Origin: an uncultured Lentisphaeria bacterium
Lineage (GTDB): Bacteria; Verrucomicrobiota; Lentisphaeria; Victivallales; UBA1829
DNA: 64,000 nt
Reading direction: 5' to 3'
Assembly: GCA_949282305.1 (NCBI GenBank)
Contig: CASDPB010000040.1
Coordinates: 62,001 to 126,000 of the forward strand
Both the position numbers and the translations under genes were made by a program. The notes beneath the pieces were generated by a model. It was not told where the DNA came from, ran no database searches, and worked only from the letters and a program-made list of their open reading frames with translations. Position 1 is the first letter of the stretch, and every line of letters begins with the position of its first letter. Shown here piece by piece: positions 1 to 64,000 of this stretch.

Positions 1-552
1 AAAGAAGTTCCACGGAATATCGGAGAAGTCACGAAGCAGCTCTTCCTGTTCCCGGGCGGAATATCCGTTGTTCACGGTATGCACTACTCCGGAGAAATTT
101 GAGCAGGAAGCCAGCTGGAGAACATGATCTTTAACCCTTTGTCTTGGAATATGGGACGGATGATAGGAGCCGAGGAAAAAGACCGGCCTTTTCACTGTCT
201 CAATGAATTTCCGGGGCGAAAGGGTCATATTTGTGTAAATGCTGACATGAAGGCTGGACGGGATTGCCTGGACCAGCTCTTCAAGATGCGGGAAAAGGAA
301 TGGTTCTCCCCCGGTAATGATGACATCGCGCTTGACTTTTTCAATGATTTTCAGCCAGTCATCCTTTGTCAGTTCATGATAGACATGTTTTGTATATTTT
401 TCATTCAGGAAGTTGGAGCAGTAAGGACATTGCAGATTGCACCGCAGGGTGGGATAAATCCTGATCTTGCCGTCAAATTGGCTGGTTGGCTGTCTGCCCG
501 AAAAGTTGAGCCCTATTTTTCGTATGCCTGCTTTTAACTGATGCCAGTTCAT
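1..552 (-). CDS. Radical SAM domain protein, 3' end outside the window
   Basis: The reverse strand is open from an ATG at 552 to the window edge (184 codons seen). Cys38, Cys42 and Cys45 form the CxxxCxxC site (RCNLQCPYC) that binds the SAM-cleaving [4Fe-4S] cluster, and an ITGGEP stretch about 40 residues later is the usual SAM-contacting GGE motif. The family is therefore secure, but the substrate is not, because the C-terminal half is missing. The ATG lies 4 nt after the stop of the Wzt-type ATPase and is probably co-transcribed with it. Radical SAM enzymes in polysaccharide clusters often modify sugars or attached groups; a role here is inference from position only. Confidence 0.85.
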   Translation of the reverse strand, partial: MNWHQLKAGIRKIGLNFSGRQPTSQFDGKIRIYPTLRCNLQCPYCSNFLNEKYTKHVYHELTKDDWLKIIEKVKRDVIITGGEPFLFPHLEELVQAIPSSLHVSIYTNMTLSPRKFIETVKRPVFFLGSYHPSHIPRQRVKDHVLQLASCSNFSGVVHTVNNGYSAREQEELLRDFSDIPWNFF

Positions 553-556
553 ATCA

Positions 557-1849
557 TCATCTCTCAATGGTTTTGGATTGGACTAAACGGAAAGCGGAAT
601 CGTAGTTGATCGTCCCGTAAAAATTGCGGCTTTTGGGAAAGTCCGGTTTCTGCAGAATTTCAAGCTGTGCTGCATTGTAGATATTGTCACAGGTGTTTGA
701 GGTCTCGCCATAAAAAATGTACAGACGGATGTTGTAGGTATTGGGACGCAGGTTGAGAGACGGAACTTCAAGCAGAAGCATATCCGCACCGTCCGTAAAG
801 GAGTATTGCACTTCATCCGAGATGAAATACTGGGCAGGATTTTCTTTCTGATCGAAAAATGAGACTTCAAAGCCAAGTTTTGATAAATCAATATCTTCGG
901 CGATATTCAGTGATATTGCGATTTTCAGATAATCCCCGGATAAAATGGACTGAACGCTTTCTCCCGCGTGATTGTAAAAAGTCAATGCTGTGGCTTTTAC
1001 CGCGAATGAACCGTTCCGGTCCGTTCGTTCGGATAATGCCTGGGTAAGAATTTTGTCTTGATAATACGACAGATAATGATTGACCATATCCATGGCGCTG
1101 CCTTCGCCTTTTTTATTTCCTCCCGATAAAAAAATGCCGCGGTTGCAGATTTGCGTGATCGCCCCCATATTGTGGCTGACGAAGAGGATGGTCCGCCCTT
1201 CGTTTTTTGAGATGTCGTCCATTTTTCCGAGGCATTTTTTCTGGAATTCGGCGTCGCCGACGGCAAGGACTTCGTCAATCAGGAGGATCTCTGATTCCAG
1301 GTGCGCGGCAACGGCAAAGGCGAGGCGCACATACATGCCGCTGGAATAACGCTTGACAGGGGTGTCCAGAAACTTTTCCACGCCGGAGAAATCCACGATC
1401 TCATCGAATTTGCGTTTGATTTCGGCACGTTTCATGCCCAGAATCGCACCGTTCAGATAGATGTTTTCCCGTCCGCTCAATTCGGGATGGAACCCGGTGC
1501 CGACTTCCAGAAGACTGGCGGCGCGTCCGCGCATTGTGATTCTGCCTTTTGTCGGTTCGGTGATCCGGCAGAGAAGTTTCAGCAGCGTTGATTTTCCTGC
1601 GCCGTTGCGTCCGATGATGCCGATCCGGTCGCCCTGTTCCACCTCGAATGAAACATCGTCCAATGCCTTGAACTCCTCCAGTTCCACCTGTTCCCGATTC
1701 GGGCTCAGCGGATGGCGCAGACGCTGGTACAGACTCCGTCCGGCGGACATCATGCTTTCGCGGAATGTCCTGTAACGGATTGCTCCGCTGTTCCGGTCGT
1801 GCCCGATCGTGTAGTATTTGGAAAGATGTTCTACGGTTATGATCTTCAT
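557..1849 (-). CDS. wzt: Polysaccharide ABC exporter ATP-binding protein (Wzt type, with C-terminal cargo domain)
   Basis: This is the ATPase that drives export of a lipid-linked polysaccharide across the inner membrane. Taking the ATG at 1849 (430 aa), Walker [10 protein letters not shown] is at about residues 80-88, the ABC signature YSSGMYVRL at 168-176, Walker B ILLIDE at 188-193 and the switch His near 226. Residues from about 275 form an extra C-terminal domain like the one in Wzt of O-antigen exporters, which reads the end of the glycan chain. An in-frame ATG at 1873 also exists, but its first eight codons are made of the heptamer repeat, so 1849 was chosen. Its permease lies upstream, separated by an inserted four-helix-bundle gene. 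No clear ribosome binding site is visible at 1849. Confidence 0.9.
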
Positions 1850-1851
1850 AA

Positions 1852-1872
1852 ATGAGTAATGAGCAATGAGCA
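1852..1872 (+). repeat. Heptamer array, three units ATGAGYA
   Basis: Three consecutive 7-bp units read ATGAGTA, ATGAGCA, ATGAGCA on the plus strand, directly before the start of wzt. The units are in opposite orientation to the two arrays on the other side of the four-helix gene, so the arrays together make an inverted flank. Confidence 0.85.
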
Positions 1873-1903
1873 ATTAAGACTCTATGCCGCTCCCCTTTTT
1901 CTG

Positions 1904-2263
1904 TTACAGTTTCCGTTTCATGGTTTTAGTCGTTGCCGACAGCAATCGCAAAAGCTCAAGACAATCCTGGTGCATGGAATCAAACTGTTCTTTGGTCAGA
2001 GAGTTTGTCTGATACAGCAGTTCCAGCCAATATACCGTTTCCGCACATTCTTTCAGTGCGATATAATTTTTAGACAGAAAATCTTTTTCTGAAACAGCAA
2101 ATTCCGCTTCCGCCAGATTTGCCCCGATACTGGTCCCGCTTCTTAAAATCTGTTTTGATAAGATGAAATCCTTTTTTTCTTTTTTCAGGAAATCAAAGAG
2201 TTTTACAATACGAATTGCAAATGTTTTTGCTTTTACAAGTACTGTATTCTTTTCATTCCTCAT
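1904..2263 (-). CDS. Four-helix-bundle protein (S23 / 23S rRNA intervening-sequence protein family)
   Basis: The 119-residue protein is almost all alpha-helical and shows the family hallmark SKQILRSGTSIGANLAEAE near residues 36-54, followed by a second conserved stretch (KECAETVYWLELL) near 71-83. Family members (PF05635 / TIGR02436) are small, form oligomers and occur in rRNA intervening sequences; related Avd proteins assist retroelements. The molecular function of stand-alone copies is not established. The start codon lies inside a heptamer array, so the repeat supplies the first codons (MRNEKN). The gene sits between wzm and wzt without any obvious role in polysaccharide export. Confidence 0.9.
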   Translation of the reverse strand: MRNEKNTVLVKAKTFAIRIVKLFDFLKKEKKDFILSKQILRSGTSIGANLAEAEFAVSEKDFLSKNYIALKECAETVYWLELLYQTNSLTKEQFDSMHQDCLELLRLLSATTKTMKRKL

Positions 2264-2284
2264 TTTTCATTCCTCATTTTTCAT
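2250..2284 (-). repeat. Heptamer array, five alternating units ATGAAAA / ATGAGGA
   Basis: Read on the minus strand, five perfect 7-bp units alternate ATGAAAA, ATGAGGA, ATGAAAA, ATGAGGA, ATGAAAA and are followed by GAATAC. The start codon of the four-helix gene is the ATG of the fourth unit. Confidence 0.9.
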
Positions 2285-2340
2285 CTAAATTCCGCATTCA
2301 GCAGCTTTTCTCCGACACTGATTCCGGCCCCCCGATATTC

Positions 2341-2375
2341 TTTTCATTTCTCATTTCTCATTTCTCATTTCTCAT
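2341..2375 (-). repeat. Heptamer array, four units ATGAGAA plus ATGAAAA
   Basis: Read on the minus strand, four identical ATGAGAA units and one ATGAAAA are followed by GAATAT, matching the end of the neighbouring array (ATGAAAA-GAATA). It begins 4 bp after the wzm stop codon. The 56 bp between the two arrays (2285-2340) show no repeat or gene. Confidence 0.9.
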
Positions 2376-2379
2376 TTTT

Positions 2380-3243
2380 TCAGATAAAGTCTGCAAATTC
2401 GCGTTCCATGCGGCGGAACATGAAATAGCCGCACAGGAGAAAAAAGAGAGAAATCGCGATGGACAGAAGCAGGGAAAGGAGATTCAGAGGTGTCCCGAAC
2501 AGCGACCAGCGAACGCCGTCGATGATTCCGACCAATGGATTCAGAGAGTAGAGAAGCTGCCAACGCTCCGGCACGATCGCGGTGGTGAAGCCGACCGGGG
2601 AAATATACATGCCGACCTGCAGCGCAAACGGTATCACGTAGCGGAAATCACGGTATTTCACGTTCAGGGACGAAATGAAATAAGTGACGCCAAGGGATAA
2701 GATTGCCGTCAGCAGAATGAAGCAGGGAAGAAAGACAATCTGCCATGACGGGATTGTCCCGTACCGGAAAAACAGCGGAATGAAAACCGCCGCCGAGATC
2801 AGGAAATCCGTAAGGCTGACCGTCATGCTGGTAGAGGGGATGATCAGGCGCGGGAAGTAAACTTTGGAGATCAGATTGGAGTTGCCCAGCAGGGATTCGC
2901 TGCCGCTGGAAATCGTGCTGCTGAAAAACTGCCACATCAGCATTCCCGCATAGACCATCAGCGGATACGGAACCCCTTCCGACGGCAGTTTCGCCAGCTT
3001 GCCGAAGACGACCGTAAACACGATCATACCGAGCAGGGGACGGATGATGCTCCACGCGATTCCGATGATTGTCTGCTTGTAGCGGACGATGATGTCCCGC
3101 CAGGCAAGGATCAGAAAAAGTTCCCGGTAGAGCCAGAGATCCCGCAGATAACGGGAATGGCTTTTCCCCGCCTCAATTACCAAGATATGATCCGACTTGT
3201 CTTCCATCTGCATCCAAACTGTTGATTCCAATTCAGATAACAT
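2380..3243 (-). CDS. wzm: Polysaccharide ABC exporter permease (Wzm type, ABC-2 family)
   Basis: This 287-residue protein is the membrane half of an O-antigen or capsule exporter. An amphipathic N-terminus with SRYLRDLWLYRELFLILAWR, where the RDLW/YR pattern is typical of Wzm, leads into about six hydrophobic segments. The segment FISSLNVKYRDFRYVIPFALQ before the last helices is a hallmark of ABC-2 polysaccharide permeases. It should pair with the ATPase at 557-1849. The gene continues an operon from the GT-C gene upstream (37 bp gap). The stop codon touches the heptamer array, so the insertion fell exactly between permease and ATPase. Confidence 0.9.
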   Translation of the reverse strand: MLSELESTVWMQMEDKSDHILVIEAGKSHSRYLRDLWLYRELFLILAWRDIIVRYKQTIIGIAWSIIRPLLGMIVFTVVFGKLAKLPSEGVPYPLMVYAGMLMWQFFSSTISSGSESLLGNSNLISKVYFPRLIIPSTSMTVSLTDFLISAAVFIPLFFRYGTIPSWQIVFLPCFILLTAILSLGVTYFISSLNVKYRDFRYVIPFALQVGMYISPVGFTTAIVPERWQLLYSLNPLVGIIDGVRWSLFGTPLNLLSLLLSIAISLFFLLCGYFMFRRMEREFADFI

Positions 3244-3279
3244 ATCACGGGACCTTTTTTTTTCAACCCGCTTTCCGCA

Positions 3280-4737
3280 TTATTTGACAACTTGGTCCAG
3301 CCGCTGGAAGGTGCCTGTCCACACCGGTTCGGAAACAGTGAAGCCGAATCTCCGCATTGTCTGCTCCAGGTCATTTTTTCCGCCTGTAACCAGATAGCAT
3401 TTTCCCGTATGGAAATCCAGGCGCGTGATCTTCGGCCTGTTGGGAAGGTCTGCAATGACCGTGTTTTCCGGCAGGTCGGTGCAGGAAACATAGAATAGAA
3501 CCGACGGATAATCCGAGTCGAAACTGGCGAAGACCAGAGGCCGTTCACCGGCATGGACGCGTTCCTGAATCAGAGAGACGACTTTCTGTGGGTCGAAGCC
3601 GCTCCTTGCATAATACGGCAGCGTGATGTCGTCGTTCCGTCCGCTTCCGAACAGGGCGTCGCCTGCATGGGAAACCGTGTTCACCAGAAGTGCCGCGCAG
3701 AGAATTTGCAGGAACAGCGGCAGGGTTTTCAGCGCGGGACTCCGCTTTGTCATTTTCAGGTAAGCGCAGAGCGCATATCCCGCCGTGAGAATCCATACGG
3801 GAAACAGCGGAAAGAAGACGCGCGGAAACGCGGGCGCCTTGAAGACAAAAAATGCCGGGAGCGGCAGCAGGAACAGCAGAAAACCCGCAATGCACATCAA
3901 CCGCAGACGCGGATACTTTTTCCGGAGATGAAAGAAACCCGCAATGCAGAAGGGAAGCGAACCGGCAAATATCAGCGCAAAGGATGCGTAAAGATTCCAT
4001 ACCGCACTTCCCGCGGAAAACCATCCTTCCCCGAGCTGCAGGCACTGGAGGAACTTCCCGCGGATCGGCGCATAGAACAGGACCAGTGCCAGGACGGGAG
4101 CCGCAAACAGGTAAAGCAGACTCCGAAGTCTGCGTTTCCGTTTCCAGAGGGCGGGCGCGTGGAACAGGGCGACGGCTTCCAGCGCAGCCAGATTGGTCGG
4201 CGTGGTGCCTACGGACAGGATGCAGATCAGAAAAAAGCCGAGGAATCCGGGCGGAGAGGGCCGTTTCACGATTTTTTCCGCAAAGAGCAGGGCAAGAACC
4301 GTGAACAGGAATCCCAGCATGTAGCCGCGGATCCCGGTGGCAAAAATGCCGCATGCCGAACTTGCCGCAAACGCCGCGCAGAGGAGTCCGCCTCCGTAGA
4401 GCCCGCAGGAGCGGATCATGCGCTTCGCCAGCAGAAACAGCGCGAGCGCGCCTGCCAGAACGGAAAGTCCGCGGAACAGGAAGAACGGCGTGTTCAGGAA
4501 CAGCGCCAGAAAGTCGATCCAGAGTTTTTCCAGCATTGAGAATATAATGTGGTTGTTCGGTATTTCGTAAAGAAAGTAGATACGCGACAGCGGAGGACGC
4601 ATCACGAAGTTGTCGAGAGTGAGAACCTCGTCAAACCAGAACGGGCGGAAAAGATAAGTGAATGAGGAAAGCAGAAGGAGGAGCGTCACGCAGAACGGGA
4701 GACGCCGTCTCCATGCTTTCTTCTGTGCGTTGTCCAT
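3280..4737 (-). CDS. Polytopic GT-C glycosyltransferase (family 39-like)
   Basis: The 485-residue protein has about ten membrane segments. An acidic FDEVLTL motif sits in the first outward loop at residues 35-41, right after the first helix. GT-C enzymes use such a Asp/Glu pair to transfer sugars from polyprenyl-phosphate carriers on the periplasmic side. The last ~120 residues are soluble. It starts 2 nt after the stop of the substrate-binding protein and precedes wzm, so it probably decorates the exported glycan or a lipid. Donor and acceptor cannot be read from the sequence. Confidence 0.75.
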   Translation of the reverse strand: MDNAQKKAWRRRLPFCVTLLLLLSSFTYLFRPFWFDEVLTLDNFVMRPPLSRIYFLYEIPNNHIIFSMLEKLWIDFLALFLNTPFFLFRGLSVLAGALALFLLAKRMIRSCGLYGGGLLCAAFAASSACGIFATGIRGYMLGFLFTVLALLFAEKIVKRPSPPGFLGFFLICILSVGTTPTNLAALEAVALFHAPALWKRKRRLRSLLYLFAAPVLALVLFYAPIRGKFLQCLQLGEGWFSAGSAVWNLYASFALIFAGSLPFCIAGFFHLRKKYPRLRLMCIAGFLLFLLPLPAFFVFKAPAFPRVFFPLFPVWILTAGYALCAYLKMTKRSPALKTLPLFLQILCAALLVNTVSHAGDALFGSGRNDDITLPYYARSGFDPQKVVSLIQERVHAGERPLVFASFDSDYPSVLFYVSCTDLPENTVIADLPNRPKITRLDFHTGKCYLVTGGKNDLEQTMRRFGFTVSEPVWTGTFQRLDQVVK

Positions 4738-4739
4738 TT

Positions 4740-6602
4740 TCAGTACCCCGGAACCTGAAGCTGTCTGTCACGCTCCACCCACAGAATATTGGTCTTGAGA
4801 CCGTCGCGGAAAACCCTGCGGTTGTGGTAGCGCTTGTTGACCGCAACCAGGCTGTGAGGCGCGAACAGGAACAGATAGGGTTCCTCGTCATGGATTAGCC
4901 TGTGGAATTCGTGATAAAGCCTGTTGCGTTCCGCCGGGTCGAAACAGAGGCGGATCTTTTCAATCAGCTCATCCGCTTTCGGATTCTCGAAGGCGATATG
5001 ATTGCTGGATGCATTCACCTTTGCCAGCGAGGAGTGCCACAGCTGATAGGGATCGGGCTTCAGAGTGCCTGTCCATGCGAGCGTGCACGCATCGAACTGT
5101 TTCTTTTCGAGGCGCTGAACCAGCACCGACCATTCGATGCCCAGCAGATCCATCTGGATGCCCGCCTTTGCCATATCCTCCTTGATGATCGGGAGCATCT
5201 TCTGGTTGCTGACGGACACATTCGGGTAGATCAGCGTGAAACGGAACGGCTTGCCGTCCCTGTCCAGAATTCCGTCGCCGTCGGTATCCTTCCAGCCCGC
5301 TTCAGCAAGCAGAAGTTTTGCCTTTTCAATGTCGAAGGAATAAGGTTTGATGCTCCGGTCGTAAGAGGCGCTTGTTTTCGGGAAGGGACCGGAGACCATT
5401 TCCGCAAGATTGAAGAATACATCCTTCAGGATTTTTTCCCGGTTGACAAGATGGCTCAGCGCCTGCCGTACTCTTTTGTCCCGGAACAGTTCATTCCGCT
5501 GGTTCAGCCCGATATACGAATACATGGAGGAAGGGTATTGAAGTTTTTCCAGCGAACCGTCTTTCCGGAATTCCGCGGTGCCGGTGCGGTTGACCCACTG
5601 GTCGGCGGAGAGCGAATCCAGATCCAGTTCATTGGAAAGCAGCGCCTGAAGACGCGTATTCGGATGCTGGATGATATCGAACGCGATGGTTTCAATCGGC
5701 GGCATAATGCCGAGGTTCCTGCCGTAATAGTTGTCGAAGCGGCGAAGCACGATCCGGCGCCCTTTTTCCCATTTGTCGAAACGATAGGTGCCGCATCCGA
5801 CGATCATCCTGTTGCGCTCGTGGTCGTCGTTGAATTTTCTGCCGTCGAACGGTCCGCCGTAGGCATGGTAAAGATGTCTGGGAAGCGGGATCAGACCGAG
5901 CGAAATGTCCTCGGCAAGAAAATAGGGTTTGCTCCAGATCACTTCAAACTCATAATCGTTGATGATGTCAATCCGGTCGATATCTTTCAGATAACCCCGC
6001 AGGGGGGCGCAGTCAACGTCTTCATTTTTCACCACATCCAGATAAAACTTGAAGTCATGCGCGGTCACTTCCCTGTTTTTCCATTCCTTTCCCGTCACCG
6101 GGTCTTTGAAGTCGTGCCAGAGAATTCCCCTGCGAAGTCTGATGCGGTATTTGAGTTTGTCAGGGGAGATCGTCCAGGACTCTGCCAGCATCGGCTTGAG
6201 TTCCCCCGAACCATCGTCCGCATAGTCGCGTTCGGCAAGAGAGTCCATGGTTTTTGCCCAGATTTCCGAAACATAGGCATCATTGGTGATGAGCATATTC
6301 ATGTTGCCGACATCTGCGCCGAACGCCATGATGAGACGTCCGCCCTGGTCTGCGTTCCGGTCGTAGTATTGACGGTTTGCGACGTCGGCGCCCGCACTGC
6401 CGCCGTCCTCCGCCGCCGCGGGCGGATTGCCTGATACGGCACGCAGACCGGCGAGGCGGGATTCAATGTTTTTCATGGAACGGTTCATGTCCTCCATCGC
6501 GAATCTCAGCTGATCCAGAGCGCTGACGAAGACAAAACAGATGACCGCCATTGCGATCAGGATAACAGTCACAAGCACATTCAGATAGGTGTTCTTATTC
6601 AT
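4740..6602 (-). CDS. Membrane-anchored family-5 substrate-binding protein
   Basis: Residues from about 90 onward look like the SBP_bac_5 fold of peptide/nickel/oligosaccharide ABC transporters: LIMAFGADVGNMNML near the fold start, KPMLAESWTISPDKLKYRIRLR and KRVRQALSHLVNREKIL are all typical. Unlike lipoprotein SBPs there is no lipobox. Instead one hydrophobic segment (residues 8-27) is followed by a predicted coiled coil (DQLRFAMEDMNRSMKNIESRL). The chosen ATG at 6602 has GGGAAAAAAG just before it; a longer frame starts at 6680 but would put an Arg/Cys-rich tail before the membrane helix. No ABC permease of the matching type lies in the window. Confidence 0.8.
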   Translation of the reverse strand: MNKNTYLNVLVTVILIAMAVICFVFVSALDQLRFAMEDMNRSMKNIESRLAGLRAVSGNPPAAAEDGGSAGADVANRQYYDRNADQGGRLIMAFGADVGNMNMLITNDAYVSEIWAKTMDSLAERDYADDGSGELKPMLAESWTISPDKLKYRIRLRRGILWHDFKDPVTGKEWKNREVTAHDFKFYLDVVKNEDVDCAPLRGYLKDIDRIDIINDYEFEVIWSKPYFLAEDISLGLIPLPRHLYHAYGGPFDGRKFNDDHERNRMIVGCGTYRFDKWEKGRRIVLRRFDNYYGRNLGIMPPIETIAFDIIQHPNTRLQALLSNELDLDSLSADQWVNRTGTAEFRKDGSLEKLQYPSSMYSYIGLNQRNELFRDKRVRQALSHLVNREKILKDVFFNLAEMVSGPFPKTSASYDRSIKPYSFDIEKAKLLLAEAGWKDTDGDGILDRDGKPFRFTLIYPNVSVSNQKMLPIIKEDMAKAGIQMDLLGIEWSVLVQRLEKKQFDACTLAWTGTLKPDPYQLWHSSLAKVNASSNHIAFENPKADELIEKIRLCFDPAERNRLYHEFHRLIHDEEPYLFLFAPHSLVAVNKRYHNRRVFRDGLKTNILWVERDRQLQVPGY

Positions 6603-6734
6603 CTTTTTTCCCTGTATTCCGCATTGTATCCGTGATTTCCGCAGATGCCGCGCCGGACACGCGGTTTTCCGCCGGAACATTACGGATGCAATATCCCTTT
6701 TTCGTAATTTTGCATAATTCCGTTACATTATTAC

Positions 6735-6763
6735 TTGAAAAACAACTTTTCCAGTCGTAAAGT
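6735..6763 (+). promoter_or_regulatory. Predicted sigma-70 promoter of the GT2 gene
   Basis: TTGAAA at 6735-6740 and TAAAGT at 6758-6763 are 17 bp apart, and the GT2 start is 31 bp downstream. Confidence 0.4.
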
Positions 6764-6793
6764 TCCATTTATCTAATGAAAAATGGTGAGAAT

Positions 6794-7498
6794 ATGAAAC
6801 TTTCTATCGTAATTCCGGTTTACAATGAGGAAAAATTCATTGATGCCGTGCTGGAACGTGTGCGGAATGTCAAATTCCAGCCGGGGGTCGAAGTGGAACT
6901 GGTTGCAGTGGATGACTGTTCCCGGGACGGGACGTTTGAAAAACTCAAAGCATGGGAATTCAAAGGTGTGAAAATCTGCCGTCACGAGAAAAACGGCGGG
7001 AAAGGAGCCGCGCTTCATACCGGTTTCAAACTTGCCACGGGGGATGTTGTCACGGTTCAGGATTCCGACTTTGAATACAATCCGGAGGAGCTGCCGCGTC
7101 TGCTTGCGCCGATTCTGGAGAATAAGGCGGATTTTGTCTTCGGGGCGCGCGAGGCGTTTGTCAAGGGGCTTCCGCACCGCGTCATGTATTTCTGGCACCT
7201 GAAGATCAATGCGTTCCTGACCGCATTCTGCAATATGTTTTCGAATCTTGCGCTCAGCGACATGGAGTGCTGTTACAAAATGTTCCGGCGTTCCGTTCTG
7301 GAAAAGATCGAACTGAAGGAACGCCGTTTTGGTTTTGAACCTGAAATCACCCTGAAAGCCTCGCGCCAGGATATTCTGTTCTATGAGGTTCCGGTTTCCT
7401 ATTCCTGCCGGACTTATGCCGAGGGAAAGAAAATCTCATGGAAAGATGGAGTTTCCGCTCTCCGCTGCATCGTGAAATACGGACTGTTCCGGATGTAA
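6794..7498 (+). CDS. Family 2 glycosyltransferase (polyprenyl-phosphate sugar synthase type)
   Basis: The protein begins MKLSIVIPVYNEEKFI, the standard GT2 opening, followed by AVDDCSRDGT and the metal/UDP-binding acidic motif QDSDFEYNPEE. Small (234 aa) cytosolic GT2 enzymes of this DPM1 type make polyprenyl-phosphate-linked sugars, which GT-C enzymes use as donors; three GT-C proteins are encoded in the window. The ATG at 6794 was preferred over 6776 because GGTGAG lies 8 nt before it. It is transcribed away from the polysaccharide cluster and converges on the RodZ-like gene. The specific sugar is unknown. Confidence 0.88.
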   Translation: MKLSIVIPVYNEEKFIDAVLERVRNVKFQPGVEVELVAVDDCSRDGTFEKLKAWEFKGVKICRHEKNGGKGAALHTGFKLATGDVVTVQDSDFEYNPEELPRLLAPILENKADFVFGAREAFVKGLPHRVMYFWHLKINAFLTAFCNMFSNLALSDMECCYKMFRRSVLEKIELKERRFGFEPEITLKASRQDILFYEVPVSYSCRTYAEGKKISWKDGVSALRCIVKYGLFRM

Positions 7499-7531
7499 TT
7501 CCCCGAATGCCGGGGACAGTTCCGCAATGGC

Positions 7532-8635
7532 TCATTTCTTCTGCGGGACGTCCAGGACAATGATTTCGGGAACCTGCTGCGGAAGCAGCCTTTCCAGGTC
7601 GGAGGATTGAAACGCCGGGATATTCTGCACAGACGGTGTCTGCGCTTTGCTGCGGGATTTGCCGATCGCCGCCGCCACGATGCAGGTGATCGTCAGTGAA
7701 ATAATCAGTGCGATTGCCAGACCGGCATAAAGAATGATCCGTTTCAGCTTCTTTGTTTCCTCTTCGCTGACCTGGACATCTTTTTCCAGTTTCTGGAGAA
7801 GCTGTTCCGGGACATCCGCGGGTGCTTCGAGTTCATTCACCTTCCGTATGATTACATCCCGCGTCGCCTCGTCCAGTTTATAGAGACCGGCGAGTGTGCG
7901 TGAATAGGCGCGGATGAACACCACCGGGGGAAGACGTTTGAAATCGTCGTTTTCAATGCCGATGATATAGTCAAGACGGATTCTTGTGACGTCTGCCACC
8001 TGTTCCGCGCTTAGTCCGGCGGCATTTCTGGCCTCACGGAGGATTGTTCCAAGCGAAGCGTTTTCCACATCACGGACTGCAATCGTCTGATGCTGAACCG
8101 TGGTGTAATGAACGGGAGCGGGCTGTTCCGCTTCATGTCCCCGTGCCGGCATTGCCTGCGGCTGCGGTGAAACATGTTTTTCCTGTGAGGACTGCGGTTT
8201 TTCCTCCGGAACCGGAACGTGTTCTTTCAGCAGAACTTGCGGTTCTTCTTCCGGCACCGCTTTCATCTCCTCCGCCGTCTGCTCCGCCGGAGCGGGGGAT
8301 TGGGGAACCGGTTTCACGGGTTCGCTGAAAACGTCACTCTTATGAAACGGGCGGTTTTCCGAGAAAGTCTTGATTTCAGGCATGATACGGAACTCCGACG
8401 GGCTTTCCGCAGGATTTTCCTGCGGAACTTCTTCTCTGACCGGGACAAAACCCGCCTCGACAGGGCTCAGATCCTCGTCCGCAGCAGGAAGCGGCTTTAT
8501 GAAGTCGTCCTGTTCCACGGGAATCATGGCATTGTCAAGTGGAACGGGGGCTTTCACGGAAAAATCATCCGAGGTGAAGAGATCTTCCTCCGCTTTTTTC
8601 AGTTCTGCGTTCAATTTATTGTTTTCGTCAGCCAT
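7532..8635 (-). CDS. RodZ-like helix-turn-helix membrane protein with long N-terminal extension
   Basis: Residues 195-260 match the RodZ cytoplasmic HTH domain (LGTILREARNAAGLSAEQVA, then FIRAYSRTLA), and one membrane helix lies at 299-323. RodZ links MreB to the cell-wall machinery. Here the HTH is not at the N-terminus as usual: about 190 Pro/Glu-rich, low-complexity residues precede it. The part outside the membrane is only about 45 residues. A strong promoter lies just upstream (8675-8703), overlapping the ftsK stop codon. The domain call is firm; a role in shape is inferred from family. Confidence 0.8.
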   Translation of the reverse strand: MADENNKLNAELKKAEEDLFTSDDFSVKAPVPLDNAMIPVEQDDFIKPLPAADEDLSPVEAGFVPVREEVPQENPAESPSEFRIMPEIKTFSENRPFHKSDVFSEPVKPVPQSPAPAEQTAEEMKAVPEEEPQVLLKEHVPVPEEKPQSSQEKHVSPQPQAMPARGHEAEQPAPVHYTTVQHQTIAVRDVENASLGTILREARNAAGLSAEQVADVTRIRLDYIIGIENDDFKRLPPVVFIRAYSRTLAGLYKLDEATRDVIIRKVNELEAPADVPEQLLQKLEKDVQVSEEETKKLKRIILYAGLAIALIISLTITCIVAAAIGKSRSKAQTPSVQNIPAFQSSDLERLLPQQVPEIIVLDVPQKK

Positions 8636-8674
8636 GATGCACCATCGTTGTGTGTTTCATAATGTTCTTTCATA

Positions 8675-8703
8675 ATTATAACACGTTTTGTCTGGAAAAT
8701 CAA
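8675..8703 (-). promoter_or_regulatory. Predicted sigma-70 promoter of the RodZ-like gene
   Basis: On the minus strand TTGATT (8703-8698), a 17-bp spacer and a perfect TATAAT (8680-8675) precede the gene by 40 bp. The -35 box overlaps the ftsK stop codon. Confidence 0.6.
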
Positions 8704-11288
8704 TCCGGTTTTCCCAATTCGTCAAAAACTAATATGTCGCGCTTCTGTCCGCCGGGGAGGGGAGCCGAGACGATTCCGCGCTGTTCCAGCTTGTCGATGA
8801 TCTCCGCCGCCTTGTTGTAGCCGATTCCCATACGGCGCTGAAGATAGGAGGTGCTTGCCTTGCTTTCACGGATGATGATGTCGAGCGCTTTCTTCAGGTT
8901 TTCATCGTCGCCGGGCTGCAGATACTTGGCAATGACCATCTTGACGTAATCTCCGGTGGCGTCGTCGTCAAACTCCTCCTCGGCGAAGGAGTTTTTGCCG
9001 TCATCGGGTTCGTCCTCCTCTTCCTCCGGTTTTTCAAGCACGACTTTCGTATCGAAATGCTGTTCCACCTGGCTGGAAACAAAATCCACGACTTTCTGGA
9101 TTTCAGGATCGGAGACCATGGAACCCTGGATACGGTCGGTTTCTCCGCTGGGACCTTTGAAAAGCATGTCGCCCTTGCCGAGCAGTTTTTCCGCGCCCAT
9201 CGCGTCCAGAATGACGCGGCTGTCCATGACCGTTGAAACCTTGAACGCGATCTTGGTCGGCAGGTTCGCCTTGATCGTTCCCGTGATGATGTCCTTGCGG
9301 GGGGTCTGTGTGGCGATGACAAGATGAATTCCGGCGGCGCGTCCTTTCTGCGCAATACGGCAGATGGATGTTTCAACATCGCTTTTTGCTTCCGTCATCA
9401 TGATGTCCGCCAGCTCGTCGACGATAATTACAAGCAGGGGCAGTTTCGGCGGAATGAGATCGCCGTTTTCGTCATAAACCGGTTCCGGATCAGGCGGCCG
9501 CGAGTTGAACGCATTCAGGTTTTTCGCCTTGACCTTTGCCAGCATCTGGTAACGGTGTTCCATTTCATTGACGCCCCAGCGCAGTGCGAACGGCACTTTT
9601 TTCGGATCGTTCACGACCGGCGTGATCAGGTGCGGCAGAGGACGGTACATTTCCAGTTCGACGAATTTCGGGTCGACAAGAATCAGTTTCAGGTCGAACG
9701 GCGAGAACTTGAAGAGCAGACTCATGATCAGCGTGTTCATACATACGCTCTTTCCGCTTCCCGTGGAGCCCGCGATCAGCAGGTGCGGCGCTTTTGCGAG
9801 GTCGGCGATCATGACTTTTCCGGAGACATCCTTGCCGAGAATGATCGGAATATCCGCTTTGGATCCCCTCCATGCTTCGGATTCAAACAGTTCGCGGATG
9901 AATACCATGTTGGAGACCTTGTTCGGAAGTTCGATTCCGACGGCGTTTTTGCCGGGGATCGGCGCGAGGATACGGATGCTTTCCGCGCTCATTTCCATGG
10001 CAATGTTGTTCTGGATATTGGTGACTTTCTCCACCTTTACGCCGGGCTCAAGCTGAATGTCGAACCTCGTGATGCGGGGACCGACGATGGTATCGGAGAC
10101 CCTGCCGTTGATCTCGAAACTGTCGAGCGTAGCCTGAAGAATCGCGGATGCCTGTTTGAGGTGTTCGTCATCCTCGTTCTTAATGTCCTTGGGCTTGTCC
10201 AGCAGGGGAACCGGCGGAAGATTGTAATTCGCCGGATTTGCGCTTTGCATCGGAGGAGCCTGGCGCTTCGGGAGCTGGGAGCGTGTGACCTGCGAAGGTC
10301 GCATCTTGTCGTCTGCGAAGGCATCGTCGCGTTCCGGGACATAATGGTCGGTCGCGTCCAGACTGTCCGTATAGGAACGCTGCCGGGGCGGCACCGGCGG
10401 CAGTTCCCTGAGATTTTTCTCTTCCTCCGGCGGCAGCTCCTCCTCCGGCGGCAGTTCTTCCTCCGCGGTCTCCTGATTCGCCGTTTTGTTCCTGATGAAT
10501 CCGAACAGGGGGCGTTTTGCCGTTTTTTCCGGTTCCGGCATTTCCTCACCACCTTCCTCCGTTTTCTCGCTCTGCTCGAATTCCGGACGGTATTTCTGCT
10601 TTCTGACTTTCTCTCCGGCTTCCGGATTTTCTTCTTCAAACATGGGTTCACGCTCTTTCCTCCGCTGTTTTCCGGCTCCTCCTGAGGATGTCCCGCGTAT
10701 GGCGTCGAAGATCATGTTTTTCCAGTCCTGCATGAAAATCCAGAAAAGCCCCGAGAAAATGAGGCAGAGCGCTGTGACCATGGTGCCGATTGTGCCGATG
10801 AAGCGGCGGAGGATTCCCGCGGAGATGTTTTCCGTTTCCGGTGCGGCGATCAGCGCACCGAGCGCGCCGCCGGAGAGTGCGAATGCCGGTTTGCCGCTGT
10901 GCCCGATGCCGAGGCGCTCCGTGTGGAGAATGAATTCCTGCGGAAACAGCGCCAGCAGAATGACGATGCCGAATATCGTCACGCAGAGCGCCATAATGTA
11001 GCCGCGCCGTTTCAGCGGGTAGGGAATGAAACTGCGCGCGAGACAGATGATCATAAGGCTTGTGATGGGATAGACTGCCAGTCCGAAAATGTAGAACAGC
11101 GCTCTGGAAATATTGGCGCCCAGCGGACCGACCCAGTTCCGGAGCGGTTCTGCCGATCCGCCGTCGAGCACCGCCAGATCCAGCCTGTTGTAGGAGAAGA
11201 TCGAAAGGAGGAAAAGCAGGAGCGCGATTCCGCAGATTACATATCTCAATTTGAAAGTCGTTATTTTTTCTTCTTTCTCGCCAGTCAT
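8700..11288 (-). CDS. ftsK: DNA translocase FtsK/SpoIIIE
   Basis: The 862-residue protein pumps chromosomal DNA through the division septum. Four or five hydrophobic segments fill residues 1-190. A Glu/Pro-rich linker (190-380) contains a repeated PPEEELPPEEE stretch. The motor domain has Walker A AGSTGSGKS near residue 508 and Walker B LLVIIVDELADIM near 620. The last 60 residues form the winged-helix gamma domain that reads oriented KOPS-like sequences (STSYLQRRMGIGYNKAAEIIDKLE). The length is normal for a family with a short linker. It lies between the RodZ-like gene and an MscS channel, all on the minus strand. Confidence 0.97.
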   Translation of the reverse strand: MTGEKEEKITTFKLRYVICGIALLLFLLSIFSYNRLDLAVLDGGSAEPLRNWVGPLGANISRALFYIFGLAVYPITSLMIICLARSFIPYPLKRRGYIMALCVTIFGIVILLALFPQEFILHTERLGIGHSGKPAFALSGGALGALIAAPETENISAGILRRFIGTIGTMVTALCLIFSGLFWIFMQDWKNMIFDAIRGTSSGGAGKQRRKEREPMFEEENPEAGEKVRKQKYRPEFEQSEKTEEGGEEMPEPEKTAKRPLFGFIRNKTANQETAEEELPPEEELPPEEEKNLRELPPVPPRQRSYTDSLDATDHYVPERDDAFADDKMRPSQVTRSQLPKRQAPPMQSANPANYNLPPVPLLDKPKDIKNEDDEHLKQASAILQATLDSFEINGRVSDTIVGPRITRFDIQLEPGVKVEKVTNIQNNIAMEMSAESIRILAPIPGKNAVGIELPNKVSNMVFIRELFESEAWRGSKADIPIILGKDVSGKVMIADLAKAPHLLIAGSTGSGKSVCMNTLIMSLLFKFSPFDLKLILVDPKFVELEMYRPLPHLITPVVNDPKKVPFALRWGVNEMEHRYQMLAKVKAKNLNAFNSRPPDPEPVYDENGDLIPPKLPLLVIIVDELADIMMTEAKSDVETSICRIAQKGRAAGIHLVIATQTPRKDIITGTIKANLPTKIAFKVSTVMDSRVILDAMGAEKLLGKGDMLFKGPSGETDRIQGSMVSDPEIQKVVDFVSSQVEQHFDTKVVLEKPEEEEDEPDDGKNSFAEEEFDDDATGDYVKMVIAKYLQPGDDENLKKALDIIIRESKASTSYLQRRMGIGYNKAAEIIDKLEQRGIVSAPLPGGQKRDILVFDELGKPD

Positions 11289-11399
11289 AGAGGAACCTCA
11301 AAAAATAAGTGGATTGCAAAATATACCCGGAAAAATAGCATAAATATGAAAATATGAAAGTGTTTTTCCGGATTACACACTGATTTTTTTATGAAAACA

Positions 11400-12824
11400 T
11401 CAGGCGGTTCCGCCTTTTCCCGTCTCTGCTCCGTTACCGGAAGACTGCGGCACTTCTTTGACTTTGATTTCAACTTCCCGCTTTGAATCATAGGCAAGAT
11501 AGGTTGTGCTGGTCGGGAACGCGAACTCAAGTCCTTCTCCGTTGAAGCGTTTCAGAATGGCGCGGTTGATCTCGTCCGCCCAGTCGAGGCTTTGCCAGAA
11601 GTCCCTGGTGTTGAACCACAGGATGACCTGAATGTTCAGGGAACAGCTTGCAAATTCCAGAAAATGAATTTTCGGCGGATTTTTCGGATCAATTGATTCA
11701 TGACCGTCCAGTATTTCGTGGAGAATGGCGACGGCGCGCTCCATCTTTTCCGGCGGTGTGTCGTAGACCAGTCCCAGAGTCATGACACGTTTGATTGTCG
11801 GGCGGCAGGAGACATCTTCGATTGTAACGTTGGCTGCGGTTTTGTTCGGTATCGTTATCAGGAAACCGTCCGGCGTGCGCAGTCCGGTGCTCCGCAGCCC
11901 GACCCGTTCCACGGTGCCTTCCCTGCCGTCGATGCGGATGAAGTCATTGACTTTGAACGGCCGGTCGAGGATGATCATCAGGGAACCGAAAAAGTTGGCG
12001 ATGGTGTCCTGGGCGGCGAATGCGATGCCGAGTCCGATCACGCCGGCCCCGGCAAGGATTGCCGTGATATTGATTCCGAGCACATTTTCGCAGAGGAAAA
12101 AGAAGGCGAACATAATGATGACGATTTGAATGACACGGCTGATCACCTTGACCGCGAGATTGTCCATGCTGTTGCTTTTCCTGTTCCTGGAGAAGAATTT
12201 CAGGAGAACGGAGTCGAACAGCTTGAAGAGATTCAGGATCAATGCCGTCACTGCGATGGTGATGAGCCCGAAATAGAGTTTCTCAAAGAAGAGATACCCG
12301 CGTTCCGGAAGGCACAGAAGCATCGGAAGAAAGCAGAGGAAAACGCCGCTGAAGAGCAGAAGTGCCGCAAGCGGACCTGCCAGGAGTGCACAGATGGAAC
12401 CGGGATTCTTTGTGGGGAACAGTTTTGAAGTGAGCTTCCACCAGTGATTTTTGATAAGCCAGCGGAGGAAGAGCGAAAACAGCAGGGAAAGAAGGGAACC
12501 GCCGACGGCAATGATGACTCTTTTCAGTTCAAATCCCTGCCAGTTTACGATTTTTCCGGTGCCTTCGGAAATCAGATGCGTGACTGATTGAAGGATTGTG
12601 CGGAATGCCTTGGTCTCATCTGCCTGAATGGTTTTGTCGTGAACGTCGATGCCGAGCGTATCCAGCAGCACGGAGTCTTCAGCTTCTTCAGTTTCCGCTG
12701 TATCAGCGGTCTGTTCTGCTGCTGTCGCTGCCGGTTCCGGCACCGTGACGGATTCCGCTGACAGTGCTGTGCCGATGCCGAAAAGTATGATGGTCAGCAG
12801 ACAGATTGCCTTTTTCTGAATCAT
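11400..12824 (-). CDS. Mechanosensitive channel of the MscS family
   Basis: A signal peptide (about residues 1-23) is followed by a short periplasmic part and several membrane helices. The MscS core then has the Gly/Ala-rich pore helix (ITAILAGAGVIGLGIAFAAQDTIANFFGSLMII) and the beta domain after it (DFIRIDGREGTVERVGLRSTGLRTPDG). The 474-residue length is between MscS and the larger YbdG/YnaI-type channels. Such channels open under membrane tension and release solutes on osmotic downshock. The C-terminus is a polar tail ending in a Gly-rich stretch. It precedes ftsK on the same strand by 111 bp. Confidence 0.93.
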   Translation of the reverse strand: MIQKKAICLLTIILFGIGTALSAESVTVPEPAATAAEQTADTAETEEAEDSVLLDTLGIDVHDKTIQADETKAFRTILQSVTHLISEGTGKIVNWQGFELKRVIIAVGGSLLSLLFSLFLRWLIKNHWWKLTSKLFPTKNPGSICALLAGPLAALLLFSGVFLCFLPMLLCLPERGYLFFEKLYFGLITIAVTALILNLFKLFDSVLLKFFSRNRKSNSMDNLAVKVISRVIQIVIIMFAFFFLCENVLGINITAILAGAGVIGLGIAFAAQDTIANFFGSLMIILDRPFKVNDFIRIDGREGTVERVGLRSTGLRTPDGFLITIPNKTAANVTIEDVSCRPTIKRVMTLGLVYDTPPEKMERAVAILHEILDGHESIDPKNPPKIHFLEFASCSLNIQVILWFNTRDFWQSLDWADEINRAILKRFNGEGLEFAFPTSTTYLAYDSKREVEIKVKEVPQSSGNGAETGKGGTA

Positions 12825-12938
12825 GATTTTCCTTCCTTTAATTTTGCCATATTATTTCAAATGGAATATTGTATTTTTCCGGATGTATAATACATTGCTT
12901 TTCGGAAAAGGCAAATAGTGGAGGAGGTTATTTGAGGT

Positions 12939-13787
12939 ATGGCGAAACCGGATTTTTTCGATGAAATCAAAGAGGGACTCAAGGCGCAGGCGCTTGTTTC
13001 TCCCGATACTTATGTAAGTCCGGAGGTCCTCAGAGAGTTCTATGCGGATATTGTCAAGCCGCCTCCGGTGCCGCCGGCGGGACCCCGCCCGGCTGTGCCC
13101 CCGGGAGGCAGTGCGAGACCCGGCGTCCAGTCTGTCCGCCAGACGCCACCGGCTCCCGCGCCGAATATGCGCTCTTCCTCCGCCGCCCCCGCCGGGAAGA
13201 GCCCGCGCGAGATGACATGGGACGAACTTGCCAATGCTGTTGCCGCATGTCACGGCTGCAAGCTCTGCCGCACCCGCACGAATACGGTATTCGGGGATGG
13301 CGATCCGAAAGCCCGGCTGATGTTTCTCGGGGAAGCGCCCGGAGCGGACGAAGACCGCCAGGGGCTTCCGTTTGTCGGGCGTGCCGGAGAGCTTCTGACG
13401 CGCATGATCTGTGCAATGCAGTTCAACCGTGCTGAGGTTTTCATCGCCAATACCGTGAAGTGCCGTCCTCCGAACAACCGGAATCCCGAACCGGACGAGA
13501 CGGAGGCATGTCGTCCGTTCATCATGCGGCAGATCAGCCTGATCCGCCCGCAGGTCATTGTCATGCTCGGCGCGGTGCCGCTGCGTCTGCTTTTCCCCGA
13601 CGTCAAGGAGGGAATTACAAGAACGCGCGGACACTGGATGGATTATCATGGAATTAAGGTCATGCCGACTTTTCATCCCGCCTATCTCCTGCGCAATCCG
13701 GCGGCGAAGGCGGACGTCTGGAAGGATCTCCAGCAGGTGATGGCGGTATTCGGCAAGAAACATGTGCCGTCGCCGCGCCGCCGCTGA
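12939..13787 (+). CDS. Family 4 uracil-DNA glycosylase, iron-sulphur type
   Basis: The enzyme removes uracil from DNA. Family-4 motifs are clear: [20 protein letters not shown] at residues 131-150 and HPAYLLR at 246-252. Four Cys that could ligate the [4Fe-4S] cluster lie at 104, 107, 175 and 191. The first 90 residues are extra compared with the ~200-residue core and are Pro/Ala-rich, like the linkers seen in some bacterial homologues. A GAGG sequence lies just before the ATG. The gene is monocistronic and divergent from mscS. Confidence 0.93.
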
Positions 13788-14152
13788 GGTTCAGACGGAT
13801 TTCCGTGCAGTTCGGCTGCTGTCTGTTTAAGGGAAAATGGTCGGCGCGACAGATTCGCGCATGGCAGGGTGTTTCCGGAGATTTGCGGCGGCGTGGCAAA
13901 TTTTGTTTTTCCTGAGTTTTCCGGAGTCATGCCTCAGATTTTTTTCAGGTGACAGACTCATGTTCCGGTTGTCCGGAAACGGTATGGAAAGAATTGCGGC
14001 AGAAGTGAAATTGCCGCTGACGAGTCCGATGTCCTTGCCTGCTCCGAACCCGGTATCCGCCATGAAGCAGACGCGGTGCCGTTTTCCGGTGTTTTTTCAT
14101 CGTTGCCGCCGCAGTCCCGAAAGAACGGCGGAATATTTCCGGGTCCTTCGGT
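13788..14152. other. 365-bp gap without a recognised gene
   Basis: Between the uracil-DNA glycosylase and the zinc-ribbon gene, which converge, no frame gives a convincing protein with a start and ribosome binding site. No RNA family, tRNA or strong terminator was recognised. Base composition is similar to the neighbours, so it may be a decayed gene. Confidence 0.5.
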
Positions 14153-14428
14153 TCAGAGCTGGAGGGACTGGATTGCGCTTTCTTCCGTCTGCGGTTTGAA
14201 ACCCGGCTGCTGACGCATCCAGTTGTCGATGAGCGGTTCCAGAATAAAATCTTCAAGCGCTTCGTTTGATCCGAAGTCATGATTGCAGAACGGGCAGAAC
14301 GGATAAGATTCAATGTCCGCCCGGGAAAGAGGCTCATGACATTCCGGGCATACCAGACGATGATCCAGCAAAACCATCTGCGGATTGTCGATATTCTGAA
14401 ACAGAAATCTGTTTTTTCGGTTTTGCAT
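14153..14428 (-). CDS. Small zinc-ribbon protein, function unknown
   Basis: With the ATG at 14428, preceded by AGAAAGGAGC, this is a 91-residue protein. Two CxxC pairs, CPEC and CPFC, are 14 residues apart and should hold one zinc ion. The remainder is polar with no membrane segment. The zinc site suggests contact with nucleic acid or protein, but nothing more can be said. It follows the SDR gene on the same strand, after a strong hairpin. Confidence 0.7.
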   Translation of the reverse strand: MQNRKNRFLFQNIDNPQMVLLDHRLVCPECHEPLSRADIESYPFCPFCNHDFGSNEALEDFILEPLIDNWMRQQPGFKPQTEESAIQSLQL

Positions 14429-14461
14429 GTTAGAAGCTCCTTTCTGGATGTGGGAAAGAAT

Positions 14462-14491
14462 TCCGGCACACTTCATGAAAAGTATGCCGGA
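14462..14491 (-). terminator. Hairpin after the SDR gene
   Basis: Arms of 12 bases (14462-14473 and 14480-14491) pair with one mismatch, a T-G wobble on one strand, around a 6-base loop. It lies between the SDR stop and the zinc-ribbon start. There is only a weak T-rich stretch after it, so it may be a terminator or an RNA processing site. Confidence 0.45.
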
Positions 14492-14512
14492 CTGCATACG
14501 GAAACTGCAGAC

Positions 14513-15622
14513 TTAATCCGCGACAAGCCCCGGAGAAGTCTGCCGGTAATAGGATTTCGCCATTTTCTTGAGAAAATCAATATCCAGCTTCCAGGCAAGT
14601 GCTTCCGGCCCGAGAGCCGCCTTGACCTGCGTATTGTCAAATGTGATCTGAGAAGCGAAGTAAGGCATCAGGTCTTCAATCATTTTCTGAACCATTTTTT
14701 CTTCCTTGGTCGGATTTTCGACATGGCTCAACACCTGGAGTCCTTCGGCTTTCAATACTGCGGAAACCGCAACGTTGATCTCATCCGTGGAAACGGGGCT
14801 TTCCCCTGTGATATGATAGCATTTGTTTTCCACCGGAAGCGTGAAAAGCGTGGAAATCGCCTTCTGCACATAGTCTATCGGCACGAAATAAATCTTGTCC
14901 GACTTTTCGGATTCCAGGCGCAGACTGAGCTTGATCGGGGCGTTCTGGGGGATGTGATTCCGGATGCAGTGATGTCTCTTGACGCTGCCGAGGAATTCCA
15001 TGATACGGTAGAACGCCAGCGGTTTTCTGATCAGTCCGTCGGAAAGTCTGCCGACAATGATGGCGGGGCGGTAAATTGTATAGGGTATCCCGCATTTCTG
15101 AACCAGTTTTTCCGCCTCGAATTTACTTTTTTCGTAGGAATTGACCCAGTCCGTCGCCGGGAGTGAGCCTTCCATGACAACGCCGTTGGTTTTTCCCGCA
15201 ACGTATGCGGTGCTGACATAATGCAGCGCTTTGACTTTCAGCAGATGCGCCAGCTCAAGGGCATTCTTCGTGCCTTCCAGATTGGTTGCGTACGTTTTTC
15301 CCTCGGGATCCTTTCCGAGATTGACATCCGCCGCACAATGGAAAAACACATCATACGGTCCCTTTTTCACTATTTCGTCAACGGGGAAGTTCTTGACATC
15401 GCCGCTGATGACTTCGATCTTGCCGAGCATTTTCTCTGCCAGTTCGGGAGTTCCGTCGAATGCACACTGTTCCTCAATAACCTGTTTCACACGTTCCTGC
15501 GCGGTCTGGCCGCGTCCGCTCCTGCAAATTGCAACAATCTGAATATCGTCTCTGTTGCGAAGTGTCGCAGTCACAAAAGACGCTCCCACCAGTCCGGTGA
15601 TTCCTGTCAATAATAATTTCAA
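14513..15622 (-). CDS. Extended SDR / thioester-reductase-like NAD(P)-binding protein
   Basis: A Rossmann fold opens with TGITGLVG at residues 6-13. The catalytic YxxxK is Tyr163 and Lys167, preceded by VSTAY at 136-140. The pattern with KYATNLEGTKNALELA and a late variable C-terminus fits NAD_binding_4 proteins, which include fatty acyl-CoA and thioester reductases and some sugar epimerases. At 369 residues it is a single domain with no carrier or adenylation part. The substrate cannot be assigned; acyl-thioester reduction and nucleotide-sugar epimerisation are both possible. Confidence 0.75.
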   Translation of the reverse strand: MKLLLTGITGLVGASFVTATLRNRDDIQIVAICRSGRGQTAQERVKQVIEEQCAFDGTPELAEKMLGKIEVISGDVKNFPVDEIVKKGPYDVFFHCAADVNLGKDPEGKTYATNLEGTKNALELAHLLKVKALHYVSTAYVAGKTNGVVMEGSLPATDWVNSYEKSKFEAEKLVQKCGIPYTIYRPAIIVGRLSDGLIRKPLAFYRIMEFLGSVKRHHCIRNHIPQNAPIKLSLRLESEKSDKIYFVPIDYVQKAISTLFTLPVENKCYHITGESPVSTDEINVAVSAVLKAEGLQVLSHVENPTKEEKMVQKMIEDLMPYFASQITFDNTQVKAALGPEALAWKLDIDFLKKMAKSYYRQTSPGLVAD

Positions 15623-15793
15623 GACTCAACTCCCTATTAGTATTTTTTAATCCGTAATCGCATAGCTGCTTAAAAATAATAATGGCATATTCAATTAATA
15701 TAGCATGGCGGAATGAATTTTCAAAGATGCTTCATGAAATTTTTATGATAAAGCATGGAAAAGGCGCTGCGGGGAATGCGGAACGACGCCTTT

Positions 15794-16213
15794 TCAAATG
15801 GCGGGAGGCGCTTTTTCCTGATTCCGCATATCCAGAATGCGGCGCAGTTCATAGGCGAGTGTTTTGATCCGGTGCGGCTTCTGGAGAAAACCGGCGGCAC
15901 CGTTTGCAAGCAGGTCATTGACCGCGTCCGGTGCGACATAACCGCTTGAGAGCAGCACCTTGATGTTCGGATCCAGTTCCCTGATCCGGTAGAACGTGCT
16001 GTGCCCTCCCATTTTCGGCATAATCATATCCAGCAGCACAAGATCAATCTGCCCCGGATTCTCCCGGCATATTTCGACCGCATCCAGCCCGTTTTCCGCC
16101 AGAATCACGGAGTAACCGAGATTCTGAAGCGCCTCAATCAGGAAATCCCATACCGTTTCCTGATCGTCCACGAGGAGTATGGTTTCATGCCCGCCTGGAA
16201 GTTTTTCCGCCAT
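15794..16213 (-). CDS. Stand-alone response regulator receiver domain (CheY-like)
   Basis: Counted from the ATG at 16213, this 139-residue protein is one receiver domain with no output domain. Acidic residues Asp16-Asp17, the phosphorylation site Asp62 (LLLDMIMPKMGG region), Ser89/90 and Lys112 (FLQKP) are all present. Such single-domain regulators work through protein partners or are the last domain of phosphorelays. No histidine kinase is nearby, so the signal is unknown. A longer frame begins at 16291 but adds residues not expected for the family. Confidence 0.9.
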   Translation of the reverse strand: MAEKLPGGHETILLVDDQETVWDFLIEALQNLGYSVILAENGLDAVEICRENPGQIDLVLLDMIMPKMGGHSTFYRIRELDPNIKVLLSSGYVAPDAVNDLLANGAAGFLQKPHRIKTLAYELRRILDMRNQEKAPPAI

Positions 16214-16347
16214 GAATACTGTTCCGATCCTTGTTTGAATTATCTTATCTATTATACTCACTTCGGGGAAAAAGTCAAGATGGGAAAGCAAGATTGCCGG
16301 GAGTTTTTCCCGGTCCGACCGTGAGCAGCGGAAGCAATCCCCCCGCC

Positions 16348-16920
16348 TTATGCAATTGCGGAGTGGATGATTTCGCCGACCGTTTCCGGAGCGAGACGGG
16401 AAAAGGGAACCAGCTTTGCGGGCGCCGTATTGCAGTCGGCAATGTTTTTTTCAAACCATGCCGTATCATGCCATTCCTTGTTTTTGAAGCCCGCATTGCG
16501 GAAGATGCCGTTCCGGCGGAATCCCAGTTTTTCATGCAGTCTTTCACTGGCGGGATTCGGGACCGTGACGCATCCGTAAACGGTCCGGACTCCCTGCCGT
16601 TTCAAGATTTCGATCAGCAGGGAATACAAAGTCTTTCCCATGCCGCGCGAAGTCATGGCGGAGTCAAGATAGATGGAAAGTTCCGCACTCCACTGGTAGG
16701 CCTCCCGTTCTTTCAGCTGATGCGCATAGGCATACCCGCAAAGTCTTCCCGATTCCAGCCAGACCAGGTAAGGATGATTTTTCAAAGTATCGGAAATGCG
16801 GTGCGCAAACTCTTCGACTGTGGGAAGCCGGTACTCAAACGTGACTGCTGTGTCGATATACTGGGCGTAAACCGCCAGTGCCCCGCGCGCATCGTCTGCC
16901 GTTGCAGTTCTGATTTCCAT
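16348..16920 (-). CDS. GNAT acetyltransferase (phosphinothricin-acetyltransferase-like)
   Basis: The 190-residue protein begins MEIRTATADDARGALAVYAQY and carries the family's SIYLDSAMTSRGMGKTLY region, whose R/Q-x-x-G-x-G/A motif binds acetyl-CoA. The later VTVPNPASERLHEKLGFRRNG is typical of the PAT/YncA group, which acetylate amines such as methionine sulfone, glufosinate analogues or amino acids. The true substrate is unknown. It starts 12 bp after the esterase gene ends, on the same strand order, and the two may be co-transcribed. Confidence 0.88.
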   Translation of the reverse strand: MEIRTATADDARGALAVYAQYIDTAVTFEYRLPTVEEFAHRISDTLKNHPYLVWLESGRLCGYAYAHQLKEREAYQWSAELSIYLDSAMTSRGMGKTLYSLLIEILKRQGVRTVYGCVTVPNPASERLHEKLGFRRNGIFRNAGFKNKEWHDTAWFEKNIADCNTAPAKLVPFSRLAPETVGEIIHSAIA

Positions 16921-16932
16921 AATTGCCTTGTG

Positions 16933-17781
16933 TTATCTGGCGCCGCTCTGCCGTTTCTGCGCATCCATGATGTAGTTGTTCACGACTGCAAGTCCCGGGG
17001 TGAGCATGGTTCCATGGTTGAACGTCGGCAGAAGAACGCATTTTATGTTTTTGACGCCGAAACAGCGTCTGAGCCGTGCTTCGAGAAGCAGATTTTCCTC
17101 CGCTCTTGCAGGCCATTCAACCTCCGGATCTCCCGTGACCAGGACCATTGGCGGAATCTCTTTTGACGCATTTGAGATCGGAGCGTATTCATCAAGAAGA
17201 ATGGCGGGGACCGACGGATCCTTTTTCCGGCGCTCGTTCAGAATTTGAAAATGAGTCGTCATCTGTCCGGATAGCGGGAGAACCGCCGCCAGCTGCCGCG
17301 GCGCGGCACCGAATGCCTTCAGGTATTTCGGCGCCAATGCGATCATGGCGGAAAGATAGCCTCCGGCGGAATGGCCGGAAACATACACCTGCCCGGGATC
17401 TCCGCCATATTCCCGGATGTGCCTCAGAACCCATGCGACCGCTGCCGCGGCATCATAAAGGTAGTCCGGGCATTCCGCCCTCTTTCCGGAGAGACGGTAA
17501 TTGACCGCGGCGACTGCAATCTTCTCTGTATTGATGATTCGGGGATAATGTTTGCCGCCTCCGGTGATTCCGCCGCCATGAAACCAGACCAGTGTCGGGA
17601 AGTTCCTGACTCCGTCCGGAGTCTTCAGGTCAAGCCTGCATCTTTCCTTCAAGTATGCGGTATTTCCGGACTGCGGAAAATCGCTGTCGTAATAAAAGAC
17701 ATCTTTCTTTTCCGCCGCTGCCGCCGTTCCTGTCATCAGGACAAGAAGCACTGCCGAAACGAGTTTTCCGAAATGAAACAT
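16933..17781 (-). CDS. Secreted alpha/beta-hydrolase, esterase/lipase-like
   Basis: A signal peptide (about residues 1-23, ending in TAAAAE) leads into an alpha/beta-hydrolase with the oxyanion motif FHGGG at 67-71 and the nucleophile elbow GHSAG with Ser138. A probable acid lies in VTGDPE near 220 and a His in FNHGT near 255. This matches the BD-FAE/HSL-like carbohydrate-esterase group that removes acyl groups from glycans or small esters. It is followed by the GNAT gene. An activity on polysaccharide acetyl groups is inferred from context. Confidence 0.87.
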   Translation of the reverse strand: MFHFGKLVSAVLLVLMTGTAAAAEKKDVFYYDSDFPQSGNTAYLKERCRLDLKTPDGVRNFPTLVWFHGGGITGGGKHYPRIINTEKIAVAAVNYRLSGKRAECPDYLYDAAAAVAWVLRHIREYGGDPGQVYVSGHSAGGYLSAMIALAPKYLKAFGAAPRQLAAVLPLSGQMTTHFQILNERRKKDPSVPAILLDEYAPISNASKEIPPMVLVTGDPEVEWPARAEENLLLEARLRRCFGVKNIKCVLLPTFNHGTMLTPGLAVVNNYIMDAQKRQSGAR

Positions 17782-17869
17782 TTTCAGCTCCTCAGTTGAT
17801 TTCCGAATGTTGTATTATAATATTGTTTTACCTGAAAACAAGGAAACGGCGGCGGAAACACGCTGATTT

Positions 17870-18493
17870 TCATTTGACGAATTTCCAGGAACAGAGTTTG
17901 CCGCGGTGGTCGATGCCGGAAAGAAGGTCGCCGTCGCGGAGTCTGCCGATTCCTTTCGGGGTGCCTGTGAAAATCAGGTCTCCGGGGAGAAGCTGCCAGT
18001 CTCTGGAGATTTCGACGATGAGCCGGTCGATCGGGAAAATCATCTGCGCCGTGTCGCCTGTCTGACGGAGTTCCCCGTTGACGTATCCGGAAAAGCGGAG
18101 ATGTTTCAGGTCGTCCTCTGCCGGGTCAAACGGTGTCAGTTCCCCCAGCGGGGCGCTTTTGTCGAATGCCTTGCAGCGTTCCCAGGGCTGATTGTGACTC
18201 AGAAGATGTTTCTGGAGGAGTCGGTGCGTCAGATCGAAGCCGACTCCGAGGGCGCCGACGAAGGCGGGGGCGTCTGCCACCGTGAGTGCTTTGCCGGCTT
18301 TGCAGATTTCCACAACCAGTTCCGTTTCATAATCCAGGTCTCCGTCCGCGGGAATTGGAAGCTCCGGCGTGTCCGTTGTTACAAGCGATGTCGCCGGTTT
18401 CATGAAGATGACGGGATCGCCTTCCTCGCTGCCGAGCTCACGGACATGCTCCACGTAATTTCTTCCGATGCAGAAAATTCTCTGTGCCGTCAT
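17870..18493 (-). CDS. Fumarylacetoacetate-hydrolase family protein
   Basis: This 207-residue, single-domain FAH-fold protein begins with FCIGRNYVEHVRELG and has PVIFMKPATSLV followed by DLDYETELVVEI, where the E-x-E pattern ligates a divalent metal. The final FTGTPKGIGRLRDGD is also diagnostic. Members hydrolyse or decarboxylate beta-dicarbonyl acids: acylpyruvases, oxaloacetate decarboxylases and related. No aromatic-degradation genes lie nearby, so an acylpyruvate or oxaloacetate function is as likely as any. It lies 22 bp after the aldehyde dehydrogenase gene. Confidence 0.9.
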   Translation of the reverse strand: MTAQRIFCIGRNYVEHVRELGSEEGDPVIFMKPATSLVTTDTPELPIPADGDLDYETELVVEICKAGKALTVADAPAFVGALGVGFDLTHRLLQKHLLSHNQPWERCKAFDKSAPLGELTPFDPAEDDLKHLRFSGYVNGELRQTGDTAQMIFPIDRLIVEISRDWQLLPGDLIFTGTPKGIGRLRDGDLLSGIDHRGKLCSWKFVK

Positions 18494-18515
18494 GACGAAC
18501 TGTTTTCCTCCATTT

Positions 18516-19886
18516 TTATCTGCTGATGAAATCCAGAATTTTCAGATTTCTGCTGAGGTTCGGCGGATAACGGAGAGGCAGGTCGATCAGATTCGATTTT
18601 ATCATTACCGGTTTGTAATGCGTGAAGGTGTCAAAACTTTTTCTGCCGTGGTATGCGCCGTAACCGCTGGCGCCGACGCCGCCGAAGGGTAGTTCCGGGT
18701 TGATGAGGTGCGTGATGGTTTCGTTGACCGCGACTCCGCCGGAGGAGGTGCGGCTCAGGAGCTTTTCAAGATCACGGAGCCCGCTTGAGAAATAATAAAG
18801 GGCAAGAGGTTTCGGGCGCCTGTTGACAAAGGAGATCGCCTCATCCAGCGATTCCGTTTCAAGCACCGGGAGCAGGGGGCCGAAGATTTCCTCATTCATA
18901 ACAGGTGCGTCCGGGCCGGCGGGAATCAGGACTGTCGGTTCGATATATTTTTCTTCCAGGTCAATTCCGCCTCCGCAGAAGATTTCCGAGCCGTTGAGCA
19001 GTCCGGCAATGCGTTCGCAATGACGCCGGTTGATGATGCGCGGGTAATCGGGGGATTTCTTCGGATCGTCGCCGTAAAAAGCCTGAATCCAGTGTTTCAG
19101 ACGCTCAAGCAGCTTGTCTTTGACTGCTTTGTGAACAAGAATATAATCCGGAGCGACGCAGGTTTGTCCGGCATTGAGAAATTTTCCCCAGACGATCCGC
19201 TTTGCGGCAAGATCGATTTTCGCGTCCGCATCGACGATACAGGGGCTTTTGCCTCCGAGTTCAAGAGTCAGCGGTGTAAAATGTTCCGCCGCGGCGCGGG
19301 CGATGAACTTTGCCCCGGCAGGGCCGCCGGTATAGAAAATGTAGTCGAATTCTTCTGCGAGCAGTTCCTGCGTCATTTCGTGTCCGCCGCTGCAGATCGC
19401 GGCATGGCGGGGCGGAAAAACCGCCGCGATGATTTCCGATATGATGTCCGCAGTCGCGGGAGCCTGTTCCGCGGGTTTGAGGATCACGCAGTTTCCTGCG
19501 GCAATGGCTCCGATGAACGGCGACAGCAGCAGCTGGAATGGATAGTTCCATGCGGAGAAAATCAGGACACAGCCGTAAGGTTCGGGATAAATCCTGCCTT
19601 TTGCGGGGAAGTTGAGAGAGGAAACTGCCGCGCGGCGCGGTTTCGCATAAGAATCAAGTTTCCGGATCATCGCGGAAACTTCGTCAAGTATTATGCCTGT
19701 TTCGGTGGTTCGGGCTTCAAATTCCGATTTGTGAAGATCCCGGCAGAGCGCGGCGCAGATCTCTTTTTCCCGTTTTCTGATTTCCGTCCGAAGTGCTTTC
19801 AGCATCGCTTTTCTCTGCTTCAGATCAAGCGTGGCTCCCGTTGCGAAGAACTGTCTTTGCGAGGATAATATTTCCCTGACTGTCAT
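18516..19886 (-). CDS. Aldehyde dehydrogenase, class 3 type
   Basis: The 456-residue enzyme oxidises an aldehyde with NAD(P)+. LELGGKSPCIVD contains the general-base Glu, and LNAGQTCVAPDY holds the catalytic Cys. NYPFQLLLSPFIGAIAAGNCVILKPAEQAP forms the cofactor site, and the C-terminal FGGVGASGYGAYHGRKSFDTFTHYKPV is typical of fatty/coniferyl aldehyde dehydrogenases. Unlike eukaryotic class 3 enzymes it lacks a long hydrophobic tail. It lies 22 bp upstream of the FAH-family gene and they are probably one transcript. Confidence 0.93.
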   Translation of the reverse strand: MTVREILSSQRQFFATGATLDLKQRKAMLKALRTEIRKREKEICAALCRDLHKSEFEARTTETGIILDEVSAMIRKLDSYAKPRRAAVSSLNFPAKGRIYPEPYGCVLIFSAWNYPFQLLLSPFIGAIAAGNCVILKPAEQAPATADIISEIIAAVFPPRHAAICSGGHEMTQELLAEEFDYIFYTGGPAGAKFIARAAAEHFTPLTLELGGKSPCIVDADAKIDLAAKRIVWGKFLNAGQTCVAPDYILVHKAVKDKLLERLKHWIQAFYGDDPKKSPDYPRIINRRHCERIAGLLNGSEIFCGGGIDLEEKYIEPTVLIPAGPDAPVMNEEIFGPLLPVLETESLDEAISFVNRRPKPLALYYFSSGLRDLEKLLSRTSSGGVAVNETITHLINPELPFGGVGASGYGAYHGRKSFDTFTHYKPVMIKSNLIDLPLRYPPNLSRNLKILDFISR

Positions 19887-20074
19887 ATTTTCATTTCCCG
19901 AATTGAGTTTTGCATGGACTATACTCCGGAAATATGGATTTTACAAGCGGAGCCGGGAAAAAAAGAGCCGGGGATACGTCTATGGGGGGGATGATATAAG
20001 ACGCACCCCGGCAAAGCAATTCTACTTGTAAAATATACCGGTTTTTGAAAAAATCCAGTCGGAAAACCAATTTT

Positions 20075-20773
20075 TTATGAAATTTTTTCGCCGTTTTCCG
20101 AAATCATCTGCAAAATTCTGTCTTCAAAGTAGTCAAAATGCCTGTTTCCGAAGTCCATGTTCAGAAGCCGGACCCAGTCCCGTTCTCTTGAGATTGTTAT
20201 GACAGCGGATTTACGGATAAGTTCCATGAAAAGTGAAGAATCCTGCGGCTGAATTGATTTTTCTCCCTTGAAGTAATCCAGGTCAATATCAAGGATATAA
20301 GGAAGTTCCGGCAGAGGCGCACGCCTGAGATTGCCAGCCAGAAATTCTGTTTCCAGCGCGCGGCTGTAATAATGCTCCAGCGTTTCCCTGTTTTCATCGG
20401 GAGGCGGATCGTGAATGATTGCAATTTTCGGATTGACATCCCGCGAGAAGTTCACATGGGAAAAGATCGCCGCCGAGGAGATGAGCCCATTCCTGATTGC
20501 GAAATCGAAGTGCTCGTCGTGGCGCAGGTCTTTCAGCGCGGCTTCGAGCCGGACGGCATCCCTGCGGTCGACTCGTTTTTCATGGGGAACTTTGTGGGTT
20601 TCGTTGTAATGAGTGTATTCCGGCAGGGTGTCCGTGTGGTGGTCGAGCGTGAGCACATGCGGCGCAATGCCCAGCCTTTCCCGTTCGGTCGCCCACGGAA
20701 GAAGAACGTGATGGTGCTCCTCCACAATGTAGACTGTTTTCCCGTTTATGATTTTTTTTATGATTTGCGTCAT
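20075..20773 (-). CDS. UPF0489 / peptide-arginase-like protein
   Basis: The 232-residue protein shows three groups of likely manganese ligands of the arginase/deacetylase fold: EEHHHVL near residue 18, LDHHTD near 43, and ILDIDLDYF near 158. UPF0489 proteins include the peptide arginase OspR, which converts arginine in a ribosomal peptide to ornithine, and the vertebrate C5orf22. GAAGGGACT precedes the ATG. No recognisable precursor peptide gene or RiPP modification gene lies beside it, so the substrate may be a free or protein-bound guanidino compound. The family call is good; the reaction is inference. Confidence 0.7.
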   Translation of the reverse strand: MTQIIKKIINGKTVYIVEEHHHVLLPWATERERLGIAPHVLTLDHHTDTLPEYTHYNETHKVPHEKRVDRRDAVRLEAALKDLRHDEHFDFAIRNGLISSAAIFSHVNFSRDVNPKIAIIHDPPPDENRETLEHYYSRALETEFLAGNLRRAPLPELPYILDIDLDYFKGEKSIQPQDSSLFMELIRKSAVITISRERDWVRLLNMDFGNRHFDYFEDRILQMISENGEKIS

Positions 20774-20891
20774 AGTCCCTTCTTTCCGCCGGAATCGCCG
20801 AATATCTGTTTCCTGTTTTCGGGTGATGATGCACCGTGTTTTTCCGATATTTCCGTATTTTGACTGATTTCCAGCTTGAAGATTCCATTCT

Positions 20892-20920
20892 TTGATGTAA
20901 TTTTAAAGATAATATAATAT
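20892..20920 (+). promoter_or_regulatory. Predicted promoter upstream of the GFQ-repeat genes
   Basis: TTGATG at 20892-20897 and TAATAT at 20915-20920 are 17 bp apart (an overlapping TATAAT at 20913 gives 15 bp). The start codon is 186 bp downstream, leaving a long leader. The 20774-21105 gap otherwise holds only a weak 39-codon frame at 20953-21072, not called as a gene. Confidence 0.4.
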
Positions 20921-21105
20921 TCTTTGAATATGGAATCAATGGGGTTAAAGAATATGTTGAGACATCTTTTGCCGGCAGCTGCGGCTTTCCCTGCCGGAGC
21001 GGTGTATGCCGGAAGGATGCCGGAATGCAGGAGAACAGCCGCTCATTTTCATATGCCGTGTTTCAGTCTGTAATTTAATAAATTTCAATCAATGAAGGAG
21101 ACAAC

Positions 21106-21906
21106 ATGAAAACTCTACTCAGAAACAGTGTCGTTGCAGCGCTGGCTCTTTCCGTATGCGGGCTTTTTGCCGCAGAGGAGAAAGCCGTTCCCGCACAGCC
21201 CAAGGCGGAAAATGCCGGAAAGGCGCAGAAGGGAACCGGCTGGACTCCGTTCCAGCTCGTCTTCCTGCCCGGTCTTCCGGACAGCTCCATGACTTCAACC
21301 GTTTACGGCTTGAAGCTGGGAATTCCGGCTACCGGAGGCAAAGGACTGGTGAAAGGCGTTGAGGCATCTTTCTTCTACAGCGGCACAAAGGATGTGGAAG
21401 GCTGTCAGGCTTCCTGGTTCGGACCCGCGATTGCGCAGGGGGATGTCTATGGAATTCAGGCGACCATGGCGATGGCTCTGGTTTACCGTCTGACCGGATT
21501 CCAGGCGGCGGGACTTGCATTCACGACTCAGCCGTCCATCGGCTGCCAGGCAGGTATTTCTGCTGTCGCCGAGGATGACTTTAAGGGCTTCCAGACCGGC
21601 GCGGTCACTGTGACGGACGGCGAACTCGAAGGATTCCAGTTCGGTGCGGTCAATCTTGTTACAAAGATTTTCAAGGGTTTCCAGTGCGGCGCAGTGAACA
21701 TCGTAACGGGTGTCTTCAAGGGTTTCCAGTGCGGTGTGGTGAACTACAGTTCCGATGAGGGCATTCAGCTCGGCGGCATCAACATCATTGCCGACAGCTG
21801 GATCCCGGTCATGCCGATTTTCAATATCTGCCTCAGCTCCGGGGATAAACAGACTGAGGCCCCCGAAAATGCAAACAGCCCGAAAACAGACGTCGCCGCA
21901 AAATAA
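21106..21906 (+). CDS. Secreted protein with tandem GFQxGAVN repeats, function unknown
   Basis: A signal peptide (residues 1-22, cleaving near LFAAEE) is followed by a mature part with no known enzyme motif. Residues about 160-222 are made of 15-residue repeats of the form (F/L)xGFQxGAVNxVxxx, four clear copies. The coding DNA of the central copies repeats every 45 bp. Such phased Gly/aromatic repeats suggest a beta-solenoid or surface layer; similar spacing is seen in Leptospira LA_2272-type surface repeats, but homology is not shown here. A shorter paralogue follows 12 bp later and both end in a P-(V/F)-(M/L)-P-I-x-N motif. AAGGAG precedes the ATG. Confidence 0.7.
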   Translation: MKTLLRNSVVAALALSVCGLFAAEEKAVPAQPKAENAGKAQKGTGWTPFQLVFLPGLPDSSMTSTVYGLKLGIPATGGKGLVKGVEASFFYSGTKDVEGCQASWFGPAIAQGDVYGIQATMAMALVYRLTGFQAAGLAFTTQPSIGCQAGISAVAEDDFKGFQTGAVTVTDGELEGFQFGAVNLVTKIFKGFQCGAVNIVTGVFKGFQCGVVNYSSDEGIQLGGINIIADSWIPVMPIFNICLSSGDKQTEAPENANSPKTDVAAK

Positions 21907-21918
21907 GGAGAATTCGAT

Positions 21919-22374
21919 ATGAAGTATTTTATTTCTGCAATTTTCGCATGTCTGCTGGCTCTTCCTGTCTTTGCGCAGGAAGCGGCTCCGGCGGAGGAAC
22001 AGCCGTGGGATTTCATCTCGTTCACTTTTGTTCCGGGAGTGCCGGAAACGGCGGATGTGTTTAATGTCTACGGTGTCAAGGTCGGTGTTCCGATCGGGTT
22101 CGGCAGCAATACTTTCGTTGCCGGTGTGGAAGGCTCCATTTTTGCAAGCATGAGCGATGAAGTTTACGGCGTCCAGGCGGCTCCCCTGTTCAATTCGTCC
22201 CAAAAGATGGAAGGTCTTCAGGCAAGCACGCTGGTCAATTATGCGGACTCCGTCAAAGGACTTCAGCTTGGTCTGGTGAACATTGCAAAGGACAAGTCTT
22301 TCCAGATCGGGCTTCTGAACTTCATCAAGGATTCCTCGGTTCCTTTCTTGCCGATTGTGAACTTCCGCTTCTGA
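21919..22374 (+). CDS. Secreted paralogue of the GFQ-repeat protein, function unknown
   Basis: The 151-residue protein has a signal peptide (1-19, ending PVFAQE) and resembles the preceding protein along its length. WDFISFTFVPGVPETADVFNVYGVKVGVPI aligns with the FQLVFLPGLPDSSMTSTVYGLKLGIPA region of the larger one. Its repeats are degenerate (GVQAAPL, GLQASTL, GLQLGLVNIA, FQIGLLNF). It ends PFLPIVNFRF. The two genes are one transcript ended by a strong terminator at 22397. Tandem duplication is evident; function is not. Confidence 0.7.
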   Translation: MKYFISAIFACLLALPVFAQEAAPAEEQPWDFISFTFVPGVPETADVFNVYGVKVGVPIGFGSNTFVAGVEGSIFASMSDEVYGVQAAPLFNSSQKMEGLQASTLVNYADSVKGLQLGLVNIAKDKSFQIGLLNFIKDSSVPFLPIVNFRF

Positions 22375-22396
22375 TGAATTGATTTTTTCAAAAGAC

Positions 22397-22431
22397 GGGA
22401 AACATCTGTTCGCGGATGTTTCCCTTTTTTT
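22397..22431 (+). terminator. Rho-independent terminator of the GFQ-repeat pair
   Basis: A perfect 10-bp stem, GGGAAACATC with GATGTTTCCC, has an 8-base loop and is followed by seven T. It closes the two-gene unit 23 bp after the second stop. Confidence 0.93.
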
Positions 22432-22443
22432 ACGGCGTCTGCT

Positions 22444-23571
22444 ATGAAACTTCTGATGATACTGACGGAACTCGCTCCGGGGGGAGCGGAAAAGGTCGTG
22501 CTGGAACTGACACGCCGGCTGCGCAGCCATGCCCATGACGTGACTGTGGTTTCCCTGATGCCGGAACCGGCGGAAGGGCGCCGCGCCGTTCCCGAGGGGT
22601 TGTCCGCCTGCGGCGCAAAGGTGATTTACCTGAATGCGGTGAAGAAAGCTCCGTGGCGGCTTTTTTCTCTTTTCCGGGTGATCCGCGAGGAAAAACCGGA
22701 TGTGATTCATTCCCATCTGATTCATCCGAATCTCCTGAGCCGTTTTGTCAATCTCCGGATACGGAAACCGCTGGTGAATACGATTCACATTGCCGAGCGT
22801 CGCCGGGGAAAAGGGCTTTTCTTTCTGCTTGACGGGCTGACGTTTTCATGGTGCGACGCCTGCACTGCCGTTTCCAGAGCCGCTGCGCGTTTCCATGAAA
22901 GGCGATGCGGGCTGAAAGAGAATTCAATCCGTGTGATTTACAATGGTTCCGACCGCGTTGCGCCGGCTTCGGATGAGCGGCTCCGGCAACTGAAAAAAGA
23001 GTGGGGGCTTGAGTCCTGCCGGAAGATTATCGGTTCGGTCGGGCGTCTTGACTGGCAGAAGGGATACGATCTTCTGCTCAGGGTTCTGCCGGAGTTGTCG
23101 CGGAGAATTCCCAGCGGCGGTTCCGTCGGAATTGTCATCATCGGCGATGGACCGGAACGGGAAAAACTGGCGGGGCAGGTGCGCCTCATATCGGAACGGT
23201 GCCCGAATCTGAAAATCTGTCTGCCCGGTTATCGGAAGGATGCGGCGTCCCTGATTGCGATGTTCGACCTTTTTGTGATGCCTTCCCGTTACGAGGGATA
23301 CGGGCTTGCTCTGACCGAAGCGATATCGTCGGGCGTGCCGGTCTTCTGCAATCCGGCTGATTCCCTGCCGGAGCTTTGCGCCTTGATTCCCGGACATGCT
23401 TTTCTCGCTGATTTTGAACATGATTCCGCCGCCCTGCTTGCGGAACGGCTTATGGAAGCGCTTTCCGCTCCCCGTTATGAGGGGAGGGAGATCATGACGA
23501 ATGAACAGATGTACAGGGAATACCTTGCCCTGTATGAATCTCTGCTGAATACGGAAAAACTGCATCCGTGA
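22444..23571 (+). CDS. Family 4 glycosyltransferase
   Basis: This 375-residue GT-B enzyme opens with MKLLMILTELAPGGAEKVVLELTRRL, whose GGAE is the usual GT4 acceptor-side motif. The donor domain carries GSVGRLDWQKGYDLLLRVL and the retaining-enzyme EX7E motif around SRYEGYGLALTEAISSGVP. It adds a sugar from a nucleotide donor to a glycan or lipid on the cytosolic face. It starts only 12 bp after a terminator and has no clear ribosome binding site, so its promoter is not obvious. It converges on argS. Confidence 0.9.
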   Translation: MKLLMILTELAPGGAEKVVLELTRRLRSHAHDVTVVSLMPEPAEGRRAVPEGLSACGAKVIYLNAVKKAPWRLFSLFRVIREEKPDVIHSHLIHPNLLSRFVNLRIRKPLVNTIHIAERRRGKGLFFLLDGLTFSWCDACTAVSRAAARFHERRCGLKENSIRVIYNGSDRVAPASDERLRQLKKEWGLESCRKIIGSVGRLDWQKGYDLLLRVLPELSRRIPSGGSVGIVIIGDGPEREKLAGQVRLISERCPNLKICLPGYRKDAASLIAMFDLFVMPSRYEGYGLALTEAISSGVPVFCNPADSLPELCALIPGHAFLADFEHDSAALLAERLMEALSAPRYEGREIMTNEQMYREYLALYESLLNTEKLHP

Positions 23572-23606
23572 CCGGAAGTGCCGCGGAGCAGTTTTTCTTT
23601 TCCATG

Positions 23607-25403
23607 TCACATTGCTTCGGGAACGCGGATCGTAAGCGTCGAGAGACCGTCTGTCAGGATGTCGCGTGCCGCATAGCAGAGCGCGAGACGTGCGTTGATG
23701 ACTGCGTCATTGTCCGCATTCAACACCTGTTTTTCCCGGTAGAAGCGATTGAATGCCTTTGCCAGATCGAGAAGATAGTTGACGACGACGGAGCAGTCCA
23801 TTTTTTCCGCCGCAAGTTTCAGTATTTCCGGATAGCGCGCCATGCAGACCGCAAGGGAACGTTCCTCCGCCGAGTCCGGCAGCGACCAGTCAACCGGCGT
23901 CTTGCCGAAAGTGAATCCGCGTTCCGCGGCTTTGCGTGAAATCGAATTGATGCGGGCGCAGGCATACTGGACATACGGCCCGGTGTCGCCCTCGAATTTG
24001 AGGGACGCCTGCGGATCGAACATCATGGTCGTTTTCGGATTGAACTTGAGAAGCATGAACTTGAGCGCACCCATGCCGATAATCTCCGCGCGTTCTTCGA
24101 GATCCGCCGGAATCTCCTCCCCGACACGTTCCAGAGTCGCTTTTTTCGCGAGTTCGTGCATCTCGTCGAAGAGATCGTCCGCATCGACCACGGTTCCTTC
24201 CCGGCTCTTCATCTTGCCGGTCGGCAGATTGACCATGCCGTATGCCATGTGGTACAGGCTGTCCGCCCATTTGTTCCCCATTTTCTTCAGGATGGAAAAC
24301 AGCATTTGGAAATGGAGTATCTGTTCGTCTCCGACGACCCACATCAGGGAATCCGGATGGAAGTCGTTGTATTTGAGCATTGTCGTGCCGATGTCCTGCG
24401 TGATGTAGACGCTGGTGCCGTCTTTGCGGAGCAGGACTTTTGTGCCGAGTTTGCCGAGATCGACAATCACCGCGCCGTCTTCGCGCCGGGTGAAGATCCC
24501 CTGTTCCAGCCCCTTCTTCACGGAGTCCTTGCCGAGCAGATAGGTTTCGCTTTCCAGATAGGTTTTCTTGAACTCGACGCCCATGCGGCTGTATGTTTCA
24601 TTGAATCCGGCGATGACCCATGAGTTCATGAGTTTCCAGAGACCGACGGTCTCCTTGTCTCCGGCTTCCCATTTGCGCAGCATTTCCTGTGCGGCGCGCC
24701 CGATTTCGACTTCGAGGAAAAGTTCGTCGTCGGATTTGTCCGCAAGTTCCGGTTTTGCCGCGCGGAGCTCTCCGATCTGCTCTTTGAGCGCGATGTTGTA
24801 TTTCACATAATAATTGCCGACGAAATGATCGCCTTTGATTCCCGATTTTTCCGGAGTGTCGCCGTTGCCGAACCGCTGATAGGCAAGCATGGACTTGCAG
24901 ATGTGGATTCCCCGGTCGTTAATCAGGTTGACCGGGATCACGTCGTGACCGACACGCGCCAGAAGTTTGCAGACGGACATTCCGAGAGTATTGTTTCGGA
25001 CGTGCCCGAGATGCTGGGGCTTGTTCGTGTTCGGGGCGGAATATTCCACCACGATACGGCGCCGTGCCGTTTCCGGCAGGACTGCCTCGGCGAGAATATG
25101 CTTCACGGAAGCGGCGGTATCCCGGAACAGCGCTTCCGCGTTCAGCGTCACATTGACGAACGCCTTGACTCTGACCGCGTTTCTGACATCGGGGTCCGCT
25201 TTCAGAAGTTCGACGATTTTTTCGGCAACATCGTCAGGGGCGGCCTTGAAAATCCGTGCGAAACGGAAACAGTTTACGGTAATGTCGCCTTCCATTCCTT
25301 CGGGGCACTGTTCCGGGATGATCGTCCATCCGTCCGGGATCTGAGCGGACGGAAAGGCTTCGGCAAGTTTGGGACGCAATGCGTCGATGGCTTTGATCTG
25401 CAT
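23607..25403 (-). CDS. argS: Arginyl-tRNA synthetase
   Basis: The class I synthetase charges tRNA-Arg; a tRNA-Arg gene lies at 60420. The HIGH-type site is PNTNKPQHLGHVRNN near residues 125-139. The KMSK-type loop is KMKSREG near 390. The N-terminal domain (1-110) and the all-helical C-terminal DALR anticodon domain complete a 598-residue protein, normal for the family. It stands 24 bp downstream of manA on the same strand. Confidence 0.97.
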   Translation of the reverse strand: MQIKAIDALRPKLAEAFPSAQIPDGWTIIPEQCPEGMEGDITVNCFRFARIFKAAPDDVAEKIVELLKADPDVRNAVRVKAFVNVTLNAEALFRDTAASVKHILAEAVLPETARRRIVVEYSAPNTNKPQHLGHVRNNTLGMSVCKLLARVGHDVIPVNLINDRGIHICKSMLAYQRFGNGDTPEKSGIKGDHFVGNYYVKYNIALKEQIGELRAAKPELADKSDDELFLEVEIGRAAQEMLRKWEAGDKETVGLWKLMNSWVIAGFNETYSRMGVEFKKTYLESETYLLGKDSVKKGLEQGIFTRREDGAVIVDLGKLGTKVLLRKDGTSVYITQDIGTTMLKYNDFHPDSLMWVVGDEQILHFQMLFSILKKMGNKWADSLYHMAYGMVNLPTGKMKSREGTVVDADDLFDEMHELAKKATLERVGEEIPADLEERAEIIGMGALKFMLLKFNPKTTMMFDPQASLKFEGDTGPYVQYACARINSISRKAAERGFTFGKTPVDWSLPDSAEERSLAVCMARYPEILKLAAEKMDCSVVVNYLLDLAKAFNRFYREKQVLNADNDAVINARLALCYAARDILTDGLSTLTIRVPEAM

Positions 25404-25427
25404 ATTTGAAAAATCCTTGTAATAAGC

Positions 25428-26435
25428 TCAGAGGGTCGTTCTGACAACGGTACTGGTGACACCTTGTCCGACGATGATGTTATAGCTGCCGAAGGATGCG
25501 GGGATCAGGCAGGTGGAACCGACCGGCACCTCGGTGATTCTGTCGTCGCGTCCGACTTTGATCGGATGGTTGATCGCGGTCAGAAGGTGGAAACTGGATG
25601 TGGAATCGGTGGAGTCATACCAGTCTTCAACAAGTTTGAGGTCGTCGACGCGGAAGAACGGACAGCGGTTGATTAACGGATACTTGCGGTTGTGGTCTGT
25701 GGTGTCGCTTGCCCCTGTGATGCGGGGAACGGTGCGGTCCATGAAATCAATGCTTTCCATTGCCTGTTCTATATGAAGCTGGCGCGGTTTGCCGTTGCTG
25801 TCGGTTCTGCCCCAGTCGCTGATGCGGTAGGTGGTGTCGCTGTTCTGCTGAATTTCCAGCAGGAGATTTCCCGCGCCGATCGCATGGACACGGCCGGCAT
25901 TGATGAAATACGCATCGCCGGGATAGGAATCGAAGACCTGCAGGAGTTTTTCAATATCTGCGGAGTTCAGATTTTCCACAAACTGCCGCCGCGTGGATTT
26001 TCCGCTGAGCCCGGCAATGATCTTTGCACCGCGTTCCGCGGCAATGATATACCACATTTCCGTTTTGGGTTCCGCCCCGCCTCCGATTTTCGCGCAGGCC
26101 TCTTCGTTCGGATGAACCTGAAGGGAAAGGCGCTTTCCGGCGTCAATCAGCTTTACGAGCAGCGGGAAAAGCCCGCCGCTGAATTTATGCCCGACGAATT
26201 CCTTTCCATAACTGGAGACCAGCTCATGCAGCGACGTTCCGGCAAGCGGTCCGTTTGCCACAAGGGAGGAAAAGCCTTCGCGGTCGCAGATTTCCCACGC
26301 CTCTCCAATTGCAGGTCCGTCTTTGGGGATCGGACGGTTCAGTTTTGCCGCAAGCTGGGTGCCGCCCCACATCACTTCCTTGTAAAGAGGTTCAAAAAGA
26401 AGCGGATACAGTTCATCTTTATCAAAATTGATCAT
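25428..26435 (-). CDS. manA: Mannose-6-phosphate isomerase, class I
   Basis: The zinc enzyme interconverts fructose-6-P and mannose-6-P, feeding GDP-mannose and fucose synthesis. LLVKLIDAGKRLSLQVHPNEE carries the first metal ligands and PKTEMWYII the next. FINAGRVHAIGAGNLLLEIQQNSDTTYRISDWGR is the signature of short bacterial ManA. At 335 residues it is of the Bacillus rather than the longer E. coli type. It is probably co-transcribed with argS; a link to the glycosyltransferases nearby is inference. Confidence 0.95.
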   Translation of the reverse strand: MINFDKDELYPLLFEPLYKEVMWGGTQLAAKLNRPIPKDGPAIGEAWEICDREGFSSLVANGPLAGTSLHELVSSYGKEFVGHKFSGGLFPLLVKLIDAGKRLSLQVHPNEEACAKIGGGAEPKTEMWYIIAAERGAKIIAGLSGKSTRRQFVENLNSADIEKLLQVFDSYPGDAYFINAGRVHAIGAGNLLLEIQQNSDTTYRISDWGRTDSNGKPRQLHIEQAMESIDFMDRTVPRITGASDTTDHNRKYPLINRCPFFRVDDLKLVEDWYDSTDSTSSFHLLTAINHPIKVGRDDRITEVPVGSTCLIPASFGSYNIIVGQGVTSTVVRTTL

Positions 26436-26547
26436 AGCGTTTCGCCTTTACGGTTCGGGTTGCATTCCTTATCGGAGTTAATATAACCCGAATTCCGGAA
26501 AATACAGTACGTTTCATGAAAAATCTGCCAGATTTTGCAAAGAATGC

Positions 26548-26576
26548 TTTCATTCAGGCGCATTATGCTGTATCTT
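26548..26576 (+). promoter_or_regulatory. Possible promoter of pyk
   Basis: TTTCAT at 26548-26553 and TATCTT at 26571-26576 are 17 bp apart, 31 bp before the pyruvate kinase start. Both boxes deviate from consensus. Confidence 0.3.
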
Positions 26577-26607
26577 ACCGGGAATTTTTTATTTCCTGGA
26601 GGTTGGT

Positions 26608-28053
26608 ATGATGAAAAAATGCAGAATCGTTGCAACGGTCGGGCCGGCTTGCGAATCCCCCGCCATGCTGGAGAAGATCATTCGCGCAGGCGTGGATGTA
26701 TGCCGCCTGAACTCTTCGTTCGGAACCAATGAAGACCGGCTTGCCAAAATCCGCAATATCCGCAATATTTCCGCTGCCCTCAGAAAGCCTGTCGCAATCC
26801 TGCAGGATCTTCAGGGACCGAAGATCCGCGTCGGAAGGTTGAAGGAGCCGGTGCTGGTCAGAAAAGGCGAGACCCTGATCCTGACAGGAGGAACGGAGCA
26901 CACCGAACGGCTTCGGCTTCCGACGACTTACACGTGCATTGCCAAAGACTGCGAGGCCGGCAGGATGATCCTGATCGCGGATGGACGCATTATTCTCAGG
27001 GTGGAAAAGACGGACCGCAGACATGACGCCGTCTACTGCAAGGTCGTCAACGGAGGCGAGATTCTCAGCGGCAAGGGAATCAACCTGCCTTACACGAAGA
27101 TTTCGCTTCCCGCGCTTACGGAAAAGGATGAGGCGGATGCCGCTTTCGGCGCGGAGGCGGGAGTGGATTATATCGGCATGTCGTTTGTCCGGGCGCCTTC
27201 CGATGTCTACCGCCTGAAGAATCTGTTCCGGAAGATCGGCAGAAGTGTCCCGGTGATCGCCAAAATTGAAAAACCGGAGGCGGTGGAAAATATTGGGGCG
27301 ATTCTTGAGGTGGTGGACGGCGTGATGGTGGCGCGGGGCGACCTCGCGGTCGAACTTTCCTATGCGAAGGTGCCGACAGCACAGAAAATGATTATCCATG
27401 AGGCGAACCGGCGCGGGAAAATCACGATTACCGCCACGGAAATGCTGAGCTCCATGATTGAAAACCCGCTTCCGACCCGTGCGGATGTCAGCGACGTCGC
27501 CAATGCGGTGTGGGACGGCACCGATGCGGTGATGCTGTCGAATGAATCGGCGATGGGAAAATATCCCGTGGATGCGGTCAAGGCGATGAAGGAGATCATT
27601 GTTGAAACTGAAACAGCAAAAGGAGTGTTCCGGCATGATAAAACGCAGCTGGAATCCATGGATCTGCCGGAAGTGACCCGGGGTGAAAACGCGCTCTGCA
27701 AAGCGGTTTCGATCCTGTCTCATGATATGAATGAGCGCGGAATTGCCGTTCTTTCCAAAACCGGAGAGACTGCGAAGATGCTCTCGAAATACCGTCCGGG
27801 AAGCCCGATTTTCGCATTGTCGAATTCGATCTCGCTCTGTTCCAGAATGGCGATGTACCACAACGTCGTCCCGGTTTTCATCCCCTATGAGGATCAGGAC
27901 GAGCTGAATGAATATGACGTTGCCAAGATACTGCGGGACATGCGGTATGTCAGAAACGGAGACACTCTGATCTGCGTCAGCGGACGCCGGAGCAGCAGAG
28001 ACAGCAGCCGGTGGGCGGCTCACGGAATCAGCACATTGGTTGTCGGACAGTGA
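26608..28053 (+). CDS. pyk: Pyruvate kinase
   Basis: The glycolytic enzyme makes pyruvate and ATP from phosphoenolpyruvate. Clear motifs are KCRIVATVGPACES at the start, LQDLQGPKIRVG near residue 70, IAKIEKPEAVENI with the catalytic Lys, and VMVARGDLAVEL. The C-terminal regulatory domain follows, giving 481 aa. GGAGG lies 5 nt before the first of two adjacent ATG codons (26608 and 26611), so the exact start is uncertain by one codon. It is followed by the deacetylase-like gene, not obviously linked in function. Confidence 0.97.
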   Translation: MMKKCRIVATVGPACESPAMLEKIIRAGVDVCRLNSSFGTNEDRLAKIRNIRNISAALRKPVAILQDLQGPKIRVGRLKEPVLVRKGETLILTGGTEHTERLRLPTTYTCIAKDCEAGRMILIADGRIILRVEKTDRRHDAVYCKVVNGGEILSGKGINLPYTKISLPALTEKDEADAAFGAEAGVDYIGMSFVRAPSDVYRLKNLFRKIGRSVPVIAKIEKPEAVENIGAILEVVDGVMVARGDLAVELSYAKVPTAQKMIIHEANRRGKITITATEMLSSMIENPLPTRADVSDVANAVWDGTDAVMLSNESAMGKYPVDAVKAMKEIIVETETAKGVFRHDKTQLESMDLPEVTRGENALCKAVSILSHDMNERGIAVLSKTGETAKMLSKYRPGSPIFALSNSISLCSRMAMYHNVVPVFIPYEDQDELNEYDVAKILRDMRYVRNGDTLICVSGRRSSRDSSRWAAHGISTLVVGQ

Positions 28054-28093
28054 AAAACTGCAAACTTGAATTCTCAGGAAAGAAACTGAAATT

Positions 28094-30064
28094 ATGCTCA
28101 GAAGATGTTGGCCGGTTCTGTTCGGTCTGTTTTCTTCCGGACTTTTTGCGGAAAATCCGCTTGGAATGCCGGAATACAGGCAGACTCTGGAAGTAAACTA
28201 CAGCACGGAAGAAGAGGCGCGGAAAGCGGAGCTGGAAAAGCTGGAACTGCCCGGCGGCAGGAAAATCGCATTTTCCACCCGGTGGGATGACACCAACAAC
28301 CGTCACCTGAAAATGGCGCAGACTCTTGCCGGACGCGGCTGGAAAGGGACTTTCTATCTGTATGAATTCCAGAATCAGCAGAGCGATCAGGCTGTTCCCG
28401 CGGAGATTTTGAAACTCGGTTCCTCCCTCGGTTCCCATACGGTGGATCACCCGGATCTCCCGGGACTGCTGCCGTCCGGCATTTTCTACCAGATTCTTGA
28501 TCTGCGCGTAAGAGAAGAGGCGGCTTACAATACCTGCGTGACGGCTTTTGTACTTCCCTATACCTCCTGTTCCACCCGTTTTCAGGATCATGTGCCTCAA
28601 ATGATCGGTGACATTCTGAAACGCAGCGGACATTTCGGCGGTCCCGAACCCTGGGGAAATGTCGCTGAACGCTACGGACTGAGCAGAACGATGTGGTACG
28701 GCAGTTTTCTTTTCGGCATCAATGACAGCCGGCCTTCTCCGGCGTTATTTGAAAAGGAACTGGCACGCGGATTGAAGACGCTGCAGAATGAAACATGGCA
28801 GGGGGGACCGCATATCACGCTCGGGCTTCATACGTGGCAGAGCAACGAGGGATTCAGAGTCCTGGACGGTATTTTCAAGGAATACGGCGGAAATCCGGAG
28901 TGGTGGTACTGCAATGAAAATGAGTATCTTGCGTATCGCTATCAGTTTTTCCATACGGGGATCCGGAAGAAATCCGTAAACGGCAGAACCGCCGTTTTCG
29001 AGATCACCAGAATTGCGGCTCCCGAACTGGGACATAATATTCCGCTGTCCGTCAAAACCGGCGGCAAGGTTGTTTCCGCCACGCTGGATTCCCTGCCGCT
29101 GAACGTTTCCGGCGGCATGTTTTCTCTGCCTCATGACCGCGACCGTCTGGCTCCCGTCGAGGTGGAACTGGTGCGTTTTGCCGGAAACAGCCCGGAAACA
29201 GTCAGACTGGCAAAGTTTCCGGCGTCCGTTCAAATGGCGTTCCATGAACGGGAAAACAGAATTGATTTTTCCTTCGTTCCGGCGGACTCGTCTGCGAAAT
29301 TTCAGAATGTCTCCCTTGTGCTGCGTCTGCCGCCTGCCTGGAAAGACGGCGTTAAGCGCGTGACTCTGCCAGTTGTGAAGGAGAAGGCGACCGTGTCATT
29401 TCCGCTGGGCGCACTGGATTTGCGGCCCGGTTTCGGGGAGGGCGATTATCGTTTTTATCTGCAGGCTGACATGCTCTGCAGCGGGATTCCCAAACGGCTT
29501 CATGCCGTTATGACGGTGAAGCGCAATAGGGAAAGAACGGATGCCCCGAGAGATAACGCCTATGCCGTCGGCCCGCTTGCCGCAGGAACGTTTACACCGG
29601 ATTTGCTGGAAAAACTTTCCATGCCGTCGGCGGTTTTGACGGATTTCGGAGGAAAAGCCGTTGAAAAATGGCATCCGGTTCCTCCGGGAGACCGGGCGAC
29701 GCCCGCATTGTCTCCGGTTCTGGAGGATGAACGCTGGAAAGAGGAAACGGAGGAGTTCCGCAGGAAACGGAATGGTGAGTTTGCGTTTGTCCTGGAATTT
29801 GAATCCCCTTCCGCGGAGCGGTATCACCTGCTGCTGAATCTGTGGAACGCAAAACAGATTTCCGCAATTTACATCAACGGCAGAGCATATCAATTCAGAC
29901 GCCCGTGTCCGTTTTCCTCTCTTGCCGGGCGGAACCGGATCGTGCTGGTCTATCCGGTGGCGAAGAACAGAACGCCCTCCACGCAGATGGTTTCCGTTTC
30001 CCGGGGAACCAGCATGTTCGATCACGTGAAATTCGTGCCCGTGGAGAACGGAAGGCAGAGATAA
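28094..30064 (+). CDS. Secreted polysaccharide-deacetylase-like protein
   Basis: A signal peptide (1-19) precedes a NodB-type domain: the acidic motif WDD at 64-66 and HTVDH at 115-119 supply the metal-binding Asp and two His of carbohydrate esterase family 4. Around residues 300-470 the protein becomes beta-rich. The last 170 residues are another beta domain (LEFESPSAERYHLLLNLWNAKQ), possibly carbohydrate-binding. At 656 aa it is much longer than a bare deacetylase. It may remove acetyl groups from an external glycan. It converges with the LacI/prepilin/beta-helix operon. Confidence 0.78.
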   Translation: MLRRCWPVLFGLFSSGLFAENPLGMPEYRQTLEVNYSTEEEARKAELEKLELPGGRKIAFSTRWDDTNNRHLKMAQTLAGRGWKGTFYLYEFQNQQSDQAVPAEILKLGSSLGSHTVDHPDLPGLLPSGIFYQILDLRVREEAAYNTCVTAFVLPYTSCSTRFQDHVPQMIGDILKRSGHFGGPEPWGNVAERYGLSRTMWYGSFLFGINDSRPSPALFEKELARGLKTLQNETWQGGPHITLGLHTWQSNEGFRVLDGIFKEYGGNPEWWYCNENEYLAYRYQFFHTGIRKKSVNGRTAVFEITRIAAPELGHNIPLSVKTGGKVVSATLDSLPLNVSGGMFSLPHDRDRLAPVEVELVRFAGNSPETVRLAKFPASVQMAFHERENRIDFSFVPADSSAKFQNVSLVLRLPPAWKDGVKRVTLPVVKEKATVSFPLGALDLRPGFGEGDYRFYLQADMLCSGIPKRLHAVMTVKRNRERTDAPRDNAYAVGPLAAGTFTPDLLEKLSMPSAVLTDFGGKAVEKWHPVPPGDRATPALSPVLEDERWKEETEEFRRKRNGEFAFVLEFESPSAERYHLLLNLWNAKQISAIYINGRAYQFRRPCPFSSLAGRNRIVLVYPVAKNRTPSTQMVSVSRGTSMFDHVKFVPVENGRQR

Positions 30065-30095
30065 AACGGGAAGCCGTTTGCGCATTCCCGTTTTT
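30063..30095. terminator. Bidirectional terminator between convergent genes
   Basis: A perfect 10-bp stem, AAAACGGGAA and TTCCCGTTTT, surrounds a 12-base loop, with A on one side and T on the other, so it can work on both strands. It overlaps the deacetylase stop codon and precedes the beta-helix stop at 30102. Confidence 0.88.
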
Positions 30096-30101
30096 GCAAG
30101 G

Positions 30102-32015
30102 TCATTTGGACGGAATGACTGGAACGGCATCGCGCGGGACCAGAATATTTTCCGGCGCGGTGGAGACGAGTGGGAGAAGCGGAGCGCCGACTCGGAACCG
30201 CATATCCTCATGGACATAGGGGAATCTCACACTCCAGATTTCCGATTTTGCGGCATTTTCCCGTTTGCAGACCAGTTGACGGGTGCTGTCGCTCCTGCTG
30301 AATGACGCCATGATCCTGCCGGATGAATTCAGAAGTTCAGCGCCTACGGGTTCTCCGAGATCCGGCGCCGCTTCCAGTCTGATTTCCTCCACGCCGGAAG
30401 GCACCAGGAAATAGAATCTTGCTCCTGATGCGCAAAACATCCCGGTTCTCGTATCCGCCAGAATGGCTTGTCCCGGCTGCCCGGAAGTCAGGGCGACGGC
30501 ATGCAGTCCGGTATTGACTTCCAGCTGCATGACCTCGCTGCCGCTGTTTTTCCTTAAAATATAGGACTGGTTGGGCTTTGTGATTTTGAACTGATCCACC
30601 GGAGTGCCGTTCGAGTCTTTCACGTCAACTGTGACATTGATGGGATTTTTGTAGATTTTCCTGACGCTGAAATCCAGTTTGACGGGCTTTCCGGATTCGA
30701 CGTATTGCAGAATTTTGAATTTTTTACGGAAGAATTTACTCTTCGCCTCTTTTTTTCCTTTCCCTCCCGGAACCAGCTGTTTCAGGTCGACGGTTGCGAC
30801 CTTGAAATTTCTGATTGCCTCATCCGGCTTGTTTGCGAGCATGAATTTCCGGAAATCGAACCTGCTTTCCCTGCCGTTTCTTTCCTGAACGTTCAGGCTT
30901 CCCCGGATGCCGGTCACACCTGCGCCCGAGAGACTTTGAAAGTCCAGCGGACGGCTTCCGCCTGTGATGATTCTGCTGTTTTCAAAGGTGACGCCGGCAA
31001 TGTCCGGCAGCAGGTTTGTGCTGACCGTAACAGCCGCCGCTCCGGTATTTCCGTTGTCGATCAGGCAGTTCCGGAACAGGACTTTCATTGCGTCTTCCTG
31101 AAGATTGCTCAAAATGACGGAATTGGATTTTGCGGAATCCATCCGGCAGTTATCAAACACGAGGTTTCCTTTTGCAGGCGTTGTACCGCTTGCGCTGAGC
31201 ATCATGTTGATTCGATTTCCGGTCATCCTGCAGTTGCGGAACGTTGCGGAAAGCGGCTTTGTCCGTTCCGTCAGCAAGTTCAGATAAAGCAGAATGCCGA
31301 CTGCATTGTTCTCAAATTCACAGTCGGTGATTTCACAGCCGATGATCCATTCATCCGGTTTGTTCGGCTCGAAATCAATGCCCGCCATGGGAGGGGTTCC
31401 CGCCGTATTGCTGAATTTACTGTGACGGATCTTCAGTCCGTCCACGCTGATGACGCTGATTCCCTGGCGGTGGTGATCCGTGGCAGTTACATGTTCGATA
31501 ACGACATTCCGGCATCCCCGCATCCGGGACGATGCGCCGATGTAGATGCCGTCGCCTCCGCTTGATTCCAGGGAAAGCCCGGAGACGAGGACATTCTCGC
31601 ATCCTCTGAGACAGAGGGTGTTGCGCCATTCGGACGGTTTGTACCGCTTGAGGTCCTGATAGTCTTTTTTATTCATGACCAGCCGCACCTTGCCATTGCC
31701 TTTCAGGGATATGTTTTTGCAGTCTGTCGCCTCGAACAGAGAATCGTTCAGCCCGTGGAACGCGCCAGGAAGGGCACGGACGGTCACGCCGTCGGCAAAG
31801 CTGAGTTCCAGATCGGAGCGCAGACGGATTTTATCGACAATCCAGTCTTTCCCCGTATTGTCGACAAGAATTTTCGGAGCCCCGGAGTCGATTGCCTTCT
31901 GCAGACATTCCGTGGCATTTTCCGCATTGAATCCCCATTGGCTCGCTTTTACCGCGTCACTGCCGAATACAGAGATCATCCCGCAGCAGAGGAACATTGC
32001 AATCAGTCGTTTCAT
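30102..32015 (-). CDS. Secreted right-handed beta-helix protein (pectate-lyase/GH28-like)
   Basis: The 637-residue protein has a signal peptide (1-19). From about residue 60 to 410 it shows the repeated short strands of a parallel beta-helix (RGCENVLVSGLSLESSGGDGIYIG, then CRNVVIEHVTATDHHRQGISVISVDGLKIRHSKF, then FENNAVGILLY). The GDGIYIG turn resembles the active-site turns of polysaccharide lyases and GH28-type hydrolases, but a complete catalytic set could not be assigned. The last 180 residues form a separate beta domain. It is the third gene of the lacI operon, so its glycan is probably the inducer source. Confidence 0.8.
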   Translation of the reverse strand: MKRLIAMFLCCGMISVFGSDAVKASQWGFNAENATECLQKAIDSGAPKILVDNTGKDWIVDKIRLRSDLELSFADGVTVRALPGAFHGLNDSLFEATDCKNISLKGNGKVRLVMNKKDYQDLKRYKPSEWRNTLCLRGCENVLVSGLSLESSGGDGIYIGASSRMRGCRNVVIEHVTATDHHRQGISVISVDGLKIRHSKFSNTAGTPPMAGIDFEPNKPDEWIIGCEITDCEFENNAVGILLYLNLLTERTKPLSATFRNCRMTGNRINMMLSASGTTPAKGNLVFDNCRMDSAKSNSVILSNLQEDAMKVLFRNCLIDNGNTGAAAVTVSTNLLPDIAGVTFENSRIITGGSRPLDFQSLSGAGVTGIRGSLNVQERNGRESRFDFRKFMLANKPDEAIRNFKVATVDLKQLVPGGKGKKEAKSKFFRKKFKILQYVESGKPVKLDFSVRKIYKNPINVTVDVKDSNGTPVDQFKITKPNQSYILRKNSGSEVMQLEVNTGLHAVALTSGQPGQAILADTRTGMFCASGARFYFLVPSGVEEIRLEAAPDLGEPVGAELLNSSGRIMASFSRSDSTRQLVCKRENAAKSEIWSVRFPYVHEDMRFRVGAPLLPLVSTAPENILVPRDAVPVIPSK

Positions 32016-32042
32016 TTTCTCATCGCTCCCGCTTGTTTTCTA

Positions 32043-32837
32043 TTAATAACCCTGATAGTATTTCACCAGATCGTTTTCTTTCGGCGCCTTCCAGAGCCAG
32101 ATGCGCTCATCGTAGGCCAGCACATAATTCACGGTATCGACATGACCGTCTCCATAGACATTGTTTGCTCCTCCTTGGTGGGCTCTGTCAATTCCGATGG
32201 ACGCGCTCTTGTAACGGGCGATCAGTGCGACTCCGTTGCCTGTCCCATACTTCATGGAAACCCCGGTTCTGTCCCCGTCCTGTCTGTAACAGGTCCAGTT
32301 GTCACCCCATAGAACTGTCCGGCTGAGATAGCGGTTCGGCTGTGACAGCTGCAGCCACCTGTCGACGGTGTCGAAGACATTGGAGGGACCGATGTAGTAG
32401 TTGTATCCGTAACTGTCATATACGCGCAGAGAGTTGAACATGTATCCCGGTTTCGAGTCGGTCGGACAGAGCAGGAGTTTGCTTGTCCTGTATGCCGAGG
32501 CGCCGGCGCCGCGGATGCTGGTCGGGACGATTTTATTTTTCGTCAGGTATTCCAGCCAGGTGCATGGTTTCCCGTCAGAGCGCACGGAGCGGTCGAGGAT
32601 ATGTGCGCTCAGCAGTTTCTCCCTGTAGTCATTGGCATAGAGGAACCATATTGTACCGAGCTGTTTCAGATTGCTGCGGCAGCTGGCGCCTTGCGCCGTA
32701 GCGCGTGCGGCGTTCAATGCCGGCAGAAGCATTGCCGCGAGAATCGCGATGATCGCAATTACAATGAGCAATTCTATCAAAGTAAAGAGATGGAGCTGCT
32801 GCGGCTTATGAGTTGCGGGGGGCTGGTGTTTTGTCAT
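32043..32837 (-). CDS. Prepilin-like protein with H-X9-DG motif
   Basis: The N-terminus [19 protein letters not shown] is a type IV pilin/pseudopilin helix, but the residue before the cleavage site is Leu rather than Gly. Near the C-terminus [13 protein letters not shown] has His followed nine residues later by Asp-Gly, the H-X9-DG motif that marks a large PVC-group family of processed pilin-like proteins. Lentisphaeria encode many of these, and their role is unresolved; surface glycan capture or secretion have been suggested. The ATG overlaps the end of lacI by 32 bp and AAGGA lies 8 nt ahead, so translation is coupled. The beta-helix gene follows 27 bp later. Confidence 0.9.
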
Positions 32838-33990
32838 TTTGCATTCCTTTTCTTGCTGTTTTATGTCGTTGAATCTTCTCTCCGCCGGAGTTCGTGACTG
32901 CTGAAAAGCGGCGTATTGCTTCGGAAGCGTCTTCCGTGTATTCTGTCCAGTAGGGATACCCTCTTTTTCCGGTGGGAATGCGGATATGAAGCTCCGGGGA
33001 AAGGAGCCTGGCGCACGGCGTCGGAAGCAGCGCCTCCCTGACCAGTTCCGCCGCCAGCCGGGAAAGATTGTGCTGAACGGAGCTGATCGGCAGCGGGTAG
33101 TTCCGGATCACCTGGTCATTGTTGAAGCCGCCGAGAAGAAGAGAGCGATATTTTCTGTATCCCGGCTGCAGCAGACAGTTTCCGCCGCCGACGGCAAAGG
33201 AGTCGTTCATGTAGATGATTCCTTCGACCCCGGGAAAATCATGGAGCAGGCGTGCGGTGGTCTCGAATCCGTGCCGTTCCCAGCTTGCATGAGGATCAGG
33301 AACATAAAAATCAATGTCGTCCATTGGATAAATGAAACGCTTTTTGATCTCCTGTCCGGTCAGTTCCGGGTATACGCGCATCAAAGCGCCGAACCCGTGA
33401 CAGCCCGGATTGCACTGTTTTTTTTCGCAGATCAGCCGGAAGTTGTCTCCGATCTGCGACCTGATATAACGTATCAGGGCTTCGCCGCCGATAAAAAGAG
33501 AGCTTCTGACCCAGCGCGGAAAAGAGGGGGCGATTCCAACGGAGTTGATTCCCGATGCCTCCAGCTCCGTCATGATCTCCTGCTGCCCGAAGGGCTGTCC
33601 GAGAAAGACGAAGGATTCCACGCCGCGGCCGATCAGTTCTCGGACCTTTTTCAGGTTGGCTTCTGCATCATCGCTGAAGGCGTTGTAATAAGCGGCATAT
33701 CCCAGCTTGTCGAAACCGGTCGTCAGGCGCAGTGTGAGCGCCATGACATGTTCCTCGTCATTCATCTGCGCCCTTGAGTTCATGATTGCCACGGTGCGGG
33801 TCTTCTGTCTGCGCAGGAGCTTGTAGCCGAAACTGACCTGGTAGCCCATCTCTTTTGCAACCCTGCGGACACGTTCCTTGGTCGCTTCCGAACTGTAATT
33901 GTTCGGACGGTTGTTAAGAATCTCGGAAACGCTTGCGACGGACAAGCCGACTGTCGCGGCAATTTCTTTCAATGACACTCTGGCTGGCAT
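32806..33990 (-). CDS. LacI-family transcriptional regulator
   Basis: The N-terminal DNA-binding domain [21 protein letters not shown] (residues 5-25) is a standard LacI helix-turn-helix and hinge. The remainder is a periplasmic-binding-protein-like sensor of 394 aa in total. The ATG at 33990 has AGGAG 12 nt ahead; a longer frame to 34155 would add a non-family tail. Two identical palindromes bracket the promoter, so it probably represses itself and the genes downstream. The ligand is unknown; the adjacent beta-helix gene suggests a sugar released from a polysaccharide. Confidence 0.93.
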
Positions 33991-34007
33991 ACGAATTTTT
34001 CTCCTGC

Positions 34008-34022
34008 ACGAAATTATTTCGT
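34008..34022. promoter_or_regulatory. LacI-type operator O1, ACGAAA-N3-TTTCGT
   Basis: Perfect 6-bp arms around TTA. It covers about +2 to +16 of the predicted lacI transcript, where a bound repressor would block RNA polymerase. A second copy is 57 bp away. Confidence 0.75.
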
Positions 34023-34029
34023 TGGCTGT

Positions 34030-34058
34030 AATATAAGGACTTCCGGATATGATGTCAA
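34030..34058 (-). promoter_or_regulatory. Promoter of the lacI/prepilin/beta-helix operon
   Basis: On the minus strand a perfect TTGACA (34058-34053), 17-bp spacer and TATATT (34035-34030) predict a start near 34023. Operator palindromes lie on both sides. Confidence 0.8.
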
Positions 34059-34064
34059 ATTCAT

Positions 34065-34079
34065 ACGAAATATTTTCGT
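34065..34079. promoter_or_regulatory. LacI-type operator O2, ACGAAA-N3-TTTCGT
   Basis: Perfect 6-bp arms around TAT. It lies just upstream of the -35 box, about -42 to -56. Same arm sequence as O1; centres are 57 bp apart, which could allow looping. Confidence 0.75.
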
Positions 34080-34196
34080 GAAAAAAGGGGGACAGCTTTG
34101 CCATGGCGGGCGGAAATTGCGGAGAACCGGTTCCTGAACATCCTGTCAGCCGCATTGCCGTGCCGGTTCATTTTCATGTTTTTTCCGGATTTCCGT

Positions 34197-34225
34197 TTGA
34201 CTTTTATGTGTTTTCAGTGTAGTTT
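34197..34225 (+). promoter_or_regulatory. Predicted promoter of the FAD-oxidoreductase operon
   Basis: TTGACT at 34197-34202 and TAGTTT at 34220-34225 are 17 bp apart and 43 bp before the first ATG. Confidence 0.5.
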
Positions 34226-34267
34226 TTAATTAGTAAACATACAACTAAACAAATAGAGCGGAATTTT

Positions 34268-35728
34268 ATGAATGGATGTTATGACATTGCGATCATAGGG
34301 GCGGGCGTGACCGGCGCGGCAACTGCGGCGGCTTTGTCGCGCTACCGCCTGAAAGTGATCCTGCTGGAAAAAGAGGCGGATGCAGGTTTCGGCGTATCCA
34401 AAGCGAACTCGGGGATTGTGCACGGCGGTTTTCACTACCCGCTGTCCACACTCAAGGGGCGTCTGGAGATTCTCGGGAACCTGATGTTCGAGAAACTTCA
34501 TTATGAGCTTGGTTTTCCTTATCGCAGATGCGGAATCATTGTCGCTGCATTTTCGGAGGAGGAGCTGGCGGAGGTGCGTCGTCTTTATCGTCAGGGGGTG
34601 GAAAACCGGGTGCCGCGGATTGAGCTCTGTTCCGCGGAACGGATGCTGGAGCTGGAACCGAAACTTTCCCCTGATGTCGCCGGAGGGCTTTACGCGCCCG
34701 GAGGCGGTGTCGTGGAACCCTACCGTTATGTTTTTTCCCTGCTGGAACTGGCGAAGCGCAACGGGGTTGAATTTCTTGCGGAGTACAAGCTCGAAAAGGC
34801 GTCGTTTGCGGATGGCGTATGGACTTTGCAGGCGCATGACGGGCGCAGGGTTGAAGCGAAGTATGCGGTCAATGCCGCGGGGCTTCATGCGGATGACGTT
34901 TCCCGGATATTCGGGGCGGAAGAGTTCCGGATTTCCGCACGCAAAGGCGAGGAATATCTGCTGGACCGGGCTTCGGCGGCGTATCCGTCCAAGGTGGTCT
35001 TTCCCGTTCCTGTGAAACATTCCAAGGGCGTGCTTGTGATTCCCACCGTGGACGGAACGACGATGGTCGGGCCGACTGCGGAAATTGTCGAGGACAAGGA
35101 GGATCACTCCACTACGGCGGAAAACATGGCGGCGGTGTTCCGGCAGGCGAAGCGGATGGTGCCCGCCGTGTCGGAACGCGATCTGATTACGGGATTCAGC
35201 GGTTCGCGCCCGGTGATGGACGGCAATGATTTTTATATTGCCTTTTCAAAGAAGGCGGAGAATCTGATTCAGGCGGCAGGCATCCAGTCGCCGGGACTGA
35301 CGGCATCTCCGGCGATTGCCGAATATATCTGCGGTCTGCTCCGTGAAAACGGGGTCTGTCTTGAAGAAAAGAGACAGTTTGCAACCATGCTGGAGTCTCC
35401 GGTTCAGATCCGGAAACAATCCACAGAAGAAGCGGACCGGCTTCATGGAGAAGATCCGGCGTGGACCAATATCATCTGCCGCTGTGAGAAGATTTCCGAG
35501 GCGGAGATTGTGGAGGCGATCCGGCACGGGCATACCACGCTGGACGGAATTAAATTCTATACCCGTGCGGGCATGGGGCGCTGCCAGGGCGGTTTCTGTT
35601 CCTATAAAATCCTCAAGATCATTGCGCGGGAGACAGGAATGTCTTTGGAGGAAGCTACGAAGCGCGGCGGAAATACCGGATTTATTTCCGGGCATCTTCA
35701 GGATTATGGAAAAGGGGGGCGGACATGA
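34268..35728 (+). CDS. GlpA-like FAD oxidoreductase with C-terminal [2Fe-2S] BFD-like domain
   Basis: Residues 5-25 form the FAD site (DIAIIGAGVTGAATAAALSRY), followed by the DAO/glycerol-3-phosphate dehydrogenase fold (SGIVHGGFHYP). From about residue 400 a Fer2_BFD domain has CRCEKIS and later CQGGFC, the four Cys of a [2Fe-2S] cluster. This matches anaerobic GlpA and the related stand-alone oxidoreductases paired with a NAD(P)/FAD partner. It overlaps the next gene by 4 bp. Glycerol-3-phosphate oxidation is the best guess; hydroxyacid dehydrogenation is possible. Confidence 0.85.
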   Translation: MNGCYDIAIIGAGVTGAATAAALSRYRLKVILLEKEADAGFGVSKANSGIVHGGFHYPLSTLKGRLEILGNLMFEKLHYELGFPYRRCGIIVAAFSEEELAEVRRLYRQGVENRVPRIELCSAERMLELEPKLSPDVAGGLYAPGGGVVEPYRYVFSLLELAKRNGVEFLAEYKLEKASFADGVWTLQAHDGRRVEAKYAVNAAGLHADDVSRIFGAEEFRISARKGEEYLLDRASAAYPSKVVFPVPVKHSKGVLVIPTVDGTTMVGPTAEIVEDKEDHSTTAENMAAVFRQAKRMVPAVSERDLITGFSGSRPVMDGNDFYIAFSKKAENLIQAAGIQSPGLTASPAIAEYICGLLRENGVCLEEKRQFATMLESPVQIRKQSTEEADRLHGEDPAWTNIICRCEKISEAEIVEAIRHGHTTLDGIKFYTRAGMGRCQGGFCSYKILKIIARETGMSLEEATKRGGNTGFISGHLQDYGKGGRT

Positions 35729-36993
35729 AGAAGCTCTATTATGACATTGCCGTGATCGGCGGCGGGGCGGCGGGACTGACCGCCGCATACGGCTGTGCCT
35801 CCGAAGGCATGAAGACAGTTGTGATCGACCGGGAGGAGACGCCTGGAGGAGTGCTTCTGCAATGTATTCACAACGGATTCGGTCTGCATTATTTCAATGC
35901 GGAACTGACCGGGCCTGAATATGCGGCGAGAGTTTTGAAGCAGGCGGAGGATGCGGGAGCTTCTTTTCTGCTGAGTTCCACGGTCATGAAGATTGAGGAC
36001 TGCGGAGAGGAGAAAATCCTGACGGTCTATTCAAAGGCGGATGGTGTGACTCTGGTTCATGCGAAGGCGGTGATTCTGGCGATGGGATGCCGGGAACGCT
36101 GCCGCGGGAATCTGGGGATTCCGGGCGACCGTGCCGCCGGCATTTTTACCGCCGGACTTGCGCAGCGGCTGCTGAACGTGGAGGGGTGTCTGCCCGGCAG
36201 GAAAGCGGTGATTGTCGGTTCCGGTGACATCGGGCTGATTATGGCGCGGCGTCTGACATGGTGCGGAATCGAAGTGAAGGCGGTAATTGAGATCATGCCT
36301 TATCCGTCCGGATTGAGCCGGAACATCGCACAGTGCCTTGAGGATTTCAATATCCCGCTCCACCTCAGCACGGGCGTGGTGAACATTCATGGACGGGACC
36401 GGGTCGAAAGCGTTACCGCCGCCCCTGTCGAAAACGGCATTCCGCAGATGGACAGGGCATGGAAAATCGAATGCGACACAGTTCTGTTTTCCGTCGGGCT
36501 GATTCCGGAAAACGAGCTTGCCAAGGAGTGCGGTGTTGTGCTGAACCCCGCAACGAACGGGGCATGGGTCGATGGCAATCTTATGACGAATGTACAGGGA
36601 ATTTTTTCCTGCGGGAACGTGCTTCATGTGCATGATCTCGTGGATTTCGTGTCCGAGGAGGCACTGCGCTGCGCCGCCTGTGCCGTTCAATGGAGCAGGT
36701 CGAAGGAGAAGAGCCCGGTTCTGCAGGGCAGGACAACATGCGGCGAGCATTTGCGCTATGTGGTTCCGAACTGTTATGTTCCCGGCGGAGAAGGACATTT
36801 CTACATGCGCCCGAAAATCGTCGCATCCGCGGCGGAGCTCGCCGTGAGGGCAGGGGAAAGGGAGATTCTGCGGAAAAGACTGCACTGGGTCAAACCCGCG
36901 GAAATGATCGCCGTGACTCTTCCCGCGGCGCTTGCCGCAGACTGCACCCCCGGAGAGACTCTGAACTTTGAACTGAAAGAGGTGAAGGCATGA
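35725..36993 (+). CDS. GlpB-like NAD(P)/FAD-dependent oxidoreductase
   Basis: The 422-residue protein has two dinucleotide folds: DIAVIGGGAAGLTAAYG at the start and AVIVGSGDIGLIMARRL near residue 155. It is the pyridine-nucleotide-disulphide type without a redox disulphide. Partners of GlpA-like proteins use this subunit to pass electrons to or from NAD(P). The start codon overlaps the previous stop (ATGA) and the next gene overlaps its own stop the same way. It contains a HVHDLVDFVSEEA stretch near the C-terminal third, typical of this subfamily. Confidence 0.85.
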   Translation: MKKLYYDIAVIGGGAAGLTAAYGCASEGMKTVVIDREETPGGVLLQCIHNGFGLHYFNAELTGPEYAARVLKQAEDAGASFLLSSTVMKIEDCGEEKILTVYSKADGVTLVHAKAVILAMGCRERCRGNLGIPGDRAAGIFTAGLAQRLLNVEGCLPGRKAVIVGSGDIGLIMARRLTWCGIEVKAVIEIMPYPSGLSRNIAQCLEDFNIPLHLSTGVVNIHGRDRVESVTAAPVENGIPQMDRAWKIECDTVLFSVGLIPENELAKECGVVLNPATNGAWVDGNLMTNVQGIFSCGNVLHVHDLVDFVSEEALRCAACAVQWSRSKEKSPVLQGRTTCGEHLRYVVPNCYVPGGEGHFYMRPKIVASAAELAVRAGEREILRKRLHWVKPAEMIAVTLPAALAADCTPGETLNFELKEVKA

Positions 36994-37352
36994 GGAAAAC
37001 TGAAAAAATCTGCATCGGATGCCCGGCGGGATGTCATCTTGAGATCACGGTTCGGGAAGACGGTTCGCTTCAGATCGCCGGAAACACCTGCAGGCGCGGG
37101 ATCGCCTATGCGGAAAATGAGATGCGCGATCCGCGCCGCGTTGTAACCGCGGTGGTGCATTGCAGCTCGGAAAGACTGCCCTGCATTCCTGTGCGGACAG
37201 ATCAGGCGCTGCCTGTAAAGCTGATTGAACCGCTGCTCCGGCGGCTTTACTCAATGAAGGTGTGCGCCCCGGTTCGTGCCGGCGACATCCTGATCCGTGA
37301 CTTTGAAGGCAGCGGGATCAACGTGGTGTTTACAAGGGACTCCGAACCATGA
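36990..37352 (+). CDS. DUF1667 protein, partner of GlpA/GlpB-like oxidoreductases
   Basis: This 120-residue protein begins MRKTEKICIGCPAGCHLEITV and has CxxCxxxC plus a later Cys (NTCRRG), which could bind an iron-sulphur cluster. DUF1667 genes regularly follow the two oxidoreductase genes in Firmicutes and Thermotogae, in the place where GlpC would be expected. It is therefore likely a third electron-transfer subunit. There is no membrane segment. It overlaps neighbours by 4 bp at both ends. Confidence 0.85.
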   Translation: MRKTEKICIGCPAGCHLEITVREDGSLQIAGNTCRRGIAYAENEMRDPRRVVTAVVHCSSERLPCIPVRTDQALPVKLIEPLLRRLYSMKVCAPVRAGDILIRDFEGSGINVVFTRDSEP

Positions 37353-38155
37353 AACATGATCTTTCAAAACTTCGCCATGTCGTGATGGATATGGACGGCA
37401 CAATTTACCGGGGAAAGGAGCTCTTCCCGACGACGCAGCCTTTTCTGCGCCGTCTGAAGTCCCTCGGAATCGGTTACACGTTTCTGACGAACAACTCCTC
37501 GCGAAGCGTGGACGACTATCTTGAACATCTGCGTCGTTTCGGAATCAGGATACGGCGGGAGCAGATGTTCACCTCCACTTTGAACACGGTTGCCTACCTG
37601 AAGGCGGAGCATCCGGCGGCGAAGAGGCTTTTCATGATCGGGACGGAGGTTTTCCGGCGGGAAATGGAGGAATACGGTTTTCATGATGTGAACATGACGG
37701 ATGAACCCGATGCGGTCGTGACGGCATTCGACACCGCGCTGCAATATGAACGGCTCTGCAAGGCGGCGTGGTGGATCAAACGGGGCAAACTCTGGATTGC
37801 GACGCATCCCGATACGGAATGTCCGACGGAACTGGATACGACTCTGATCGACTGCGGAAGCATCACCGCATGTCTGGAAAAAGTGTCCGGCCGCTCTCCT
37901 GTCGTTCTGGGCAAGCCGAATCCTGAAATTCTCTGCGAGATCATGCGCCGGAACGGGGTCGCTCCGGAGGAGACCGCGATGTGCGGAGACCGTCTTTACA
38001 CTGACCTGCGTCTTGCCGCGAACGCCGGAACAACAGGTGTGCTGATCAGTTCCGAACCGCCGGAAAAAATTCCCGGCAACTTTGCCGATCTCACCGTGCC
38101 GGACCTTGAAGAATTCGGCAGACAAATCTCTCTGGCAAAATGCGGAAAGATATGA
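37349..38155 (+). CDS. HAD-IIA phosphatase (NagD / phosphoglycolate-phosphatase-like)
   Basis: The 268-residue protein has motif I VVMDMDGTIY, motif II TFLTNNSS and motif IV CGDRLYTDLRLAANAG, the full HAD-IIA set with a C2 cap. Relatives remove phosphate from nucleotides, phosphoglycolate, 4-nitrophenylphosphate or glycerol-3-phosphate. Its ATGA overlap with DUF1667 puts it in the same transcript as the GlpA/GlpB-like pair, so glycerol-3-phosphate or a related triose phosphate is a reasonable substrate. That is inference from position. Confidence 0.88.
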   Translation: MKHDLSKLRHVVMDMDGTIYRGKELFPTTQPFLRRLKSLGIGYTFLTNNSSRSVDDYLEHLRRFGIRIRREQMFTSTLNTVAYLKAEHPAAKRLFMIGTEVFRREMEEYGFHDVNMTDEPDAVVTAFDTALQYERLCKAAWWIKRGKLWIATHPDTECPTELDTTLIDCGSITACLEKVSGRSPVVLGKPNPEILCEIMRRNGVAPEETAMCGDRLYTDLRLAANAGTTGVLISSEPPEKIPGNFADLTVPDLEEFGRQISLAKCGKI

Positions 38156-38161
38156 TATATT
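38132..38161 (+). promoter_or_regulatory. Predicted promoter of the symporter gene
   Basis: CTGGCA at 38132-38137 and TATATT at 38156-38161 are 18 bp apart. It lies at the end of the HAD gene, 48 bp before the symporter start. Confidence 0.5.
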
Positions 38162-38209
38162 ACTTTTTCTGATTTCGTTTTGCCGAAAAAACAACAAAAG
38201 AGAGATTGT

Positions 38210-39523
38210 ATGCTGAAGAAAATCATTGCCGGATATTTTTCCGTGGCGCTTGTCTGGCGCGTCGCCATTGCCTTTGTTCTCGGTATTGCCGCCGGTATTT
38301 CATGTTCACGGCTGGGGGCATGTTACGGGGAGGAGCTGACTGCGCGGATCACGGCGGTCGTTTCGCCTTTCGGGACGGTGCTCATTGCGATGCTGAAAAT
38401 GGTGGTGATTCCCATCATCTTCTTTTCCCTGGTCGCCGGAGCGGCGAGCCTGCCGGTCAAGAAGTTCGGCAGACTCGGACTGTCGGTTCTGGTGTGGTAC
38501 TTCCTGACCTCGCTTTTTGCGGGAGTCTTCGGGATTTTCCTTGCCGTGGTCATGAATCCCGCCATGGAGAATGCGCAGAAACTTTCCGAAAAGTTTCTGC
38601 CGCAGGTCGGCGCGATGAAGATGCACGGGACGGCGGGCGGAATTTCCCAGTTCATCAACAATCTTTTTATGAATCCGTTCCAGGCGCTTGCGGAAGGACA
38701 GTTCCTGCCGATCATCATCTTTTCCATCCTCTTCGGGCTTGCCGCACGCATTGTGATCGAACAGCACGGCGAGGAATCGAAAACCGGCAGAGCCGTGGAG
38801 CTGATGCTTGATGTGTTTGACGCCGCGCAGAAGGCTTCATTCAAGATCATCGACTGGGTGATGGAGTATTTCCCCGTCGGCGTATTTGCGCTTACGACGG
38901 TCAATTTTGCCGTGTACGGAACGAAACTGTTCGGTCCTTACGTGCGGATTGCCGGATGCGTCATGATCGGCGTCCTGCTGATGATCTTTCTGATTTATCC
39001 GATGTTCCTTCTGCTGCTCTGCCGCGAAAATCCTTATCGTGTAATGAACAAGATCAAGGAAGCGGTCATTACGGCATTTCTGACCCGTTCCAGCGCGGCG
39101 ACTCTGCCGATTTCTTTCCGAATCGCGAAGGAGAAGCTCCATGTGAAGGAACAGCTTTCAAGTTTCGCCCTGCCGCTCGGAGCCACGATCAATATGGACG
39201 GAGTCTGCATCCATCTGCCGGTTTTCGCAATCCTCGCCGCAAACATTTTCGGGATTCAGATTGGAGTTTCGCAGCTGGCGGTTCTGCTGGTATCCGTGGT
39301 CTTTGCATCGGTCGGAGCCGGCGGCATCCCCGGCGGAAGCGTTTTTCTGCTGTTCATGGTGCTGGCGAATCTCGGGCTGAATGATTCCGAGGTCGCGATG
39401 ATTGTGGCGCTTGCCATCGGAATCAATCCGCTCCTCGACATGTTTGAGACGGCGTGCAATGTGGCGGGCGACAATGTCTGCAACTATATTGTCGGAAAAC
39501 GCGGCGGAATGCTGGAAAAGTAG
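38210..39523 (+). CDS. Dicarboxylate/amino acid:cation symporter (DAACS family)
   Basis: The 437-residue membrane protein has the family hallmarks: LIAMLKMVVIPIIFFSLVAGAASL near residue 60, the serine-rich FLTRSSAATLPISF in reentrant hairpin 1, and LPLGATINMDGVCIHLPVFAIL, whose NMDG is the Na+/substrate site. GAGGIPGG in hairpin 2 follows. It takes up glutamate, aspartate or C4-dicarboxylates with Na+ or H+. The ATG at 38210 was chosen over a TTG at 38180 because AGAGAG lies just before it. It has its own promoter. Confidence 0.93.
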   Translation: MLKKIIAGYFSVALVWRVAIAFVLGIAAGISCSRLGACYGEELTARITAVVSPFGTVLIAMLKMVVIPIIFFSLVAGAASLPVKKFGRLGLSVLVWYFLTSLFAGVFGIFLAVVMNPAMENAQKLSEKFLPQVGAMKMHGTAGGISQFINNLFMNPFQALAEGQFLPIIIFSILFGLAARIVIEQHGEESKTGRAVELMLDVFDAAQKASFKIIDWVMEYFPVGVFALTTVNFAVYGTKLFGPYVRIAGCVMIGVLLMIFLIYPMFLLLLCRENPYRVMNKIKEAVITAFLTRSSAATLPISFRIAKEKLHVKEQLSSFALPLGATINMDGVCIHLPVFAILAANIFGIQIGVSQLAVLLVSVVFASVGAGGIPGGSVFLLFMVLANLGLNDSEVAMIVALAIGINPLLDMFETACNVAGDNVCNYIVGKRGGMLEK

Positions 39524-39544
39524 CCTGCAATTTCATTTCCGGGG

Positions 39545-39573
39545 TTGCATTTTCTGTTTTTTCTGTTTATATT
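39545..39573 (+). promoter_or_regulatory. Promoter of the zinc-ribbon/DUF2752 unit
   Basis: TTGCAT at 39545-39550, a 17-bp spacer and TATATT at 39568-39573 lie 20 bp before a strong AGGAGGGAG. The leader would be short. Confidence 0.6.
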
Positions 39574-39593
39574 GGCGGAAACAGGAGGGAGCA

Positions 39594-39704
39594 ATGTATT
39601 GTCAGAATTGTGGAAAAGAGATGAGTGCCAATGCCAGGTTCTGTTCCGCGTGCGGCGCTTCGCTGGGACAGCGTGTCGTGGTTGCGGATCATGCAGCATC
39701 CTGA
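39594..39704 (+). CDS. 36-residue zinc-ribbon peptide, possibly the severed N-terminus of the DUF2752 protein
   Basis: The ATG has a near-ideal AGGAGGGAG 3-4 nt before it. The product MYCQNCGKEMSANARFCSAC has two CxxC pairs, the zinc_ribbon_2 pattern seen at the N-terminus of many membrane proteins. It stops at 39702-39704, and the DUF2752 reading frame (+1) overlaps it. Either this is a real small protein translationally coupled to DUF2752, or a frameshift has split one protein. Confidence 0.55.
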   Translation: MYCQNCGKEMSANARFCSACGASLGQRVVVADHAAS

Positions 39705-40125
39705 TTTCCGGGAATCTGCCGGAAACGACCCGGTCAAAAAAATAAAACAGGAGCGTTTGGTGAAACTTCTGTTCTTTATTTTTCTGGCGGCTGCCGGCGG
39801 ACTCGGGCTGGCTTTCCTGTATTTTCATGATCCCGTTTCGACACGCTGGCTGCCGCAATGCGCCTTTTACCGGCTGACGGGGTTCTACTGTTCCGGCTGT
39901 GGAACGACGCGGGCGCTTTATGCGGCTCTTCACGGAGAGTTTTACGTGGCGTTCCGCTATAACCTGCTGTTGTTTCCATCGCTGGTCCTGATCGGCGTTC
40001 TGCTCTGGAAACCGCATCTTGCCCTGCGGACATGGGTTGCTTATCCTGTTCTGATTATCCTTGTGCTTTATTGGATTCTGCGCAATATTCCTGTTTATCC
40101 GTTTCTTCTGCTGGCTCCGCATTGA
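39691..40125 (+). CDS. DUF2752 membrane protein
   Basis: The region CAFYRLTGFYCSGCGTTRALYALLHG-like sequence, here CSGCGTTRALYA, is the diagnostic DUF2752 motif; two or three hydrophobic segments follow. Starting at the ATG at 39691 gives 144 residues, in a frame that overlaps the upstream zinc ribbon by 14 bp. The family has no established function, although it often accompanies zinc-ribbon or TM2 modules. No strong ribosome binding site precedes 39691, which supports coupling or a frameshift. Confidence 0.75.
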   Translation: MQHPDFRESAGNDPVKKIKQERLVKLLFFIFLAAAGGLGLAFLYFHDPVSTRWLPQCAFYRLTGFYCSGCGTTRALYAALHGEFYVAFRYNLLLFPSLVLIGVLLWKPHLALRTWVAYPVLIILVLYWILRNIPVYPFLLLAPH

Positions 40126-40147
40126 AAATTGTTTTTCCTGAAACCTG

Positions 40148-40176
40148 CTGGCAAAAATTTTCTTTGAAGCTATATT
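40148..40176 (+). promoter_or_regulatory. Predicted promoter of the heparinase-like gene
   Basis: CTGGCA at 40148-40153, 17-bp spacer, TATATT at 40171-40176, 20 bp before the start codon. Confidence 0.55.
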
Positions 40177-40195
40177 AGGGAAAAGGTCTTATCTT

Positions 40196-42025
40196 ATGAG
40201 AAAAATGTACAGGTTCTTATTCTGCTTCGGGATGACAGTGCTGTCTGTTTCCGGAGCGGCTCAATTACAGGAGAAACATATCATGCTGCCGGAAATTGCA
40301 GACACCCATCCCCGCCTGTTGGTGAATCCGAAGACAAAGTTTCAGGCATTGGAAAAGGTTCTGGGGACATCCGCGGGGAGAGCTCTTGCGGAGCGTGTGG
40401 TTCATGACGCCGAAGTCCTGCTGAAGGAAGTTCCCGTGGAACGGGTTATGCAGGGGCGCCGTCTGCTTGCCGTCAGCCGCAATGTGCTCTACCGGGTCAA
40501 TTCGCTTGCGATGGCTTATCATCTGACGCGGGAACGCCGCTTTGCGGAGCGTGCCGCGCAGGAAATGTGCGCCGTTGCCGGTTTCAGTGACTGGAATCCG
40601 TCGCATTTTCTTGATGTCGCGGAGATTACCCTTGCCCTTGCCGTCGGTTACGACTGGCTTTATGATATGTTGAATGATGAACAGCGTTTGAAGATCCGCA
40701 CTGCGATCATAGAGAAGGGAATCAAGCCTTCTTTCTCCGGGAGGCACTGGTGGATTACAGGAAAGAACAACTGGAATCAGGTCTGCCATGCGGGAATGGT
40801 CGCGGGTGCGCTTGCTGTTGCCGATTCCGAGCCGGAACTGGCGGAGAAGACGATTCTGCGCGCAATCCGCAATCTGCCGCGTTCCATGAAAGCCTCTTTT
40901 TCTCCGAACGGCGCCTATCCGGAGGGTCCGACCTACTGGGGATATGGAACGGAATTCACCGTGGTTCTGCTGGCGTTGCTGGAAGGTGCGTTCGGGCAGG
41001 ATTTCGGGCTTTCGGAAATTCCGGGATTTTCCGTTACCGGCGATTTCGTGATCGCTTCGACTGCGCCGACAGGAGAACTGTTCAATTATGCCGACTGCGG
41101 AAAGAGACTCGGAAGCTCTTTTGCAATGCACTGGCTGATCCATCGATTCAACCGTCCCGACTGGTTTTCTAAAAATGAGCGGAAGGCACTGGCGCGCGAG
41201 GCGAAGCGGCGCCCGCGCACGCTGAAAAACAGTCAGAACCGGCTGCTGCCGCTCTCTCTGCTGTATCTGCGGGACTGGCCGGAAACCGCGAACCGGAATC
41301 TTCTCTTTTACAGCGGGGATGCCGCGGAGGTGCCGATTGCGGTCTATCGGACAGGCTGGAAGTCCACGGATGCCTACCTGGGAGTCAAGGGCGGTTCCCC
41401 GTCAGGCCCGCATGGGCACATGGACGGCGGTTCTTTCGTCTATGAGGCGGATGGTGTCCGCTGGGCTTCGGATCTCGGCTCCGAGAATTATCACCGGATT
41501 GAGTCGCAGGGGCTTGCATTATGGGATGCCGGACAGGAGAGTGACCGCTGGCGTATTTTCCGCATCGGACCGGACAGTCACAACATTTTCCGGATCGACG
41601 GAGGCCCTCAGCTTGTGAAGGGGAGGGCCGAGATCATTGATTTCCGGCCGGACCGGTGTGTTCTCGATTTGACCTCTTTGTATGCGGACAAGGCGAAGAA
41701 GGCGGTCCGCAGACTGGAACTCCGCCCGGACCGCTCTTTGAAAGTGACGGACGTCCTGAGCGGCTTGAAACCGAATTCCCGGATATGCTGGCAGTTATGC
41801 ACTGCCGCGGAGGCTTCGGGGGCGGAAACTCTGCGGCTGCGTTCCGGGGGGAAGACCCTTGCCGTCAGGAAAAACCGGGACGGCAGATGGAGGATTGTTT
41901 CGGCGGAGTCCCTGATGCACGGGTTTGATTCCCCGAATCCGGGCATCCGGATTGTTTCGTTTGACGCCCTTGTTCCGGCGGATGGCAGTCTGGAGCTCAG
42001 CGTTGAATTTCTGCCGGGAGAATAA
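40196..42025 (+). CDS. Secreted heparinase II/III-like protein
   Basis: A signal peptide (about 1-22) is followed by an alpha/alpha toroid (residues 40-330, rich in helices; LAMAYHLTRERRFAERAAQEM and VGYDWLYDML) and then the beta-sandwich of the heparinase II/III family. The conserved GPHGHMDGGSFVYEADGVRWASDLG near residue 405 carries a probable catalytic His. Such enzymes cleave uronic-acid-containing glycans such as heparan, alginate or oligoalginate by beta-elimination. At 609 aa it is a full-length family member. Its substrate is not predictable. It has its own promoter. Confidence 0.88.
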   Translation: MRKMYRFLFCFGMTVLSVSGAAQLQEKHIMLPEIADTHPRLLVNPKTKFQALEKVLGTSAGRALAERVVHDAEVLLKEVPVERVMQGRRLLAVSRNVLYRVNSLAMAYHLTRERRFAERAAQEMCAVAGFSDWNPSHFLDVAEITLALAVGYDWLYDMLNDEQRLKIRTAIIEKGIKPSFSGRHWWITGKNNWNQVCHAGMVAGALAVADSEPELAEKTILRAIRNLPRSMKASFSPNGAYPEGPTYWGYGTEFTVVLLALLEGAFGQDFGLSEIPGFSVTGDFVIASTAPTGELFNYADCGKRLGSSFAMHWLIHRFNRPDWFSKNERKALAREAKRRPRTLKNSQNRLLPLSLLYLRDWPETANRNLLFYSGDAAEVPIAVYRTGWKSTDAYLGVKGGSPSGPHGHMDGGSFVYEADGVRWASDLGSENYHRIESQGLALWDAGQESDRWRIFRIGPDSHNIFRIDGGPQLVKGRAEIIDFRPDRCVLDLTSLYADKAKKAVRRLELRPDRSLKVTDVLSGLKPNSRICWQLCTAAEASGAETLRLRSGGKTLAVRKNRDGRWRIVSAESLMHGFDSPNPGIRIVSFDALVPADGSLELSVEFLPGE

Positions 42026-42054
42026 GGCGCGGGAATGGCAGCGCGGCTGACAGT

Positions 42055-43011
42055 TTACCGTGCCTGTTTTTTCATGCGTTTCTGATGGATGAGGGTATTG
42101 CGTTCCCAGAAGACCCCGTCGGTGTAGCCTTGAATACGGGAATCCTTTCCGGCTTCGCGCAGACGTTTTTCCGTAAACAGGCAGTATTCCGTATTGATCT
42201 CGACTCCGGCATAGTGGCGTCCAAGTTTTTTGGCTGTTACGGAGGTGGTTCCGGAACCGGAGAAGGGGTCGAAGACAAACGCCTCCGGCGCGGAGCTGGC
42301 GAGAATCAGCTTGGCAAGCAGTTTTTCCGGCTTCTGCGTCGGATGAGGGGTATTTTCCGGCATGGACCAGTAGGGAACGGAAATGTCATCCCAGAAGTTG
42401 GACGGATGCGTCAATCGGAAACAGCCTTCGCTTTCCTTTGTCCAGTCCCGCGGAACGCCGGCGGGAGAACGATAAGTTGCAATGACCCGCCGTTTCATTT
42501 TGACGGCATTGACGTTGAAATAATATTTTCCGGAGACTGTTGCGAACCAGATGTCCTCCATGGAGTTTTTCCAGTTGGCGGAGGCTCCGCGCCCTTTTTC
42601 TCTCTGCCATGTGATCCGGTTGCGGACGCGGCAGCAGCGGGAAAGGACGGAATAGATGACCGGAGACGATTTCCAGTCGCAGCAGACGTAGATGGAGGCG
42701 TCTTCCTTCAGAAGGCGCAGCAGCGGCTGGAACCAGCCGTTTACATACTCTGCGTAGTCCTGATCGGAAGCGGACCGGAAACGGCTGCCGTTGTAATCCT
42801 TTGTCAGATTGTAAGGCGGATCAATGATGAGGAGATCGACAAAACCGGAGGGAAGGCGGGGAATCACGGACATCAGATCGGCATTGATTGTGCGGTCTGT
42901 GATCTCTTCCAGAGAGAGTGCCTTGTCCGCCGGAATCAGCAGTGACGGCAGAAGCTCCGTTCTTTCCCGGTCGCTGATCGTCATGGTTCTGTTTCTGTCC
43001 GACTGACTCAT
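42055..43011 (-). CDS. Orphan beta-class DNA adenine methyltransferase
   Basis: The 318-residue enzyme has motif IV DPPYN near residue 68 before motif I DPFSGSGTT near residue 250, the order that defines the beta class. A target-recognition segment fills the middle. It would transfer methyl from SAM to N6-adenine (or N4-cytosine). GGAGGG precedes the ATG. No restriction endonuclease or specificity subunit is next to it, so it may be regulatory or the remnant of a restriction-modification system. It lacks the C-terminal extension of CcrM. The target site cannot be read from the sequence. Confidence 0.9.
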   Translation of the reverse strand: MSQSDRNRTMTISDRERTELLPSLLIPADKALSLEEITDRTINADLMSVIPRLPSGFVDLLIIDPPYNLTKDYNGSRFRSASDQDYAEYVNGWFQPLLRLLKEDASIYVCCDWKSSPVIYSVLSRCCRVRNRITWQREKGRGASANWKNSMEDIWFATVSGKYYFNVNAVKMKRRVIATYRSPAGVPRDWTKESEGCFRLTHPSNFWDDISVPYWSMPENTPHPTQKPEKLLAKLILASSAPEAFVFDPFSGSGTTSVTAKKLGRHYAGVEINTEYCLFTEKRLREAGKDSRIQGYTDGVFWERNTLIHQKRMKKQAR

Positions 43012-43032
43012 ATCTGCCCTCCCTGATACAGG

Positions 43033-43065
43033 AAGTCCCGCAGCGCCTGAAGCATTGCGGGACTT
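43033..43065 (-). terminator. Hairpin between khpB and the methyltransferase gene
   Basis: Ten-base arms AAGTCCCGCA and TGCGGGACTT surround a 13-base loop. It lies in the 73-bp gap after the khpB stop. There is no T run, so termination would be weak or Rho-aided. Confidence 0.4.
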
Positions 43066-43084
43066 GCGAATTCCATGAAGATGG

Positions 43085-43774
43085 TTATTTCTTGATAGAA
43101 ATCACTACGCTTTTGAAATTGCCTTCGCCGGTGCTTTCTGTCTGAAGGTCGCTTTCTTTTTCCAGGGTGATGTGTATGATGCGTCTGTCATGCGCGTTCA
43201 TCGGAGGCAGAGTGACAGGTTCCCCCCAGCGTCTGACCTCTTTTGAAGCGTCAATCGCCTGCTGGCGGAGTTTTTCGTCGTTTTCATTGCCGTCATCGTC
43301 GTCGCGGTAGGACTTGCCGCTGTCCCGGCGTCCCCGGGAACTTCTGCGTTCCTCCCGTTTTTCGCCGCCTCTGCGTTCCTCCCGTCTGTCACCGCCGCGC
43401 TTGGAGGAATAACCGTCAATGTCAATGTAAATCTTCGGGAAATCAATGTTTTCCTTCTGCATCATTCTGTTGAGAAGAATCTGGAGGCTTTCGAGCGACT
43501 GTCCTTTTCTGCCGATAATGCGCCCCGCGTCCTCGCTGCTGACGAGCAGATTGATTTTGGAGGTTCTCCCTTCGGCCTTCACCGTGCCTTCGAGTCCGAG
43601 ATAATCCAGCATGGTGGCGAGAGTCTTCTTCGATTTATCCAGCATCTCCTGGGTCACAACAATCTGAGGACGCTGTTCTTTTGCCGGCTGCGGTTGTTCC
43701 TGTGCGGGTGCCTGAACATCGGCTTCCGCTGCGGGAGCCTGTTCCACTGTGTCTGTAACGTTTTCGTTTTCCAT
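43085..43774 (-). CDS. khpB: RNA-binding protein KhpB (Jag/SpoIIIJ-associated), with KH and R3H domains
   Basis: A KH domain lies near residues 70-120, with GRKGQSLESLQILLNR as its GxxG loop, followed by an unusual Arg/Glu-rich stretch of about 45 residues. The R3H domain follows (MNAHDRRIIHITLEKESDLQTES). The N-terminal 50 residues are Ala/Gln/Glu-rich, and the Jag_N domain is missing. In other bacteria KhpA and KhpB act together on RNA and division; the KhpA gene is here also, at 47761. The ATG at 43774 (AAGAGGTAAAC before it) was preferred to 43789. The gene follows yidC by 20 bp. Confidence 0.9.
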   Translation of the reverse strand: MENENVTDTVEQAPAAEADVQAPAQEQPQPAKEQRPQIVVTQEMLDKSKKTLATMLDYLGLEGTVKAEGRTSKINLLVSSEDAGRIIGRKGQSLESLQILLNRMMQKENIDFPKIYIDIDGYSSKRGGDRREERRGGEKREERRSSRGRRDSGKSYRDDDDGNENDEKLRQQAIDASKEVRRWGEPVTLPPMNAHDRRIIHITLEKESDLQTESTGEGNFKSVVISIKK

Positions 43775-43794
43775 GTTTACCTCTTGCATTTCTG

Positions 43795-45540
43795 TTATGC
43801 AGATTTTGACTTGAGGGCCTCTTTTTCGTCTTCCCTCTTTGCGATGTATTGACTATACTTCATCTGAAGAATACTGAATATCTGACTGACAGTCCAGTAG
43901 AGTGTCAGTCCGGACGGCAAATTGTAGAGCATGACCAGCATGATTACAGGCATCGCCATCATCATTTTCTGCTGCATCGGATCCATTGCGGACGGGGTCA
44001 TCTTCTGCTGGATCACCATCAGGACGGTCATAATCAGAATCAACGGGTGGATTCCGAACCCGAACAGAAGCGGCGGCCCGACAAGGTCCGGTTTCGTCAG
44101 ATCAGCCGCCCAGAGAAACGACACATGGCGGAGCTCCACCGCGGAATCCAGCACGGAATACAGCGCGAAGAACACCGGCAGCTGGAGCAGAATCGGGAGA
44201 CAGCCTCCGACGGGGTTGACTTTTTCCTCGCGATAGAGCTCCATCATCTTCGCATTCATCTCCTGCGGGCGTTCCTTGTATTTTTCCCGGAGCTCCTTGA
44301 GTCTCGGCTGAATCTTCTGCATCTTGCGCATGGAATTGTTCGCACGCTGCGTCACCGGCCAGAAGACCACGCGGACAATGACCGTCAGGAGGATAATCGC
44401 AATGCCGTAGGAGCCGCTGAGCCCTTTCAGGTAATTCAGAAGCCACATCAGAGGACGCGCAAGAAATTCCATCCATGAGAAGTAGGAGAGATGCAGGATG
44501 GAAAGCGTGGATTCCGGAAGCTGACGGACCTGTGTGAGGGTTTTGGGTCCGGTAAAACACGAAAAATCAAGCTGCAGGGAACCGCCCGCATTCAGGAGCA
44601 CATTCCTGTAGACCCCGCAGATCGAGGGCAGGTGATAAACTTCGCCAGCTTTCCCGAACTCATTCGGAACGGCGTTGCGGCGGAGCTCAAATCCGCCGTC
44701 GAAAGGTTTCGACGGAAACAGAAGCGATGCGAAATATTTGTTTGTCACGCCGATCCAGTTTACCGGGACACTGCCGTTGACCGCATTGAATTTCTCATCC
44801 TTCATTTCCGGATCCAGAGAAACTCCCTTTTCTGCGGAAACCGGGCAATATTCAATATAGCGCGGATCGCGTACAAGGACATCGCCGGAGAAGTTCCGGA
44901 GGGGCGGAAGACCGGCTGCCCAGATTTTCAGCTCGGGCAGTATGATGTTTTCAGAAGAGACGTTTTGAACGATGACACCGCATTTCAGGCTGTAGGAGTT
45001 TTTGTCCAGCGTGAAGATCTGCGTAATCCTGATTTTATCCGATTCCCTGGTCAGCAGACGCGAAATGGTAAGTGTGTTTCCCGTCAGAACAGGTTTGCTG
45101 ATTTCCACCGTCGCCCAGGAATCAAGTCCTGTCAATGCGAACGTCCGGAAGGGTGCGAGAACGGAGTCGTAGACAACCGGTCCTTTCTTGTCGGATGTGG
45201 AGAACTGCTTGAACTCCACCTTGTCTATGGTGCCGGTATTGGGGTTGATCGAAAAGTCTGCAACTTCATTTCCGAATACAACGAGAGGAAGAAGCTGGAG
45301 TTTTACAGGAGTGAGAGAAGTCTTGACGGCTTCCGGGGTCTCCTGTGCCGCGGCTGTCCGGGGAGGGGGATTCTGTTTCCCCGCCTCGGCTGTACCGGCA
45401 AGTTCCGTATATTGTGTCTGAGTTCCGGCCGGCACTCCCTGCTGTTTCGGATAATAAATGGCCCAGCCGATCAACAGAATCACGGCAATGATGATGACAA
45501 TAAACGTCTCTTTATCAAATTTCACTTTTTTACCTTTCAT
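43795..45540 (-). CDS. yidC: Membrane protein insertase YidC
   Basis: The 581-residue insertase has one N-terminal helix (residues 9-30), then about 300 residues of periplasmic beta-supersandwich as in Gram-negative YidC. The five-helix core follows: FLARPLMWLLNYLKGLSGSYGIAIILLTVIVRV, QLPVFFALYSVLDSAVELRHVSFLWAADLTKPD and the last helices. It inserts membrane proteins with or without SecYEG. Its ATG shares one base with the yidD stop. The presence of the large periplasmic domain supports a Gram-negative envelope. Confidence 0.97.
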   Translation of the reverse strand: MKGKKVKFDKETFIVIIIAVILLIGWAIYYPKQQGVPAGTQTQYTELAGTAEAGKQNPPPRTAAAQETPEAVKTSLTPVKLQLLPLVVFGNEVADFSINPNTGTIDKVEFKQFSTSDKKGPVVYDSVLAPFRTFALTGLDSWATVEISKPVLTGNTLTISRLLTRESDKIRITQIFTLDKNSYSLKCGVIVQNVSSENIILPELKIWAAGLPPLRNFSGDVLVRDPRYIEYCPVSAEKGVSLDPEMKDEKFNAVNGSVPVNWIGVTNKYFASLLFPSKPFDGGFELRRNAVPNEFGKAGEVYHLPSICGVYRNVLLNAGGSLQLDFSCFTGPKTLTQVRQLPESTLSILHLSYFSWMEFLARPLMWLLNYLKGLSGSYGIAIILLTVIVRVVFWPVTQRANNSMRKMQKIQPRLKELREKYKERPQEMNAKMMELYREEKVNPVGGCLPILLQLPVFFALYSVLDSAVELRHVSFLWAADLTKPDLVGPPLLFGFGIHPLILIMTVLMVIQQKMTPSAMDPMQQKMMMAMPVIMLVMLYNLPSGLTLYWTVSQIFSILQMKYSQYIAKREDEKEALKSKSA

Positions 45541-45752
45541 TATTTGACCCGCCAGAAACCTTTGGGCGGCACCGGATCATATCCACCTCTGCAAAGAGGC
45601 TGACAGCGCATCAGGCGCCACGCTGCAAGACAGACGCCTTTCAGAACGCCATGGGTCATAATGGCTTCTGCGGCATACGCGGAGCATGTCGGGGTGAAAC
45701 GGCAGCATCTGGGAAGCATGGGGGAGATCGCCTTTTTGTAACACCAGATCAT
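45540..45752 (-). CDS. yidD: Membrane protein insertion efficiency factor YidD
   Basis: The 70-residue protein carries the family signature CCRFTPTCSAYAAEAI followed by GCRRCHPL-like CQPLCRGGYDPVPP. YidD helps YidC-dependent insertion. The ATG at 45752 is a conservative start. Upstream in-frame residues (KFSFSLSGLLLL) are hydrophobic and could belong to the protein if it starts at a rarer codon such as TTG, which would suit the usual length; the start is therefore uncertain. The gene is 35 bp after rnpA and touches yidC. Confidence 0.9.
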   Translation of the reverse strand: MIWCYKKAISPMLPRCCRFTPTCSAYAAEAIMTHGVLKGVCLAAWRLMRCQPLCRGGYDPVPPKGFWRVK

Positions 45753-45787
45753 CAGAAGAAGCAATCCGGAAAGAGAAAAGGAAAATT

Positions 45788-46174
45788 TTATTTCTGGGAA
45801 TGCACCAGGATCCTTGCCTTGGAAAACATCATTTCCATCTGGACGGCGACATCCTGCATTCTGGCATTCAGAATCTCTCGTCTCGGAATGAAAATCATCT
45901 GACATGGTGTAACCCTCTGCTTCATCAGGCGGAAAGACTCCCACAGCAACCGTCTTGCCCGGTTTCTTCTTACTGCCCGGTGATCGAATCTGCGACTGCA
46001 GATGATGCCGCACTTCACTGAATCCAGCTTCTGGTTCCCGTCGGGGAGCCGGTAAAGCAGAATGGCAAACGGGCTTGTCAGTTTTTTTCCTTTTTCACGC
46101 ACCAGCATGAAATCAGACTTGAGCTTCAACTTGTCCTGTTCTGTCAGTGTCTGCTTCAAGATTCTGCCATCCAA
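45788..46174 (-). CDS. rnpA: RNase P protein component
   Basis: This basic 128-residue protein has the family core: RRFDHRAVRRNRARRLLWESFR near residues 60-81, whose RNR motif contacts the RNA, plus KLKSDFMLVREKGKK earlier. With the RNase P RNA (not in the window) it trims the 5' end of tRNA precursors. It follows rpmH by 81 bp, in the order rpmH-rnpA-yidD-yidC-khpB that is conserved across bacteria, usually near dnaA and oriC. dnaA is absent here. Confidence 0.95.
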   Translation of the reverse strand: MDGRILKQTLTEQDKLKLKSDFMLVREKGKKLTSPFAILLYRLPDGNQKLDSVKCGIICSRRFDHRAVRRNRARRLLWESFRLMKQRVTPCQMIFIPRREILNARMQDVAVQMEMMFSKARILVHSQK

Positions 46175-46255
46175 ACCCGTAAAGACGTTATGAGATCCGG
46201 TGAAGTGTTCCGGCCGCTGCCTCCCGGATCAGTCGGGCAGACAGGGAACTGCGCA

Positions 46256-46393
46256 TCAGTCGAGAGCGAGTCTCTTGCGCCCTTTTGCTCTGCGGCTTTT
46301 GAGCACCGCACGTCCACCGCGGGTCGCCATTCTTGCTCTGAATCCACATTTACGGGCTCTTTTCAGTCTTGAGGGCTGATACGTTCTCTTCAT
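46256..46393 (-). CDS. rpmH: 50S ribosomal protein L34
   Basis: The 45-residue protein [20 protein letters not shown]... is unmistakable L34. The ATG at 46393 was chosen because the longer frame from 46447 adds residues absent in L34. The leader (about 46395-46450) holds a small hairpin around GGGAAA/TTTCCC that could matter for expression. It starts the rpmH-rnpA-yidD-yidC-khpB series. Confidence 0.97.
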
Positions 46394-46554
46394 TTTTCTT
46401 TTACCTTTCTCCAGGGAAACCAGTCTTTCCCCTGACTTGTATTGCAAATTTTCACTTTGTTTTCACGATTACAAAAAACGAATTGATAAAATAATGCTTC
46501 AACTCCGTTTTTCAAGGTGTCCGTTCTTATTTTTTGCCGAAAAATAACTGATGT

Positions 46555-47046
46555 CTACTTGCTTTCTTCCACCGGGGCGGCAAAATTCAGTTTGACCGGA
46601 GTCAGTGCGGTCGGAAGCAGCTTGAACTTAATCCTGTATTCCTTGTCCTTCGAGGGAACGGGGAAAAGCAGTTTGAAATTTCTGGTGCCGTCCATCTGCT
46701 CCAGTTTCCAGGTGTCGCCGGAATAACCGTCGCCGTCCAATGCCACCGCGATGCAGGGGTATTTGCTGCCGTCGGAGGTTAACACGTAGTCGTGAATGCT
46801 GACGGAGCGTCCGGCGTCCGGCTTCACCGTCACCTCCACCCAGCAGGGGGAATTGTTTTTCTGGTCTCCGTAGGGAGAGGTGATTGCCGGTTTTTCCGAA
46901 GTTGCCGAAGCGGACACCATGGTGCCGGTTTTAATGAGGTTTGATTCTTCTTTTTTCGGTGCATCCGGAGCCGGGGTTTCCTCCTGCGGATAAAGCGGAA
47001 ACGAAAGAGCCAGCATGGCAGACAGCAGCAGGGAACGGCGAAACAT
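46555..47046 (-). CDS. Secreted protein of unknown function
   Basis: Starting at the ATG at 47046 (AGGAG 15 nt ahead) gives 163 residues with a signal peptide (about 1-20). The mature part has no recognised family: SPCWVEVTVKPDAGRSVSIHDYVLTS and YRIKFKLLPTALTPVKLNFAAPVEE suggest a beta-sandwich, such as discoidin/F5_F8-type or a carbohydrate-binding fold. It lies between two housekeeping groups and is divergent from rpsP. Confidence 0.65.
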   Translation of the reverse strand: MFRRSLLLSAMLALSFPLYPQEETPAPDAPKKEESNLIKTGTMVSASATSEKPAITSPYGDQKNNSPCWVEVTVKPDAGRSVSIHDYVLTSDGSKYPCIAVALDGDGYSGDTWKLEQMDGTRNFKLLFPVPSKDKEYRIKFKLLPTALTPVKLNFAAPVEESK

Positions 47047-47096
47047 GATGAAATTACTCCTGGTAAAGATTTTGTTTTTTTCAAAAGACATGATAC

Positions 47097-47123
47097 ATTA
47101 TACGGGATATGGCGGGAAATCAA
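47097..47123 (-). promoter_or_regulatory. Possible promoter of the secreted-protein gene
   Basis: On the minus strand TTGATT (47123-47118) and TATAAT (47102-47097) are 15 bp apart, 51 bp before the ATG. A perfect -10 but short spacing. Confidence 0.35.
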
Positions 47124-47218
47124 ATTTTTATAGGAAAAGTATTTTGGAAAAATCCTGTTTTCTGTAAAAAAATACACGGAAATCGAACCGCTTGTGCAAA
47201 AAAAAGCCGGAAAACGAT

Positions 47219-47246
47219 TTGAAATTCGAAAATGAGTGGGTATATT
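47219..47246 (+). promoter_or_regulatory. Predicted promoter of the rpsP operon
   Basis: TTGAAA at 47219-47224 and TATATT at 47241-47246 are 16 bp apart, with a leader of about 110 bp to rpsP. A second, weaker TTGACT lies at 47249-47254. Confidence 0.5.
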
Positions 47247-47304
47247 ATTTGACTTTTGCCGCTCTCTACTTATTGCGACCGGGCGGCGAAGGAAGAAAAA
47301 CAGG

Positions 47305-47328
47305 GGCACGCGGAGAGGCCGCCGTGCC
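47305..47328 (+). promoter_or_regulatory. Leader hairpin before rpsP
   Basis: GGCACG (47305-47310) pairs with CGTGCC (47323-47328), with extra inner G-C pairs. It lies in the rpsP leader, 37 bp before the start codon. It might regulate the ribosomal-protein operon; nothing more can be shown. Confidence 0.35.
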
Positions 47329-47364
47329 GGATAACAAACAGTATGAGAATAAGGTAACCTTACT

Positions 47365-47670
47365 ATGGTCAGAATCAGACTGAAAAAGACAGGTGCGAAG
47401 AACTGGATCAGCTTCCGCGTGGTGGCAACAGACATCCGTTCCTCACGCGACGGCTACACTCTTGAAACTCTCGGTTTCTATGATCCGAAACAGAGCAATG
47501 AGAAACTTGATGTTGAAAGAACGGAATACTGGCTTTCCCAGGGTGCTCAGATGAGCGAAACTGTGGCGGACATTTACAAACGCGCGAAAGAAGGCAAGTC
47601 CAAGGTCCGGGGCGTTGCCGATCCCTATACGAAAAAGAAGAATTTTAAGAAGGAAGCGGCCGAAGCCTGA
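47365..47670 (+). CDS. rpsP: 30S ribosomal protein S16
   Basis: The protein opens MVRIRLKKTGAKNWISFRVVATD and carries the S16 pattern RDGYTLETLGFYDPKQ. The 101-residue length suits S16 with a short Lys-rich tail. AAGG lies 9 nt before the ATG, inside an AAGGTAACCTT partial palindrome. It begins the group rpsP-khpA-trmD-rplS-rnhB. Confidence 0.97.
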   Translation: MVRIRLKKTGAKNWISFRVVATDIRSSRDGYTLETLGFYDPKQSNEKLDVERTEYWLSQGAQMSETVADIYKRAKEGKSKVRGVADPYTKKKNFKKEAAEA

Positions 47671-47760
47671 TCTCAGTCGTGAGACTGTGATTCTGAGGCG
47701 CCGCAGTCTGTTGTGGCGGCGTCGCTTGCTTCAGGCGGCCTGAACCTTGGAGTATGTACC

Positions 47761-48123
47761 GTGGTTATCAAGGCATTAATGAAATTGTTCGGCGGCGGAC
47801 ATTCCGGCGATGAGGATAAGAAGTCTGTTTCAGCGGCTCCTGCGGCTTCTGATTCCGGAAATTCCAATCTGCGGCCGGTTACTTTGAAAGACTTGGAAGG
47901 GTTTGTTGATTATGTCGTCCGCGCGCTGGTTGACAATCCGGATGAGGTCAAGGTCGTGACCGAAACCGACGGCGAAGTCAAAGTCATCAAGATTTCCTGC
48001 AGGAAAGAAGATACCGGTAAGATCATCGGCAAAAAGGGCAAAACCATTATCGCTCTGCGTGCCCTTGTTGCCGGCGCTGCCGGAAGAATGCAGGACAGAG
48101 TCAGCGTTGAGGTGATGGACTGA
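47761..48123 (+). CDS. khpA: RNA-binding protein KhpA (KH domain)
   Basis: The KH domain is in the last 75 residues: LKDLEGFVDYVVRALVDNPDEVKV, then GKIIGKKGKTIIALRAL as the GxxG loop. The N-terminal 25 residues (MKLFGGGHSGDEDKK) are an extension. The GTG at 47761 has GGAG 8 nt ahead; the ATG at 47779 with AAGG 5 nt ahead is an equal alternative. KhpA normally partners KhpB, whose gene is 4 kb away in this window. It follows rpsP and overlaps the trmD start. Confidence 0.88.
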   Translation: MVIKALMKLFGGGHSGDEDKKSVSAAPAASDSGNSNLRPVTLKDLEGFVDYVVRALVDNPDEVKVVTETDGEVKVIKISCRKEDTGKIIGKKGKTIIALRALVAGAAGRMQDRVSVEVMD

Positions 48124-48824
48124 GTCTGCATATTGACATCATTACTCTGTTCCCGGAAATCTTTTTCGGTCCCCTCGGATGCAGTATTGTGGGACGTGCG
48201 ATAAAAAACGGGATCGTGGAGATCAATGCGGTCAATCTCAGGGATTATACGCATGACAGGCATCAGACGGTGGATGACAAACCGTTCGGGGGCGGTCCGG
48301 GAATGCTGATGAAGCCCGAACCGCTTTTCGAGGCGGTGGAGGCGTTGAGAAGGAATGAGACGAAGGTCATTTTGACCGGTCCGCGCGGGGAGCAGTTCTC
48401 GCAGAAAATTGCTTCAGAGCTGTCCCGGGAGAATCATCTGGTTATCATTTGCGGACATTATGAAGGCGTGGATGAGCGAGTGAGGAAACATCTTGTCGAT
48501 CGCGAAATATCGATAGGAGATTATATCCTTACAAGCGGCAATCTTCCGGCAATGGTCATGTGCGATGCGCTGGTGAGACTGATGCCGGGCGCGCTGGGAT
48601 GTGAAGAGTCGGATGTTGACGAATCCTTTTCGACGGAATCGGGATTTCTGGAATATCCGCAGTATACAAGGCCCGCCGACTTTCGCGGTTGGACGGTGCC
48701 GGACGTGCTTCTCTCGGGGAATCACGCGCTGATCGAAAAGTGGAGGCGGAACGAGGCTTTTCTTGAGACATTGAGAAAGCGCCCTGATCTCGCTTTGAAA
48801 AACGAATCAAAATCGGAGGATTAA
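48120..48824 (+). CDS. trmD: tRNA (guanine(37)-N1)-methyltransferase, probable CTG start
   Basis: TrmD is a knotted SPOUT methyltransferase that makes m1G37 and prevents frameshifting. Motifs are [29 protein letters not shown]-like [14 protein letters not shown], and [23 protein letters not shown]. The first beta strand [18 protein letters not shown] is essential to the fold, but no ATG, GTG or TTG precedes it after the in-frame stop at 48108-48110. CTG at 48120, with GAGG 8 nt ahead and overlapping the khpA stop, fits best. The GTG at 48189 would delete this strand. It would give 234 aa, the normal length. Confidence 0.93.
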
Positions 48825-48828
48825 AAAT

Positions 48829-49179
48829 ATGAACGTGATTGACAAAATCGAAAAAATGCAGTGCAAGCAGGATATTCCTGACTTCAACATCGGTGACACC
48901 GTAAAAGTTTACAACAAGATCGTCGAAGGCGACAATGAGCGTATCCAGCTCTTCTCCGGCGTTGTCATCGCAAGAAAAGGCAGCGGAATCCGCGAGACTT
49001 TCACTGTCAGACGTGTCTCTTTCGGCGTCGGCGTGGAAAAGATTTTCCCGCTCCACACCCCCAGAATCGACAGAATCGAAGTGGAGCGCAAGGGGCATGT
49101 CAGACGCGCCAAGCTCTACTATCTCAGAGATAAAGTCGGCAAAGCCGCCAAGGTCAAGGAAAAGAAGTTCAACGCCTGA
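48829..49179 (+). CDS. rplS: 50S ribosomal protein L19
   Basis: The 116-residue protein shows L19's core: [66 protein letters not shown]. It lies 4 bp after trmD, in the conserved rpsP-trmD-rplS order. RimM, which usually sits between S16 and TrmD, is not in the cluster. Confidence 0.97.
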
Positions 49180-49196
49180 TCCTCCGTCCTGCGGAC

Positions 49197-49895
49197 ATGA
49201 CAAAGAAAAATACCGCCGTCAGAAATTCTTCTCCGGAAGGATTTTTGTCGGTGCGGGATCAACTCCTCGCCTGCGAAGCTGTGAAGTGGGCAGAGGGGTT
49301 TTCTTTTGTCGCCGGTGTCGATGAAGCCGGACGCGGCTGCATGGCGGGCCCGGTGGTCGCCGCCGCGGTCGTTTTCACCGATAAAAACCGGATTCCCGCC
49401 GGAGTGTTCGATTCCAAGCAGCTTTCCCATGCCGAGCGGATGCGGATGCGGGAGCGGATTCTTGCGGAACCTTCCGTTCTGTATGCCGTCGGGGAGGTCT
49501 CTCCGGAAGAGATCGACCGGATCAACATTCTCCGCGCCACCTGGAAAGCCATGGGAATGGCGCTGGAGCAGCTGAAGGAAGTTCAGTTCGCCCTGATAGA
49601 CGGCAACCCCGTCAAGGGGCTTCCCGTCCCATCGCAGTCGATCGTGAAAGGCGATGCAAAATCCGCCTCCATTGCTGCGGCAAGCATTCTCGCCAAAACA
49701 CACCGCGATCTCTATATGGAGAAGATTGCGGCAGTTTATCCGGAATACCATTTTGAGATTCACAAGGGATATTGCACGGAACTCCACACCGAAGCCGTCC
49801 GGAAATACGGACCCTGCCCGATTCACCGCATGACTTTCGAGCCGGTCAGGTCAATCTTGAATCCTCCGACGCACATTCAGCCGGAACTGTTCTGA
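49197..49895 (+). CDS. rnhB: Ribonuclease HII
   Basis: The 232-residue enzyme cuts RNA in RNA/DNA hybrids and removes single ribonucleotides. The catalytic region VAGVDEAGRGCMAGPVVAAAV has the Asp-Glu pair; later DGNPVKGLP and SIAAASILAKTHRD complete the site. It starts 17 bp after rplS with no strong ribosome binding site, as expected for a gene read by coupling. Its last 50 bp overlap the convergent GT-C gene. Confidence 0.96.
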   Translation: MTKKNTAVRNSSPEGFLSVRDQLLACEAVKWAEGFSFVAGVDEAGRGCMAGPVVAAAVVFTDKNRIPAGVFDSKQLSHAERMRMRERILAEPSVLYAVGEVSPEEIDRINILRATWKAMGMALEQLKEVQFALIDGNPVKGLPVPSQSIVKGDAKSASIAAASILAKTHRDLYMEKIAAVYPEYHFEIHKGYCTELHTEAVRKYGPCPIHRMTFEPVRSILNPPTHIQPELF

Positions 49896-51780
49896 GCTTT
49901 TCCCGGATGAGGAGCACGGTATCATAAAGCGTGCGCAGGAAAGCGCAGAGCATGACGAATGCCGTTGCATACGGATTCGCCCAGTAGAAAAGCAGCAGAA
50001 ACGCTCCGAGAAATACCATTGGCATGAGAGCGGAGCGGAACGCCGCCTGATCTTTCCGCTTTTCCCATAGTTCATGGAGACCGGTCAGGAAGATAAGCAG
50101 AGAGAGAATCAGGACGGCATATTGCAGAAACTGCATGGCTTGAGGCGAACCGCCATATTTTTGCAGATTCCAGGGCAGCAGATGAGCCAGCCTCGGCGAG
50201 GACACCGGCGCGGTCAGGAACACCGACAGAAGAAGCACCATGACAGTCCGTATGTTCATGGCGCGCGAATTGTGCTTCCAGAGATCCGTCAACACAGCTG
50301 CCGCGGCGAGTCCGGCGAAAACAGGCAGAATGAAGCGCGTTGCATTGTTGAAGACCATCGGATAGCCGAAGAAGAAAAAGACCAGCGGGAAAATCCACCA
50401 GCCGAGAAGAGTTCGGATGCGGCGCGATGAGATGAAAAACAGTGCAAGGGTGCCTGCAACGAACCATGCGTGGTTGGAGTTGCAGAGCAGTTTGATTCCG
50501 TAGGGAACCATGCCGAAAGAGAAGCCTTTCTGCGTAGCTTCCCCGTGCAGAACATAGGGCAGGGTGAACGGATTGCCGAACTGAATCCAGTCCACCGCCA
50601 GCTGAACGGAAAATACCGCGAGAAACGAGAGTGCGCCTGGCAGCAGAAAGCGGAACCACTGCCGGACCCCGCATAACTGTTCCACATAACGCAGATACAG
50701 CGCCAGCAGCATCAGCGGCGCGAAGAGAATATTGTTGACGCGGACCAGACATGCCAGTCCGAAGAGAGCGGAAAACAGCACCAGGTTCCGCAGACGGGGC
50801 TTCATGGATAAGACGAGAGCAAGACAGGCGAAGATGAGCGCCGTGCTGACGGTGTCGCTGACACAGTTGTAACCGTAAAAGGTATAAAGTTCATACAGCG
50901 AATAGGAAAAGGAGAACTCCGGCAGGGCGGGAAAGGATTTGTAGACATATTGTGCGTAAAGGTCCTGGCTGCCGACCCAGAAGTAGCGGTGGTGGTAGAG
51001 AAATGTCATGGCGAGCCAGAGCAGCATTGCGGACAGCGCCGGAACGGCGGCGGAGAGTTTCCGGATGATCCGGTAAGCCATGCAGAGGGCGAACGGCGTC
51101 ACGATGAAACAGTTGAACAGCAGGAACGGCGGATAGAACTCCTGCAGTGTCCGGGCTTTCTGGATGAGCTGGAACGGCAGATAGAAAAGCGGGAGCCCGA
51201 CCGTGTAGCTCCATTTGCCGTTGAAGTTTCCTGACGCGATGTCCTTCGCTATCTGGAAGTAGGCGAAATCGTCCGCCTGTCCCTGAACGATGTTTCCGCT
51301 TGCCCCGATCGCATAGAGCATGATTCCGTAGAAGAAGAGAATCAGGGCGCCGAACGGCAGATACGGCGCATATTTTGAATCCTGTTTCCGGAAAAACAGA
51401 ATGGTCAGGAGGAAACCGCCGAGAGCGCACAGGGTGCCGAGGAACATCATCAGCGGAAGTTTTTCAAATTCATAGGAGAAAGAACGGTTTTCCCTGTTTA
51501 TGCTGATCGTGACCTCCGGCGACGCCAGGAAGTCGCCTTGCCCCGGAATATGGAACCGGTAGAATGTGATGTCCTTCATGAGCGGCGGCTTTTCATAACG
51601 GTAAATCTGCCTGCCGGTGATTTCGCATGTGGTTTCTTTTTCCGTGATAAGAACCGGCGGACGTTTGAGATTGACCTCCCGGAACACGGGGGTGCCGGGA
51701 AGCAGAGTCAGCGTGCCCGTTTCTTCGGCGAAAAGCAGCACGGGCAGAATCAGCAGAGTCAGAAGAAGTGATTTTTTCAT
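49846..51780 (-). CDS. GT-C-type membrane protein with large N-terminal extracytoplasmic domain
   Basis: A signal-like helix (1-19) is followed by about 95 residues of beta-rich extracytoplasmic sequence. About eleven hydrophobic segments then start near residue 118. ADDFAYFQIAKDIASGNF after the second helix is the acidic GT-C loop. Its size (644 aa) and shape match dolichyl-phosphate-mannose-like glycosyltransferases of unknown target. The N-terminal domain ahead of the membrane core is unusual. It overlaps rnhB by 50 bp at the 3' ends. Confidence 0.7.
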   Translation of the reverse strand: MKKSLLLTLLILPVLLFAEETGTLTLLPGTPVFREVNLKRPPVLITEKETTCEITGRQIYRYEKPPLMKDITFYRFHIPGQGDFLASPEVTISINRENRSFSYEFEKLPLMMFLGTLCALGGFLLTILFFRKQDSKYAPYLPFGALILFFYGIMLYAIGASGNIVQGQADDFAYFQIAKDIASGNFNGKWSYTVGLPLFYLPFQLIQKARTLQEFYPPFLLFNCFIVTPFALCMAYRIIRKLSAAVPALSAMLLWLAMTFLYHHRYFWVGSQDLYAQYVYKSFPALPEFSFSYSLYELYTFYGYNCVSDTVSTALIFACLALVLSMKPRLRNLVLFSALFGLACLVRVNNILFAPLMLLALYLRYVEQLCGVRQWFRFLLPGALSFLAVFSVQLAVDWIQFGNPFTLPYVLHGEATQKGFSFGMVPYGIKLLCNSNHAWFVAGTLALFFISSRRIRTLLGWWIFPLVFFFFGYPMVFNNATRFILPVFAGLAAAAVLTDLWKHNSRAMNIRTVMVLLLSVFLTAPVSSPRLAHLLPWNLQKYGGSPQAMQFLQYAVLILSLLIFLTGLHELWEKRKDQAAFRSALMPMVFLGAFLLLFYWANPYATAFVMLCAFLRTLYDTVLLIREKLRTVPAECASEDSRLT

Positions 51781-51914
51781 TGTGATTTTCCGGAATTCAT
51801 AACCTGTTCTCGTAAAAATACCGTAAGATATGCCGTAAAGGCGCGGAAATCAAATATTTTCGGGCAACTCGGCTTGAATTCATGAAAATAAAGTTTAAGT
51901 TTCAGTAATGTAAT

Positions 51915-51928
51915 TATATTAACGTTAA
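51915..51928 (+). promoter_or_regulatory. -10 box and operator-like palindrome upstream of the GH20 gene
   Basis: TATATT (51915-51920) is followed by the palindrome TTAACGTTAA (51919-51928), with a CG centre as in LacI-family sites. It would sit at the predicted start of transcription, 19 bp before the GH20 start codon. The -35 is poor. Confidence 0.5.
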
Positions 51929-51947
51929 CACATAAAAAGAGGCGCGA

Positions 51948-53798
51948 ATGAACATCAATTACAAGATCCGTGCGGTCCAGCTTGACCTGGCTCGTCAGAT
52001 GGAATCTGTGGAGTTCCTGAAAGGATTCATCGATTTCATTGCCGAAAACCACTATAACACGCTGTTTCTGTATCTGGAATGGCGTGTCCGGACCAGAACA
52101 TTCGACATCGGAAAAAAGGACGGATACTCCGCGGAGGAATTGAAGGAGATCATCGAATATGCGGAGACACGCGGCATTGATGTGATTCCCGGACTTGCCG
52201 CGCTCGGTCATGCGGAACTTATCCTCGAACAGAAGAAGTATGAAAATTATGCGGAACTGCGGAACGGAATCAGGGGGCGCTTCAAAAACGGCTCCCGCCA
52301 TGTTTTCTGTCCGTCGCTGCCGGAGACGCGCAAATTCATCGAGTCCTACTTTACAGAGGTCGGCGGAATTTTCAAGTCGGAATATATCCATGTCGGCGGA
52401 GATGAGGCATGGGACATCGGGTTCTGCCCGAAGTGCGCGGAGAAAGCCGCGACGTATCAGGGCGAGCAGGAACTGTATCTGGAGCATTTCAAATTCTGCC
52501 ATCAGGTCGTGACGAAAAAACTCGGCAGACGCATGATGATGTGGGATGATATGTTTGAATATTATCATGACATTCTCGCAAAGATGCCGAAGGACATTGT
52601 CATGGTGAACTGGCAGTATCAGGAGAATGTGACGGGATACCAGGGGCATTTCGCGAATCTGCTTTTCCGCGACCAGCTCGCGGAGTATGAAGAACTCGGT
52701 TTCGATTACCTTGTCGGACCTGCCGACTTTCTCTGGGGCAATGTGGAATCGACCACCAACCATGCGCGGAACCGCAAACCGCTGGGGGGGCTTCTGACCT
52801 CGTGGGAGAAGAAGACCGCTCTCATGTACAAGTTTTTCCCGCTGATGGCTGCTGCCGGCTGGCTCTGGAGCGGAGCCGCGCAGGACGGTGAGGATGCCAT
52901 GACGCTTGCCGTGAAACAGCTCTTCGGTGTGGATGATGAACTGTTTATCCAGGCGGTCATGCAGTATTCTTCCAGAATCAAACGTGTTGCGGCGCTCTCT
53001 TCCGCAGACCTGATGAGCGCCTCGTTTTACGGTCCGGATCGCCATGAGCTTCACGCTTTGAAAACCATGACTTCGGTCATGATGCAGTATTCCGGCAGAC
53101 TCAGGGATTCCCGCGCGGAAGTGGTTCTTGCCGACATCATTGATGACTCCCTCCTGAAGATTCTTTCTGCACGTTCGCAGATTGCCGCATTCCAGCTGCT
53201 CAACGGACAGGAGGCGGAGCCCATCGAGGGAATCATCCGCGAACTGGACGCCGTTGCGGAGAGCCGGATTGCCGCCTGCGAACTGCATCGCAGAAAATGT
53301 GATACGGGGCACTTCAAGGCGAATTTCGAGCGCTGGCGCAATGCCTTGCTCGAATTCGGAAGCGAGGTGAAGAGGAAAGGTCTCATGCGCATTCTGTTCT
53401 GTCTGCCGGACAGTTACGGCGCGGAGCACATCAGGATTTTGGTGAAAAGCGCCGGAAAATATCAGGAAATTGCTTCCGGCGTATATAAGCATGGACACGA
53501 CGCTCTGTTCCATCGCTGTTTCTTCCTGCCGAAGAATATGGAGGTGGAAGCCGTCAGGATTGAAGCCGCCGGATTCGCGGGGCAGGGTGTCTGTCATGTT
53601 TCCGCGAAAACGGGCAGAGGCAGTTTCGTGCCTGCGGCATTGCTGAGCGCGGGCGGTATTGCGGAACATCCGGAACACGTATTGACGCCGGATGTCAACT
53701 TCTGCTATCTGGGCAGTCAGCGCACCATGGATGCGTTTCATGACCGTGCGGAAGCGGAAATGGTGAACTGGGTCGAAGTCGCCATGAAAAAGGCGTAA
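51948..53798 (+). CDS. GH20-like beta-N-acetylhexosaminidase, cytoplasmic
   Basis: A TIM barrel begins at residue 5 without a signal peptide or the usual N-terminal GH20b domain. HVGGDEAW at residues 148-155 holds the catalytic Asp152-Glu153 pair of substrate-assisted GH20 enzymes. Residues from about 350 form a mostly helical C-terminal region of 270 aa that was not recognised. It should remove terminal GlcNAc or GalNAc inside the cell from imported oligosaccharides. The NagA-like gene follows 26 bp later, which supports amino-sugar use. Confidence 0.85.
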   Translation: MNINYKIRAVQLDLARQMESVEFLKGFIDFIAENHYNTLFLYLEWRVRTRTFDIGKKDGYSAEELKEIIEYAETRGIDVIPGLAALGHAELILEQKKYENYAELRNGIRGRFKNGSRHVFCPSLPETRKFIESYFTEVGGIFKSEYIHVGGDEAWDIGFCPKCAEKAATYQGEQELYLEHFKFCHQVVTKKLGRRMMMWDDMFEYYHDILAKMPKDIVMVNWQYQENVTGYQGHFANLLFRDQLAEYEELGFDYLVGPADFLWGNVESTTNHARNRKPLGGLLTSWEKKTALMYKFFPLMAAAGWLWSGAAQDGEDAMTLAVKQLFGVDDELFIQAVMQYSSRIKRVAALSSADLMSASFYGPDRHELHALKTMTSVMMQYSGRLRDSRAEVVLADIIDDSLLKILSARSQIAAFQLLNGQEAEPIEGIIRELDAVAESRIAACELHRRKCDTGHFKANFERWRNALLEFGSEVKRKGLMRILFCLPDSYGAEHIRILVKSAGKYQEIASGVYKHGHDALFHRCFFLPKNMEVEAVRIEAAGFAGQGVCHVSAKTGRGSFVPAALLSAGGIAEHPEHVLTPDVNFCYLGSQRTMDAFHDRAEAEMVNWVEVAMKKA

Positions 53799-53824
53799 CC
53801 ATATCAAGCAAGGAGCAGTGTAAA

Positions 53825-54739
53825 ATGTCTATTCCCGGTTATGTTGATATTCAGATCAACGGTTATCACAATGTGGACTTTTCCGATCCGGAACTGACGG
53901 AATCGGATTTTCTGCGCACGGCGGAGCGAATCTTTGAGAGCGGGACTTATCTTTTCCTGCCGACCGTCATCACCAGCAGCGAAGAGGTATACCTGCGCAA
54001 CATCAGGCTGATGCATGACGCCGTCGTGAAAAACGGGCTCGAAAAACAGATTCCCGGCATTCACTGGGAGGGACCGTTCCTTTCGGATCAGCCCGGTGCC
54101 GTCGGCTGCCACAATCCGGCGTATATCCGGAAGCCGGACTGCCGTTTTCTCGACAGGATCATGGATCATACCGGCGGTTTCATCAAGCTGATGACCGTCG
54201 CCGCGGAAAACGAGGGCGTGGAAGAGCTGATCCGCCATGCCGTGTCCCTGGGGATCACGGTCGGCTGCGGACATCAGCTCGCAAATTACGAACAGCTTCA
54301 GAGAGCGGAAAAGGCGGGCGCGCGCACACTGACGCATCTCGGCAACGGAATCCCGAATATGATCAACCGCCATAAGAATCCGGTCTGGTCCGGACTTGCC
54401 TGCGATGAACTGATTGCCACGATCATCACGGACGGGCATCACCTGCCGCCGGAGCTGATTAAATGCGTCATCCGGATGAAGGGGCCCGATAAAGTCATTG
54501 TCATCAGCGACGCATCCCCTGTTGCGGGACTTCCGCCCGGGCGTTACCACATGCTTGGAAATGACGCCATTCTGGAAGAGAACGGACTGTTCCACAATCC
54601 GGAAAAGGGGTGTCTGGTCGGTTCTTCCGCCAGTATGAGCGACTGCATGAAATATCTGGAATCTCTGGGACTGCTCGGCAGAGAGGATTTGGAGAAAGTC
54701 GGTTACTACAATGCGATGAAGCTCCTCGGGATGCTTTGA
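53825..54739 (+). CDS. N-acetylglucosamine-6-phosphate deacetylase-like protein lacking the N-terminal beta domain
   Basis: The 304-residue protein aligns with the NagA TIM barrel from its start: IPGYVDIQINGYHNVDF matches the SPGFIDVQLNG region of E. coli NagA, but the ~50 residues of beta sandwich before it are absent, and the C-terminus is shorter. Active-site features remain: HWEGPF, the metal Glu/His set including GCGHQLANYEQ and LTHLGNG, and catalytic Asp in VISDASPVAGLPPG. It should convert GlcNAc-6-P to GlcN-6-P, though the altered shape may mean another N-acetyl sugar. It is one transcript with the GH20 gene. Confidence 0.8.
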   Translation: MSIPGYVDIQINGYHNVDFSDPELTESDFLRTAERIFESGTYLFLPTVITSSEEVYLRNIRLMHDAVVKNGLEKQIPGIHWEGPFLSDQPGAVGCHNPAYIRKPDCRFLDRIMDHTGGFIKLMTVAAENEGVEELIRHAVSLGITVGCGHQLANYEQLQRAEKAGARTLTHLGNGIPNMINRHKNPVWSGLACDELIATIITDGHHLPPELIKCVIRMKGPDKVIVISDASPVAGLPPGRYHMLGNDAILEENGLFHNPEKGCLVGSSASMSDCMKYLESLGLLGREDLEKVGYYNAMKLLGML

Positions 54740-54805
54740 AGAAGGGCGGAAGGCACACAGAGCAGGAACGGCGGAAATATATTTGTCAAGTTGTTTGAAC
54801 CGATG

Positions 54806-54839
54806 TCCATATCAGGAAAAACTTTATTCCTGATATGGA
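54806..54839. repeat. Perfect 13-bp inverted repeat after the NagA-like gene
   Basis: TCCATATCAGGAA (54806-54818) and TTCCTGATATGGA (54827-54839) surround an 8-base loop. There is no T run, so it could be a weak terminator, RNA-stability hairpin or protein-binding site. Confidence 0.6.
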
Positions 54840-54992
54840 TCTGCCGTGGCGGAAAGCAGATATTTACGGAAAAATGCCGCTGTCTGTTTTCTGGAAATGC
54901 CGGAACGGAAAATAAATCGTGACTTTTTCCGGTTCACAGTAGACTTTTTACTGAAAATCCGGTATCTTACAGCAAAAACGAAAGGTTCAGCC

Positions 54993-55349
54993 ATGAAATA
55001 TCTTCTGATCGAATATCCGAAATGCTCCACCTGCCGGAAAGCGAAAAAGTTTCTTGACGATCACGGCATTTCTTATGAAGACCGTCATATCGTTGAACGG
55101 AACCCCACTGCGGACGAGCTCGGAAAATGGATCGCCGCCAGCGGGTTTTCCGCCCGGAAATTCTTCAACACCAGCGGGCTTCTCTACAAGTCCATGCAAC
55201 TGAAGGAACGTCTGCCGGAGATGTCCGACGGGGAACAAATCAAGCTGCTCGCAACTAACGGAATGCTGGTCAGGCGTCCGCTCCTGATCGGGGGAGACCG
55301 AGTTTTCGTCGGTTTCCGGGAGACGGAATGGGCGGCTCTTCTCAAGTAA
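54993..55349 (+). CDS. ArsC/Spx-family thioredoxin-fold protein
   Basis: The 118-residue protein begins MKYLLIEYPKCSTCRKAKKFL with the CxxC redox site, then RPLLIGGDRVFVGFRETEW, typical of the YffB/ArsC/Spx group (arsenate-reductase-like). GAAAGGTTCAG precedes the ATG at 54993; the longer frame from 54846 adds an unrelated tail. There are no arsenite genes nearby, so a general thiol function such as that of YffB/MgsR is likely. It converges on eno. Confidence 0.85.
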   Translation: MKYLLIEYPKCSTCRKAKKFLDDHGISYEDRHIVERNPTADELGKWIAASGFSARKFFNTSGLLYKSMQLKERLPEMSDGEQIKLLATNGMLVRRPLLIGGDRVFVGFRETEWAALLK

Positions 55350-55437
55350 GGCAAGTTCCGCTTTTCCCCGGCAGGAATACCGGATTTCAACTTCCGGCTG
55401 TCCGGGGCTGTTCTTCCGCCGGAACGTCGTTGCAGAA

Positions 55438-56724
<1,287 letters not shown>

Positions 56725-56757
56725 TTACCCCCCCGTGGTTAAGTTGTTGTTTCAGGA

Positions 56758-56786
56758 AGAATATCATCAAAAGGGGGAAAAAGCAA
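56758..56786 (-). promoter_or_regulatory. Predicted promoter of eno
   Basis: On the minus strand TTGCTT (56786-56781), 17-bp spacer and TATTCT (56763-56758) lie 37 bp before the enolase ATG. Confidence 0.4.
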
Positions 56787-56943
56787 ATGCCGGAACAGGA
56801 AAATGTCAGACGATGTTTCCGTGACCGGCTGATAAAAAGGGAGTATGTTTCAATAAGGGACTTTCCGTCGGGAGAGAAATAAAAAAATGGGAAAAGCGTT
56901 CCGTCTGTTTCGTTATTCTCATATTTTTCGTGGATCAATGGAT

Positions 56944-57363
56944 TCAGTCGCTGTCATAACGCCCGGAGCGCGAGCTTTTCACCCTGCTGCGGATACTTTT
57001 CGATTTCAGGCGGCGTTCCTGCGAGGCTTTGGTCGGTCTGGTCTTTTTCCTTTTCCGCGGTTCAATCATGGCTTGTGCGATCAGTGCCGCAAGGCGTTCC
57101 CTGGCAAGATCGCGGTTCATTGCCAGGCTGCGCGAATCCTTGACGAAGACCGTGACGAATCCGTCCGCGGCACGTGCGCCAGCGAGAGCGTAGAGGCGAT
57201 TCCTGCTACGTTCGTTCAAAATCTTCGATTCCGCCGCATGGAAGAGCAGACGCACCGCCGTGGCTGTTCTGTTGACATGCTGTCCGCCGGGCCCTGCCGC
57301 GGCGCAGATGAATTCTTCTTTCAGTTCGTCTTCCGGGAGGTTTTCTTTTGTGAAAACTGCCAT
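56944..57363 (-). CDS. arfB: Alternative ribosome-rescue factor ArfB (peptidyl-tRNA hydrolase)
   Basis: The 139-residue protein has the catalytic GGQ loop at residues 26-28 (AAGPGGQHVNRTATAVRL) and a C-terminal basic tail rich in Lys/Arg that reaches into the mRNA channel of stalled ribosomes. The lack of domains 1 and 2 of release factors separates it from RF1/RF2. It starts 7 bp after the AraC gene ends and may be read in the same transcript. Confidence 0.93.
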   Translation of the reverse strand: MAVFTKENLPEDELKEEFICAAAGPGGQHVNRTATAVRLLFHAAESKILNERSRNRLYALAGARAADGFVTVFVKDSRSLAMNRDLARERLAALIAQAMIEPRKRKKTRPTKASQERRLKSKSIRSRVKSSRSGRYDSD

Positions 57364-57370
57364 GTTCCTG

Positions 57371-58189
57371 TTACTTTCTCTTGAGATTCTGAAGTGCGCA
57401 GAGCTTGCCCTGCGACTCCGGATATGCGGTGTATTTTTTCCGGTAGTCCGCCGGAGTCAGATTCGTTTCTTTCTTGAATTGACGGTAAAACACTTCCAAC
57501 GAATCGAACCCGCAGAGGAGCGCGATTTCCTTGATCGGAGTCAGTCCGCCGGACAGCAGAAGTTTTGCTTTGCCGATCCGCTGTTGAAGAATGTAATGGT
57601 AAGGCGTCGATTTCATGTATTCCTTGAACAGGGCAAAAAGATACGGACGGCTCAGATTCGATTTTTCGGCAATGGTCTCCGGATCAATCGCCGTGGTGTA
57701 GTTCATCTGGATATACGTGAGCGCACGTTTCAGCGGTTCGGGGAATGCGATTTCAACGGAGGATTGACGCGGCGAAGACTTCCAGCGGATGGTGGAATAG
57801 GCGTAATCCGAAAGTGCTTCCATGTCCGCGCAGCCGGAATGGAACGCCTTGTGGCATTCGGCTGCAAAATCGACGGCGGCGTCGGGAGGATCCCAGAGAC
57901 TTACGCGCGGACCGGGGCGGTTGTCGTCGTCGACCTTGAAATAAAGCACGATGCAGCGGTAGGGATCCTTGGCGTCCGTTTCGCAGATTGTATGTTCGCC
58001 CCCCTTGTGCCAGAAAACTGCACCGCGTCCGAATTGTTTGACTTCTCCGTTCACTTCAAAGAAGAGTCTGCCGCCGGTCAGGATTTCGACACACTCAAAA
58101 GACGGCGAGATCGTTGTCGGAGAAACCCGCTTGACACTGGGGCAGGCGAAAAAACCGACCCGCAAAAGCTGTATTTTGCGCTCTTTCAT
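57371..58189 (-). CDS. AraC-family transcriptional regulator
   Basis: The last 100 residues are the two-helix-turn-helix AraC domain: DPETIAEKSNLSRPYLFALFKEYMKSTPYHYILQQRI and ALLCGFDSLEVFYRQFKKETNLTPADYRKKY. The N-terminal half is a cupin-like sensor. The ATG at 58189 was preferred to a GTG at 58231 because the predicted transcript starts near 58240, leaving no room for a ribosome binding site before the GTG. It is divergent from the isomerase/oxidoreductase pair and probably controls it. Confidence 0.92.
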   Translation of the reverse strand: MKERKIQLLRVGFFACPSVKRVSPTTISPSFECVEILTGGRLFFEVNGEVKQFGRGAVFWHKGGEHTICETDAKDPYRCIVLYFKVDDDNRPGPRVSLWDPPDAAVDFAAECHKAFHSGCADMEALSDYAYSTIRWKSSPRQSSVEIAFPEPLKRALTYIQMNYTTAIDPETIAEKSNLSRPYLFALFKEYMKSTPYHYILQQRIGKAKLLLSGGLTPIKEIALLCGFDSLEVFYRQFKKETNLTPADYRKKYTAYPESQGKLCALQNLKRK

Positions 58190-58221
58190 AGTAAACGTCA
58201 AAAAAAAATACTTTCCGTCAA

Positions 58222-58249
58222 TTGTTTTCACTTCGATATATGATATAAT
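58222..58249 (+). promoter_or_regulatory. Promoter of the isomerase/oxidoreductase operon
   Basis: TTGTTT at 58222-58227 and a perfect TATAAT at 58244-58249 are 16 bp apart, 65 bp before the isomerase start. It overlaps the opposite promoter of the AraC gene. Confidence 0.6.
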
Positions 58250-58275
58250 TTATACAGCAATATACTTTTAGTCAA
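58247..58275 (-). promoter_or_regulatory. Promoter of the AraC gene
   Basis: On the minus strand TTGACT (58275-58270), 17-bp spacer and TAAATT (58252-58247) face the operon promoter. The two -10 boxes overlap, so one bound polymerase may exclude the other. Confidence 0.5.
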
Positions 58276-58313
58276 ATAAAAGCTAACAAAAAACACAAAA
58301 AGGAGTATTTGCC

Positions 58314-59111
58314 ATGCTCAGACCGTTGTCAGTTCAGCTTTATTCGCTGAGGGACTATGCCAAGGATGATTTTGTCACAGTTCTGAAGAAAGTCGCGGAA
58401 ATCGGATACAAAGGCGTTGAACCCGCCGGTTTCTGGGATCTGAGGCCGTCCGAACTGAAGAAAATTGTCGAAGACCTCGGAATGAAAATTTATTCCTCCC
58501 ATTCTCCGTGGGCGAGAGGAAACAATCTCGGTGAGTGCATGGAGCTTGCCGACGCTCTCGGACTCAAGACAATCGTCTGCGGATACGGTCCGGATGATTT
58601 CAAGGATCTTGACACCATCAAGAAGACTGCCGAACTTACGAACAAGATGCAGGAGTTCTTCGCCCGCAACGGATTCACCCTTTTCCAGCATAACCACTAC
58701 TGGGAGTTCGAGCGCATCGACGGAAAACTCAAATATGAGATTTTTGCGGAACTCTGCCCGAATGTGAAATTTGAAATCGACTCTTTCTGGTCCACCAACA
58801 AGGGCACCGAAGACCCCGTTGAAATGCTCAAGCTGTTTGCCGACAGAACCATTCTTCTCCACATGAAGGACGGAGTCTGTAAGCAGAAGGCGGGCGGCGG
58901 GGAAATGGTCAACGGACTTCTTGACATGAAGATTGACCTGATGCCGCTCGGAACCGGAACACTTCCGATCAAGCAGATTGTCGAAGCTGCACCCGCAGCC
59001 GTTGAAACCATTGTCGTCGAACTCGACTACTGCGATACGGAAATGTACAAGGCTCTTGAAATGAGCTACAGGTTCATGACTGAAAACGGACTTGCCGCAG
59101 GCAACAAATAA
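58314..59111 (+). CDS. Sugar phosphate isomerase/epimerase family (xylose-isomerase-like TIM barrel)
   Basis: The 265-residue TIM barrel carries metal ligands at conserved places: HSPWARG near 62, HNHYWEFE near 125, EIDSFWSTN near 149 and VELDYCDTE near the end. Family members isomerise or epimerise sugars such as inosose or hydroxyacids. AGGAG is 10 nt before the ATG. It is paired with a Gfo/Idh/MocA oxidoreductase and controlled from a shared region with AraC. The substrate is unknown. Confidence 0.88.
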   Translation: MLRPLSVQLYSLRDYAKDDFVTVLKKVAEIGYKGVEPAGFWDLRPSELKKIVEDLGMKIYSSHSPWARGNNLGECMELADALGLKTIVCGYGPDDFKDLDTIKKTAELTNKMQEFFARNGFTLFQHNHYWEFERIDGKLKYEIFAELCPNVKFEIDSFWSTNKGTEDPVEMLKLFADRTILLHMKDGVCKQKAGGGEMVNGLLDMKIDLMPLGTGTLPIKQIVEAAPAAVETIVVELDYCDTEMYKALEMSYRFMTENGLAAGNK

Positions 59112-59131
59112 CTTGGAAACGGATTGCTGAA

Positions 59132-60259
59132 ATGAAAAAGACAAAAGTCGGCATTATCGGATGCGGAATGATTTCCGACACCTATTTCAAGGCGTCGCAG
59201 ACCTTCAATATGATAGAGGTTGTCGCATGTTCCGACATCATTCCGGAGCGTTCCGCCGCAAAAAAGGAGCTTTACGGCGTTCAGAACATGACCAACGAAG
59301 AGCTCCTGGCAATTCCGGAAATCGAAATCGTCCTGAATCTGACGCCCCCGCAGGTTCACTCCAAAATTGCGATGGATACGCTTAACGCAGGCAAACACGC
59401 TTATTCGGAAAAACCTTTCGGAGTCGATTTTGATGATGCGGCAAAGGTAATGGCTCTGGCGAAGGAAAAAGGACTCCGCGTCGGATGCGCTCCCGATACC
59501 TTCCTCGGCGGCGGACAGCAGACCGCACGCAAGCTCATTGATGACGGCTGGATCGGCAAACCGCTTTCCGGCACTGCGATTGTCATGGGGCGCGGACCTG
59601 AAAAATGGGGACAGGCGCCGTTCTTCTATGACTATGGCGCGGGGCCGATGCTTGACCTCGGGCCTTATTATATGACGGCTCTCGTCAATATGCTTGGCCC
59701 GGCGAAGAGCGTCATCGCCGTCACAACCAAAGGTTTTGACTATCGCACTTTCGGCGCGGAAGTCGGAGAAACCTATAAGGACAAATACAAGCCGTTTGAT
59801 AAATATCCCGTAAATGTGACGACGCATCTGACAGGTGTTGTCGAGTTCCAGTGCGGTGCTGTGATCACGGTGATTACCAGCTTTGACTGTTACAAACACG
59901 GACACAGCCCGATTGAAATCTACGGAACCGAGGGATCGCTTCAGGTGCCCGATCCGAATACATTCGGCGGTCCGGTGAAGGTGTTCCGGAAAGGCGATGC
60001 GGAGCCGGATTGGAAGAATGTTCCTCTGACTCATATCTACACGGAAAACAGCCGCAGCATTGGAGCTGCCGATATGGCAATGGCTCTCCGAAGTGGACGC
60101 AAGCACCGTGTCAACGGCGAACTTGCAAACCATGTTCTTGAGATCATGCTTTCCTTTGACAAGTCCAGCAAACTGGGCAGGAAAGTGGAACTCACGACAA
60201 CCTGCGAACGTCCTGAGCCGCTGCCTCTTGGACTTGAGAAGGGTGAACTTCCCGAATAA
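59132..60259 (+). CDS. Gfo/Idh/MocA-family oxidoreductase
   Basis: The 375-residue enzyme has the N-terminal Rossmann motif VGIIGCGMISDTYF, then SEKPFGVD (the Lys of the catalytic EKP motif) and GAGPMLDLGPYYM. It oxidises or reduces a sugar or inositol hydroxyl with NAD(P). The upstream gene starts 20 bp earlier and the two are one unit, ended by a strong terminator at 60273. Together they fit a sugar or inositol-type breakdown pathway; which one cannot be told. Confidence 0.9.
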   Translation: MKKTKVGIIGCGMISDTYFKASQTFNMIEVVACSDIIPERSAAKKELYGVQNMTNEELLAIPEIEIVLNLTPPQVHSKIAMDTLNAGKHAYSEKPFGVDFDDAAKVMALAKEKGLRVGCAPDTFLGGGQQTARKLIDDGWIGKPLSGTAIVMGRGPEKWGQAPFFYDYGAGPMLDLGPYYMTALVNMLGPAKSVIAVTTKGFDYRTFGAEVGETYKDKYKPFDKYPVNVTTHLTGVVEFQCGAVITVITSFDCYKHGHSPIEIYGTEGSLQVPDPNTFGGPVKVFRKGDAEPDWKNVPLTHIYTENSRSIGAADMAMALRSGRKHRVNGELANHVLEIMLSFDKSSKLGRKVELTTTCERPEPLPLGLEKGELPE

Positions 60260-60272
60260 AATTCAGCAGGTG

Positions 60273-60325
60273 CGAGAACAAAGGAAAGAACTCTCGAAAA
60301 GGAGGTTCTTTCCTTTTTTGTTCTC
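60273..60325 (+). terminator. Rho-independent terminator of the isomerase/oxidoreductase operon
   Basis: An inner perfect stem (GGAAAGAAC 60283-60291 with GTTCTTTCC 60305-60313) is followed by six T. An outer stem GAGAACA/TGTTCTC extends it with a three-base bulge. Confidence 0.9.
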
Positions 60326-60374
60326 ATTCTTCTGTCTGCCATGCAACAAAATTCATTCTTTTTCATAAGTGCTA

Positions 60375-60403
60375 TTGAATAAATGAGCTTGTGGTATTAT
60401 AAT
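60375..60403 (+). promoter_or_regulatory. Promoter of tRNA-Arg
   Basis: TTGAAT at 60375-60380, 17-bp spacer and perfect TATAAT at 60398-60403, 16 bp before the tRNA. The -10 lies inside a perfect 14-bp palindrome GGTATTATAATACC (60393-60406). Confidence 0.7.
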
Positions 60404-60419
60404 ACCAAGTCTCAGGAAA

Positions 60420-60496
60420 GCACCCGTAGCTCAGTTGGATAGAGCGTCTGCCTCCGGAGTAGAAGGTCGTGAGTTCAAGTCTCGCCGGGTGCACCA
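60420..60496 (+). tRNA. tRNA-Arg(CCG)
   Basis: The acceptor stem GCACCCG/CGGGTGC pairs perfectly, followed by A and an encoded CCA. The anticodon stem TCTGC/GTAGA holds loop CTCCGGA with anticodon CCG, reading CGG. D and T arms fold normally (TTCAAGTCT in the T loop region). A strong promoter precedes it. Confidence 0.97.
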
Positions 60497-60527
60497 ATAT
60501 CTCTATTGGTAAATCAAGAAATTGCCA

Positions 60528-60641
60528 CTTTGCCATAATAAAATGTCGCCAGATTTATGTTTCAAAAGTGCTTTCCTCTGGAATACTGCGATGCACTTTT
60601 GCCATTTGAAACATTTCCGATATATTTTTTATGGCAAAAAG
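60528..60641. repeat. 114-bp imperfect inverted repeat downstream of tRNA-Arg
   Basis: Left and right arms of about 45 bp pair with short gaps: CTTTGCCAT with ATGGCAAA outside, ATGTTTCAAAAGTGC with GCACTTTTG-(4)-TTGAAACAT inside, and a 21-base loop. It has no gene and could be a MITE-like element or a folded RNA. The remaining 60642-60818 stretch of this 395-bp gap shows nothing convincing. Confidence 0.6.
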
Positions 60642-60818
60642 AGGGATGGAGATCACCACAAACACCGTCCCGTAAAATCCAGACCAAAAGAAACACGTGG
60701 GACGGTCTGCCGCCGCATGAAGACGGCTGCTGTTCCGGGACGCGCCTGTTCTCTCAGTCGGCATGAGCCTGTATGCTTCATGAACCAGTCCCCGCGGGAA
60801 TTATTTCATCGGAAATTC

Positions 60819-60847
60819 TTGAAAAAAAAGGATTTTTGCTGTATAGT
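60819..60847 (+). promoter_or_regulatory. Promoter of the citrate (Re)-synthase gene
   Basis: TTGAAA at 60819-60824, a 17-bp spacer and TATAGT at 60842-60847. Start of transcription near 60854. Confidence 0.7.
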
Positions 60848-60848
60848 A

Positions 60849-60863
60849 TTCAGTTTAACTGAA
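60849..60863. promoter_or_regulatory. Operator-like palindrome over the transcription start
   Basis: TTCAGTT-T-AACTGAA is a perfect 7-bp inverted repeat around one central base, from about -5 to +10 of the predicted transcript. A repressor site is a reasonable guess. Confidence 0.5.
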
Positions 60864-60891
60864 ATCGCTCATGAGTCGGGAGGTAAATCTT

Positions 60892-62208
60892 ATGAAAGCA
60901 ACATTGCAAAACGTATCGGAGCCGAACCTGTTCAGGGACACGTTTTCCTATGACAGAATTCCAAGTATCAGACTTGGCAACGAAACCGTACCCATGCGCA
61001 TTCCGGAAAAAATCTGGATTACGGACACCACATTCCGGGACGGGCAGCAGTCACGGCCGCCCTACACGGTGGAGCAGATCGTCCGGATCTTCAAATTCAT
61101 GCACAGGATCAGCGGAAAACACGGGCTCATCCGGCAAAGCGAATTCTTCCTGTACAGCCCCAATGACCGTGCCGCCGTCGAGGCATGTCTGGAACTCGGT
61201 TACGAATTTCCTGAAGTAACGGCATGGATCCGCGCGGCAAAAACAGATTTTGAACTGGTAAAATCATTCGGACTCAAGGAAACCGGCATTCTGACCTCCT
61301 GTTCCGACTATCATATTTTTTTGAAACTCAAGAAGAACCGCAGGCAGACTCTTGATTCCTACAAGGAGATTGTCTCCGCCGCACTGGAAAACGGCATCCG
61401 GCCGCGATGCCATCTGGAGGATCTCACGCGCGCCGATCTTTACGGATTTGTCCTGCCCATGATCAATGAGCTGAACGAACTCTGCAAAGGCAGTGGTAAA
61501 ACGGTCAAAATCCGGCTCTGCGACACTATGGGATACGGGCTTCCGTTTCCGAATGCGGAACCGCCGCGCGGAATTCCCGCAATCATCAAGGCGATTCTGG
61601 ACGAGACGGACACCCGTTCCGAGGATCTTGAATGGCATGGGCACAACGACTTCCACAAGGTGCTTGCAAATGGTGTCTGCGCATGGATTTACGGATGTTC
61701 CGCAGTCAACGGCACATTCCTCGGTTTCGGGGAACGCACCGGCAACCCGCCTGTGGAGGGACTCGTTTTCGACTGGATGGGAATCACCGGAATTCACGAC
61801 GGAATCGATACGACCGCCATCACCGATATGGCGGAGTTCTTCCGCAATGAAATCAACTATCCGATTCCTGCAAACTATCCCTTCGTCGGAACGGATTTCA
61901 ACACAACCCGTGCGGGAATCCATGCGGACGGTCTGACAAAAAACGAGGAGATCTACAACATCTTTGATACGGAAAGATATTTGAAACGTCCCTGCAAGGT
62001 CGCGATCACCAATACTTCCGGGCTTGCCGGTGTTGCCTACTGGATTCAGTCGAACATTCCGAAAGGAATCGACATCCGCAAGGACAATCCGGGAATCGTC
62101 ACGATCAAGAACTGGATTGACGAAGAATACAGGAAGGGCAGAACAACCACGATCAGCGAGGAAGAAATGTTCAGGCTGGTCAAAGAATACATGCCGGAGC
62201 TGTTCTGA
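60892..62208 (+). CDS. Probable citrate (Re)-synthase (DRE-TIM metallolyase family)
   Basis: The 438-residue protein has the aldol-type DRE-TIM core: ITDTTFRDGQQSRPPYTVEQI at the start, LEWHGHNDFHKVLANG with the metal His pair, and GCSAVNGTFLGFGERTGNPPVEG. RDGQQ in place of the RDGEQ of isopropylmalate and homocitrate synthases, with RQSEFFLYSPNDR after it, matches the Re-face citrate synthases of anaerobes such as Clostridium kluyveri, as recalled from family alignments. It should join acetyl-CoA and oxaloacetate. The ATG at 60892 has CGGGAGG 7 nt ahead. Homocitrate or isopropylmalate synthase are the alternatives. Confidence 0.65.
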   Translation: MKATLQNVSEPNLFRDTFSYDRIPSIRLGNETVPMRIPEKIWITDTTFRDGQQSRPPYTVEQIVRIFKFMHRISGKHGLIRQSEFFLYSPNDRAAVEACLELGYEFPEVTAWIRAAKTDFELVKSFGLKETGILTSCSDYHIFLKLKKNRRQTLDSYKEIVSAALENGIRPRCHLEDLTRADLYGFVLPMINELNELCKGSGKTVKIRLCDTMGYGLPFPNAEPPRGIPAIIKAILDETDTRSEDLEWHGHNDFHKVLANGVCAWIYGCSAVNGTFLGFGERTGNPPVEGLVFDWMGITGIHDGIDTTAITDMAEFFRNEINYPIPANYPFVGTDFNTTRAGIHADGLTKNEEIYNIFDTERYLKRPCKVAITNTSGLAGVAYWIQSNIPKGIDIRKDNPGIVTIKNWIDEEYRKGRTTTISEEEMFRLVKEYMPELF

Positions 62209-62488
62209 CGGCGGAATCTCCGGGCGGGAAAGAGGCGAAATGACGAAGATCACGTACCGCATGATGCTGATTGAGAACCTGCTGCGGGGCGACTGCACAG
62301 GTCGGGCACCGGAGGCGGAAGCCTTCCCGCGGAAAAGTTTTCGCCGTTGACCGGTTCGGAGCGCTCCGGACAGAAGATCCGCACTTCGCACGACCGGCGG
62401 ATTCCCGCCGGGACGCAGCAGGGGATGGGGTCTTGACGCAGGGGGATATGAAGCCCAATGGAATAAAAACAGGATGCAATGAAATACC
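62209..62488 (+). other. Gap with a doubtful 36-codon frame
   Basis: Between the Re-synthase-like gene and dgt one frame (62239-62350) starts at an ATG preceded by GGGAAAGAGG. The product MTKITYRMMLIENLL... has no recognised feature. It is listed as doubtful; no other gene or RNA was seen. Confidence 0.25.
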
Positions 62489-63670
62489 ATGATAAGGGAA
62501 CTGGAAGATCAGCATAATCTGGAAAGAGCGGAGCTGGCGCCCTATGCCACGCACAGTATCAGCACACGCGGGCGGCGCCATCCCGAAAAAATACATCCGT
62601 TCCGCACCGATTTCCAGCGTGACCGCGACCGGATTCTGCACAGTCATGCGTTCCGCCGTCTGGAATATAAGACGCAGGTTTTCCTGAGCGGAAGCGGCGA
62701 TCATTACCGGACGCGTCTTACGCATACCATTGAAGTTGCGGCAATCGCCCGTACCATTGCCCGTTCTCTGAAGCTCAATGAGGATCTTACCGAAACCATC
62801 GCTCTTGCCCATGACCTCGGGCATACTCCATTCGGTCATGCCGGAGAACGCGCTCTCCACAGGATCATGTTCGATTACGGCGGATTCGACCACAATCTGC
62901 AGGCGCTCCGCATCGTGGACGAACTGGAGGTCAAATATCCGGAATACGATGGAATCAACCTGACATGGGAAGTGCGTGCGGGGCTGATTAAGCACAGAAT
63001 TGATCATGAGGGGAAACGAGCCGAACTGGACGGGGAGATTCTGCCGCTGATGCCGGCGCTTGAAGCGCAGGTGGCAGACGTTGCCGACGACCTGACCTAC
63101 TACGGGCATGACGTGGACGACGGTCTGGACTCGGGGCTGATTACCCCCGATATGCTTGAGGAGGTCGAACTCTGGCGCAGGGTCTCGGAAAAAGCCTGTG
63201 CCTACGGGCTTGCGAAAGGAGAGGAGCGTTTCGCCGCATTCACGGTGCGCTGCCTGATTGATGCAATGGTCGGAGATGTCATTCGCCACTCCAATGCGAA
63301 TCTCGAAAAGGCGGCGCCGAAATCAGCGGCGGATGTGGAAAATCTGCAGGACAGACTCATTTCCTTCAGTCCGGAATTTGAACCGCTTACCAGAGAACTG
63401 CGCGATTTTCTCTATCACAATCTCTATTTCCACCCAGAACTGAAGAAGCTGAATGAACTTTCGTTCAACCGGATGGGCCATATGTTCCGCATCTATCTGG
63501 CACACCCTGAACTCATGGGGAGAACGGCGCAGACCCGCATCCGGAAGGATGGCGTCGCACGCGCGGCGGCGGATTATATCGCCGGCATGACGGACCGGTT
63601 CGCGGAAAAGGAATACAAACATCTGATTACGGAACAACAGGAGCAGGGAATTCCGCATGGCAATCCATGA
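62489..63670 (+). CDS. dgt: Deoxyguanosinetriphosphate triphosphohydrolase-like protein
   Basis: The 393-residue HD-domain protein has RDRDRILHSHAFRRLEYKTQVF, RTRLTHTIEVAAIAR and LAHDLGHTPFGHAGERAL, the metal-binding HD set of dNTP triphosphohydrolases. It breaks dGTP (or other dNTPs) to nucleoside and tripolyphosphate, lowering pools or protecting from errors. It belongs to the shorter type 2 subfamily, not E. coli Dgt. It overlaps the next gene by 14 bp. Confidence 0.92.
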   Translation: MIRELEDQHNLERAELAPYATHSISTRGRRHPEKIHPFRTDFQRDRDRILHSHAFRRLEYKTQVFLSGSGDHYRTRLTHTIEVAAIARTIARSLKLNEDLTETIALAHDLGHTPFGHAGERALHRIMFDYGGFDHNLQALRIVDELEVKYPEYDGINLTWEVRAGLIKHRIDHEGKRAELDGEILPLMPALEAQVADVADDLTYYGHDVDDGLDSGLITPDMLEEVELWRRVSEKACAYGLAKGEERFAAFTVRCLIDAMVGDVIRHSNANLEKAAPKSAADVENLQDRLISFSPEFEPLTRELRDFLYHNLYFHPELKKLNELSFNRMGHMFRIYLAHPELMGRTAQTRIRKDGVARAAADYIAGMTDRFAEKEYKHLITEQQEQGIPHGNP

Positions 63671-64000
63671 AGAAAAAGTGATCTCCCCCTGGCTGACGGT
63701 CCTGATTCTGGCGGCGGCATTCATCATTGCCTATCCGTTCTGGGATCTCGGGCTGCGCGAACTCTTCCGTGAAGAAGGGGATTACGCCGCGATTGCGAAC
63801 GAGATTGCCTCTTTTCCGCCTTCCACACTCGCACACGGAGAACTGATGCCGTACACCTATCCATTGTATCCGCTTCTGGCGAAAGGACTTTCCTCGCTCG
63901 GATTCACGATGGAATTTTCGCTTCGCTTCCTCTCGGTTTTTTCGCTGGCAATTCTGACGGTGGTCGTTGGAATTGCCTGTTACAGCATGAGGGGAATTCA
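63657..64000 (+). CDS. GT-C glycosyltransferase (ArnT/family 39-like), 5' part only
   Basis: A reading frame opens at ATG 63657, inside the end of dgt, and runs past the window (114 codons seen). One hydrophobic segment (residues 12-30) is followed by REEGDYAAIANEIASFP, the acidic loop of ArnT-like enzymes, which transfer sugars from polyprenyl phosphate. A second membrane segment begins near 90. The 4-amino-arabinose transferase ArnT is the nearest known relative, but the target is unclear from the part seen. Confidence 0.8.
   Translation, partial: MAIHEEKVISPWLTVLILAAAFIIAYPFWDLGLRELFREEGDYAAIANEIASFPPSTLAHGELMPYTYPLYPLLAKGLSSLGFTMEFSLRFLSVFSLAILTVVVGIACYSMRGI

Follow-up and report, generated by a model that had tools for sequence, protein, structure and literature searches.

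LacI-family regulators are autoregulated in 72% of cases, and about 20% of regulated operons carry multiple sites (Ravcheev 2014, PMC4052901). In the window, by which we mean the whole stretch of 64,000 nt that was analysed, two short palindromes bracket the promoter of a lacI-family gene, and the locus raises the question of whether the encoded protein binds both of them and represses its own operon. An initial annotation had described the arrangement as an autoregulatory switch, possibly with looping. From the sequence and its comparison across species we consider self-repression through both palindromes probable (about 0.86), and the operon so controlled would comprise lacI, a prepilin-like gene and a beta-helix gene.

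The probable lacI operon and its promoter

The features of the locus are listed below.

30102-32015, minus strand: secreted-looking right-handed beta-helix protein with a pectate-lyase-like fold
32043-32837, minus strand: prepilin-like protein, with the TIGR02532 N-terminal motif and an H-X9-DG C-terminal motif
32806-33990, minus strand: lacI-family repressor of 394 aa, with hinge FGYKLL in place of the usual xxARxL
34001-34005, minus strand: AGGAG, likely Shine-Dalgarno sequence as judged from its letters, 10 nt before the ATG at 33990
34008-34022: O1, predicted proximal operator, ACGAAATTATTTCGT, with 7-bp arms around a single central base, spanning about +2 to +16
34035-34030, minus strand: -10 box TATATT, 17 bp from the -35 box
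34058-34053, minus strand: -35 box TTGACA
34065-34079: O2, predicted distal operator, ACGAAATATTTTCGT, about -42 to -56
34268-39523, plus strand: divergent gene cluster

The protein matches the N-terminal LacI helix-turn-helix family PF00356 (37.3 bits, cutoff 27). Peripla_BP_3 was not found when the window LacI was scanned alone against families and was detected in a close paralogue. A profile of the subfamily finds LacI-family structures, with a match spanning positions 3-316 of 334 (E 3e-28); full-length structures such as 3dbi, PurR, CcpA and LacI itself are among those matched, and through this match the protein has a C-terminal sensor domain resembling periplasmic binding proteins. The start codon at 33990 is set by homologues. 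A longer mechanical open reading frame, from 34155, would place the promoter inside the gene; homologues do not support it.

The prepilin-like gene overlaps the end of lacI by 32 bp on the same strand. In genome G109, which belongs to another genus and family of the same order, the same cassette occurs behind a bracketed promoter, with a LacI 46% identical to that of the window and a third gene whose product is 50% identical to the window beta-helix protein. Because the three genes share strand, close spacing and a conserved order, we infer that they are co-transcribed, and the target of the switch, which had been given as lacI, is most likely the three-gene operon with lacI as one member. The divergent cluster encodes a glycerol-3-phosphate oxidase-like FAD protein with a BFD domain, a pyridine-nucleotide oxidoreductase, a DUF1667 protein, a HAD hydrolase and a dicarboxylate symporter, and is probably an operon for oxidation of the glycerol-3-phosphate type.

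Read on the minus strand, the promoter region runs ACGAAAATATTTCGT-ATGAAT-TTGACA-17 bp-TATATT-ACAGCCA-ACGAAATAATTTCGT-GCAGGAG-AAAAATTCGT-ATG. The motif ACGAAA-N3-TTTCGT had been reported twice before lacI with centres 57 bp apart, and we find it so, with centres at 34015 and 34072. The two palindromes had also been called identical and the promoter perfect. The six-base arms are indeed the same in both copies, whereas the three central bases are TTA in O1 and TAT in O2, and it is O1 that forms a perfect palindrome with 7-bp arms. Likewise, TTGACA and its 17-bp spacer are as described, whereas the -10 box agrees with the consensus at 5/6 bases and the promoter as a whole at 11/12. Counted from the position of the -10 box, transcription is predicted to start at about 34023, which puts the centre of O1 at about +9 and that of O2 at about -49. 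One site therefore lies at the predicted transcription start and the other upstream of TTGACA, as first described, with 6 bp between the end of O2 and the -35 box.

In the mechanism that we propose, the LacI encoded at 32806-33990 would bind each palindrome as a dimer. Occupancy of O1 would cover the transcription start and block RNA polymerase, and occupancy of O2 upstream of the -35 box may add to repression, either by crowding the promoter or by cooperation with the dimer at O1. The lacI gene would thus be repressed together with the genes for the prepilin-like protein and the secreted beta-helix protein until a ligand releases LacI and turns the operon on. Given the LacI family and the beta-helix partner, this ligand is probably a sugar or oligosaccharide derived from the substrate.

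Conservation and rarity of the predicted operator pair

The same bracket, with centres 57-59 bp apart, is present in 4/5 of the closest homologues, all from other genera and 45-47% identical to the window LacI. The pairs are as follows.

G110a: TACAAAATCATTGCGTA and TACAAAATCATTACGTA, 58 bp apart
G109a: TACAAAAATATTTTGTA and TATAAAATGGTTTTGTA, 59 bp apart
G136a: TACAAATAATATTTGTT and TACAAACACTATTTGTT, 59 bp apart
G136b: TGCAAATATACTTTGCA and TGCAAAGTATGTTTGCG, 57 bp apart

In all four, one site lies upstream of TTGACA and the other past the -10 box (TTGACA..TATnAT), and the centre of O1 lies about 19-21 nt beyond the first base of the -10 box, as in the window. The fifth homologue, G110b (45% identity), has the proximal O1 and no visible O2. 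A sister clade carries a pair of sites at 72 bp (G109b) and 70 bp (G136c). The letters of the operators vary between species, yet within each species both copies are altered together: an O1 equals its own O2 at a mean of 15.1 of 17 positions and the O2 of other species at 10.7, and only 2/5040 pairings of O1 with O2, one of them the true pairing, do as well as the true value. Sites that differ between species and are alike within a promoter would be expected if a single protein has to bind both. The comparison strongly supports the proposed autoregulatory switch, in that homologues keep both sites 57-59 bp apart while their letters change jointly. In-frame stop codons were seen in some lacI homologues of G110 and G109 (L110/L154 and L111/L155), and these are either assembly errors or decaying copies.

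An O1-like palindrome just past the -10 box is common among the 91 lacI promoters that we scanned, and in most lacI promoters of the genome it stands alone, with no second site. A second, upstream copy beats all 90 cross-locus controls in 7/91 promoters, a scan in which O1 was picked automatically, so that among the other rows some do not represent genuine operators. Besides that of the window, the lacI promoters of the same genome among these seven are L032 (75 bp), L085 (76 bp) and L094 (58 bp). L085 (contig C72) and L032 (contig C36) carry near-identical promoter-bracketing pairs of CG-centred sites, TATAGAACGTTTCAA and AATAACGCGAGTAATT. A similar odd site, TACGGAATGATTGCGTA, occupies the corresponding position at the closest paralogue of this genome, and a near copy of that site precedes another prepilin operon.

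Single short palindromes are frequent, with 27 of the 6-3-6 form in the window and about 20 per shuffled window, and the pair might therefore be a product of chance or of local duplication without function. This is extremely improbable. O1 and O2 are the only identical pair of palindromes with 6-bp arms within 150 bp of each other in the window, at any spacer from 0 to 8, and 200 dinucleotide shuffles of the window gave 0 such pairs with a spacer of 3 and 2 with all spacers of 0-8 taken together. The flanks of the two copies are also unlike each other, against duplication, and the bracket is kept in other genera. The initial annotation had suggested searching the genome for the 15-bp motif and held that many unrelated copies would speak against the switch. 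The 4.36-Mb genome, which is 96% complete and may therefore lack a distant target, contains two exact copies, both at the lacI promoter, and no wider regulon of the exact motif was found in it, in agreement with a local, autoregulated regulon. Sites with at most one mismatch are not in excess (10, against 13 for a reversed control pattern); at two mismatches there are 15 against 8, and part of this excess is the operator that precedes the contig C8 lacI paralogue, together with its near copy before a prepilin operon.

The palindromes could instead be read by a regulator other than the adjacent one, as the genome has 58 LacI-type helix-turn-helix matches and one paralogue may control a further prepilin operon in trans. 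We think this very unlikely, because the exact sites are unique to the window lacI promoter and accompany close LacI homologues into other genera, their letters changing with them. O2 might also serve the divergent glpA-like operon from 34268 onward, in whose shared intergenic region with lacI it lies, the bracketing of the lacI promoter being then incidental. This reading is no more probable than the preceding one and was rejected: O2 is kept whatever the upstream neighbour (in the window the glpA-like gene, in G109b another divergent one), a search for a plus-strand consensus promoter near O2 found none, and only the 6-bp gap separates O2 from the lacI -35 box.

Spacing of the two sites and known systems

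The same repressor and sites might close the promoter by a DNA loop of 57 bp between O1 and O2. Looping is a sub-case of self-repression through both sites, so that the two are not mutually exclusive, and we regard it as possible but doubtful. In its favour, the spacing is kept at 57-59 bp in five homologues (that of the window included), with 70-72 bp in a further two; at 11.6 bp per turn, a value for the in-vivo helical repeat obtained by fitting one E. coli lac data set (PMC1762422), these correspond to 4.9-5.1 and 6.0-6.2 turns. The helical phase depends, however, on the repeat assumed, and neither 10.5 nor 11.08 bp per turn makes the spacings a whole number of turns. Two other paralogues with two sites have them 75 and 76 bp apart, and LacI operators 46-56 bp apart showed no effect of distance (PMC7804116). 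The leucine heptad of tetrameric LacI is absent from the C-terminal tail, where a search of the last 45 residues found only scattered I, V, I and M. Sites that merely abut the core promoter would, moreover, yield 57-59 bp anyway. Of the looping first proposed, then, the possibility stands, without the heptad and with a spacing that abutting sites would also explain.

Self-repression through both sites is ordinary in kind: the switch is predicted, well conserved and, we believe, real. As in known local LacI-family regulons (PMC4052901, PMC2978694), a lacI-family gene lies behind palindromes that its product most likely binds, controlling itself and the adjacent operon, and the window shares with about 20% of regulated operons the possession of multiple sites. 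It differs from them in its spacing (57-59 bp with homologues included, against reported peaks at 13, 22 and 32 bp), in an odd motif with no central CpG and in an atypical hinge.

E. coli lac, with O1 and O3, likewise has a proximal operator near the transcription start and an upstream auxiliary operator, and its natural operator is an odd palindrome too. The lac spacing is 92 bp, against 57 bp in the window; the window LacI has no visible tetramerisation heptad, the operator letters differ, and the window repressor gene belongs to its own target operon. In E. coli gal, the LacI-family repressor GalR has two operators flanking the promoters, as in the window, and forms a loop with HU; gal has a wider spacing and two promoters, and at the window locus a loop is only a possibility.

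Hinge, operator centre and repeated cassettes

What is unusual in the window switch is the operator centre and the LacI hinge. Among 1303 LacI-family motifs, 1251 are even palindromes (96%, most of them CG-centred), 1173 have a central CG, and odd motifs make up 4% (Ravcheev et al., PMC4052901). The central CG is tied to the Ala and Leu of the hinge, and exceptions have been termed rare (Camas et al., PMC2978694). The window hinge, VSFGYKLLR, keeps the Leu and has Tyr in place of Ala, and so departs from PNxxARxL, a pattern that is typical of the LacI/GalR family and not a strict definition of it; the window operators, centred on TTA and TAT, are likewise not even CG-centred sites. We compared hinge regions of L011-L109 and relatives with the best palindrome past the -10 box, chosen automatically. 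The operator centre is CG in 16/20 paralogues with an Ala hinge (not CG in 4/20) and in 0/27 scored members with a GYK-type hinge (Fisher 3e-9; 16/4 against 0/5 in the window's own genome, P 0.002), P values that overstate independence because the members are related. A changed hinge thus goes with a non-CpG operator centre in a clear pattern, which is a correlation across sequences. For LacI position 22 a residue-to-base code was also considered, in which Glu would go with ACGA and Gln with ACAA; it fails for the C8 paralogue, which has Gln with ACGG. The joint change of hinge and operator centre offers a testable natural case of LacI-family proteins leaving the CpG-centred site.

Beside its 58 LacI-type matches, the genome has 143 prepilin-like N-termini, and in 27 cases, against 1.6 expected by chance, a lacI helix-turn-helix is followed on its own strand by a prepilin-like start no more than 1.7 kb downstream. 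With 27/58 lacI genes preceding a prepilin-like gene, the window locus belongs to a numerous set of cassettes with private operators. Among the papers listed by a literature search for lacI-prepilin cassettes, none was seen to describe them. In a search of named genomes, the matches were confined to distant helix-turn-helix ones; judged by gene content, the host is probably a Lentisphaerae/Victivallales-type bacterium. One prepilin operon, at L142, has no adjacent lacI match; ACGGAATGATTACGT stands before it, just past a -10-like box (L142:1501-1515, contig C27:99715-99729), and equals the operator of the C8 lacI paralogue at 14/15 letters. The C8 paralogue may act on this operon in trans, or lacI may have been lost there.

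More tentatively, this one genome might possess dozens of mutually insulated switches made up of lacI, a prepilin-like gene and a secreted-protein gene, each with its own operator spelling, among which a subfamily with a changed hinge reads non-CpG operators of odd or even spacing and one clade retains a pair of operators, spaced at 57-59 bp, that form a short repression loop. In uncultured relatives, operator spellings become readable for regulators by the dozen, and the repetition of the lacI, prepilin-like and secreted-protein cassette suggests separate control of many secreted-protein operons in this group of bacteria.
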